In this document: positions 1 to 45,979 of the stretch, piece by piece | How positions within the stretch are numbered: position 1 is the stretch's first letter | Layout: each line of letters begins with the position of its first letter | NCBI GenBank assembly: GCA_026981855.1 | Contig: JALSIB010000045.1 | Span: 1-45,979 of the forward strand | DNA length: 45,979 nt | Source: Methylothermaceae bacterium | GTDB taxonomy: Bacteria > Pseudomonadota > Gammaproteobacteria > Methylococcales > Methylothermaceae | Reading direction: 5' to 3' | Notes under the pieces: model-generated | What the model was told of the DNA's origin: nothing | The model's database searches: none | Seen by the model: the letters and a program-made list of their open reading frames with translations, nothing else | Program-made: the position numbers and the translations under genes

Positions 1-1
1 C

Positions 2-125
2 ATCTTTTACCACTGGTGGCGGCGACACCCCGCTCCTGGCATCACTGACCCTCCCATTGACGACCTTTTCAACGAATCCGGTGGCTTGTTGGCGGGAATC
101 AGGTGAAAAAATGGGGAGACGCCAG
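2..125 (+). repeat. Left copy of 124-bp inverted end repeat, possible IS end
   Basis: The first 124 bases after base 1 are an exact reverse complement of the last 124 bases of the window. One frame is open from the window edge to a TGA at 104-106 (34 codons, ending Gly-Leu-Leu-Ala-Gly-Ile-Arg). The A-rich stretch after it and the similarity stop at base 125 would fit the 3' end of a transposase gene plus the terminus of an insertion sequence, but I do not recognise the family. The exact shared length at both edges is also what a contig broken at a repeat looks like. Confidence 0.75.
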
Positions 126-205
126 GGCCTTGACATCATTGACTGCATGGAACCTGTCGGGGAAAATGGTTGGCTTTATGACTACACCAATGTAATTCGG
201 GAAGG

Positions 206-1012
206 ATGAATTCCTCTACGGACACCTTGGTTCAGATCCGTGGCCTGGTGTTCGATCGCGGGCGGCGGAGGATATTCGACGGGGTAGACATGGATATACG
301 CCGCGGCTCGGTCACCGCTATCATGGGGCCTTCCGGAACCGGAAAAACCACCCTGCTCAAGCTGATCGGCGGTCAACTGAAGCCAGGGAAAGGCGAGATC
401 CTGGTCGATGGCGAACCGGTACACCGGCTGTCGCGCCGTCGTCTGTACCTGTTGCGAAAAAGAATCGGCATGCTGTTCCAGACCGGCGCCTTGCTGACCG
501 ACCTCGACGTATTCGAGAACGTCGCCTACCCTTTGCGCGAACATACCGGGCTGCCGGAATCCATGATCCGCACGTTGGTGCTGATGAAGCTGGAAGCGGT
601 CGGCCTGCGGGGCGCCCGGCGATTGATGCCGGCCGAACTTTCCGGCGGCATGGCGAGAAGGGTGGCGCTGGCCCGGGCCATCGCGCTCGACCCCATGATG
701 ATCCTGTACGATGAACCGTTCACCGGTCAGGATCCCATTTCCATGGGCGTCCTGGTCAAGCTGATCCGGACCCTCAACGACGCGCTGGGACTGACCAGCA
801 TCGTGGTTTCCCACGACGTCCAGGAAACCGCCTCGATATCCGATTACATCTATGTGATTTCCGAAGGGAAAATAGTCGGCGAGGGCACCCCCGATCAGCT
901 GCGGCAGACGAATTCACCGTGGGTCAGGCAATTCATGGACGGGCTCCCCGACGGCCCGGTCCCCTTCCATTATCCAGCTCCCGACTATCGGAAGGATCTG
1001 CTGCGATGTTGA
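206..1012 (+). CDS. mlaF: Phospholipid ABC transporter ATPase MlaF
   Basis: ATPase subunit of the inner-membrane Mla complex, which moves phospholipids between inner and outer membranes to keep outer-leaflet asymmetry. Of 268 residues, the Walker A is at 41-49 (GPSGTGKTT), the ABC signature LSGGM at 145-149 and the Walker B with catalytic Glu at about 164-170 (MMILYDEP), followed by a switch His in VVSHD. Length and N-terminus match the family. The ATG at 206 has only an adjacent AAGG, so initiation looks weak. It is the first gene of an overlapping run, and its stop overlaps the start of mlaE. Only 80 bases separate it from the end repeat, so its native promoter may be truncated or replaced. 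Confidence 0.95.
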
Positions 1013-1785
1013 ATGTCTTATGGCGGCTGGGAGCGTTCTCGCTGGGGGCGTTCGCCAAACTGGGGCGCGCCAATTTGTTTCTGTTGCAGGCCTTGGCGGG
1101 CAGTGCCGAGATCATTGTGCGCCCCGGCTTGCTGATCCGCCAGCTCTACATGGTGGGCGTGCTCAGCATCCTGCTGATTTCCCTGTCCGGTTTTTTCGTG
1201 GGAATGGTGTTGGGACTGCAAGGATACAACGTGCTGTCCGATTTCGGCGCCGAGGAATCTTTGGGCGTGATGGTGGCAGCTTCTCTGGTCCGGGAACTGG
1301 GGCCGGTGGTGACGGCCCTGCTGTTCTCCGGCCGGGCAGGCTCGGCCTTGACAGCCGAAATCGGGTTGATGAAGGCCACCGAGCAGCTGTCGGGCATGGA
1401 AATGATGGCCGTCGATCCAATGAGACGGATCATCACCCCGAGGCTCTATGCCGGCATCCTGGCGATGCCACTGCTTTCGGCATTGTTCACCTACATCGGC
1501 ATCCAGGGGGGGTATCTGGTCGGAGTGCCCTTGCTGGGCGTGGACGAAGGTTCTTTCTGGTCGCAGATGCAGGCGACCATAGATTTTCGCGAGGATATCG
1601 TCAATGGTGTGATCAAGAGCATGGTGTTCGGGGTCATCGTCACCTGGATCGCGGTTTTCGAAGGCTACGATTGCGTGCCCACTTCCGAAGGCGTCAGCCG
1701 GGCCACCACTCATTCCGTCGTCTACTCAGCCTTCGCGGTGTTGGGCTCGGATTTCGTCTTGACCGCATTGATGTTTGGAGAATAA
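1006..1785 (+). CDS. mlaE: Phospholipid ABC transporter permease MlaE
   Basis: Permease of the Mla lipid transporter, 259 residues, the usual family length. The chosen ATG lies inside the last codons of mlaF and has a good GAAGGA site at 991-996; longer in-frame starts would only add sequence overlapping mlaF. Hydrophobic segments and the conserved glycine-rich stretches (for example [31 protein letters not shown] and the Glu-rich [11 protein letters not shown] coupling region) are typical of the MlaE/YrbE family. It works with the MlaF ATPase, the MlaD hexamer and the MlaB STAS subunit, all encoded next to it. Confidence 0.95.
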
Positions 1786-1792
1786 GACAATC

Positions 1793-2271
1793 ATGGACAA
1801 TGGCAGAATCATCGAAATCTGGGTGGGCGTCTTCGTCGCGATCGGCATCGGCGCCCTGTTCCTGCTCGCCATGCAAGTCAGCAACCTGACCGAATTCACG
1901 GAAGCGAAGCAAGGCTACCGGTTGAGCGCGGCCTTTCAGAACATCGGGGGCCTCAAGGTCCGTTCCCCGGTGAAACTGGCGGGGGTCAAGATCGGCCGGG
2001 TGTCCGACATCCATCTGGACAATGAAAACTATCAGGCGATCGTGGTGATGAACATCCAGCCCCAGTACAAACTTCCGGACGACAGCATCGCCAGCATCTA
2101 CACCTCCGGCCTTCTGGGGGAACAATATATCGCCATCGACGCCGGCGGCAGCCCCGAATATCTGGAGGACGGCGACAGTTTCGACATCACCCAGTCAGCC
2201 CTGGTGCTGGAGGAATTGGTCGGCAGGTTCCTGGTCAACATGTCGGAAAAGAGCGGCTCCAAGGAAGAGTG

Positions 2272-2272
<1 letters not shown>
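1793..2272 (+). CDS. mlaD: MCE-domain lipid-binding subunit MlaD
   Basis: Periplasm-facing MCE protein that forms a hexameric ring through which lipids pass. It has 159 residues, one N-terminal membrane anchor at about 8-28 (IEIWVGVF onward), then a single MCE domain (YRLSAAFQNIGGLKVRSPVKL region) and a short helical tail. I start at the ATG at 1793, which gives the family-typical Glu-Ile-Trp-Val-Gly near the N-terminus; a TTG at 1775 is possible but overlaps mlaE. The gene ends in TGATG shared with mlaB. In most Gammaproteobacteria mlaC sits exactly at this junction; here there is no room for it. Confidence 0.93.
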
Positions 2273-3823
<1,551 letters not shown>

Positions 3824-3832
3824 GGAAAAACC

Positions 3833-4468
3833 ATGTTGACCATCGCCGTTTCCAAAGGACGCATCTACAAAGAAGCCTTGCCACTTCTGGCCTGTGCCGG
3901 CATCGTCCCCACCTGTGATCCGGAATCTTCACGCAAATTGATCCTCCCCACGGGAGACCCCGGGGTCAGGCTGCTCATCATCCGGGCCACCGACGTGCCC
4001 ACCTACGTGGAATACGGCGCGGCGGACCTGGGAATCGCCGGCAAGGACGTCCTGGTGGAACATGGCGCCGGCGGCCTGTATGAACCGCTGGACCTTGAAA
4101 TCGCCCGCTGCCGGATGATGACCGCGGGCAAGATTGGCGAAACCTGGGAGGGGAAACGGATCCGGGTGGCGACCAAATATGTCCGAATCGCCAAGCGCTT
4201 TTTCGCCGAACAAGGCATCCAGGCGGAAATCATCAAGCTGTATGGCTCCATGGAACTCGCGCCCCTGGTCGGCCTCGCCGAGTGCATCGTGGATCTGGTG
4301 GATACCGGCAACACACTGAAGGCCAACGGACTCGAGCCCCGGGATCACATCATGGACATCAGCTCTCGCCTGGTGGTCAACAAGGCGGCGATGAAAACGA
4401 AGAACCAACGCATCAAGTCCCTCATCGGCGACCTGGAATCTGCAATCAACGACGGCACCTCATCATGA
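3833..4468 (+). CDS. hisG: ATP phosphoribosyltransferase, short form HisG
   Basis: First enzyme of histidine synthesis, joining ATP and PRPP. At 211 residues it is the short form (HisG_S), lacking the C-terminal regulatory ACT-like domain of the E. coli type. The family start [10 protein letters not shown] and the PRPP-binding region [18 protein letters not shown] are present. Short HisG normally needs the HisZ subunit for activity and feedback control; hisZ is not in this window. A GAGGA site lies 5 bases upstream of the ATG. Its TGA overlaps the hisD ATG (ATGA). Confidence 0.95.
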
Positions 4469-5769
4469 CCCTCAACCTGAGACGTTTCGACTCCGACGAT
4501 ACCGATTTCGCACTGCAACTGGATGGACTGCTCACCTGGCACGACGCGCTCGACCAAGAAGTTCAGCAAACGGTCATGGAAATCCTGAGCCGGGTGCGCA
4601 GCGGGGGCGATGCCGCGGTCTTGGAATATACCCATCGCTTCGACCGGCTCCAGGCAGCCAGCGTGGCGGAACTGGAAATTCCCCCTCAGCGCCTGCAAAA
4701 GGCGCTGGAAACCATTCCCCGCGCCCGGCGCCTCGCTCTGGAAACGGCCGCAGAGCGCATCCGCGCCTACTCGGAGCACCAAAAGCTGGAATCGTGGCAA
4801 TATCGCGACGACCTGGGCAACCTGCTGGGGCAACAAGTCACGCCCATGGAGCGGGTGGGGCTGTATGTCCCCGGAGGCAAGGCCGCCTATCCCTCTTCGG
4901 TGCTGATGAACGCCATCCCGGCCAAGGTCGCGGGCGTCCCCGAGCTGATCATGACGGTGCCGACCCCCGCGGGCGAAGTCAACGATCTGGTACTGGCGGC
5001 CGCCGCGGTCGCCGGCATAGACAGGGTGTTTCGCATCGGTGGCGCCCAGGCCGTGGCGGCGCTCGCCTATGGCACCGAGACGATTCCCCGGGTGGACAAG
5101 ATCGTCGGCCCCGGTAACCTCTTCGTCGCCACCGCCAAGAAGCTGGTGTTCGGCCAGGTCGGCATCGACATGATCGCGGGGCCTTCGGAAATCCTGATCA
5201 TCGCCGATGGCGTCACCGATCCGGACTGGATCGCCATGGATCTCTTCTCCCAGGCCGAACACGACGAGAACGCCCAGTCGATACTGCTTTCTCCCGATTC
5301 GCGCTATCTCGACCGGGTCGCGGCAAGCATCGGGCGGTTGCTCCCCACCATGGAACGCAGGGACGTCATCGCAAAATCCCTGGAGGGCCGCGGTGCCCTG
5401 ATCCGGGTGAAGGACCTGGATGAAGCCTGCCGCATCGCCAACCGGATCGCCCCCGAGCATCTGGAACTTTCCGTGACCGATCCCGAGTCGCTGCTGCCCA
5501 AAATCCGGCATGCGGGCGCCATCTTTCTGGGTTCCTACACGGCGGAAGCCCTGGGAGATTATTGCGCCGGCCCCAACCACGTTCTTCCCACCTCGGGAAC
5601 GGCGCGGTTCTCGTCGCCGCTGGGCGTTTACGACTTTCAGAAACGCTCCACCATCACCTGTTGCACCCCGACAGGCGCCTCGCCGCTGGCCGAAACTGCG
5701 GAGATCCTGGCGCAGGGAGAAGGCTTGAGCGCCCATGCCCGTTCCGCCGCCTACCGGATCAAACGATGA
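4465..5769 (+). CDS. hisD: Histidinol dehydrogenase HisD
   Basis: Zinc enzyme carrying out the last two oxidations from histidinol to histidine with NAD. It has 434 residues, the usual length. Recognisable blocks are [24 protein letters not shown], the NAD region [35 protein letters not shown], and the zinc/substrate region FSQAEHDE with [11 protein letters not shown] further on. The ATG shares four bases with the hisG stop, and the stop overlaps the hisC start the same way, so hisGDC are likely translated as a coupled set. Confidence 0.97.
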
Positions 5770-6833
5770 CACCGCAACAGTTCTTCCGCCCCGATATTCT
5801 GGCCGAGCGGGCCTATCACGTCCCGCCCGCCCACGGCCTGATCAAGCTCGATGCCATGGAAAATCCTTATACCTGGCCGCCCGAAATGGTCGAAGGGTGG
5901 CTCGATCATCTCCGCTCGGCCCATCCCAACCGCTACCCCGACCCCCAGGCACCGGCACTGAAACAGGCATTGCGCGACTACGCCCGGATCCCGGATGAAG
6001 CCGGCCTGTTGCTGGGAAACGGTTCCGACGAGATCATCCTGATCCTGTTGACGGCACTGGTGGGACAAGGGGGGGCCAAGGTGTTGGCCCCCGAGCCTAC
6101 CTTCGTCATGTACCGCCAGATCGCCCGTTGGCTGGACGTCGAATTCGTCGGCGTCCCGTTGCGGCCGGATTTCACCCTCGACGCCGGCGCCATGATGGAA
6201 GCGCTGCAGCGGCAGCGCCCCAGAATCGTCTTCCTGGCCTATCCCAACAACCCCACCGGCAACCTGTTCGACAAGAACGTGGTGGCGGAGATCATCCTCA
6301 AGGCGCCGGGCCTGGTGGTCATGGACGAGGCCTATGCCCCTTTCGCCCAGTCCACTTTCATGGGCGACCTTGGCAGGCATGACAATCTGCTGGTCATGCG
6401 AACCCTCTCCAAACTGGGACTGGCCGGCCTGCGGCTGGGATATCTGGCAGGTTCCAAAGAATGGCTCGATCAGTTCGACAAACTGCGCCTGCCTTACAAT
6501 ATCAACATCCTGACCCAGTCGAGTGCCGAATTCGCCCTGTCCCACAGCGAGGTGTTCGAACGGCAAACCGCGCAAATCAGACAGGACCGGGAGAAACTTG
6601 CCCGGGCACTGGGCCGGCTGCCCGGCATCGAGGTCTTTCCCAGCGCGGCCAATTTCATCCTGTTCCGGGTCGATGGGGCAAGCCGGGTTTTCGACGCCCT
6701 CAAACGACGGGGAATCTTGATCAAGAACCTGGATCCCGCCGGCGGTCCACTGCAAAATTGCCTGCGGGTCACGGTCGGAACGCCGGAGGAGAACCTTCGG
6801 TTCGTCGAAACCTTGCGGGAAATTCTCCCTTGA
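5766..6833 (+). CDS. hisC: Histidinol-phosphate aminotransferase HisC
   Basis: PLP enzyme converting imidazole-acetol phosphate to histidinol phosphate with glutamate. It has 355 residues, a class I/II aminotransferase. The motif YPNNPTGN, the PLP-contacting Asp in VVMDEAY, and the Schiff-base Lys in [13 protein letters not shown] are visible. It starts with an ATGA overlap with hisD and ends the mla-murA-his run; about 230 bases without a gene follow before petA. Confidence 0.96.
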
Positions 6834-6970
6834 TCGGGAGACCCCCCACAGGCCACCCCGGGAATACCCCCTCCCGCCACCCGGCGCCGCCCCCGGAATT
6901 CAAGGCTGCTCCCCATCGGCGGCCGGTCGCCATGCCCACGAATGGAACACGCGGCGCACCATTATGAACG

Positions 6971-6999
6971 TTGACCCTATTGGCAAATAACGTCAAAAT
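6971..6999 (+). promoter_or_regulatory. Possible petABC promoter
   Basis: TTGACC (6971-6976) and CAAAAT (6994-6999) are separated by 17 bases, in an AT-richer patch of the 6834-7061 gap. This gives a predicted leader of about 55 bases before the strong GGAGGAGG site of petA. The fit is 5/6 and 4/6 to the sigma-70 boxes. The rest of the gap shows nothing I can name. Confidence 0.3.
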
Positions 7000-7061
7000 C
7001 ACAGGCACAATGCGGAATATACAATAAATCGCCTTCCGCGAACGGAGGAGGAAAGTCTTGC

Positions 7062-7649
7062 ATGAATGAAAATGACATCGATCTCGAGAAACGCCGTTTT
7101 CTCACCCAGACCACCGTCGCGCTCGGAGCCGCCGGAGCGGCCTTCGCCGCCACCCCGTTTCTCAGCTACCTGAAACCGGGCGCGGGAACCCTGGAAGCCG
7201 GCGCGCCCATCGACGTCGACATTACCAAGCTCGAACCCGGACAGATGATCCGGGTCGAATGGCGCGGGCAACCCATCTGGATACTCAAGCGCACCGACGA
7301 GATGCTGGCGACGCTGGACGAGCTGGAACCCGTGCTCAGGGATCCCGACTCCGATGAGTCGGTTCAGCCGGAAAGCTGCAAGAACAAATACCGCTCCATC
7401 AAACCGGAAGTCTTCGTGGCCGTGGGGATATGCACCCACCTGGGCTGTTCCCCCACCTATCGTCCCGAAGTGGCCGCGCCCGACCTGGGCAAGGACTGGC
7501 TGGGCGGTTTCTTCTGCCCTTGTCACGGTTCCCGCTTCGATCTGGCGGGACGTGTCTACAAAAAGGTGCCCGCCCCCACCAATCTGGTGGTCCCTCCGTA
7601 CTGGTATGAGACTGACACCCGCATCATCGTGGGAGAGGAACGGACATGA
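7062..7649 (+). CDS. petA: Rieske iron-sulfur subunit of cytochrome bc1 complex
   Basis: Carries the 2Fe-2S cluster that takes the first electron from quinol in the bc1 complex. It has 195 residues. A twin-arginine type N-terminus (EKRRFLTQTT at 9-18) runs into a hydrophobic anchor at about 19-37; the Rieske motifs CTHLGC (124-129) and CPCHGS (152-157) supply the two Cys and two His ligands and the disulfide Cys pair. The ATG has a strong GGAGGAGG site. First gene of petABC; its stop overlaps the petB start (ATGA). Confidence 0.97.
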   Translation: MNENDIDLEKRRFLTQTTVALGAAGAAFAATPFLSYLKPGAGTLEAGAPIDVDITKLEPGQMIRVEWRGQPIWILKRTDEMLATLDELEPVLRDPDSDESVQPESCKNKYRSIKPEVFVAVGICTHLGCSPTYRPEVAAPDLGKDWLGGFFCPCHGSRFDLAGRVYKKVPAPTNLVVPPYWYETDTRIIVGEERT

Positions 7650-9037
7650 GCAAATGCAAACAATACGGAACTGACCTGCTGGCCTGGATCGACGAGCGTT
7701 TCCCCCTGTCCAAGGTGTGGAACGAGCACATGGCCAAATACTATGCGCCGAAGAACTTCAACTTTTGGTACTTCTTCGGTTCGCTGGCGCTCCTGGTGCT
7801 GATCAATCAGATCGTGACCGGCATCTGGCTGACGATGAACTACAAGCCGGACGCCAAGCTGGCTTTCGATTCCGTCGAAGCCATCATGCGCGACATCAAC
7901 TGGGGATGGCTGATCCGCTACATGCATTCCACCGGCGCGTCGATGTTCTTCATCGTCATCTACCTCCATATTTTCCGCGGCATGATGTACGGCTCGTTCA
8001 AAAAACCCCGGGAACTGGTCTGGCTGCTGGGGATGAGCCTCTACCTGGCGCTGATGGCGGAGGCGTTCATGGGCTACCTGCTGCCCTGGGGGCAGATGTC
8101 CTACTGGGGCGCCAACGTCATCATCTCCCTGTTCAGCGCGATTCCGCTCATCGGTGAAGATCTGGCCACCTGGGTGCGGGGGGATTTCCTGATTTCCGAC
8201 GTCACCTTGAACCGCTTCTTCTCTTTCCATGTCATCGCGGTACCCCTGATCATCGTCGGGCTGGTTTTCCTTCATATCGTGGCCCTGCACAAGGTGGGCT
8301 CCAACAATCCCGACGGGATCGAAATCAAGGAGAAGAAAGACGCGAACGGAGTCCCCCTCGACGGCATCCCCTTCCACCCTTACTACACGGTCAAGGACCT
8401 GTTCGGTGCGGTGGTTTTCCTGGCCATCTGCTCCTGGATCATTTTCTACAGCCCGGAATTCGGCGGCTATTTTCTCGAGCACCCCAATTTCATCCCCGCC
8501 GACCCCTTGAAGACCCCGGAGCACATCGCCCCGGTCTGGTACTTCACCCCTTTCTATTCCATCCTCCGGGCCATCCCGAGCAAGTTCGGCGGAATGGTGG
8601 CGATGTTCGCGTCGATCCTGATCCTTTTCCTCCTCCCCTGGCTCGACCGTTGCCAGGTCAAGTCGATCCGCTATCGCGGCGTCATCTACAAGGTCGCGCT
8701 GGGATCGTTCGTCGTCAGCTTCATCGCCCTGGGATATCTCGGGACTATTCCGCCCACACCCACCGCCGCTTTCTTCGGTACTTTCTTCACCATCGTCTAT
8801 TTCGGTTTCTTCCTGTTGATGCCGATCTATACCCGGATGGAAATCACCAAACCCGTCCCCGACCGAGTGGTGTGGCCCCCAAAGCCTTTGGCCGCCAGGG
8901 AAGGCTGGGTGTGGGACCAGGTAAGAAAGCTCCTGGCGGCCGTTGAATCGACCTCCGCTTGGCGACAAGCGGACGGTTACCGGCAGAAAATCCAGGAATT
9001 CATGAAAAACAACAAATACCTGAGACATTTCCTATGA
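7646..9037 (+). CDS. petB: Cytochrome b subunit of bc1 complex
   Basis: Integral membrane subunit holding both b hemes and the two quinone sites. It has 463 residues and about eight spans. The two pairs of heme His are seen in RYMHSTG / YLHIFRGMM and FFSFHV / LVFLHIVALH. The Qo-site motif is PVWY (HIAPVWYFTPFY) in place of the textbook PEWY, a variant known from several proteobacteria. A soluble tail of some 50 residues follows the last span. Overlaps petA upstream and petC downstream by ATGA junctions. Confidence 0.96.
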   Translation: MSKCKQYGTDLLAWIDERFPLSKVWNEHMAKYYAPKNFNFWYFFGSLALLVLINQIVTGIWLTMNYKPDAKLAFDSVEAIMRDINWGWLIRYMHSTGASMFFIVIYLHIFRGMMYGSFKKPRELVWLLGMSLYLALMAEAFMGYLLPWGQMSYWGANVIISLFSAIPLIGEDLATWVRGDFLISDVTLNRFFSFHVIAVPLIIVGLVFLHIVALHKVGSNNPDGIEIKEKKDANGVPLDGIPFHPYYTVKDLFGAVVFLAICSWIIFYSPEFGGYFLEHPNFIPADPLKTPEHIAPVWYFTPFYSILRAIPSKFGGMVAMFASILILFLLPWLDRCQVKSIRYRGVIYKVALGSFVVSFIALGYLGTIPPTPTAAFFGTFFTIVYFGFFLLMPIYTRMEITKPVPDRVVWPPKPLAAREGWVWDQVRKLLAAVESTSAWRQADGYRQKIQEFMKNNKYLRHFL

Positions 9038-9753
9038 AACGCATCATCGTAACTTGTTTGCTTTTGTGGCCCTTTTGGGCGTCCGCGGAACTGGGAGCAC
9101 CACCCCTGGAATCCCCGGGAAATGACGTCTACGATACCGAGTCGCTGCGCCGGGGGGCGAAGTTGTATGTGGAGCGCTGTCTGGGCTGTCATTCGCTGAA
9201 ACACATGCGCTACCGCCGGCTGCAGCAGGATCTGGGCTTCAGCGAGGAAGAGATCAAGCAACTGTTCCCTCAGCTGGAACGAATCGTCGGAACCATGACC
9301 ACGGCCATGGATCCCAAGGACGCCGAGCGCTGGTTCGGAGTCGCCGCGCCCGATCTCTCGGAGCGCGCCAGGGCATTGGGAACCGATTGGATCTATACCT
9401 ATCTTCGCACCTTCTATGTGGATGAGGCGCGTCCTTTCGGGGTCAACAACTGGGTGTTCAAGGACGTTGCCATGCCGCATGTTTTCGGGGATCTGCAGGG
9501 GGAGCAAAAGGCCGTCACCCAAGACACCGGCGGGATGCCGGTCATCGTCAGGCTGGAACAGAGCAAGCCGGGCAAGCTGCCCCCCCTGGAATTCGATCGC
9601 ACGGTTGCGGATCTGGTCAACTTCCTCGATTACGCAGCCGAACCGGCGCAACTCGAAAGGCGCAGCCTGGGAAAATGGGTCCTGCTGTTTCTGCTGATCT
9701 TCGGTTTCGTCTCGTACAAACTCAAGAAGGCGTACTGGAAAGACATTCATTGA
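9034..9753 (+). CDS. petC: Cytochrome c1 subunit of bc1 complex
   Basis: Periplasmic heme c subunit passing electrons to soluble cytochrome c. It has 239 residues: signal peptide at 1-18 (cut after WASA), one CXXCH heme motif at 49-53 (CLGCH), and a C-terminal anchor (VLLFLLIFGFVSY) followed by a basic tail. A Met in the MPHVFGDLQG region is the likely sixth ligand. The start overlaps the petB stop. Completes petABC. Confidence 0.96.
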   Translation: MKRIIVTCLLLWPFWASAELGAPPLESPGNDVYDTESLRRGAKLYVERCLGCHSLKHMRYRRLQQDLGFSEEEIKQLFPQLERIVGTMTTAMDPKDAERWFGVAAPDLSERARALGTDWIYTYLRTFYVDEARPFGVNNWVFKDVAMPHVFGDLQGEQKAVTQDTGGMPVIVRLEQSKPGKLPPLEFDRTVADLVNFLDYAAEPAQLERRSLGKWVLLFLLIFGFVSYKLKKAYWKDIH

Positions 9754-9814
9754 CCCATGTGGTAGAATAATTCGATTGCTCGGAGCCCTTTTATCCCTCC
9801 CCAAAAGGGTTCCG
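9740..9814 (+). promoter_or_regulatory. Possible sspAB promoter with leader hairpin
   Basis: AAGACA (9740-9745), 17 bases, then TAGAAT (9763-9768) form a plausible sigma-70 promoter overlapping the end of petC. Just after the expected start point lies a 12-bp hairpin (9781-9792 with 9803-9814, one G-U pair, 10-base loop). No T-run follows it, so it fits a 5' leader structure better than a terminator. Confidence 0.35.
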
Positions 9815-9852
9815 AAACCTGTTTGTGATCAACCTCCACGGTAAATAGCCTG

Positions 9853-10470
9853 ATGACGTTGTACTGTTCCCCAGTCTGTCATTACAGTCACCAAGTCCGT
9901 TTCGTATGGCATGAAAAGGGTGTGCAATCGGAAATTCAATTCATCGATCCGGCCAACCCGCCTGAAGACGTCATCGATCTCAACCCTTATGGCGACTCTC
10001 CTACCCTGATAGACCGGGATCTGGTTCTTTACGACCCCAAGATCATCATGGAGTATCTGGACGAACGCTTTCCCCATCCACCACTCCACCCCATGGAGCC
10101 TGTCGCCAGGGCCCAGGCAAGAATGCTGATCCACCGGATCGAGCGTGACTGGTATCGGTTGTTGGACGATATTCTCAATTCCGGGGAGAAAAAAGCCGCC
10201 CGCTCCCGCAAGCTGTTACGCGAAGACCTGATCGCCGCCTCGCCCTTGTTTGCCTCGCAGCCTTATTTTCTCAGCGATGAGTTTTCCCTGGTCGATTGCG
10301 CCATCGCTCCCCTGCTTTGGCGCTTGTCGTCGGTGGGGGTCACCCTGCCGCAGGAAGCTCAAGCGATCCGTCTGTACGCACAAAAGATCTTCAGCCGGGA
10401 AGGCTTCCAGAAGAGCCTCAGCGAACAGGAAAAGGAAATGGGCGACTCGGAATCCTTGCTGTCTGCCTGA
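9853..10470 (+). CDS. sspA: Stringent starvation protein A
   Basis: Glutathione-transferase-fold protein that binds RNA polymerase in starved cells. It has 205 residues, with an N-terminal thioredoxin-like part (MTLYCSPVCHYSHQVRFVWHE) and a helical C-terminal part. It has the SHQVR and PYGDSPTLIDRDLVLY blocks typical of SspA. It has no clear ribosome site at the ATG. It directly precedes sspB and follows petABC, a widespread order. GST relatives share the fold; order and motifs favour SspA. Confidence 0.93.
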   Translation: MTLYCSPVCHYSHQVRFVWHEKGVQSEIQFIDPANPPEDVIDLNPYGDSPTLIDRDLVLYDPKIIMEYLDERFPHPPLHPMEPVARAQARMLIHRIERDWYRLLDDILNSGEKKAARSRKLLREDLIAASPLFASQPYFLSDEFSLVDCAIAPLLWRLSSVGVTLPQEAQAIRLYAQKIFSREGFQKSLSEQEKEMGDSESLLSA

Positions 10471-10471
10471 T

Positions 10472-10861
10472 ATGACCGCGCTGCGTCCTTACCTCCTTCG
10501 CGCCATCTACGAATGGATCGTCGACAACGACATGACGCCGTACATCCTGGTGGATGCGGAAAGGGACGATCTCGTGATTCCCAGGCAATACGTGCAAGAG
10601 GGGCGCATCGTGCTGAACCTCAGGCCCGAAGCGGTGGTCAACCTCTTGATGGGTAACGATGAACTCAGCTTCCAGGCCCGCTTCGGCGGCACCCCGATGC
10701 AAGTCCGCATCCCTGTCAACGCGGTGCTCGCCATCTATGCGAAGGAAACGGGCAAGGGAATGATCTTCGACGAGGAAACCGACGGAGACACACCGCCGCC
10801 GGCACCCGCCCCGAAACCACAGGAGAAACCAAAACGGCCTTCGCTGAAAGTGGTCAAGTAA
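10472..10861 (+). CDS. sspB: ClpXP adaptor SspB
   Basis: Adaptor that binds ssrA-tagged proteins and hands them to ClpXP. It has 129 residues: a folded substrate-binding domain at about 1-105 (RPYLLRAIYEWIVDNDMTPY, and NDELSFQARFGG), a Pro-rich flexible linker (PPPAPAPKPQ), and the C-terminal ClpX-docking tail (PSLKVVK). Starts one base after the sspA stop. Convergent with the DUF1820 gene. Confidence 0.95.
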   Translation: MTALRPYLLRAIYEWIVDNDMTPYILVDAERDDLVIPRQYVQEGRIVLNLRPEAVVNLLMGNDELSFQARFGGTPMQVRIPVNAVLAIYAKETGKGMIFDEETDGDTPPPAPAPKPQEKPKRPSLKVVK

Positions 10862-10868
10862 ACCCGCG

Positions 10869-11189
10869 TCATTTTTTCCCGGGGGAATAAATCGACGTCA
10901 CCTTTCCCCTTCCCTCCTTCATGGGAAGGATCTTCGCCGCTCCCCGCTTTTCCACCAGATCGATACGAATGATCTCGTGCATGGGGACGAAGCTGCGCTT
11001 GACGTTTTCAAACTCATCCTTGAGTTTCTCCTCGGAAGGATCCACCACGATGGAAGAAGACTCTCCGAACACGAAATCCTCCATCACCACGAACCCATAC
11101 AAATCCCCCTGATAGACTTGACGGGCATAGAGTTCATAGATCTGGTTCTGATTGATGAAAACGACTTTGTAAATCTGCTTGGCAGGCAT
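10869..11189 (-). CDS. DUF1820 family protein
   Basis: Protein of 106 residues with no signal or membrane segment, matching the DUF1820 family by its start (KQIYKVVFINQNQIYELYARQVYQGDLYGFVVMEDFVFGE). Function unknown. The fold should be mostly beta with a basic C-terminus. AAGGTG lies 5 bases before the ATG. It faces sspB tail to tail with a 7-base gap and is divergent from the downstream CRP-family regulator. Confidence 0.85.
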   Translation of the reverse strand: MPAKQIYKVVFINQNQIYELYARQVYQGDLYGFVVMEDFVFGESSSIVVDPSEEKLKDEFENVKRSFVPMHEIIRIDLVEKRGAAKILPMKEGRGKVTSIYSPGKK

Positions 11190-11307
11190 GGAAACACCTT
11201 TCGAAATGGTGCTTGAATTTTAGCAGATCCGAAACCCGGCAGCCCAAAACCGTTTCATGAACCATGCCCAAAAACGCAGCCTCCCCTCGACATCCCCCTT
11301 TCCGGCC

Positions 11308-11335
11308 TTTACAGACCGCCCCGCTGTCCTAGACT
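11308..11335 (+). promoter_or_regulatory. Possible promoter of CRP/Clp regulator
   Basis: TTTACA (11308-11313) and TAGACT (11330-11335), 16 bases apart, 31 bases upstream of the regulator ATG. Modest consensus fit only. The 11190-11366 gap otherwise shows no clear operator that I can name. Confidence 0.3.
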
Positions 11336-11366
11336 TACAGATGTTACCCATGGACAGCGTAGGATC

Positions 11367-12023
11367 ATGCAGCCGACAAGCAACAGAATCATCGACGACG
11401 ATGACTTTCTAAGCCCTTTTCTCCACTACTGCCACCGCCGCCGCTATCCCGCGAAAACGGATATCATCAAGCCCGGCGATCCGGGTGACACGCTGTATTA
11501 CATCATAGAGGGATCGGTGTCGGTCAGCCTCCAGGAAAGCGGCAACCGGGAACTCATTCTGGGGTATCTCAACCGGGGAGAATTCATTGGCGAAATCGGC
11601 GTTTTCATGGGCGTCAACAACCGCGAAGTCACCATCCGGACCCGCGAACCCTGCCAGTTGGCGGAGATCAGTTATCAACGTCTGGAGCATTATCTCGAAC
11701 ACGAGCTGGCCCCTCACGCCATCGATTTGCTGCGGGCACTGGGCCGCCAGGTCTCCAGGCGCTTGCTGCATACCAGCCGCAAGGTGGGCCATCTGGCGTT
11801 TCTGGATGTGACCGGCCGTATCGCCAGAACATTGATCGACCTGAGCAAGGAACCCGACGCCATGACCCATCCCGACGGGATGCAGATCCGGGTGACCCGT
11901 CAGGAATTGGGACGGATTGTCGGCTGTTCCCGGGAAATGGCGGGGCGGGTACTCAAAAGCCTGGAAGCCGAGGGGCTGATCAAAGCCCGGGGAAAGACGA
12001 TCGTCGTTCACGGCATCCGCTGA
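11367..12023 (+). CDS. CRP-family regulator, Clp/Vfr-like
   Basis: Transcription factor of 218 residues with an N-terminal cyclic-nucleotide-binding domain (about 20-125), a dimer helix and a C-terminal helix-turn-helix (VTRQELGRIVGCSREMAGRVL, about 174-194). The recognition helix is identical in type to E. coli CRP, so TGTGA-like sites are expected. The nucleotide pocket is mixed: the Arg-Ser pair that holds cAMP in CRP is Arg86-Glu87, as in Xanthomonas Clp, which answers to c-di-GMP, while the C-helix Thr-Ser pair of CRP is kept (HTSRKVGHLAF). The ligand is therefore uncertain. Many other stretches (HRRRYPAKTD, LAFLDVTGRI) are Clp-like. Confidence 0.9.
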   Translation: MQPTSNRIIDDDDFLSPFLHYCHRRRYPAKTDIIKPGDPGDTLYYIIEGSVSVSLQESGNRELILGYLNRGEFIGEIGVFMGVNNREVTIRTREPCQLAEISYQRLEHYLEHELAPHAIDLLRALGRQVSRRLLHTSRKVGHLAFLDVTGRIARTLIDLSKEPDAMTHPDGMQIRVTRQELGRIVGCSREMAGRVLKSLEAEGLIKARGKTIVVHGIR

Positions 12024-12072
12024 CAGCAATTGACGCGCATACGCACAGGCCCTGGCTCTACGGCAGCCCGGT

Positions 12073-12843
12073 TCACCCCCGGAAATGGTCCTTGCGGCGC
12101 CTCAATTCGGCAAACACCTCCACCGCCGGCAAGCCACCCATTCCCAGTCTGGATTGCAGTTGGGGGTCATCGGCGCGCAGAAACGGATTGGTCCGCTTTT
12201 CCTCGGCCAGCAGGGAAGGCACCGTCGGCCTGCCCGCCGCGCGCAACCGCTCCACCTGTTTGGCACGTTCCAGCAAAGGCGGATAATCCGGCTCGATCGT
12301 CATGGCAAAGCGGGCATTGCCCAGGGTATATTCATGGGCACAGCAGACCCTCGTGGAATCCGGCAAGTCTCTCAACTTACACAGCGAGTTCCACATCTGA
12401 TCGGCGGTTCCCTCGAACAGACGGCCACATCCCAGCGCAAACAAGGTATCACCGCAGAAAAGCGCATCCGCCTCCTGAAACCAATAAGCGATATGGCCAC
12501 GGGTGTGGCCGGGAACTTCCAGAACAGACGCTTGGCAGCTTCCCAATTCAAGCCAATCCCCCTCCCCCACCATGCGGTCGATGCCCGGAATACGCGCGGC
12601 ATCACCGCGAAACCCCACCACCGTGCACCCTGTCGCTTCCTTGAGCTCCAGATTGGCCCCCACATGATCCCAATGGTGATGGGTATTCAAAACGTAAGTC
12701 AGCACCCATTCCCGCCGCGCCAGCTCATCCAACACCGGTGCCGTCACCGCCGGATCCACCACAGCGGTGTGGCGGGAATCGGGATCATGCACGAGATAGA
12801 CATAGTTGTCACTGAGAACAGGAATCTGGATCACTTCAAGCAT
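12073..12843 (-). CDS. gloB: Hydroxyacylglutathione hydrolase (glyoxalase II)
   Basis: Hydrolyses S-lactoylglutathione to lactate and glutathione, ending methylglyoxal and possibly formaldehyde-adduct detoxification. It has 256 residues of metallo-beta-lactamase fold. The metal motif THHHWDHVG, a second His in PGHTRGH, the bridging Asp in FCGDTLF, and HEYTLGNARFA are present. I use the inner ATG at 12843, which sits 9 bases from GGAG; an ATG two codons earlier is only 3 bases away. Divergent from merA across about 100 bases. Confidence 0.94.
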   Translation of the reverse strand: MLEVIQIPVLSDNYVYLVHDPDSRHTAVVDPAVTAPVLDELARREWVLTYVLNTHHHWDHVGANLELKEATGCTVVGFRGDAARIPGIDRMVGEGDWLELGSCQASVLEVPGHTRGHIAYWFQEADALFCGDTLFALGCGRLFEGTADQMWNSLCKLRDLPDSTRVCCAHEYTLGNARFAMTIEPDYPPLLERAKQVERLRAAGRPTVPSLLAEEKRTNPFLRADDPQLQSRLGMGGLPAVEVFAELRRRKDHFRG

Positions 12844-12870
12844 GGCCATGGTCTCCTGGGGAAAAATCGG

Positions 12871-12876
12871 ATTATA
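12871..12876 (-). promoter_or_regulatory. Perfect -10 box for gloB
   Basis: On the minus strand TATAAT lies 22 bases upstream of the gloB start region, with its outer side touching the merA -35 box. No good -35 hexamer sits 16-18 bases away; that stretch is the MerR-type dyad. Confidence 0.4.
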
Positions 12877-12883
12877 CGCTTTC

Positions 12884-14413
<1,530 letters not shown>

Positions 14414-14518
14414 CTCGGCAGCCACTCCTTCCCGCCGAAAGGCGAAATTGTTTGTGCGGGGGCGGCCGGGCTTTTAGAATGAAACGATCTATGTAAAGCC
14501 TACCCAAGGAGGTCGATT

Positions 14519-14989
14519 TTGAACATCCACACCGCCCCCATTTCCAAAACCCTGCCCGGCGTGATCGCGGTCGTGTTGACGATGGTCCTGAGCGGCTGCT
14601 CGTTCTCCGATAGCAGCAAAAGCTCTTCCCAAAGCAGCGCCAGCATCTCCAAAAGCATTTCCAGCCCCAGCCGCTGGAGCAGTGAAAGCTCCTCCCCCGA
14701 CAAGGAAAAGAAATACCTGGACGAGGTGGCCGATTACACCGCCGCCTACGTACATTCCAGCAACGAGAAGATGAACTATGAAAGCTTCCAGCGGGGTATC
14801 GCCGAGATCGCGGCCAAGGCCGGTATCGCCAACTGGGAAAACAACCCCCTCACCTACAAAGGCATCGGCAAGGGGCTGAAAAAAGCGGGGGTCAAAGGCG
14901 TCGAGTACGAAACCTATCAGAAAAACCTCAGTGGCGGGGATTACGGCAAGATGAACGACATCCAAAAGGGATACGAATCCAGGCATTGA
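14519..14989 (+). CDS. Putative lipoprotein
   Basis: Exported lipoprotein of 156 residues: signal peptide with lipobox LSGC (Cys at about 27), a Ser-rich linker at about 28-60, and a small domain with FQRGIAEIAAKAGIANWENNPLTYKGIGKGLKKAGV. The residues after the Cys are Ser-Phe, so outer-membrane sorting is likely. Starts at TTG with an excellent AAGGAGG site 6 bases upstream. Similar small lipoproteins occur in other Gammaproteobacteria without known function. Its TGA overlaps the TTG of the next gene (TTGA), suggesting the two act together. Confidence 0.8.
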   Translation: MNIHTAPISKTLPGVIAVVLTMVLSGCSFSDSSKSSSQSSASISKSISSPSRWSSESSSPDKEKKYLDEVADYTAAYVHSSNEKMNYESFQRGIAEIAAKAGIANWENNPLTYKGIGKGLKKAGVKGVEYETYQKNLSGGDYGKMNDIQKGYESRH

Positions 14990-16917
14990 GCCGCGCCTTC
15001 CCGTCACCCCGGGCGCTGAAACGGGGGCTGGCGGCGGTGGCGCTTCTGGCCGCCGCCAGCCTGGCCGCCGAACCCTCCAAAAGCCTCGGTTACCTCTACG
15101 TCGACGCCTCGGAAGGCAATTCGAGCGGCGGCCATGTGGCGTTGCAGTTCGATGGCGCGGTCTATCACTTTCAACATGTGGAACCGGGCCTGATCCAGCT
15201 GTTCCGGGAGAACGCCGGGGACTTCGAGTACCGTTACCGCTATCTGGAGAACCGCAATCTGGAAGTGAGCCGGATCACCGTGTCCGAAGACACCTTCCGC
15301 TCCCTGCGCGATCATTTCGAACAACGCTATCAGATCCAGAAACGCCAGTTCGAGCTGTTCCAGGCGCTCGGCCACGAAATCCGCCTGTTTCGAAGCCTGG
15401 CCGAAGACGGCCGGGATTCGGAGCCTGCCGAACTGCCCATTCCCGGCGCCGCGCTGTTTTTCGAGCCGCAGGAACCGCCCTTTTCAGCGAACGGGAATCC
15501 GCCCACGGCCCGATCGCCGGTGCTGTCGGCCCTGCGCCAACGCGTCCAGGCGCGTTACGGGAAAGATTTCATCGCCGGGAAGATCCGGGCGATCGATCAC
15601 AAGCTGAGGCATCTTGCCCCCCTCCGGCTGAATCCCGGGGACTTCGATCCGCCAACGCCAGATAGCGTTCCCTCCCCGGACTATACCTACTATCACCGCT
15701 ACCGGGATCTGCTCACCCTGCGGTTCGCCCTGCAGGCGCTCGAGGAAACCAGAAGGCTGCGGACAGGCGTCTACCACGCCCCCAAGGCCGGGGCATTCAG
15801 GCTCGATGACCGGCAAAAGGCGGTCCTGTGCCGTTTCCAGAAAACCTTGAGCGACGGCATCGTCGAACTGCTGGACTCCAGACGGCCCGACCCCGGTTAC
15901 GCCCTGATGGTTCAAATGGCGCGGCTGATCGTCGCCGCCCGTTCGTGCGAAAGCGGTTTTCTGGTGTTTCTCGATCTTTTCGTCGACGATGCCCAGGCAT
16001 TCTCCCTGGCGAAATTGCCCCAACCGCCGGGTTTCTGGCGGCAGCTGGCGAAACGGCAGCAAGCGGCATTGCAGCAGAATCTGACAAACCTGCCGAAGCG
16101 GGCCCTGACGGAAACCGGCTACAGTGTTCTGGAAACGGCGGCCAACCGCTACCTGGAACTGATGTCGGGCATCACGGAAAAGCGCCCGGTACGGCTCTTC
16201 GGCCTCGCCTCCCTGCCGGACCGGACCCTGAATCTGAGCCACCCGCCTCCCAGCGACCTTTCCCCGGCCACCCTGCTTGGGGCCAGCCGGCGAACCCGGG
16301 AGATCAGAGAAAGATATCTCGACAGCCTGAAGCGTTTTTACCGCTACCATCTGCTGAGCCGCAACTGCGTCACGGAGATTTTCCATACCCTGGAACAGGG
16401 CCTTGCCCGGACTCTTCCGCCGTCCGCCGGGCCGAAAGCCATCCGGGAAGCGTCGGTCGAGCGGCTGGGCGGTTATGTCGATCCGGCGATGCCCAATTTC
16501 ATTCCCTTCGTTTCCTCCAGGGCGGTACGCCGGCACTATCGCGTCCTGAGCACCCGAAGGTTGTTGTCCTACCGCCGGGAAAGGCTCGAATCCGGGGAAT
16601 GGAAAGGCTTGCCGGCCCGTCTGCGGGAAGGCAACACCGTAACCGCCACCTTGTACCAATTCAACGGCGCCGATTCTCTTTTCCTGTTTTTCACCGACGA
16701 CGTCATCCTTCCCCGCCCCCTCTACGGCGCCGCCAATCTCCTGGTGGCGGTGCTGCAAAGCGCCGCCGGCCTGAGCCTGCTCCCCTTCGACCACGGCCAG
16801 ACGCTGCAGCGGGGCGCGCTGGGAATGGTGAGCAGCGCCGTGGAACTGGCTTTTTTCAATATCCGAAAGGGCTCCTACCGCTATCTCCCGCCGGGAGAGC
16901 CGGGACTGATTCCTTAG
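14986..16917 (+). CDS. Exported DUF4105 (Lnb N-terminal-like) protein
   Basis: Protein of 643 residues with a cleavable signal (ALKRGLAAVALLAAASLAAE). It has the marks of DUF4105/Lnb-type periplasmic proteins: an early SSGGHVALQFDGAVYHFQH block with a catalytic-looking His, and a later RNCVTEIFHTLEQG block with the conserved Asn-Cys. These resemble the Cys-His residues of papain-fold (NlpC/P60-like) enzymes, so hydrolase or acyltransferase activity is possible but unproven. No ATG exists near the 5' end; I use TTG at 14986, overlapping the lipoprotein stop. The last 100 residues contain a hydrophobic stretch. Confidence 0.75.
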   Translation: MSRAFPSPRALKRGLAAVALLAAASLAAEPSKSLGYLYVDASEGNSSGGHVALQFDGAVYHFQHVEPGLIQLFRENAGDFEYRYRYLENRNLEVSRITVSEDTFRSLRDHFEQRYQIQKRQFELFQALGHEIRLFRSLAEDGRDSEPAELPIPGAALFFEPQEPPFSANGNPPTARSPVLSALRQRVQARYGKDFIAGKIRAIDHKLRHLAPLRLNPGDFDPPTPDSVPSPDYTYYHRYRDLLTLRFALQALEETRRLRTGVYHAPKAGAFRLDDRQKAVLCRFQKTLSDGIVELLDSRRPDPGYALMVQMARLIVAARSCESGFLVFLDLFVDDAQAFSLAKLPQPPGFWRQLAKRQQAALQQNLTNLPKRALTETGYSVLETAANRYLELMSGITEKRPVRLFGLASLPDRTLNLSHPPPSDLSPATLLGASRRTREIRERYLDSLKRFYRYHLLSRNCVTEIFHTLEQGLARTLPPSAGPKAIREASVERLGGYVDPAMPNFIPFVSSRAVRRHYRVLSTRRLLSYRRERLESGEWKGLPARLREGNTVTATLYQFNGADSLFLFFTDDVILPRPLYGAANLLVAVLQSAAGLSLLPFDHGQTLQRGALGMVSSAVELAFFNIRKGSYRYLPPGEPGLIP

Positions 16918-16941
16918 CCCGGATATTTCACCCGGCAGGGG

Positions 16942-17940
16942 TCAGTCGAGGGTCAACACCACCTTCCCCATGGGCGAGCGGGTTTCCAGATACGCCTGGG
17001 CCGCCGCGGCCTCCTCCAGGGCGAAAGTCCTGGCCACTTCCACCTTCAGCTTTCCCCGGTCCAACAAGTCCGCGGCGCTCGCCAGCACCTCCCCCTGATG
17101 CTTCTGCCACTCGGGCAGTTCGAGCAATACCGGGGTCAGCATCATTTCCAGGGCGATCTTCAGGTTGCGCACCCGGGCGTCGGACCAATCGACATCCGGC
17201 GGCGGCAGCAGAATCGTCACCAATTCCCCATAGACCCTGCAACAGGCGCAGCACTGGGAGAAAACCGCCTCCCCTACGGTATCGAACGCGACATCCACGC
17301 CCGCCTCATCCGTCCACGCCCGCACCGCTTCCACCACATCCCGGTCGCGGTAGCGAATCGCCAGATCGGCCCCAAGGCCGCGGACGAAACGTTCCTTTTC
17401 CTCGGTACTGACGGTGGTCGCCACTTCGGCCCCCGCCAGCTTCGCCAGTTGAACGGCCATGTGCCCCACGCCGCCGGCGCCCGCCTGAACCAGGACTTTC
17501 ATCCCGTTCTGCAGCTGGACCCGGTCGTACAACGACTCCCAGGCGGTCAAAAGCACCAATGGCACCGCAGCCGCCTGAACGAAGTCCAGCCGCGCCGGTT
17601 TGTGGGCGACCAGGGCCTGGTCCACCACCGCATACTCCGCATAGGTTCCCTGACGGCCATTGAAACCGGGCTGACAGAAATACACCGGATCTCCCACCGC
17701 GAAGCGGCCGACTTTCGCTCCGACCGCCTCCACCACCCCGGCGCCGTCACATCCGAGAATGGCCGGCAAGGTCACCGGGAAACGGTCCAGGGCCTGGCGC
17801 ATCTTGAAATCGATGGGATTGACCCCGACGGCCCGAAGCCGGATCAATACCTGGTCGGGGCAGGTGATCGCCGGGGTTTCCACTTCCGCCGGCTCGAGCA
17901 CTTCCGCCCCGCCCGGGCGTTTGGCGATGATCGCTTTCAT
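16942..17940 (-). CDS. Zinc-independent quinone oxidoreductase (MDR family)
   Basis: NADPH-dependent medium-chain dehydrogenase/reductase of 332 residues, of the quinone reductase (Qor-like) type without zinc ligands. GroES-like domain first (FKMRQALDRFPVTLPAILGCDGAGVV), then a Rossmann domain with QAGAGGVGHMAVQLAK and AFDTVG. The start at 17940 has a very good GGAGGAG site 4 bases upstream. Substrate cannot be read from sequence; likely small quinones or enones. Convergent with the DUF4105 gene. Confidence 0.88.
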   Translation of the reverse strand: MKAIIAKRPGGAEVLEPAEVETPAITCPDQVLIRLRAVGVNPIDFKMRQALDRFPVTLPAILGCDGAGVVEAVGAKVGRFAVGDPVYFCQPGFNGRQGTYAEYAVVDQALVAHKPARLDFVQAAAVPLVLLTAWESLYDRVQLQNGMKVLVQAGAGGVGHMAVQLAKLAGAEVATTVSTEEKERFVRGLGADLAIRYRDRDVVEAVRAWTDEAGVDVAFDTVGEAVFSQCCACCRVYGELVTILLPPPDVDWSDARVRNLKIALEMMLTPVLLELPEWQKHQGEVLASAADLLDRGKLKVEVARTFALEEAAAAQAYLETRSPMGKVVLTLD

Positions 17941-18008
17941 GACTCCTCCTATGCTCACATGCACGACGGCCACCATTCTACTACTGTCTGGGGGAGGGAG
18001 CCTTGCAA

Positions 18009-18136
18009 CCTTAACCCAGGGCAATCGCATAAACCGATTTCCCCCTCTCCCTCTGGCAGAGGGGCTTCAATACCGGACACAATCAACTCCCAACGGGAAA
18101 AACGGCGGTCATGCAATTGCCTTGACCCTTAACCCA
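18009..18136 (+). repeat. MITE-like repeat, copy A, with 10-bp flanking duplication
   Basis: A non-coding element at 18019-18126 with imperfect terminal inverted repeats: CAGGGCAATCGCAT at 18017-18030 against ATGCAATTGCCTTG at 18111-18124 (12 of 14 match). A hairpin (18042-18048 with 18058-18064) lies inside. The direct repeat CCTTAACCCA flanks it (18009-18018, 18127-18136) and looks like a target duplication. The right flank contains the stop codon of the Nudix gene. Copy B at 31899-32081 shares the head and the last 64 bases with few changes; copy A lacks about 75 bases of its middle. Confidence 0.75.
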
Positions 18137-18608
18137 CCTCGGCAATGAAGTCGCTTCCCTCGCCGGAAACGTCCACCAGCCCACCTTTTGCGCCCCGCCA
18201 CAACAGCAGCGAGCGCTCCAGGATAGGCGCCAGTCCCGCCGCCAGATCGTAGCCGTTCAACGCTTCCCTGGCGACCCAGGCGGCGGCCCGGGCGTCGTCG
18301 GCGGCCCTGGGCGGGGGTGGGTCGGCCGTGTCGAGGAAACCGAGAAAATCCACGATGACATAATGGAACCCCTCGATCCGGCGCTCGACCACGGCCACCA
18401 CAGGGCCCAGGCGAATACCGCCGATGCCGGTCTCTTCGGCCACCTCCCGAAGGGCCGCTTCCCGCATCGATTCGCCCGGTTCCAGACGACCGCCGGGGGC
18501 ATGCCATTTGCCCGCCGCCGGGGGATGGCCCCGGCGGATCAGGAGTACCCGTCCGCGGGCATCGTAAACCAGGGCGCTGACGCCGACGGCGGGAACCGGC
18601 GCCGTCAC
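18129..18608 (-). CDS. Nudix hydrolase
   Basis: Protein of 159 residues with a full Nudix box (GGRLEPGESMREAALREVAEETGI, about 39-62), so a Mg-dependent pyrophosphohydrolase of nucleoside diphosphate derivatives. The N-terminal VGVSALVYDARGRVLLIRRG is like the ADP-ribose/8-oxo-dGTP subgroup, but the substrate is not decidable. Starts at GTG overlapping the stop of the cupin gene (GTGA). Last gene of a five-gene chain; its stop codon sits inside the direct repeat of the MITE-like element. Confidence 0.9.
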   Translation of the reverse strand: MTAPVPAVGVSALVYDARGRVLLIRRGHPPAAGKWHAPGGRLEPGESMREAALREVAEETGIGGIRLGPVVAVVERRIEGFHYVIVDFLGFLDTADPPPPRAADDARAAAWVAREALNGYDLAAGLAPILERSLLLWRGAKGGLVDVSGEGSDFIAEVG

Positions 18609-18895
18609 CCGCCGTGCCTGCGGTAACCGTACAGCCAGCGCGCAGTCCGCCGGCCGATGTTGCGCGCCGAATGCACGGCCCCCGCGGGAATGAACAGTTC
18701 CTCGCCGGGCAAGGGGTGATACACCCTGCCGTCCACCTCGAATTCCATCTCGCCCTCCAGCACCATCACCCGTTCATCGACTCCATGGACGAAATCCTCC
18801 CATCGCCGCCCCGGTGGATCGGTCCAAAGAGCGCAACTGAATCCCTGCCGGCGCCACGCTTCGGCGACCTGCTCCATTTTCCGTTCGACAGTCAT
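18605..18895 (-). CDS. Cupin-domain protein
   Basis: Single-cupin protein of 96 residues. The motifs RVMVLEGEMEFEVDG and PLPGEELFIPAGAVHSARN match cupin motifs 1 and 2, but several usual metal His are missing, leaving HSARN as the clearest ligand candidate. Starts at ATG 18895 behind GGAGGCG, 2 bases after the stop of the glutaredoxin-like gene. Role unknown; small-molecule binding or isomerase activity are options. Confidence 0.85.
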   Translation of the reverse strand: MTVERKMEQVAEAWRRQGFSCALWTDPPGRRWEDFVHGVDERVMVLEGEMEFEVDGRVYHPLPGEELFIPAGAVHSARNIGRRTARWLYGYRRHGG

Positions 18896-18897
18896 GA

Positions 18898-19137
18898 TCA
18901 CGCCTCCCATGTCTGGATGAACGCCACGAGAGAGGAGCGGTCGAAGGGCCAGTCCAACTCGCGGCCGCCGGCCGGATGACGCACTACCGGGATGCGGACG
19001 CCGTAACGTTCCAGCAGCGCCGCGTCGGCGGCGATATCGACCCAGACGAACGCCAGACCCGCTTCCTCGAGTATCCCCTTGGCCTGGTCGCACAAATGAC
19101 AGGCCGAGGTGCCATAGAGTGTCAACGGCGCGCTCAT
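18898..19137 (-). CDS. Glutaredoxin-like protein (DUF836)
   Basis: Thioredoxin-fold protein of 79 residues with an active-site CXXC at 13-16 (CHLC), a cis-Pro in RIPVV, and the short length of the DUF836 glutaredoxin-like family. Likely a small cytoplasmic thiol-disulfide protein. ATG overlaps the stop of the RecQ-derived gene (ATGA), so expression is tied to its neighbours. Confidence 0.87.
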   Translation of the reverse strand: MSAPLTLYGTSACHLCDQAKGILEEAGLAFVWVDIAADAALLERYGVRIPVVRHPAGGRELDWPFDRSSLVAFIQTWEA

Positions 19138-19394
19138 CCCACCTCTCTTTCTCGATGTTCCCGGACCACCGCCAGAATCGCCCGGCCGTAACGCTCCAAT
19201 TTGGCTTCCCCGATTCCGCTCACCGCCATCAACGCCCCTTCGTCCAGGGGGCGGCGCGCCACGATACCCGCCAGGGTGAGATCGTTGAACACGATGTAGG
19301 GCGGCACGTTCTGGGCCTCCGCCAAGCGCCCGCGAAACGCCTGATAGCCGAATACCGTTCGCAGAATCTCTTCGGCCGTCGCCCGATCCGGCAT
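19134..19394 (-). CDS. RecQ-derived mini-protein: RecQ start fused to HRDC domain
   Basis: Protein of 86 residues. Residues 1-23 (ATAEEILRTVFGYQAFRGR) look like the very N-terminus of RecQ helicase, and residues 24-86 (LAEAQNVPPYIVFNDLTLAG, then AVSGIGEAKLERYG) like the RecQ C-terminal HRDC domain. The whole helicase core, zinc and winged-helix parts (some 500 residues) are missing with the frame kept. HRDC alone can bind DNA; no ATPase activity is possible. Overlaps the SDR gene (TGATG) and the glutaredoxin gene (ATGA). It is either a real deletion, a remnant, or a small stand-alone HRDC family. Confidence 0.75.
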   Translation of the reverse strand: MPDRATAEEILRTVFGYQAFRGRLAEAQNVPPYIVFNDLTLAGIVARRPLDEGALMAVSGIGEAKLERYGRAILAVVREHREREVG

Positions 19395-20083
19395 CAGAAG
19401 CCCGGCACCGTCAACGACTGGCCGTTGTCCCCTGCTCCAAGGCCCAGAATGTAGGGCGCGGCCCGGTCGGCCCAGGTGACGGCGTCGGGGTAGTGGGCGG
19501 CCATGGCGCCAAAACAGCTGTCGAGCATCTCGGTGTGGATGATGCCGGGATTGAGCGCCACCGCCGCCATGCCAGCGGGCAATTCCTGGGCCAAGGCCCG
19601 GGTCAGACCCTCCACGGCCCATTTGCTGGCGCAATAGGGGGCCACTTCGGGTGAAGTGGAACGGCCCCAACCGGAACTGAAATTGATCACCACCCCCCGC
19701 CGCCTTTCCATCATCGCGGGCAGGAAGGCGCGGATGAGATGGAACACCCCCTTGACGTTGATGTCGATCAACCGGCCAAAGTCGTCCACCGGCACCCGCC
19801 ACAGGGGGGCATTGGCATTGACGATGGCGGCGTTGTTGAGCAGAAAATCCGGGCGCCCGCCACCCTCCAGGCAACGGGTGGCCCATGCGGCCACCGCCCC
19901 GGCGTCGGCCACATCCACCACCTCGAAGCGGCTGTCCGGCCATTGCCGGCGCAACGCCTCGATGCCATCGCGGCCGCGGCCACAGCCCCAAATCGTGTGC
20001 CCTTCGGACAGCCATCTTTCCGCCAGGGCCCGGCCCAGGCCCCGGGTCACCCCGGTGATGACGATGATCTTGTTGTCTGCCAT
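19394..20083 (-). CDS. Short-chain dehydrogenase/reductase
   Basis: NAD(P)-dependent oxidoreductase of 229 residues. Cofactor motif TGVTRGLG near 10-17, NNAA, and the catalytic Ser / Tyr-x-x-x-Lys region (INFSSGWGRS, YCASKWAVEG). Classical SDR of the oxidoreductase/clavaldehyde-dehydrogenase-like group; substrate not known. The ATG has GGGAGC about 12 bases upstream. First gene of the overlapping minus-strand chain and divergent from the MFS gene over 67 AT-rich bases. Confidence 0.9.
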   Translation of the reverse strand: MADNKIIVITGVTRGLGRALAERWLSEGHTIWGCGRGRDGIEALRRQWPDSRFEVVDVADAGAVAAWATRCLEGGGRPDFLLNNAAIVNANAPLWRVPVDDFGRLIDINVKGVFHLIRAFLPAMMERRRGVVINFSSGWGRSTSPEVAPYCASKWAVEGLTRALAQELPAGMAAVALNPGIIHTEMLDSCFGAMAAHYPDAVTWADRAAPYILGLGAGDNGQSLTVPGF

Positions 20084-20150
20084 GATCGCGCTTTGCTCCC
20101 CGACTCGATAACCATTACGATGAGCGGAAAATTATAAATCGGTTTGGCCC

Positions 20151-21380
20151 ATGTTGCGGATCTCACCCAAAACCGCCTGGATTCTGTACGATTTCGCCAA
20201 TTCCGCTTTCGCCACCACGGTGATGGCGGGGTTCTTCCCCTTGTTCTTCAAGCAGTACTGGCACGGCGGCGAAGTCACCGACAGCACCTTCGAACTGGGC
20301 ATCGCCAACGCCGCCGCCAGCGCCTTGATCCTGATCTCGGCGCCGCTGCTGGGGGCCATCGCCGATCAAGGACGGCTGCACAAAAATCTGCTGGCCTTTT
20401 TCGCCGCCACCGGCATCGCCGCCACCTTTGCCCTGTCCCTCCTGGGGCCGGGCATGGCCTTGGCGGCGCTCTTTCTTTTCGGCCTGGGGCTGGTGGGATT
20501 TTCCGGCGCCAACATCTTCTACGACGCCCTGTTGGTGGAAGTGGCCCGGCCGGGCGAATACGAACGCCTCTCCAGCCTCGGCTTCGCCCTGGGATACCTG
20601 GGCGGGGGGGTGCTGTTCGCCGCCAACGTGGCCATGGTACTGAACCCGTCATGGTTCGGCCTCGGTTCCTCGCAGCAGGCCGTCCACCTGGCGTTCGCCA
20701 GCGTGGCGGTGTGGTGGCTGCTGTTTTCCCTGCCGATCTGGCTGAAAGTGGGAGAGCGTCCCAGCCGCCGGCTGGATTTTTCCCTGGTCGCCGCCGGCTG
20801 GCGTCAGGTGGTCCAGACACTGGGACACATCCGCGCTCACCGGCCGGCCTTTTTGTTTCTGATCGCCTATTGGTTTTACATCGACGGGGTGGACACCATC
20901 GTCCGGATGTCCGTTGACTACGGCTTGGCCATCGGTCTCGACTGGGAAGGACTGATCACCGCCCTGCTGGTGGTGCAATTCGTCGGCTTCCCCGCCGCCA
21001 TCGCTTTCGGCCGCCTGGGGGAATGGATCGGGGTCAAGGCGGCGATCCTGCTGGGGCTGGCCGTCTACTGCGGCGTGACCCTGTTCGCCGCCACCCTGGA
21101 TTCGGCGGCCGGATTTTATACCCTGGCGGTGATGATCGGGCTGGTCCAGGGCGGCGTCCAGGCGCTCAGCCGCGCCTACTACGCCCATCTGATTCCCAAG
21201 GCCATGGCGGCGGAGTTCTTCGGCTTCTACAACATGCTGGGCAAATTCGCCGCCGTCATCGGGCCGCTGCTGGTGGGCATCACCGGCATCCTGTTCGACA
21301 GCCCCCGCGCCGGCATCTTCAGCGTTCTGATCCTGTTCGTGATCGGTGCCGCCATCCTGCTGAAGGTTCCCAGGCGCTGA
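20151..21380 (+). CDS. MFS transporter, UMF1 (Atg22-like) type
   Basis: Polytopic membrane protein of 409 residues, about 12 spans. The start SPKTAWILYDFANSAFATTVM and later GANIFYDALLVEVARPGEYERLSSLGFALGYLGG are typical of the UMF1/Atg22-like major facilitator family. Transport substrate unknown; possibly small metabolite export. An AT-rich TATAAA at 20133-20138 lies only about 12 bases before the ATG, so if it is a -10 box the message would be nearly leaderless. Convergent with metH. Confidence 0.88.
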   Translation: MLRISPKTAWILYDFANSAFATTVMAGFFPLFFKQYWHGGEVTDSTFELGIANAAASALILISAPLLGAIADQGRLHKNLLAFFAATGIAATFALSLLGPGMALAALFLFGLGLVGFSGANIFYDALLVEVARPGEYERLSSLGFALGYLGGGVLFAANVAMVLNPSWFGLGSSQQAVHLAFASVAVWWLLFSLPIWLKVGERPSRRLDFSLVAAGWRQVVQTLGHIRAHRPAFLFLIAYWFYIDGVDTIVRMSVDYGLAIGLDWEGLITALLVVQFVGFPAAIAFGRLGEWIGVKAAILLGLAVYCGVTLFAATLDSAAGFYTLAVMIGLVQGGVQALSRAYYAHLIPKAMAAEFFGFYNMLGKFAAVIGPLLVGITGILFDSPRAGIFSVLILFVIGAAILLKVPRR

Positions 21381-21423
21381 CCCTGGGAGACGATGCCCCA
21401 GCCCCAACATTCTCTCCAGCCGT

Positions 21424-25107
<3,684 letters not shown>

Positions 25108-25189
25108 CGAAACGTCGGTTCAGTCCAGATAATCTTTCAACTTTACCACGGGCAAATCAGGAAATCGTCTCAATTTTTGAATCGAGTTT

Positions 25190-25198
25190 TGCGATAAT
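25190..25198 (+). promoter_or_regulatory. Possible extended -10 promoter
   Basis: TGCGATAAT, an extended -10 form, lies 65 bases upstream of the exported lipocalin-like gene. No convincing -35 hexamer is present, as usual for extended -10 promoters. A strong AAGGAGG at 25210-25216 has no start codon at useful spacing. Confidence 0.35.
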
Positions 25199-25262
25199 GA
25201 CACCCTGCCAAGGAGGTTCGAAAACAAAATAGACAATAGAGAAAACAAGCAGGAGAACGACC

Positions 25263-25700
25263 ATGCACAAGCTCATCACCCTCACTCTGGCTGCCATGCT
25301 GCTGGGTTTTTCCATTGCAGGTCATGCAGTCACGATCCGCAAACAGGCCGCGGCCGCTGACACCAGCCAGCGCAATCCGGTCAAGCTGGAGGACGCCAAG
25401 CCCATTTTGGGGCAATGGACGCTGGTCGAGGTGGCCCCCCGCGCCACCGGACAACGCATCCCGGAAAACCGGACGTGGGAGTTCCGCCCCGACGGCACGC
25501 TGGTCACTTCCGGTTACAACCGCCATTTCAAACGCAACGACACCCAGACGTTCAAATATGAAATCAAAGGCGGCATGATCGTCACCGATCTGCCCGGACG
25601 CCCGGGTAAACAGCTGCGTTACAGAATCTATGACATGACAGGCGATTCCATGATTCTGCAAGGCGGACTGGAAGGTTATTACTTCTTCAAACGCAAATGA
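25263..25700 (+). CDS. Exported lipocalin-like protein of unknown function
   Basis: Protein of 145 residues: signal peptide at 1-22 (cut after AGHA), then a single beta-rich domain. LGQWTLVE, WEFRPDGTLVTSGY, KYEIKGGMIVTDL and GGLEGYYFFKRK give the strand-turn pattern of small lipocalin-like barrels, starting with the usual Gly-x-Trp. I do not recognise a named family. AGGAGAACGACC precedes the ATG. It is followed after 38 bases by a membrane protein with the same AGGAG leader, so the two are probably co-transcribed. Confidence 0.8.
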   Translation: MHKLITLTLAAMLLGFSIAGHAVTIRKQAAAADTSQRNPVKLEDAKPILGQWTLVEVAPRATGQRIPENRTWEFRPDGTLVTSGYNRHFKRNDTQTFKYEIKGGMIVTDLPGRPGKQLRYRIYDMTGDSMILQGGLEGYYFFKRK

Positions 25701-25738
25701 CATCACCGACAAAACAACTCTAACAGGAGCACAAGACA

Positions 25739-26332
25739 ATGGACATTGGAAAAAACCTCAATCCCAAATACCGGGACGATATCCTGATGTGGGCGGGTAT
25801 CGCTCTGGTCAGTACGATTTTCATCGGCATCTTCATGGTGTTCACCACCTCTTCCCCCATCGACCTGATCAAGAAAATTCTCAGTGCGATCCTGATCATG
25901 TTCCTGCCGGGTTACGTCATCGTCAAACTCTATCTGAACGATCTCAAGTTGACAGACAATCCGGCAGTGGACAAATTCATCCTTTCCTTCGGGACTTCCA
26001 TGGTCACGGTTCAGTCTTTGGCCTTCCTGGTCAATTACTTCGCCATCCACGCCGCCGACCTGGATCAGGAAATCCGCATCGAGCTGGAAAGCTGGGTGCC
26101 CATCGTCATCGTCCTGCTGGTGATCGGCGTCGCTGTCGGGCTGAAGTTCTTCTGGAAACCCATCGCCGCCAAATGGCAACAGTTGAGCGACTGGTTCCAG
26201 GCCAAAATCGGTGACATGGGGCCGACCGTACTGCTGATATTGACCACTTTCCTGGCCCTGGCGATCTTGTTTGGAATCATCTGGACCATTCTCAAGCTCA
26301 TGTTCGCGGTCTCGGGTTACCAGCCTTACTGA
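25739..26332 (+). CDS. Inner-membrane protein of unknown function
   Basis: Protein of 197 residues with about five membrane spans: 17-35, 42-62 (ends LPGYVIVKLYLND), 80-97, 118-140 and 165-190. The short soluble segment 140-160 is amphipathic (WKPIAAKWQQLSDWFQAK). Not a transporter family I recognise. Good AGGAG site. Probably in an operon with the preceding exported protein; a 7-bp hairpin without a T-run (26353-26376) follows. Confidence 0.78.
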   Translation: MDIGKNLNPKYRDDILMWAGIALVSTIFIGIFMVFTTSSPIDLIKKILSAILIMFLPGYVIVKLYLNDLKLTDNPAVDKFILSFGTSMVTVQSLAFLVNYFAIHAADLDQEIRIELESWVPIVIVLLVIGVAVGLKFFWKPIAAKWQQLSDWFQAKIGDMGPTVLLILTTFLALAILFGIIWTILKLMFAVSGYQPY

Positions 26333-26454
26333 TCGCCTCCTTGCACTGACACCCGGCGGGCCCCAGCGTCCGCCGGTTCAGCCGTGAGGTTGCCATTCCC
26401 TGGCGATGGGTTCACACTGGAAACCTTTGACAAGGTGTCAAATGAAGGCATGAA

Positions 26455-28764
26455 ATGTCCACCACGGCAATGGTCCGGGAAAAGATCGATGAGGCAACCT
26501 ACGACATCGATACCGCGGTCTATGACAGGGCTGTCAGATTCTTCCGCTTTTGCAAACGTTTTCTCCCGCTCCATTTAAACCTCCACGATCCGCAACATGC
26601 CATTCGACGAGGGCATATCCTCGTCTTCAATCATTTCGCCCGTTTCGAAACCCTGATCCCCCAGTATCTGATCCACGAATGTTGCGGCGCCTACTGCTGC
26701 GCCATCGCCCATAGGGAACTGTTCGAGATCGATGACCGTTTGAGCGATTTCCTGATGGCGACCGGGGCGATCCCTCACGACCATCCCGACCTTTTTCCCA
26801 TTCTGGCCATCCAGATCCTCCGGGGGCGCAAGGTGATCATCTTCCCGGAAGGGGGAATGGTGAAAGACCGGCGCGTCATCGATCGCAAGGGTCACTACAG
26901 CATTTTCTCCCGAACCACCCGCGAACGGCGCAAGCAACACACGGGTGCCGCAGTGCTGGGACTGGGACTGGACATCTTCAAACAGGCAGTGCTTGACGCC
27001 GCGAGGCGGGGCGATCACGGCAAGCTGGAACGCTGGCAACGGCGGCTGGGTGTCTCCGATATCGATCGGCTGGTGTCACGCTGCCGGCAACCGACCTTGA
27101 TCGTACCTGCCAACATCACTTTTTTCCCCCTTCGGATCGATCCGAACCTGGTGGAAAAACTGATCACCTCTCTTCGGCCGGGATTGAAAAAACGCTACAT
27201 CGAAGAATTGATCATCGAAAGCAATCTGCTGCTCAAAGAAACGGACATGGATATTCGGCCGGCCCAACCCATCCAGCCGTCTGGTTGCTGGCAGTGGTGG
27301 GAACGCCTGCTGATCCGCAAGCTGGTGCCGCGAATCACCGATGTTACGGAAATCTACCCGTGGCATTTCGCTCCGGGCAAAATCAGGCATCTGCTGGCCA
27401 AGAGACAGCAAACCCACGCCAAAACGATTCGCAATCGTTACATGGAGGCCATGTACAAGGCGGTCACGGTCAACCTCTGCCATCTTGCCGCCACCTTGAT
27501 CTATCTCTGCCTCGAGCAGGAACGCAATGCCATAGACAAACCCCTCTTCCACAGGTCTTTGTATCTTGCCATCAAAAAACTTCAGTGCCACAAAGCCGTT
27601 CACCTGCACCGCAGCCTGCTCGACCCCGACTGTTATCGAACCCTTCCAAATGACGAATGCCGACATTTGCAGCAGTTTCTCTGCACCGCTGAAAACACGG
27701 ACCTGATCGAACCGGTGGCGGGAAAATATCATTTCCTTCCCAAACTCAGGGAGGACTTCACTATCGACACGATACGGCTGGAGAACCCTGTGGCGGTCTA
27801 TGCCAACGAAGTCGCCCCCCTCTCGATGGTCAAAAAAAGCGTTACAGCCGCTTTCGCTCAGGCATCCTCCCTATCGCCCCCTGAACTGGCATTGCTGGCT
27901 TTCGACGATGAGGTACGTTCATGGCGATGGGATCGGGCAATCCATTCCACCTCCTGCTCTGAAACCGACCACGAGGAAATCACCACCATTCCCGGTAAAC
28001 CCTTTTTGCTCAATGCGAAACCCCGAACGAATAGAAGCGTGCTCCTTGTTCACGGCCTTTTGGCCATCCCCGCCGTCATGCGTCCCTTGGGCGAGGAACT
28101 GGCCGATGCGGGTTACACGGTGTTGGGTATTCGTCTGAAAGGACATGGCACTTCGCCCTGTGACCTGCGCGAACGCAGCTGGCAGGAATGGATGCAATCG
28201 GTCTGGCGCGGTTACCGTATCCTCGCCGCCATGAGCGAATCGATCGCCGTGGTTGGGTTTTCCACCGGGGCCCTGTTGGCTCTGCAGCTGGCGGCCGATC
28301 AGCCGGACCGGCTGACAGCGGTGGTCGCGATCACACCGGCGCTGAAATTCCGCTCCTCCATCTTCCAATTGGTTCCACTGATGCATCAGGCCAATCGGTT
28401 GACCCGATGGATCACCCATGAAGGGATGAAAGAATTCGTCGAAAATGCTTCGGAGCATCCTGAAACCAACTATACCCACATTCCGGTCAGGGCACTCTAC
28501 GAGCTTCGGCTGTTGAGCCAGGAAACCGAACGGCGCTTGAACGATGTCCATCTTCCCGCCCTGATCCTGCAAGGTGACCAGGATCCGGTGATCGACCCCG
28601 ATGGTGCCCGGCTGGCCTACGAGAGGCTGGCAAGCCGTTGCAAGACCCTCACGATGATCCATTCCCGCCTGCACGACATCGTTTTTCATGACCCCGGCCA
28701 AGTTCACGCAACCATTCGCTTCTTCCTCGACCAGTACACCCACTGCTCAAGCACCCCGATATGA
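26455..28764 (+). CDS. Acyltransferase-alpha/beta hydrolase fusion protein
   Basis: Protein of 769 residues with two enzyme domains. The first (about 40-330) is a PlsC-like glycerol-phosphate/lyso-lipid acyltransferase with FPEGG at 130-134, but its motif I is His60-x4-Glu65 (NHFARFE) where HX4D is the rule. The second (about 530-760) is a serine hydrolase with SVLLVHG, nucleophile Ser603 in GFSTG, Asp710 and His740. The middle holds a conserved helical stretch of unknown role. It overlaps the following acyl-CoA ligase by ATGA, which suggests joint handling of fatty acids released or re-attached at the inner membrane. Confidence 0.85.
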   Translation: MSTTAMVREKIDEATYDIDTAVYDRAVRFFRFCKRFLPLHLNLHDPQHAIRRGHILVFNHFARFETLIPQYLIHECCGAYCCAIAHRELFEIDDRLSDFLMATGAIPHDHPDLFPILAIQILRGRKVIIFPEGGMVKDRRVIDRKGHYSIFSRTTRERRKQHTGAAVLGLGLDIFKQAVLDAARRGDHGKLERWQRRLGVSDIDRLVSRCRQPTLIVPANITFFPLRIDPNLVEKLITSLRPGLKKRYIEELIIESNLLLKETDMDIRPAQPIQPSGCWQWWERLLIRKLVPRITDVTEIYPWHFAPGKIRHLLAKRQQTHAKTIRNRYMEAMYKAVTVNLCHLAATLIYLCLEQERNAIDKPLFHRSLYLAIKKLQCHKAVHLHRSLLDPDCYRTLPNDECRHLQQFLCTAENTDLIEPVAGKYHFLPKLREDFTIDTIRLENPVAVYANEVAPLSMVKKSVTAAFAQASSLSPPELALLAFDDEVRSWRWDRAIHSTSCSETDHEEITTIPGKPFLLNAKPRTNRSVLLVHGLLAIPAVMRPLGEELADAGYTVLGIRLKGHGTSPCDLRERSWQEWMQSVWRGYRILAAMSESIAVVGFSTGALLALQLAADQPDRLTAVVAITPALKFRSSIFQLVPLMHQANRLTRWITHEGMKEFVENASEHPETNYTHIPVRALYELRLLSQETERRLNDVHLPALILQGDQDPVIDPDGARLAYERLASRCKTLTMIHSRLHDIVFHDPGQVHATIRFFLDQYTHCSSTPI

Positions 28765-30449
28765 ACCCTAAACCTTGGCTGGATTCGTATCCTCCCGGCT
28801 TGCCTCCCCAAGCACCCGTTCCCCGGCATCGCTCCCTGGTGGCGCTGCACCAGGAATGCTGCCGGCGTTATGCCGCCTTGCCCGCCCTGGAAAATCTGGG
28901 TACCTCTTTGAGTTATCGCGAATGGGAAGGCCTGTCCTCGCGCTTTGCCGCTTTTCTTCACCACGAGCTGGGCCTCGTCAAAGGCCAGCGCCTGGCGATC
29001 ATGCTGCCCAACCTGTTGCAATATCCGGTGGTGCTCATGGGAGCGCTCAGGGCGGGGTTGATCGTGGTCAACATCAATCCCCTGTTCACCCCTCGGGAGT
29101 TGGCTCACGAATTGAGCGACTCGAACCCTGCGGCCATCGTGATACTGGAAAATTTCGCCCATGTGCTGGAACAGACAGCCACAAACCTGTGGCCGAACCA
29201 TATCATCACGACTCAGGTCGGCGACCTGCTGCCAGCCCCGAAACGAAACCTGGTGAATGGATGGCTGAAATTACGCGGGCAGGTTCCCCGTTTCGATCTG
29301 CCGAATACCTTCGATTTGTATCGAGTCCTGCGAAGGACCGGAGAAACGCCGGTGAAAGTCGATCTGAGCCCAAACGACCTGGCTTTTCTCCAATATACCG
29401 GCGGCACCACGGGAATCCCAAAAGGGGTGATGCTCAGCCACGCCAATCTGCTGGTCAACATCGAGCAGACCCGGTCGTGGTTGACTTGCGAGAATTGGCA
29501 ACGCCACCTTGACTGCGGTCTCGAAGTTCTGGTGACCGCCCTTCCCCTCTACCATATCTTCGCCCTGACCGCCAATCTGTGTGTCGGAATGGCGCTGGGG
29601 ATGCAAAATCATCTCATCACCGATCCAAGAAATCTCAAGAGAATGATCGGACTTTTACGGAAGGTTCCATTCACTTGTATCACCGGGGTCAATACTTTGT
29701 TCGATCATCTGCTCAGGCAACGCGATTTCCGTCATTTGGATTTCTCCCAATTGAAATTGACTTTGTCCGGGGGGATGCCGATGCATCGATCCGTCGCCGA
29801 GCGCTGGCAGGAAACCACCGGCTGCCCGGTCATAGAAGGATACGGTCTGACCGAGACCTCGCCGGTGGTGACGCTCAACCCTCTCGATATCGAGTCATTC
29901 ACCGGCAGTATCGGCCTGCCACTTCCTGGAACCGACTGCCGCATAGGGGATGAAAACAAATGGATGGGACCGGGAGAAACCGGCGAGTTGTGCGTGAAGG
30001 GCCCCCAGGTCATGCAGGGATATTGGAATCGGCCGGAGGAAACCGGGAGAACCTTCACCGCCGATGGCTGGCTCAAGACGGGGGACATCGCCACCATGGA
30101 TACAAAGGGGTTTTTCTATATCGTGGGCAGAAAGAAGGACATGATCCTGGTATCCGGTTTCAACGTCTATCCAAACGAGATCGAAGAAGTCATCAACGCC
30201 CATCCCGGCGTCGCCGAATGTGCCGCCGTCGGGGTGGCCGATGAACGGACCGGAGAAGCGGTCAAGGTCTTCGTGGTACGAAAGGATCCAAATCTGAGGG
30301 AAACGGAAATCCAGGCATGGTGCCGGGCCAACCTGACCTCCTATAAACGCCCCCACTATATAGAGTTCATCGACACCCTTCCCAAATCCGCAGTGGGAAA
30401 AATCCTCCGCCGACAACTCAGGGATCGATGCCGCCCCGGGCAACCTTGA
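28761..30449 (+). CDS. Long-chain acyl-CoA ligase
   Basis: Adenylate-forming enzyme activating fatty acids with ATP and CoA, 562 residues. AMP-binding motif YTGGTTGIPKGVMLSHANL, then GYGLTETSPV, the hinge KTGDIATMD and the C-terminal RKKDMILVSGFNVYPNEIEEVI and catalytic Lys in KSAVGKILRR. Closest in style to FadD. Start overlaps the stop of the acyltransferase-hydrolase (ATATGA), so the two are coupled; the ligase could recharge acyl groups freed by that protein. Confidence 0.93.
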   Translation: MNPKPWLDSYPPGLPPQAPVPRHRSLVALHQECCRRYAALPALENLGTSLSYREWEGLSSRFAAFLHHELGLVKGQRLAIMLPNLLQYPVVLMGALRAGLIVVNINPLFTPRELAHELSDSNPAAIVILENFAHVLEQTATNLWPNHIITTQVGDLLPAPKRNLVNGWLKLRGQVPRFDLPNTFDLYRVLRRTGETPVKVDLSPNDLAFLQYTGGTTGIPKGVMLSHANLLVNIEQTRSWLTCENWQRHLDCGLEVLVTALPLYHIFALTANLCVGMALGMQNHLITDPRNLKRMIGLLRKVPFTCITGVNTLFDHLLRQRDFRHLDFSQLKLTLSGGMPMHRSVAERWQETTGCPVIEGYGLTETSPVVTLNPLDIESFTGSIGLPLPGTDCRIGDENKWMGPGETGELCVKGPQVMQGYWNRPEETGRTFTADGWLKTGDIATMDTKGFFYIVGRKKDMILVSGFNVYPNEIEEVINAHPGVAECAAVGVADERTGEAVKVFVVRKDPNLRETEIQAWCRANLTSYKRPHYIEFIDTLPKSAVGKILRRQLRDRCRPGQP

Positions 30450-30528
30450 TCCCCCCTTACCACCGTTCCATTCACTTAACCTCTCTTTGAAACGACAGGC
30501 GGCCAATAACCATAATCTTTATGTGTAT

Positions 30529-30570
30529 TTGATCTGGATCAATTAAAACATATTTTTTGTATGGTATTTT
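30529..30570 (+). promoter_or_regulatory. FNR/ANR box and class II promoter
   Basis: TTGATCTGGATCAA at 30529-30542 is an exact match to the FNR/ANR consensus TTGAT-N4-ATCAA. A -10-like TATTTT at 30565-30570 puts the start point near 30577, so the box centre (30535.5) falls at about -41.5, the class II activation position. The surrounding 80 bases are unusually AT-rich for this genome. The only gene it can serve is the small membrane protein at 30695. The rest of the 30450-30694 gap shows nothing I can name. Confidence 0.72.
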
Positions 30571-30694
30571 GAGCCCCGGCTGTCACAAACAGGGAATTTC
30601 GTAAAAATTCACTGTCCCCCATCCCGGCGGACGAAAGATTCTCCCTGCATCACAGCCAAATCTATTCCAAAAACTACTGTTGAGAGAAAAAACA

Positions 30695-30856
30695 ATGGCG
30701 GAAGAGAAAGAGAAAGACTATTTCTGGCAGATCATCGCAGCCGTGGTGGTTGCCGTCGCAGTGGGCGTGTTCATGGTGAAAAAGTCCGAACAGGACAAAT
30801 ACAAAACCGCCGAGCGGGCGATCCAGGAAGATCCGGCCATGTCATCTTACAGATGA
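30695..30856 (+). CDS. 53-residue single-span membrane protein
   Basis: Small protein starting MAEEKEKDYFWQ, with one membrane span at about 12-28 (rich in Ala and Val), then a basic pair KKSEQDKYKTAERA and an acidic tail. N-terminus acidic and C-side basic, so the C-terminus likely faces the cytoplasm. Weak AGAGA site before the ATG. The reading frame is supported by a clean promoter upstream and a strong terminator 31 bases after the stop, as a monocistronic unit. Function unknown; small subunits of respiratory enzymes are a possible analogy, given the FNR-type control. Confidence 0.72.
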   Translation: MAEEKEKDYFWQIIAAVVVAVAVGVFMVKKSEQDKYKTAERAIQEDPAMSSYR

Positions 30857-30886
30857 CCCCTGTTTTGGTATAGCACCTTCATCTGG

Positions 30887-30922
30887 CAAGAGCGGCCGTT
30901 TCGCAGACGGCCGCTCTTGTTT
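30887..30922 (+). terminator. Intrinsic terminator
   Basis: A perfect 13-bp stem (30887-30899 with 30907-30919), 7-base loop, followed by TTTG. It ends the 53-residue protein unit and lies 10 bases past the stop of the convergent xoxJ-like gene. Confidence 0.75.
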
Positions 30923-30931
30923 GTCAGCACG

Positions 30932-31765
30932 TCAAATCGGGTTGCCTTCCTTGTCCACCAGGGGCACATGGTAGTCCCGCAACACCGCGGCGATGTCCGC
31001 ACGCTTCCGATCGATCAGATCTTGCAGCATTTGCCGCCTTTCCTTGTCGCCACGCCTGACCGCCATGGCGATGGCATAATCGAAGCGAATCCCTTTCTCC
31101 GACTTGAGCGGAATCAATTCATAGTCTCCAGGGTGCTTCCAGGCCAAATAAGCGCCTATCGGCCCCCATACCACCGCCATGTTGATCTTGCCATCGCTGA
31201 ACTCGTTGTCCAGCCTCATCGCGGTGTTGACCGCAGGATCTCCCGTCATGGACTGATAGGTACGGCCCTGTCTGAGCAGCTGGTGACGCAGCAACCAGGT
31301 GACGCCGGGGGTACGGTCGAACATGGCGATCTTCAGCCGCGCCTTGCGCTCGGCCGACAAATCGAACAACTGTTCGGCCTGGTGGATATCGTCGAACCCC
31401 TTGCCTTTGGCCACCACCAATACATAAGTGGACCGATAGTAGGGCTTGGTCGTGGATGCCAGCTCGTAGCCGGCGGGCACGCCCATCACCACGTCACATT
31501 TGTACCGCCCCGTATCGGGATCCTTGGCCTTGAGGGTGTTACGAAGGAAGCCGAGTCTCTGGGGAAACCAAGTATATTCGACCTTCAGCCCCAAATCGTC
31601 GGCAAACAGATGGGCAATCCTGTTCTCGAATCCAGAATCGTCACGGGCGGAAAGCGGCGGATTGGCAGGGTCGGCACACACCCTGAAAGCCGTTTCCTTC
31701 CCCTGCGCCACCTGAACCAATCCAAGCGCCAACACTCCTGCGATGAATCGCCGAACTCTACGCAT
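30932..31765 (-). CDS. XoxJ/MxaJ-like periplasmic binding protein
   Basis: Protein of 277 residues with a signal peptide (cut after VAQG) and a type II periplasmic-binding fold. The stretches RVCADPANPPLS, GFENRIAHLFADDLGLKVEYTWFPQRLGFLRNTLKA, CDVVMGVPAGYE, KPYYRSTYVLV and AVVWGPIGAYLA are hallmarks of the family associated with PQQ methanol dehydrogenases (MxaJ, XoxJ). Such proteins help assemble or deliver a partner to the dehydrogenase. No mxaF/xoxF or cytochrome gene is nearby, so this is an orphan copy. GAGGAGAGG precedes the ATG. Confidence 0.88.
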   Translation of the reverse strand: MRRVRRFIAGVLALGLVQVAQGKETAFRVCADPANPPLSARDDSGFENRIAHLFADDLGLKVEYTWFPQRLGFLRNTLKAKDPDTGRYKCDVVMGVPAGYELASTTKPYYRSTYVLVVAKGKGFDDIHQAEQLFDLSAERKARLKIAMFDRTPGVTWLLRHQLLRQGRTYQSMTGDPAVNTAMRLDNEFSDGKINMAVVWGPIGAYLAWKHPGDYELIPLKSEKGIRFDYAIAMAVRRGDKERRQMLQDLIDRKRADIAAVLRDYHVPLVDKEGNPI

Positions 31766-31898
31766 CGATCCTCTCCTCGAAATTCAAAGTTATCTGTGAA
31801 TGCTCCACCGGCCCTGTGGCCGATCATCCCGCATCACCATCCGGAAAGAGGGCAGTATACCGGAAACCGCTTTCATCCAAGGCCCTCTCGTCTTCCTT

Positions 31899-32081
31899 CC
31901 CAGGGCAATCGCATAAACCAATTCTCCTCTCTCTCGGGGAGAAGGGCCAGGGATGAGGGAGAAGTTTCCCAGTTACCGGATCAAGCCCTCACCCCAACCC
32001 CTCTCCCAGAGGGAGAGGGGCTTCAACACCGGACAAAATCAACTCCCAACGGGAAAAAAGGCGGCCATGCGGATCGCCCTG
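31899..32081 (+). repeat. MITE-like repeat, copy B (long form)
   Basis: Begins with the same 21 bases as copy A (31899-31919) and ends with the same 65-base tail (32017-32081). Ends are imperfect inverted repeats: CAGGGCAATCGCAT against CAGGGCGATCCGCAT on the other strand. The middle contains the CCCTCACCCCAACCCCTCTCCC-type sequence common in proteobacterial intergenic repeats and a perfect 10-bp hairpin (31998-32007 with 32011-32020). No clear target duplication. It fills most of the 418-base gap between xoxJ and the CBS gene; the rest holds a small hairpin (32088-32102) and the CBS gene leader. Confidence 0.75.
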
Positions 32082-32183
32082 CCCCCATCCCAAGGATTGG
32101 GAGGCCCTGCGTTTTTCCCTTGTTCACACGCTTTTTTTAAGGTAATTTGGAGGGACTTCATTGATCAACCCACGGTTTCGCCA

Positions 32184-32579
32184 ATGACCCTACAGGCCAA
32201 AGACATCATGGAACCCCGAGTGGTCTCGGTTCCTCCGGAAATGACCCTCGACCAGTTCGAAGAGTTCCTGACCATCCAGGGAATCGATGGAGCGCCGGTG
32301 CAAAACGCCGAAGGGGAAATCATCGGCATCGCCTCCAAGACCGATGTCATTCGCGCCTTGCGCTTTCAGACAAGCGAGCGTTTCAGCGGACTCAGGGAAG
32401 GTGTCATCACGGTGGGAGACATCATGACGGACGATGTGATGTTCATCCCCCCCGATCTTCCTCCAAGAGAGATCGCTGAACTGATGACCGAGCACAAAAT
32501 CCACCGTCTGCTCGTGGGTGACAAACATCACGTCAAGGGCATCGTCACCGCCTTCGACCTGCTCCAGCTCGTTCGTTAG
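32184..32579 (+). CDS. Tandem CBS-domain protein
   Basis: Cytoplasmic protein of 131 residues made of two CBS motifs (about 5-62, MTLQAKDIMEPRVVSVP; and 72-130, VGDIMTDDVMFIP), a pair that binds adenine nucleotides. No effector domain is attached. The ATG at 32184 has no Shine-Dalgarno site; a strong GGAGGG (32149-32154) instead sits 5 bases before an in-frame ATT at 32160, so translation may start eight codons earlier on a rare codon. Ends tail to tail with metA, the stop codons overlapping. Confidence 0.88.
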   Translation: MTLQAKDIMEPRVVSVPPEMTLDQFEEFLTIQGIDGAPVQNAEGEIIGIASKTDVIRALRFQTSERFSGLREGVITVGDIMTDDVMFIPPDLPPREIAELMTEHKIHRLLVGDKHHVKGIVTAFDLLQLVR

Positions 32580-33664
32580 GCGGCATCCCGCGATTCGAGA
32601 TCCAGTCCCAAAGGATTGTCCGGATCGATACCCGCCATGAACGGCTTCCGCCGATCCTGATCCGTCACCTGATAGACCAGCCCGAGCCAGTTGTTGAAGA
32701 CAGCCTTGGCGGTATCGCGCCAGGTATTGTCCAGGTGCGGAAGCAGCAATCTCTCGGGAAATTCAGGGACCGGACGCCCACGCTTTCGGGCCGTCTCCAC
32801 CGAGGCGCGGTAGTCTTCCAGGATGACCACTGCCCTGGCACTGAAATAGTTTTCGGGCAACGGCGGCCAGTCCTCCCGCTCCCCTTCCAGATAACGCAGA
32901 ACCTCGCGCTTGTACTCCTTCATCAAACTGATCGTGTCATACTCCGGGTGCCCCTGGAAAAACACGATCCGCAATAGATCATGGCTGACCGCCAGATGGA
33001 CGCCGGCCGCTTCACTCTCCACCAGCACTTTGAGCCCCTTCCTTTCCAGATCTTCGCGGAACAACTCGTTGAAGCGCGAATGGGGCACATCAAAACGGGT
33101 ATTGATATCGGCCACGAGGGGATGACGGGGTTCGATCACCCGGTGGGAATAAACGCCCCAACGCTTGAATCCCAAATGGGTTCTGCGGAGACCATGACAG
33201 TATTGCACCAGCGCGTGGGTGGCCAGACAGGAACACAGAATCGAAGTAACGTTCCGCTTGGCCCAATCGAAGACCTCGGCCAGCGGCTCCCAAAAAGGCT
33301 CCTGGGGCAGGTCCGGGTGGGTCACGTTGGCGCCACTGACGATCAGGGCATCCAATCCCTCCCCCTTGATTCGCTCGAAGGATTCATAATGCTGATCGAT
33401 ATGTGCCTGCGCCTCAGGCCCCCGCTGCAATCCCTCGATGGTGAACGGGTGGACATAGAACTGCACGATCTGATTGCAGGCCCCGAGCAGACGGAAGAAT
33501 TGGCGTTCCGTCGCTTCCAGGGCCTTGTCCGGCATCATGTTGAGCAACCCGATGTGAAGCTCCCGGATATCCTGGTGCCTTGCCGCTTCAGGATCCAGGA
33601 TCTTCTGTCCCTCGGCACGGAGCCGTTCGAAGGTCGGCAGGTCGGTATGGGCGATCAAAGGCAT
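32576..33664 (-). CDS. metA: Homoserine O-acyltransferase, MetA type
   Basis: Activates homoserine with succinyl- or acetyl-CoA in methionine synthesis. It has 362 residues, class I glutamine-amidotransferase-like MetA family. The nucleophile aligns with Cys146 (CSCLATHA); the catalytic His is in FFQGHPEYD, and LNMMPDKALEATERQF is a family block. Which acyl-CoA is used cannot be told from homology alone. Longer than E. coli MetA (309), with a C-terminal extension ending after about 350. GGAGGAG precedes the ATG at 33664, which lies inside the end of the upstream ATPase gene. Confidence 0.9.
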   Translation of the reverse strand: MPLIAHTDLPTFERLRAEGQKILDPEAARHQDIRELHIGLLNMMPDKALEATERQFFRLLGACNQIVQFYVHPFTIEGLQRGPEAQAHIDQHYESFERIKGEGLDALIVSGANVTHPDLPQEPFWEPLAEVFDWAKRNVTSILCSCLATHALVQYCHGLRRTHLGFKRWGVYSHRVIEPRHPLVADINTRFDVPHSRFNELFREDLERKGLKVLVESEAAGVHLAVSHDLLRIVFFQGHPEYDTISLMKEYKREVLRYLEGEREDWPPLPENYFSARAVVILEDYRASVETARKRGRPVPEFPERLLLPHLDNTWRDTAKAVFNNWLGLVYQVTDQDRRKPFMAGIDPDNPLGLDLESRDAA

Positions 33665-34542
33665 CGGCTCTCCTCCTTGTCCCACTTTTCACGCTGAGAA
33701 TCCTGTGCATCGATTGCATCGGCGACCAGCTCCAAAAAGTCTTTTTCATCTCTGAGTTCACAGATATCCGCCGCATCGATCACATAACCATATTGGTCCG
33801 CGATACGTTGGTAGCGGGGCAACCGTGCATGTAACAAACGGGGAAACACCCAACTCACGAATTCGTCGGGGGGAATCTCGTCGGTGGAGGCATATCCCCT
33901 CTGCCGCATGAATTCCTCCAACTGTCTGTCGAGAAATTCCTCCCGGTAATACAGGGGCTTGGGGGTTTCCCTGGCCCGCCGAATCAACATTTCCTCCAAC
34001 TCGGGGGAGGTTTGGATATAAACGATCAAGGTATGCCTGGACAACGTCTCCAAAACCTTTGGCTCGTCCAGTTCACATACGCTCCCCCCCGCATCGTTGA
34101 TAAAATGCTGATAATCATAGATATCACGCGCTTTTTCGATGAAGGCGGGCACATCCAGCATCGCCGCGATTTCCGCTTGACGATGGAGCGCCTGACGGCG
34201 TTTGAACTCATCCAGAGGCAGCCCTCCCCGGGCCGGATCCCCGATCTTCCCCAGAAAGGTCGCAATAGGGGAAAGATTGTCCACGGTGATGTTGCTGCAA
34301 ATATAGATGGAGTCGGAACGCAACAAATCGCGCAGGAAAGGCACCTGCATGGCTTGACGTTTGATGTTGTCCAGAATCGGCTCCTCCAGATACTTGGTGC
34401 CGATACGGTAATCCCCGGAGTAGTGAAACCATTGATCTTTCGGTAATTTGTTGGCCAATGTGGTCTTACCCACCCCGGACATTCCCAACAAGGTGATTCG
34501 CTTGGCGTCCCAGTGCAGAAATTCCTGCGGCGTCATTTTCAT
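33655..34542 (-). CDS. P-loop ATPase/kinase-like protein next to metA
   Basis: Protein of 295 residues with an N-terminal Walker A (GMSGVGKTT, 20-28) and the general layout of a nucleoside- or shikimate-kinase-like P-loop NTPase; TLIVYIQTSPELEEMLIRRARE resembles a lid region. No named family is certain. The ATG at 34542 is 8 bases from GGAG. Its 3' end overlaps metA by 10 bases, so production of MetA depends on its translation. A role linked to methionine supply is inference from position only. Confidence 0.8.
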   Translation of the reverse strand: MKMTPQEFLHWDAKRITLLGMSGVGKTTLANKLPKDQWFHYSGDYRIGTKYLEEPILDNIKRQAMQVPFLRDLLRSDSIYICSNITVDNLSPIATFLGKIGDPARGGLPLDEFKRRQALHRQAEIAAMLDVPAFIEKARDIYDYQHFINDAGGSVCELDEPKVLETLSRHTLIVYIQTSPELEEMLIRRARETPKPLYYREEFLDRQLEEFMRQRGYASTDEIPPDEFVSWVFPRLLHARLPRYQRIADQYGYVIDAADICELRDEKDFLELVADAIDAQDSQREKWDKEESRCL

Positions 34543-34696
34543 CGGTTTCACTCCGGAAAAATATGAATCTTAACGTTGAAATATCCTGTTTGAAACTTGC
34601 CAGGGATAAAGTTCACCCGATTTTCCTTTTACTGTATCCCGTACCGCAACTCTATGTCATAATCAAACCACACAATTTTGTTTTCTCGCCACTCCC

Positions 34697-35626
34697 ATGC
34701 AAAGACAAGCGCTCTTGTCCCCCCAATCCTGTACCCGATTTACCGCGCTCATCCTCGGCCTGGTCATCTTCGGCCTGGCTTTCTCCCTGCAAGCCCGGCC
34801 ATCGCTCCCCCTGCCGGGCTGGCACGCTCTGACCATGGAAGTCGAGCCCGCGCTGGTGGTCAAAATTCAGGTAGACCCCCAAAAAGGAAGCGAAGCGCTG
34901 CCACATCTGGCCGAATACCCCGATTCCCTGAAGCCCGATCCAGCCGAAACGCTCTATCATTTGACAGTGGAAACCCGGCTAAAGTGGTTTCTGTCCAGCA
35001 AATCCTGGCTGGGGGAACTGTGGTTCAGGCCAGACCTCTCGGCTTTGCAGAGAACCCGGCTGAAATCGGGCAAAAGCCGCAATTTCAAACTTTATCGCTA
35101 TGCCGAAAACCGGGTGTACCGGGTCCGTCGTCGCCCGGACAAACAAGCCCCCACCCCCGATCCCTTGAGGTGGCCTATCGAGAACGAGCGGGTCTATGAA
35201 TTTCCACCCCAGGCGGTCGGCCGTTGCAGCAAAATCACCGATCCTTATGCACTGCTGTTGCGATTGTCCCAGGGAACGCTCGACAAGCCGGAAAAGTTGT
35301 GCGTCTTCAACAAGAAAACCATTTACGAGGTCACCTTGCGGCGTGAAGGTGTCCAAAGAATGCGCGTCCATTACCGCCTTGGCGGCAAGCCGGTGGAGGC
35401 CTCGGTCAAGGCGGAAAAAATCACCCTCCTTCCGAGACTGATGGGGAAAAACCCGCACGACGCCACCGAACCCTTCGAACTGTTGGGAATGGAAGGCGAT
35501 ATCACCGCCTTGATCGACCCCCGCCATCACTTGCCATTGCAGTTCGAGGGCAAGGTTCCGGGTTTTGGACAGGCCAAACTGAAACTGACCGAAGTCAAAC
35601 CCCGGCTTCAGCCTGCACCAAACTAG
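34697..35626 (+). CDS. Exported protein of unknown function
   Basis: Protein of 309 residues with an uncleaved or cleaved N-terminal hydrophobic segment (FTALILGLVIFGLAFSLQA, about 15-33) and a long periplasmic beta-rich region. The final part (FELLGMEGDITALIDPRHHLPLQFEGKVPGFGQAKLKL) recalls DUF3108-type envelope proteins, but I am not sure. No ribosome site is clear; an extended -10-like TGTCATAAT lies at 34655-34663. Its last 32 bases overlap the end of the convergent phosphohexomutase gene. Confidence 0.75.
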   Translation: MQRQALLSPQSCTRFTALILGLVIFGLAFSLQARPSLPLPGWHALTMEVEPALVVKIQVDPQKGSEALPHLAEYPDSLKPDPAETLYHLTVETRLKWFLSSKSWLGELWFRPDLSALQRTRLKSGKSRNFKLYRYAENRVYRVRRRPDKQAPTPDPLRWPIENERVYEFPPQAVGRCSKITDPYALLLRLSQGTLDKPEKLCVFNKKTIYEVTLRREGVQRMRVHYRLGGKPVEASVKAEKITLLPRLMGKNPHDATEPFELLGMEGDITALIDPRHHLPLQFEGKVPGFGQAKLKLTEVKPRLQPAPN

Positions 35627-37316
35627 CCAGACGCCTCAGCAAACCGTCCGGCTCCCGCACCGCCAGTTCCGCGATCTCTCTGGCCCGGTCACGCATGTCG
35701 GCGAAAGCGTAGATACGCATCTGGGGCGCATTGCCGGAAGGGCGGATGTGGGCGATTTCTCCATTGGCGAAATAACAGCGGACCCCGTCCAGAACGTTGA
35801 TCCGCTCGATCCGGGTGAACCCGTCTTGCTGGGTGAACACCTGGCCGAGCACCTCCAGTTTTCTTTTCCATTCCCGCCCGACATCGCTCTCCCAACATGA
35901 CCGCCCGATTTCCCGGCCCTCGGCATCCAAAAACACGATGGCGTCGGATTCGAAGCGCAACGCCACCACGCCGGCCTCCCGCGGCAGAAAATACTCCACG
36001 ATACGCTTCCCAAGCGCCTGGGGAAACTCATCGATGAGATCGGATTTGCCATAACAGGGAGGAAACAGTTCCAGCAGTTCGGCCACGGAAATATTCCGCT
36101 CGCGCGCCGCCGCCAACACGCACATCATCGGTAACACCGAGTCGCGTGTCGGAAGCGCCGACAGCGTCTCTCCATTCATCTCGATGTTCGAACCCAGCAG
36201 AAATCCTCCGTTGGCCTCCCACGCCATCACCCGCTTATACCCCTGATCCAGCAACTTTTGCATCGCCTCAATCACGTAAGGGGATCCGATCCGGGTGCGG
36301 ACGGTGGAAATGCCGTGTCTGGCCAGAAACTCCTCGAGGATGGGATTGGCGCTGATGGGCACCGCCACGGCGTCCGCCCGCAGATAATCGGCCACCAGGG
36401 CGCCAAGCAGATCGCCGGGTATGAAATGCGATTCGGCCCCGTCCATGGCCACGACCAGGGGCCGGTCACTGTCTCCATCGGTGGACAACACCACGTTCAC
36501 TCGCCGCTCCTGGCGGGCCGCATACTCTTGCAGCATTTGCAGATGACGATCGGAAACGGCCTCGGTATCGAGGGGAATGAACGCGTCACTCCGGCCGTCA
36601 CAATACACCTGGGCTCCGGCATCGGCCAGAATCCGGGGAATAAGGTCGCGGCCCACCGCGCTGTATTGAAAAAACATCACCCGCCAGGGTTCCAGGCTTC
36701 CTCCGGCAAACACTTTCCGATAACGGTCGCGATAGCACTCGGCAGCGGCGGGATTGGGCCCGGGCAACGAAGGGGCCACCCCCTGCTTGAACATTCCATC
36801 GGGACCAAAGAGAGAAAGGCTGGCGGGGCGTGAATATTCCTGCTCCCGGAATCTTTCCACCGCCGCCACGATCCCCCCTTCATCACTCTTGAGCACCTCG
36901 CCGTCACAGCGGTTGGCTTTTTGTCCATTGCGGTCGGCGGGGATATGACTGCCGGTCACGACGAAACTGGCGACCCCTCTTTGCAGGGCATAATAAGTCA
37001 AGGCGGGCGTGGGGATCAGGCCGCAATAGTCCACTTCGTATCCCGCATCCACGATCGCCTTGGCCGTCGTCCTCAACAGCCGCCCGGTCGAAGGCCGCAA
37101 GTCGCCGGCAATGGGGATGGCAACCCGTCCGCCCGCATCCCCCCCACAGGTCAGCTTTCCGCTCTCGGCAAAATAGGCCAGCGTGCCCCGCGTCAGGCAG
37201 TAGACTTCGATATCGGTCAGCGCCTCCACCCGGGCACGCACCCCGCTGGTCCCGAAACGCAGCGGTTCGGGGACATGATCGAGGCTTTCGAGCACAGTCG
37301 GTTCTTTGGTCATCAT
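35595..37316 (-). CDS. Phosphohexomutase (phosphomannomutase-like)
   Basis: Alpha-D-phosphohexomutase of 573 residues. FGTSGVRA at 21-28, phosphoserine loop [11 protein letters not shown] with Ser123, metal loop DGDSDRPL, sugar loop WEANGGF, and phosphate loop [10 protein letters not shown]. The serine loop (GSHIPxDRNGxK) and the Asp-Gly-Asp-Ser-Asp-Arg metal loop deviate from the usual TASHNP and DGDGDR forms. Interconverts hexose 1- and 6-phosphates; substrate unclear. It starts four bases inside the tyrS stop (ATGATGA context), so tyrS and this gene form one unit. It is longer than typical 450-residue PMM/PGM, with insertions. Confidence 0.85.
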
Positions 37317-38515
37317 TTCACCTCCACTTTGGCAAACCGGCGCTTGCCCACCTGGAAAATATGCACTTCTCCGGGGGCGATGACGCGCTTGGGATCCTCC
37401 AGCCGTTCGCCATCGATCCGCACCGCCCCCTGACGGATCATTCTAAACGCCTCGGAGGTGCTTTTGACCAGCCCCGCCTGCTTCAGCAGCTTGGCGATGG
37501 CGATTCCTTCGGGAACATCACTGGTGAGGGGCAGGGTTTCCAAATCCTCGGGCAAGGCGCCGCGCTTGAATCGGGCCTCGAAATTCTCCAGCGCCTTGCG
37601 GGCGGCTTCGTGATCGTGGAAGCGGGCGACGATTTCCTGAGCCAGCCGGACTTTGTAGTCCCTTGGGTTCGCCCCCTCGGCGCAAGCGCGCTGCCACGCC
37701 CGGATCTCTTCCAGGGGACGGAAGCTCAGCAGCTCGAAATAGCGCCACATCAAGTCGTCGGAGATGGACATCAGCTTGCCGAACATTTCATCCGCCGGTT
37801 CGTTGATTCCGATATAGTTGCCCAGTGACTTGGACATTTTCTGCACGCCGTCCAACCCTTCCAGGATCGGCATGGTGATGACGACCTGGGGTTTTTGCCC
37901 ATAAGCCTCCTGCAGTTGCCGGCCTACCAGCAGATTGAATTTCTGATCCGTCCCGCCCAGTTCCACGTCCGCCTTGAGGGCCACCGAATCATAGCCCTGG
38001 ATCAAGGGATAGAGGAATTCATGGATGGCGATCGCCTGGCCGCTCTTGTGGCGTTTGCTGAAATCGTCACGTTCCAGCATCCGGGCCACGGTATATTTTC
38101 CCGCCAACTGGATGAGGTCGGCCGCGCTCATGGCATTCATCCAGCTGGAATTGAACATCACCAGGGTTTTCTCGGGATCGAGAATCTTGAAGATCTGTTC
38201 CTCGTAGGTACGCGCATTTTCGATCACCTCGTCCCGGCTCAAGGGGGGCCGGGTCTGGTTCTTGCCGGTAGGATCCCCGATCATTCCGGTAAAGTCACCG
38301 ATGAGGAAAATGGCTTCGTGACCAAGATCCTGAAACTGTTTGAGTTTGCCCAGCAAAACCGTGTGCCCCAAATGAAGATCGGGAGCGGTCGGGTCAAAGC
38401 CGGCCTTGACCCGCAAGGGCTTTCCAGCCCGCAGGCGCTCCAACAGTTCCTTTTCCAAAAGGATTTCCTCGGCGCCCCGCTTCAGTGACTCGAGCGCCTG
38501 TTCCGGGTCGATCAT
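37313..38515 (-). CDS. tyrS: Tyrosyl-tRNA synthetase
   Basis: Charges tRNA-Tyr. It has 400 residues, class I; HLGH at 48-51 for HIGH, KMSKS at 226-230, and a C-terminal S4-like RNA-binding domain. Belongs to the TyrRS group seen in Pseudomonas and other Gammaproteobacteria beside M23-anmK. ATG with AAGGAG 6 bases upstream. Divergent from the M23 peptidase gene across an AT-rich 91-base gap. Confidence 0.97.
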
Positions 38516-38606
38516 GAATGCTCCTTATCGCTGCAACAATGGGAAATTAGCAAGATTACACGAGTTTATATAAACTTATAAAGATTATTCGACACAAGGC
38601 ACACAG

Positions 38607-39953
38607 ATGGCGCAGCGCCCCTGCACAAAAACAAGAATTGGATTCTATGGGTTGGGTTTGAGCCTTTTGATCGTGGCCGGGCTGGTCGTCCTGACCGGCC
38701 GCCGGCCACCGTCCCCCGTCCCCACCCAGCGGCCAGCGCCTGCTTCCATCGCCGCGACTGCCGAACCGCCCCGGCAAGAACCCGCAGAGAAAGCCGGTGC
38801 CGGGGAAGAATCCACCGCCCCTTCCGCCGAGCAGCCGAAGGCATGGATCGAACATACGATTCGCAAAGGCGACACCCTTGCCGGGATTTTCGATCAATAC
38901 GATCTGGGAAGCGGTGCTTTGCGCAATCTGCTCAATAGCGACAAACACCTGAAAAAAGAGCTGACGCGCCTGTATCCGGGAAAAACCGTCAAGTTTCTCC
39001 TCGACGACAAGGGCGGTCTGGAAAAAATCGTTTACGAGCGCAGCACCACCGAATCCATCGCCGCCTCCAGGGCCGACGAGGGATTCGATATCGAAAAGGT
39101 CTTCAGGCAAACTGAAAAAGAACTTCACCGTGCCAGTGGCACCGTGGAATCGAGCCTGTTCATCGCCGGAAAAAAGGCCGGTCTCAGCGATTCCATCATC
39201 ATGCAACTGACCGAAATTTTCGGCTGGGACATCGACTTTTCCCGCAGTATCCGGCCGGGCGACAGCTTCAACGTCTTCTACGAGAAACAATACCTGGATG
39301 GCAAATTCATCGGCGATGGCGATATCGTGGCCGCCGAATTCATCAACCAGGGCAAAATCCACCAGGCATTGCGTTTCATTCTTCCCGATGGAACGGCCGA
39401 ATATTACACCCCGGAAGGCAAAACGCTGAAAAAGGCTTTCCTGCGGATGCCGGTCAAATCCGCGCGCATCACATCGCGCTTCAACCTGCACCGCCGTCAT
39501 CCCATCCTTCACCGCATCCGCGCCCACAAAGGCGTGGATTATGCGGCGCCCATCGGCACACCGGTCCGCGCCACCGGTGACGGGAAAATCGTCTTCCGGG
39601 GCAGGAAGGGTGGATACGGGCGTGTCATCATCATTCAGCATGGACGCCGCTACAGCACCTTGTATGCACATCTGCACCGTTTCAACGCCCGTTTCAAGCT
39701 TGGCGCCCGGGTCAAACAGGGCGACGTCATCGCCTATGTGGGCAAATCGGGCCTCGCCTCGGGTCCCCATCTCCATTATGAATTCCGGATCAACGGTGTT
39801 CACCGCGACCCCCTGACCGTTCCCCTGCCCGAGAGCAAGCCCATTCCCAAATCCCTGCTGACCGAATTCAGGGAGCAAACGGCCCCCTTGCTGGCGGAGT
39901 TGGAGCGCACCCGTCCGACCGCCCTGGCAAGGCGGGAAACGGCGGGGGAATGA
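38607..39953 (+). CDS. M23 family peptidoglycan endopeptidase (MepM-like)
   Basis: Inner-membrane anchored murein hydrolase, 448 residues: one N-terminal span (11-29), a Pro/Ala linker, a LysM-like OapA region (IRKGDTLAGIFDQYDL), and a C-terminal LytM domain with zinc ligands HKGVDYAAP and HLHYEF. Cuts peptide cross-links to allow wall growth. Its TGA overlaps the anmK start (ATGA), joining wall cleavage to recycling of the released sugars. Confidence 0.94.
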   Translation: MAQRPCTKTRIGFYGLGLSLLIVAGLVVLTGRRPPSPVPTQRPAPASIAATAEPPRQEPAEKAGAGEESTAPSAEQPKAWIEHTIRKGDTLAGIFDQYDLGSGALRNLLNSDKHLKKELTRLYPGKTVKFLLDDKGGLEKIVYERSTTESIAASRADEGFDIEKVFRQTEKELHRASGTVESSLFIAGKKAGLSDSIIMQLTEIFGWDIDFSRSIRPGDSFNVFYEKQYLDGKFIGDGDIVAAEFINQGKIHQALRFILPDGTAEYYTPEGKTLKKAFLRMPVKSARITSRFNLHRRHPILHRIRAHKGVDYAAPIGTPVRATGDGKIVFRGRKGGYGRVIIIQHGRRYSTLYAHLHRFNARFKLGARVKQGDVIAYVGKSGLASGPHLHYEFRINGVHRDPLTVPLPESKPIPKSLLTEFREQTAPLLAELERTRPTALARRETAGE

Positions 39954-41059
39954 CTGGACTCTACATCGGCCTGATGTCGGGCACCAGCCTGGATGGTGTC
40001 GATGCGGCCCTGGTCGAGACCGACGGCGCCCGCCATGTCATGGAGCGGGGCTGGCTCTATACCCCTTTCCCTTCGGGAGTACGCGATCGGCTACGGCGTT
40101 TCTGCCTCGCCGACGAGATCCCCCTCGAAGCATTCGCCCGACTCGATGCCGAACTCGGCGAGCTGTTCGCCCGCTGCGCCTTGCGTCTCCTGGAACAATC
40201 CGGCGTGTCACCCCGCCACGTGCGGGCCATTGGCAGCCACGGCCAAACCCTGCACCACCATCCCAATGGCGCCTGGCCCTGTTCGCTGCAAATCGCAGAC
40301 CCCAACCGGATCGCCGAACGCACCGGCATCACCACCGTGGCTGATTTCCGCCGCCGCGACATCGCCGCCGGCGGCCAGGGCGCCCCCCTGGTGCCCGCCT
40401 TTCACCGGGAAGTGTTCCATTGCCGGGGAGAGGATCGCGCCATTCTCAATATCGGCGGGATCGCCAACCTGACGCGCCTGCCCGGCGACGAGCGCGAGGA
40501 CACCACAGGATTCGACACCGGCCCCGGAAACACCCTTTTGAACTTCTGGATTCAACGTAATCTGGGCCGCCTTTGGGACGAAAACGGACAGTGGGCGAGA
40601 AGCGGTCACTGTATCGACAGACTGCTGCACGCCCTGCTCGCCGATCCCTATTTCTCAGCTTCCCCGCCCAAAAGCACCGGTCCCGAATACTTTTCCCCCA
40701 AATGGCTGGAAAATCACCTTCGCCCGTTCGCACTGCAGCGCCCGCAAGACATTCAGGCCACCCTGACCCACCTGACCGCGAAAAGCATCGCCGACCAGCT
40801 CCATGGATGGTCATCCCCCCCCCGGAGAATCCTGGTCTGTGGCGGCGGGGTCCACAATACCTTTCTGCTGGAACTGCTGAGGGAGTACTGTGGATGCCCG
40901 GTGGAATCCACCAGCCACCACGGGGTGGACCCGGACCGAGTGGAAGCGACCGCTTTCGCCTGGCTCGCCTGCCGGACCTTGATGAACCGGCCTGGCAATC
41001 TGCCCGCCGTCACCGGTGCCCGCCACCCGGTCGTACTGGGCGCGATCTTCCCGGCTTAA
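39950..41059 (+). CDS. anmK: Anhydro-N-acetylmuramic acid kinase
   Basis: Phosphorylates and opens anhMurNAc to MurNAc-6-P in peptidoglycan recycling, 369 residues. [17 protein letters not shown] at the N-terminus, [19 protein letters not shown] and LVCGGGVHN are the ATPase-fold signatures. Overlaps the M23 gene. Its TAA overlaps the stop of erpA on the other strand. Confidence 0.96.
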
Positions 41060-41397
41060 ACGGCGAAAGAGGAGCCGCAACCACAGGTGGTGCGGGCATT
41101 GGGGTTGCGAATCACGAAGCGGGCACCCGACAGATCCTCCTTGTAGTCGATTTCCGCCCCGGTCAGATACTGGATGCTCATCGAATCCACAAGGACCGTC
41201 ACGCCGTTTTTCTCGATCACGGTATCGTCTTCGGCCACCTCTTCATCGAAGGTGAATCCATACTGGAAACCCGAACAACCACCACCGGTGATGTAAACCC
41301 TTAACTTGAGGCCGGGGTTTCCCTCCTCGTCAATGAGACCTGCGACCTTGGCTGCCGCGCTGTCGGTAAATTCGATCGGTGCTTGGTTTGACGACAT
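41056..41397 (-). CDS. erpA: Iron-sulfur cluster insertion protein ErpA
   Basis: A-type carrier of 113 residues delivering Fe-S clusters to apoproteins. The three conserved Cys are in [11 protein letters not shown] and TTCGCGSSF. The pattern [16 protein letters not shown] and the C-terminal CGCGSSF fit ErpA rather than IscA. Convergent with anmK with overlapping stops. Confidence 0.95.
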
Positions 41398-41615
41398 ATC
41401 GTTGCGATTCCTTCAGATGGGGAGAAGATTATCCCTTTACCCGACCATGATGGTCAAGAATAGTTCTGCGCCGGCCAAGGCTCCCTCCTTTAGGGGGGAC
41501 AAACGATCATTTCATTTTTTCCATTCCCCCCTCACGACATTTTAGGAACCCTTGGCGCAAGATTCGGTATATGATTAAAAGGATTCGTTTTTCACTCACA
41601 TCGGAGTCAATCAGT

Positions 41616-42284
41616 ATGAACCAAGTTCGCGTTTTACGCCGGCCCCAGACCCGGGTCGTGGAAACCAACAAAGTGCTTCGCAACACCTACGCCCTGCTGG
41701 CCATGACGTTGCTCTTCAGCGCCTTCACCGCGGGCCTTTCCATGGTCCTGAACCTGCCCCACCCGGGCATGATCGTCACCCTGGTGGGCTATTTCGGCCT
41801 GCTGTTCCTGACCCAGAAGTTCAGCAACAGCGCCTGGGGGCTGCTGTTCGTCTTCCTTCTCACAGGCTTCATGGGAATGACCCTGGGGCCCATCTTGAGC
41901 ATGTACCTCAAATTCATTCCCAACGGCCATCAGATCGTGATGGCGGCCTTGGGCGGCACGGGCGTCATCTTCCTGGGAATGTCGGCCTATGCCCTGATCT
42001 CGCGCCGTGACTTCAGCTTTCTCGGAGGATTTTTGTTCGCCGGTATCCTGGTGGGCTTTCTGGCGGGGCTGGGTGCTTTCTTCTTCGATATGCCCGGCCT
42101 GGCCCTGGCCGTATCGGCGATGTTCGTACTGTTAATGGCCGGCTTGATCCTGTTTCAAACCAGCCAGATCATCCATGGCGGGGAAACCAATTACATCCTG
42201 GCGACGGTGACTTTGTACGTGGCCCTGTTCAACCTGTTTACCAGCCTGTTGCACCTTCTGGGCTTCATGGCAGGTGACGAATAA
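41616..42284 (+). CDS. Bax inhibitor-1/YccA family membrane protein
   Basis: Protein of 222 residues and seven spans, of the BI-1/YccA family; related proteins modulate FtsH proteolysis of membrane proteins or act as pH-sensitive calcium leaks. NKVLRNTYALLAMTLLFSA, SNSAWGLLFVFLLTGFMGMTLGP and GGETNYILATVTLYVALFNLF are family blocks. Start at 41616 has CGGAG 9 bases upstream; an ATG 15 codons earlier has none. Followed by a strong terminator. Confidence 0.93.
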   Translation: MNQVRVLRRPQTRVVETNKVLRNTYALLAMTLLFSAFTAGLSMVLNLPHPGMIVTLVGYFGLLFLTQKFSNSAWGLLFVFLLTGFMGMTLGPILSMYLKFIPNGHQIVMAALGGTGVIFLGMSAYALISRRDFSFLGGFLFAGILVGFLAGLGAFFFDMPGLALAVSAMFVLLMAGLILFQTSQIIHGGETNYILATVTLYVALFNLFTSLLHLLGFMAGDE

Positions 42285-42306
42285 CCCTTGTCAGAACCCT
42301 TTACGC

Positions 42307-42334
42307 AAAAAGGCGGCCAACAGGCCGCCTTTTT
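42307..42334. terminator. Bidirectional intrinsic terminator
   Basis: Perfect 12-bp stem (42307-42318 with 42323-42334), AACA loop, with A-run before and T-run after. It serves the BI-1 gene on the plus strand and the csp gene (ending at 42359) on the minus strand. Confidence 0.88.
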
Positions 42335-42358
42335 GCTTCCTTGTTCCGTCAGATTCGA

Positions 42359-42712
42359 TCAGGCTACCATTTGCCGACAGCTTTCGGCACATTTGCGGCA
42401 ACTTTCAGCGCATTTTTTGCAATGATCATGGGTGTGCTTTTCGCACTCCTCGGCACACCATTCACAGATGTCCGCACACAGCCGGCAGATATCCTTGCTC
42501 CAGCGGCTACCCCGGGCCATCGCTTGGGCACACATCAAGCACACTTCTAGACATTCGCGGCAACAGCGTGGACACTCGCTCCGGGCGTGCTGTTCGCCAC
42601 CACAACACCCGCTGGACTCGCCATTCATATAGATGTCCAGCATCTCGTCCAGGCAAACCTCGCAATCCATGGCGCACTGCAGGCAACTTTGAATACATTC
42701 TTCCAAACTCAT
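42359..42712 (-). CDS. Four-helix-bundle copper storage protein (Csp-like)
   Basis: Protein of 117 residues with 23 Cys, arranged as repeated CX2C, CX3C and CC spacings along four predicted helices (Cys at 6-20, 47-61, 76-90 and 98-112). This is the pattern of Csp proteins, in which Cys line the core of a four-helix bundle and hold many Cu(I) ions. No signal peptide, so it is the cytosolic Csp3 kind. An additional CC pair sits in the loop at 36-37. GGAGGTGCGTC precedes the ATG. Copper storage fits an organism with high copper need such as a methanotroph. Confidence 0.88.
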   Translation of the reverse strand: MSLEECIQSCLQCAMDCEVCLDEMLDIYMNGESSGCCGGEQHARSECPRCCRECLEVCLMCAQAMARGSRWSKDICRLCADICEWCAEECEKHTHDHCKKCAESCRKCAESCRQMVA

Positions 42713-42748
42713 GACGCACCTCCTCCCTCTGATTGAGGTCGTTTGCAG

Positions 42749-42776
42749 TCTATACCTTTTTTCCCCATAAATTCAA
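42749..42776 (-). promoter_or_regulatory. Possible csp promoter
   Basis: On the minus strand TTGAAT (42776-42771), 16 bases, then TATAGA (42754-42749), giving a start about 30 bases before the csp ATG. No copper-regulator dyad is obvious. Confidence 0.35.
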
Positions 42777-42804
42777 TTGAAATACCGCCGTGGAGCACTG
42801 ATTC

Positions 42805-42825
42805 GGTCTATGCGATTGCCCTGGG
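42805..42825 (-). repeat. Solo end of the MITE-like repeat (copy C)
   Basis: On the minus strand this is the 21-base head of copies A and B with one mismatch (CCCAGGGCAATCGCATAGACC). Nothing resembling the rest of the element follows, so it is a solo end or a degraded remnant between csp and the small membrane protein. Confidence 0.65.
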
Positions 42826-42942
42826 CCCGCCTCGATCATTGGAGCAAAACCAAAGGCCCCGGGAGTATAATCCTGGATGCGTCGGTAACGATGCACTGAG
42901 ATTGAAGAATAATCGGCTTTTTTACAATGGAGGATAACGACA

Positions 42943-43299
42943 ATGATATTTCTGACTTCTTCCCTGGCCGCTTTCACCCTGGTTGCCATCCTGGGTGTCT
43001 TCATGGCTTATGACCTGTTTCGCGGCAATCCGGTCACCCGCCCCGTCGTCCTGACCCACGCGGGCATCGCAGTGCTGGGGGCCTTGCTGGCGATTGGAGC
43101 CGCATTGGCAGGCGACAGCCGGGTCTATATCAATATCGCCCTGGTGGTAGTCATCGTCGTTTTGGGGGTACTGGCGGCCCATCGGCGCCACACCACGGGA
43201 CAAGTGCAGAAAGGCCTGCTCCTGGCCCATGCCACCGTGGCCGTGATCTGCTATCTGATTCTGGCCGCCACGGTTTTCGGATACAACGTGGCGGGCTGA
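42943..43299 (+). CDS. Small four-span membrane protein, unknown
   Basis: Protein of 118 residues with four hydrophobic segments: about 3-22, 36-56, 61-79 and 92-112, short basic loop RRHHTTGQVQK-like between 3 and 4. No family recognised. GGAGG lies 10 bases before the ATG. It stands alone between a repeat remnant and a terminator. Confidence 0.78.
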   Translation: MIFLTSSLAAFTLVAILGVFMAYDLFRGNPVTRPVVLTHAGIAVLGALLAIGAALAGDSRVYINIALVVVIVVLGVLAAHRRHTTGQVQKGLLLAHATVAVICYLILAATVFGYNVAG

Positions 43300-43319
43300 C
43301 CCCATCGATACCCATTCGA

Positions 43320-43345
43320 AACCCGGCATCTGCCGGGTTCTTTTT
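43320..43345 (+). terminator. Intrinsic terminator
   Basis: Stem AACCCGGC / GCCGGGTT (43320-43327 with 43332-43339), four-base loop, then a run of Ts at 43341-43345. It ends the four-span protein gene and touches the stop of the ubiB-like gene. Confidence 0.8.
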
Positions 43346-45044
43346 ATTCCTTGTCCTCTCCATGGGACAGATGGCCACCCCGCCAGATGGAGATCAACAA
43401 CCAGATCCCTCCGATCGCAGCCCCTCCGAAACCCAACACCCCCAGCATGGGCAGGCCCCACAGGGTCGGCCCCCCAGGCACTGTCATGACGATCGCCGAC
43501 CCGATGATGAGTGAAGAAGTCACCATTCCCACAGCCAGGCGACTCGCCGCCCGGTCGATGATCCAGCCAAAATAGCCAAGCTGGTTGACATCCACATTGA
43601 AACGCAACGTACCGGCCTTGAGGGCCTTGATCAAGCGCCGCATGTCGTAGGGAAACGCCGCCAGCACATCGAGCATTTCGCTGGCGGTCCGCCAGCCCCG
43701 CTTGAGCACGATGTCGGGACGATAACGGTTGAACAGGGCGCGTCGCACATGGGGGGTGGCGGCCACGATCAGGTCGAAATCGGGGTCCACCTGACGGCCC
43801 ATCCCATCCAGCGTCAGCAGAGACTTGAACAACAAAGCCAGATCCGGTGGCAATACCAGGGTGTAGCTGCGCATCAGGGCAGTCAGGTCGGTCAGGATAT
43901 TGGCGATCTTGAGCTGTTTCAGCGGCAACCCGTGATAGGTGTCGATGAATATGTCGACATCAATAAGCAAGGCATCCACATCCACCTGCACCTCACCCGC
44001 CCAGTCGAGCAGAACGTTGACCGCGGTCCTGGCATCACGGTCGATCACCGCTGCCAGAAGATCGACAATCTGGTAACGGCGGGATTCGGAGAGCCGCCCC
44101 ACCATGCCGAAATCGATGAAAGCGATCCGGTTTCCCGGTAGAAAGATCAGATTTCCCGGGTGGGGATCGGCATGAAAGAAACCATCGATAAGGATCATCT
44201 TGAGCACCGCGTCGCAGCCGCGGCGGGCCAGAATCTTGCGGTTGAGGCCGGCGGCTTCGGCCAATTGCAGCTTACGCGCAGGGATGCCGTCGATGTATTC
44301 CTGGACGTTCAGACGCTCACAACACCATTCCCAATACATTACCGGAACCACGATCCAAGGATTGCCAGCGAAGTTCCCCGCCATCCGCTCGGCGTTGCGC
44401 GCCTCGTTCTCCAGATCCATCTCACGCCTCAGGGAAGAGGCGAATTGGTGCACGATCTCCACCGGCCGGTAGCGACGCATCTCCTTGACCTCGCTTTCGA
44501 CCACCCGGGCCAGTCGCTCCAGCAACCTGAGATCGGCCTCGACGATCCCGGTGATTCCCGGTCGGCGGATCTTGACGATCACCTGTTCGCCACTGAACAG
44601 CCGGGCACGATGAACCTGGGCGATGGAAGCGGCCGCCAGCGCCTCACGATTGAATTCAGCGAATACCTTGTCCACCGGCGCGCCCAGATCCTCTTCCAGC
44701 TGGGCTTGCAGGTGTTCGAACGGCAAAGGGGGGACCTGGTCCTGGAGCTTCTCGAATTCTGCGATCCAGTCGGGGGGGAACAAGTCCACTCTGGTGGCGA
44801 GAATCTGTCCCAGCTTGATGAAAGTGGGCCCCATTTCCTCCAAGGCGCGGCGAATTCGCTGGGGCGTATTGAGCTGAACCAGCTCTTCCACGCCCTTGAG
44901 ATGAAGCGCCCTGCCCGCCTGCTCGAAAGCGTGCGCCAGACCTATCCGGCGTACGAATCCCGCGAAGCCGTAGCGCACCAGGATGACGGCCAGATCATAC
45001 ACCCGGCCCAGGTCATGAACGGCGCTGACGGCTTCCCACAACAT
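43344..45044 (-). CDS. UbiB/ABC1-family atypical kinase
   Basis: Protein of 566 residues of the ABC1/ADCK/UbiB family, which support ubiquinone and lipid pathways. KxGQ motif in FIKLGQILATRVDLFPP, Ala-rich loop AAASIAQVHRARL, VIVKIRRPGI, EYIDGIPA, catalytic FFHADPHPGN and metal motif FIDFGMVGRL; two C-terminal membrane spans after about 500. The start at 45044 overlaps the upstream stop as TGATG, hence coupled translation. It is not beside ubiE or ubiJ, so it may be a paralogue rather than the UbiB of ubiquinone synthesis. Confidence 0.9.
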   Translation of the reverse strand: MLWEAVSAVHDLGRVYDLAVILVRYGFAGFVRRIGLAHAFEQAGRALHLKGVEELVQLNTPQRIRRALEEMGPTFIKLGQILATRVDLFPPDWIAEFEKLQDQVPPLPFEHLQAQLEEDLGAPVDKVFAEFNREALAAASIAQVHRARLFSGEQVIVKIRRPGITGIVEADLRLLERLARVVESEVKEMRRYRPVEIVHQFASSLRREMDLENEARNAERMAGNFAGNPWIVVPVMYWEWCCERLNVQEYIDGIPARKLQLAEAAGLNRKILARRGCDAVLKMILIDGFFHADPHPGNLIFLPGNRIAFIDFGMVGRLSESRRYQIVDLLAAVIDRDARTAVNVLLDWAGEVQVDVDALLIDVDIFIDTYHGLPLKQLKIANILTDLTALMRSYTLVLPPDLALLFKSLLTLDGMGRQVDPDFDLIVAATPHVRRALFNRYRPDIVLKRGWRTASEMLDVLAAFPYDMRRLIKALKAGTLRFNVDVNQLGYFGWIIDRAASRLAVGMVTSSLIIGSAIVMTVPGGPTLWGLPMLGVLGFGGAAIGGIWLLISIWRGGHLSHGEDKE

Positions 45045-45787
45045 CAACCCTGGTCTTTCTCGTCTTGCTTCAGTTTTTTCGACTGCTTTTCCAACGCCTC
45101 GGCGATACCGGCCAGAAACCCGCTGGCGATCGATGCCAGCTGCGCCCCCGCCGAGCGGGTCGTTTCGATACCCGCCTTCAGCCCCCACTCCCCCGCTTCC
45201 TGTAATTTGCGCGGCAGGGTCGTCATCACTTCGGTCATGTATTCCCCGATCGCCGTTCCGCTGTTTCTCGCGTGGGTGGCCAGGTCATCGAGAATCTGGT
45301 TGGCCTGCCGACTACCTTGACGGGCGACTTCGGCCAAAGTCTCCACATACATCTTTTCCAATTCGACCAATTGGTCGAACGCCTGTTTGACATCCTGTTC
45401 GGCAAATTCCCCGGCCCGGCTGGCCGCTTCCTCCAAGGCCAGCTTCGAGGCCTCGGCGGCCTTGATCAAACCCTCTTCCAGCCCCCGCATGGCCTCTTCC
45501 AGGGCCTGACGGGCCCGGCCGCCGTGCTTTTCGATCCCGCCGCTGGCGCCTTCGACGACGGCTTTGATGACAGATCTGATTTCCCGGGGATCCAGTTTTC
45601 CTTCCGCCAGCGCCTCGACGGTCAGGCGGCGAACCTTCTCTTGCACCTCTTCCGCACTCTCCACGGCCTCTTGAACCGCCGCCTGGAGCTGCTCGATCGT
45701 TTCCTGATCCTTCCGGGTTTCCTCCCCCCCGGCCTGCCGGGTCGTTTCCGTGGCTTCAGGCCCCTGTGAATTGTCTTGATTCATCAT
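45044..45787 (-). CDS. Helical phasin-like protein (DUF6781-like)
   Basis: Protein of 247 residues, almost wholly alpha-helical and rich in Ala, Glu and Lys, with a disordered Gln/Thr N-terminus (about 1-25) and a long amphipathic region. VRRLTVEALAEGKLDPREIRSVIKAVVEGASGGI is the best conserved part and recalls DUF6781. Phasin-like proteins coat lipid or polyester surfaces. Translation is coupled to the UbiB-family kinase next to it. Its ATG lies 68 bases from the right end repeat. Confidence 0.78.
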   Translation of the reverse strand: MMNQDNSQGPEATETTRQAGGEETRKDQETIEQLQAAVQEAVESAEEVQEKVRRLTVEALAEGKLDPREIRSVIKAVVEGASGGIEKHGGRARQALEEAMRGLEEGLIKAAEASKLALEEAASRAGEFAEQDVKQAFDQLVELEKMYVETLAEVARQGSRQANQILDDLATHARNSGTAIGEYMTEVMTTLPRKLQEAGEWGLKAGIETTRSAGAQLASIASGFLAGIAEALEKQSKKLKQDEKDQG

Positions 45788-45855
45788 CCATCTCCCCGAT
45801 TAGTCCAAATCCAGATTAAATGGTCGCCAAAACCCCGGCAAACTGCAAGCGATCA

Positions 45856-45979
45856 CTGGCGTCTCCCCATTTTTTCACCTGATTCCCGCCAACAAGCCAC
45901 CGGATTCGTTGAAAAGGTCGTCAATGGGAGGGTCAGTGATGCCAGGAGCGGGGTGTCGCCGCCACCAGTGGTAAAAGAT
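45856..45979 (-). repeat. Right copy of 124-bp inverted end repeat
   Basis: Exact reverse complement of bases 2-125. On this strand the homology starts at 45856 with CTGGCGTCTCCCCA and reaches the window edge. The outermost genes on both sides are transcribed inward, away from the repeats, with 80 and 68 bases between repeat and start codon. Confidence 0.75.

Follow-up and report, generated by a model that had tools for sequence, protein, structure and literature searches.

The DNA analysed here, called the window below, is a stretch of 45,979 nucleotides from the genome of a Methylothermaceae bacterium (Methylococcales). Between the gene of an AMP-binding ligase and a convergent gene for a solute-binding protein it bears a short reading frame, preceded by an FNR box and a candidate -10 element (Table 1). 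The encoded protein and its orthologues are referred to as family A. Each of the six A-bearing genomes of this genus has the gene of the solute-binding protein next to the family A gene. A strong terminator had been proposed downstream of the frame; a perfect stem is indeed present there, but it is followed by a poor T tract and does not appear in the list produced by a terminator scan of the window, whose entries were at chance level.

Table 1. Features at and around the family A locus in the window
Feature	Position	Strand	Basis and remarks
AMP-binding ligase, upstream neighbour, outside the unit	28761..30449	+	Pfam; ends 79 nt before the box
FNR box TTGATCTGGATCAA	30529..30542	+	exact match; conserved upstream of orthologues
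Weak -10 element TATTTT, 36 nt after the box start	30565..30570	+	class II spacing; predicted transcription start ~30577
Predicted 5′ leader	30577..30694	+	box to ATG 166 nt here; about 91-113 in most loci seen
Family A small membrane protein, 53 aa, MAEEKEKDYFW...SSYR, ATG start, one helix (single span)	30695..30856	+	ORF list, relatives, predicted structure, dN/dS
Perfect 12-bp stem with a 7-nt loop and a weak T tail; possible terminator between convergent genes	30888..30918	.	by eye
Solute-binding protein (SBP_bac_3), convergent neighbour, outside the unit	30932..31765	-	Pfam, 26.4 bits, exactly at the cut-off

A small membrane protein and its paralogues

The original prediction described the product as a short single-span protein that matches no familiar family and could be missed by annotation, and the analysis supports this description. 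The AlphaFold2 model is a single long helix (mean pLDDT 79.8), and family A finds nothing above the curated cut-offs of Pfam and NCBIfam. No credible match was obtained when A, its paralogues B and C (see below), and a fourth paralogue from Methylococcus were compared with PDB sequences, a set that comprises many pMMO entries but in which chains of unknown residues lie outside such a search; the best hits (E 0.36) were unrelated proteins. A literature search by title and the start of the abstract, with subscription papers and preprints outside its scope, returned no paper on an A-type protein or on the FNR regulon of these bacteria.

The frame of 53 codons is kept across relatives. In an alignment of 18 rows, 10 columns do not vary; these include K, D, F, and W ahead of the helix and K and E behind it. 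Over the 37-codon core, the median dN/dS is 0.22, with a maximum of 1.46 (268 of 1176 pairs usable). Thus, the gene of the window is a real, conserved gene for a small membrane protein of an unnamed family. It might be argued that such a short frame is spurious and merely lies behind a real or chance FNR box, as the box alone is modestly above chance in the window, and the comparison of the window gene with one near relative gives a dN/dS close to 1 (0.33/0.35, 37 codons). This explanation is extremely improbable, given that the frame, its length, and the upstream box are conserved in dozens of genomes, with the low median dN/dS just mentioned.

Homologues, paralogous families included, are found in 124 of the 151 genomes of the order at E ≤ 1. 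Family A proper, counted as present when profile A1 matches at E ≤ 1e-14, occurs in 67 of the 151, all of them within the 125 genomes of three families (f1, f4, and f8), and in none of the 26 genomes that represent the five other families of the order. These three families appear to include the named methanotrophs, e.g., Methylococcus capsulatus, Methylomonas koyamae, and a Methylohalobius MAG. Since A was not found in 58 of the 125 genomes, it is dispensable. The weakest calls (G026 and G113) have neither a box with at most one mismatch in the stretches searched nor a strong fnr match. A scan of 84,980 species confirmed 103 loci, and the best 80 of these belong, by record title, to gammaproteobacterial methanotrophs and to uncultured Methylococcales-type or unspecified proteobacterial MAGs, and also include two records from one MAG labelled Methyloversatilis.

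Two paralogous families, B and C, share with A the core KDxFW-helix-K..E, while their tails differ; both were detected only in f1, f4, and f8, and each of five genomes of the Methylococcus group bears four isoforms. Neither C nor two further Methylococcus paralogues give anything above the cut-off in Pfam and NCBIfam. The B protein of the window genome passes a model of the LPXTG anchor by 0.2 bits (E 0.013), which is taken as a reflection of the B helix. Family B adjoins, as judged by eye, a ychF-like gene both in this genus and in Methylococcus (B/C loci L033:4971-5135, L265:2796-2975, and L267:3440-3616).

The promoter and the regulator

FNR-type boxes occur in the window twice as exact matches and three times with one mismatch, where a total of 1.31 would be expected by chance; the box alone is therefore not decisive. 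The second exact palindrome (19758-19771) lies inside a dehydrogenase-like ORF (19394-20083, minus strand; named by eye) and is taken as a chance occurrence. The box in front of the family A gene, on the contrary, is accepted as real because it is conserved upstream of the relatives of A: of 50 family A loci searched for the pattern TTGAY-N4-RTCAA at 20-140 nt upstream of the start, 45 carry it, 32 exactly and 13 with one mismatch, while shuffled sequences give 0.0 and 0.9, respectively. The window's own box, at -166, lies beyond this stretch and is not among the 45. The count takes in L060, with an exact box at -48; L163, L174, L190, and L198 are alike in a second, overlapping locus set, which shares genomes with the 50 loci and is not summed with them. 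In that second set, sorting by pattern puts one B-like protein (L225) under A. The start codons of L014 and L064 were shifted by script.

The spacing between the box and the -10 element is enriched as well, though the hexamers themselves are weak. Of the 47 loci whose box (0-1 mismatch) lies within 190 nt, 34 place their best -10 hexamer 35 or 36 nt beyond the box start when ties are broken towards +36; under the same tie rule, shuffled spacers average 9.5 and never exceed 18 over 300 rounds, and when the first best hexamer is taken instead, the number falls to 19 of 47. The hexamers match the consensus at 4.2 of 6 positions on average, compared with 3.9 after shuffling. Hence the promoter layout of the original prediction, an exact FNR box at the class II position followed by a -10 box, stands as far as the box is concerned, whose centre is near -41.5 of the predicted start, and the -10 element has retained its class II spacing but turned out to be weak. 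The box resembles those of class II promoters activated by FNR in E. coli, where TTGAT-N4-ATCAA is likewise centred about 41.5 bp before the start; unlike in E. coli, half-sites of the TTGAC/GTCAA type and a CTCAA variant are also found here. The CTCAA right half-site (TTGATCTAGCTCAA type) was noticed in the boxes of L020, L027, L056, L058, L061, L069, and L071, all of them adjacent to fnr, and a shifted specificity is possible for such boxes. The leader of the window gene exceeds that of most relatives in length, and many orthologues show, 3′ of the -10 element, a C-rich stretch containing a GTTGA-like motif.

The same box is rare in front of the paralogues: with 0-1 mismatch it was found at two of ten family B loci, exact in both cases, and at none of 11 family C loci. 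Both boxed B genes sit in genomes without A (G003 and G009), which looks as though B had assumed the regulated role there. Two other genomes are also devoid of A (G004 and G005), and the B loci assigned to them by contig number and position (L233 and L232, respectively) have no box with 0-1 mismatch.

Co-occurrence and linkage point to the same regulator. Within the three families, A and fnr are found together in 65 genomes, A alone in 2, fnr alone in 32, and neither in 26; counted by genus, which corrects for relatedness to the genus level only, the numbers are 21, 0, 8, and 10 (Fisher p 7e-5). With strong fnr matches alone, they become 64, 3, 31, and 27 for genomes and 20, 1, 7, and 11 for genera (p 2.5e-4). 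In at least 21 genomes, fnr lies less than 2 kb from A, with a gap of under 500 bp in at least 17, and in the clustering of neighbours it is the most widespread neighbour of A (14 of 50 loci). FNR frames were read at 16 loci (14 of A and two of B), and 15 of them bear the CxxC-x5-C motif and a later cysteine, as does FNR of E. coli, the 16th being cut short. The FNR of the window genome is encoded at L033:7498-8220 and possesses the four cluster cysteines, though its score of 210 bits is below the NCBIfam cut-off of 228. Its recognition helix, like that of L088 from the same genus, reads ATVSR, whereas the other FNR proteins read out have ETVSR. Taken together, the conserved box, the spacing, and the co-occurrence and linkage with a four-cysteine FNR support the predicted control, and the window gene is very probably a conserved target of an FNR-type regulator; the oxygen response that such control would bring is expected from the same evidence.

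The neighbourhood of fnr may also be read in another way, namely, that A modulates FNR or its signal as a membrane feedback partner encoded beside the regulator gene. The tight linkage and strong co-occurrence speak in favour of this, but the linkage of a regulator gene to a main target is common, A and fnr lie on different contigs in the window genome, and B and C keep the helix core mostly without the box, so that this role is rather improbable.

In the window genome as a whole, 26 FNR-type palindromes are present versus three for the reversed control, many of them inside ORFs. A hemerythrin gene (Pfam) follows such a box at a distance of 75 bp, and the gene for NqrA (Pfam), the first Na+-NQR gene here, is preceded by an exact box located 151 bp before the ORF as called and ~280 bp before the recognisable NqrA start. 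The boxed loci of this genome (L048, L049, L047, L052, L046, and L055) include, besides hemerythrin and NqrA, a PEP-synthase-like protein (Pfam) and, by eye, an unknown secreted protein, a dockerin-like protein, and an LptD-like/phosphotransferase pair.

Candidate partners in the membrane

FNR often controls respiration, and the original prediction saw in the protein a small subunit or regulator of a respiratory complex. Short single-span subunits of the CydX/CcoQ type, which serve larger membrane enzymes and are often under low-oxygen control, would be the closest parallel, and cytochrome bd and cbb3 oxidases, nitrate reductase, and Na+-NQR are the complexes in which A might act as a small subunit or an assembly factor. 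In this sense may be read the exact box upstream of the NqrA gene as well as a weak association between A and CydA (57 and 10 genomes versus 37 and 21, p 0.007, uncorrected for kinship). However, A differs from CydX and CcoQ in having no Pfam or NCBIfam match above the cut-off and in occurring in genomes from which searches for CydA and ccoN returned nothing. At E ≤ 1e-60, ccoN (cbb3) was found in 10 of the 151 genomes and in none of the 125 of f1, f4, and f8, the family of the window genome included, so that no cbb3 oxidase was recognised there to host a CcoQ-like subunit. A search for CydA gave nothing in 10 A-bearing genomes, of which some are incomplete and one is the window genome, so that a host for a CydX-like subunit was not recognised there either. 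The narG gene is present in 47 of 151 genomes, including the window genome, but is missing from many A-bearing ones (those of Methylococcus and others). Moreover, B and C were found only in the same three families, and the recurrent neighbours listed for A include no recognisable oxidase gene. The respiratory role is thereby weakened: the distributions of ccoN, CydA, and narG lend no support to cbb3, bd, or Nar as partners, and a place of A in any low-oxygen respiratory complex is considered unlikely.

By linkage and co-regulation, stand-alone pmoC is indicated no less strongly than respiration. In the window genome, a stand-alone pmoC (G000:C29, L002:1608-2429), located between ftsX-like and rpoH-like genes (by eye), has an exact FNR box (L002:1524-1537) 70 nt before its start, and exact boxes 69-71 nt before the start of stand-alone pmoC are found in four genomes of this genus, G000 (the window genome), G003, G004, and G009. 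In three other genomes (G054, G057, and G063), fnr is directly upstream of stand-alone pmoC, and the fnr-pmoC pairs of f4 show no box with 0-1 mismatch before pmoC. The transporter gene that separates A from fnr in G033 and G066 is the gene that precedes the fnr-pmoC pair in G057. A dependence of A on stand-alone pmoC is rejected, as some A-bearing genomes (G022, G035, G044, G083, G116, and G120 among others) give just one PmoC match, and, conversely, of the 26 genomes outside f1, f4, and f8, 20 have a PmoC-like match but no A.

An investigation of pMMO in native membranes reportedly revealed supernumerary helices of the enzyme. The legend to Fig. 1 in another structural paper marks an unidentified helix (PMC8098663), and a single helix of this kind in the protomer would fit a protein of the size of A, but none of the pMMO helix chains with assigned residues among PDB sequences credibly resembles A, B, or C. 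As to expression, the main text on oxygen limitation in Methylomicrobium album, in which the word FNR has no occurrence, describes pmo genes as generally down, hemerythrin as up two-fold, and cytochrome oxidase genes as up, the last being a point for the respiratory role (PMC9241951). The fall of pmo genes speaks against a role in methane oxidation, as does the lack of a box in the f4 fnr-pmoC pairs; the boxed hemerythrin gene of the window genome is counted in favour of such a role.

The most economical reading of A, in view of the shared core, the different tails, and the different promoters of A, B, and C, is that of a low-oxygen isoform of an accessory helix. That A is an isoform within an accessory family is probable. 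The fuller proposal, according to which A is the low-oxygen isoform of a single-span accessory family in gammaproteobacterial methanotrophs, with the pMMO machinery as the most likely partner, is the best explanation at hand and is put forward tentatively; the partner itself is perhaps to be sought on the pMMO side, a suggestion that should be taken with reserve. When oxygen falls, FNR with its [4Fe-4S] cluster would activate transcription from ~30577. By the positive-inside rule, the acidic N-terminal tail of the protein would be exposed on the outer side, and basic residues flanking the C-terminal tail would keep the latter in the cytoplasm. The conserved helix may dock on a membrane partner common to A, B, and C, most likely the methane-oxidation machinery (pMMO), perhaps in a version containing the stand-alone PmoC, whose gene bears the same box, and the tail of A could then alter the assembly, stability, or activity of this partner at low oxygen. 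A parallel to this proposed role is offered by hypoxia isoforms of small oxidase subunits such as COX4-2 and yeast COX5b, which stand beside other isoforms of a small accessory subunit; the likeness is one of description, the partner of A being putative. A broader idea, that methanotrophs carry exchangeable single-helix subunits of the pMMO complex and that FNR swaps in A, plus the stand-alone PmoC in this genus, so as to retune methane oxidation for low oxygen, is speculative and somewhat doubtful.

The same confinement to three families that include named methanotrophs, together with several isoforms per genome, as in the Methylococcus group, would also suit a structural protein that organises the stacked intracytoplasmic membranes, with isoforms for different growth conditions and no attachment to one enzyme. 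The invariant residues at both ends of the helix suggest a specific contact instead, and such an organising role is judged unlikely.

Methanotrophs consume methane at the oxygen edge in lakes and sediments, and A bears on the question of how oxidation continues there. As a putative low-oxygen isoform, A may help methane oxidation when oxygen is scarce. It is a conserved, unannotated FNR target, seen only in these families and linked to fnr and, via fnr, to stand-alone pmoC; it thus provides a small, directly testable gene for low-oxygen methane oxidation, for which B and C serve as built-in comparisons.

Some other neighbourhoods, with genes named by eye, may be mentioned. In Methylococcus, family C is close to pqqB/pqqC-like genes, which, along with the solute-binding protein next to A in the genus of the window genome, could point to methanol oxidation or to transport, and at two Methylococcus loci (L257 and L268), A is located downstream of apparent NiFe-hydrogenase genes.
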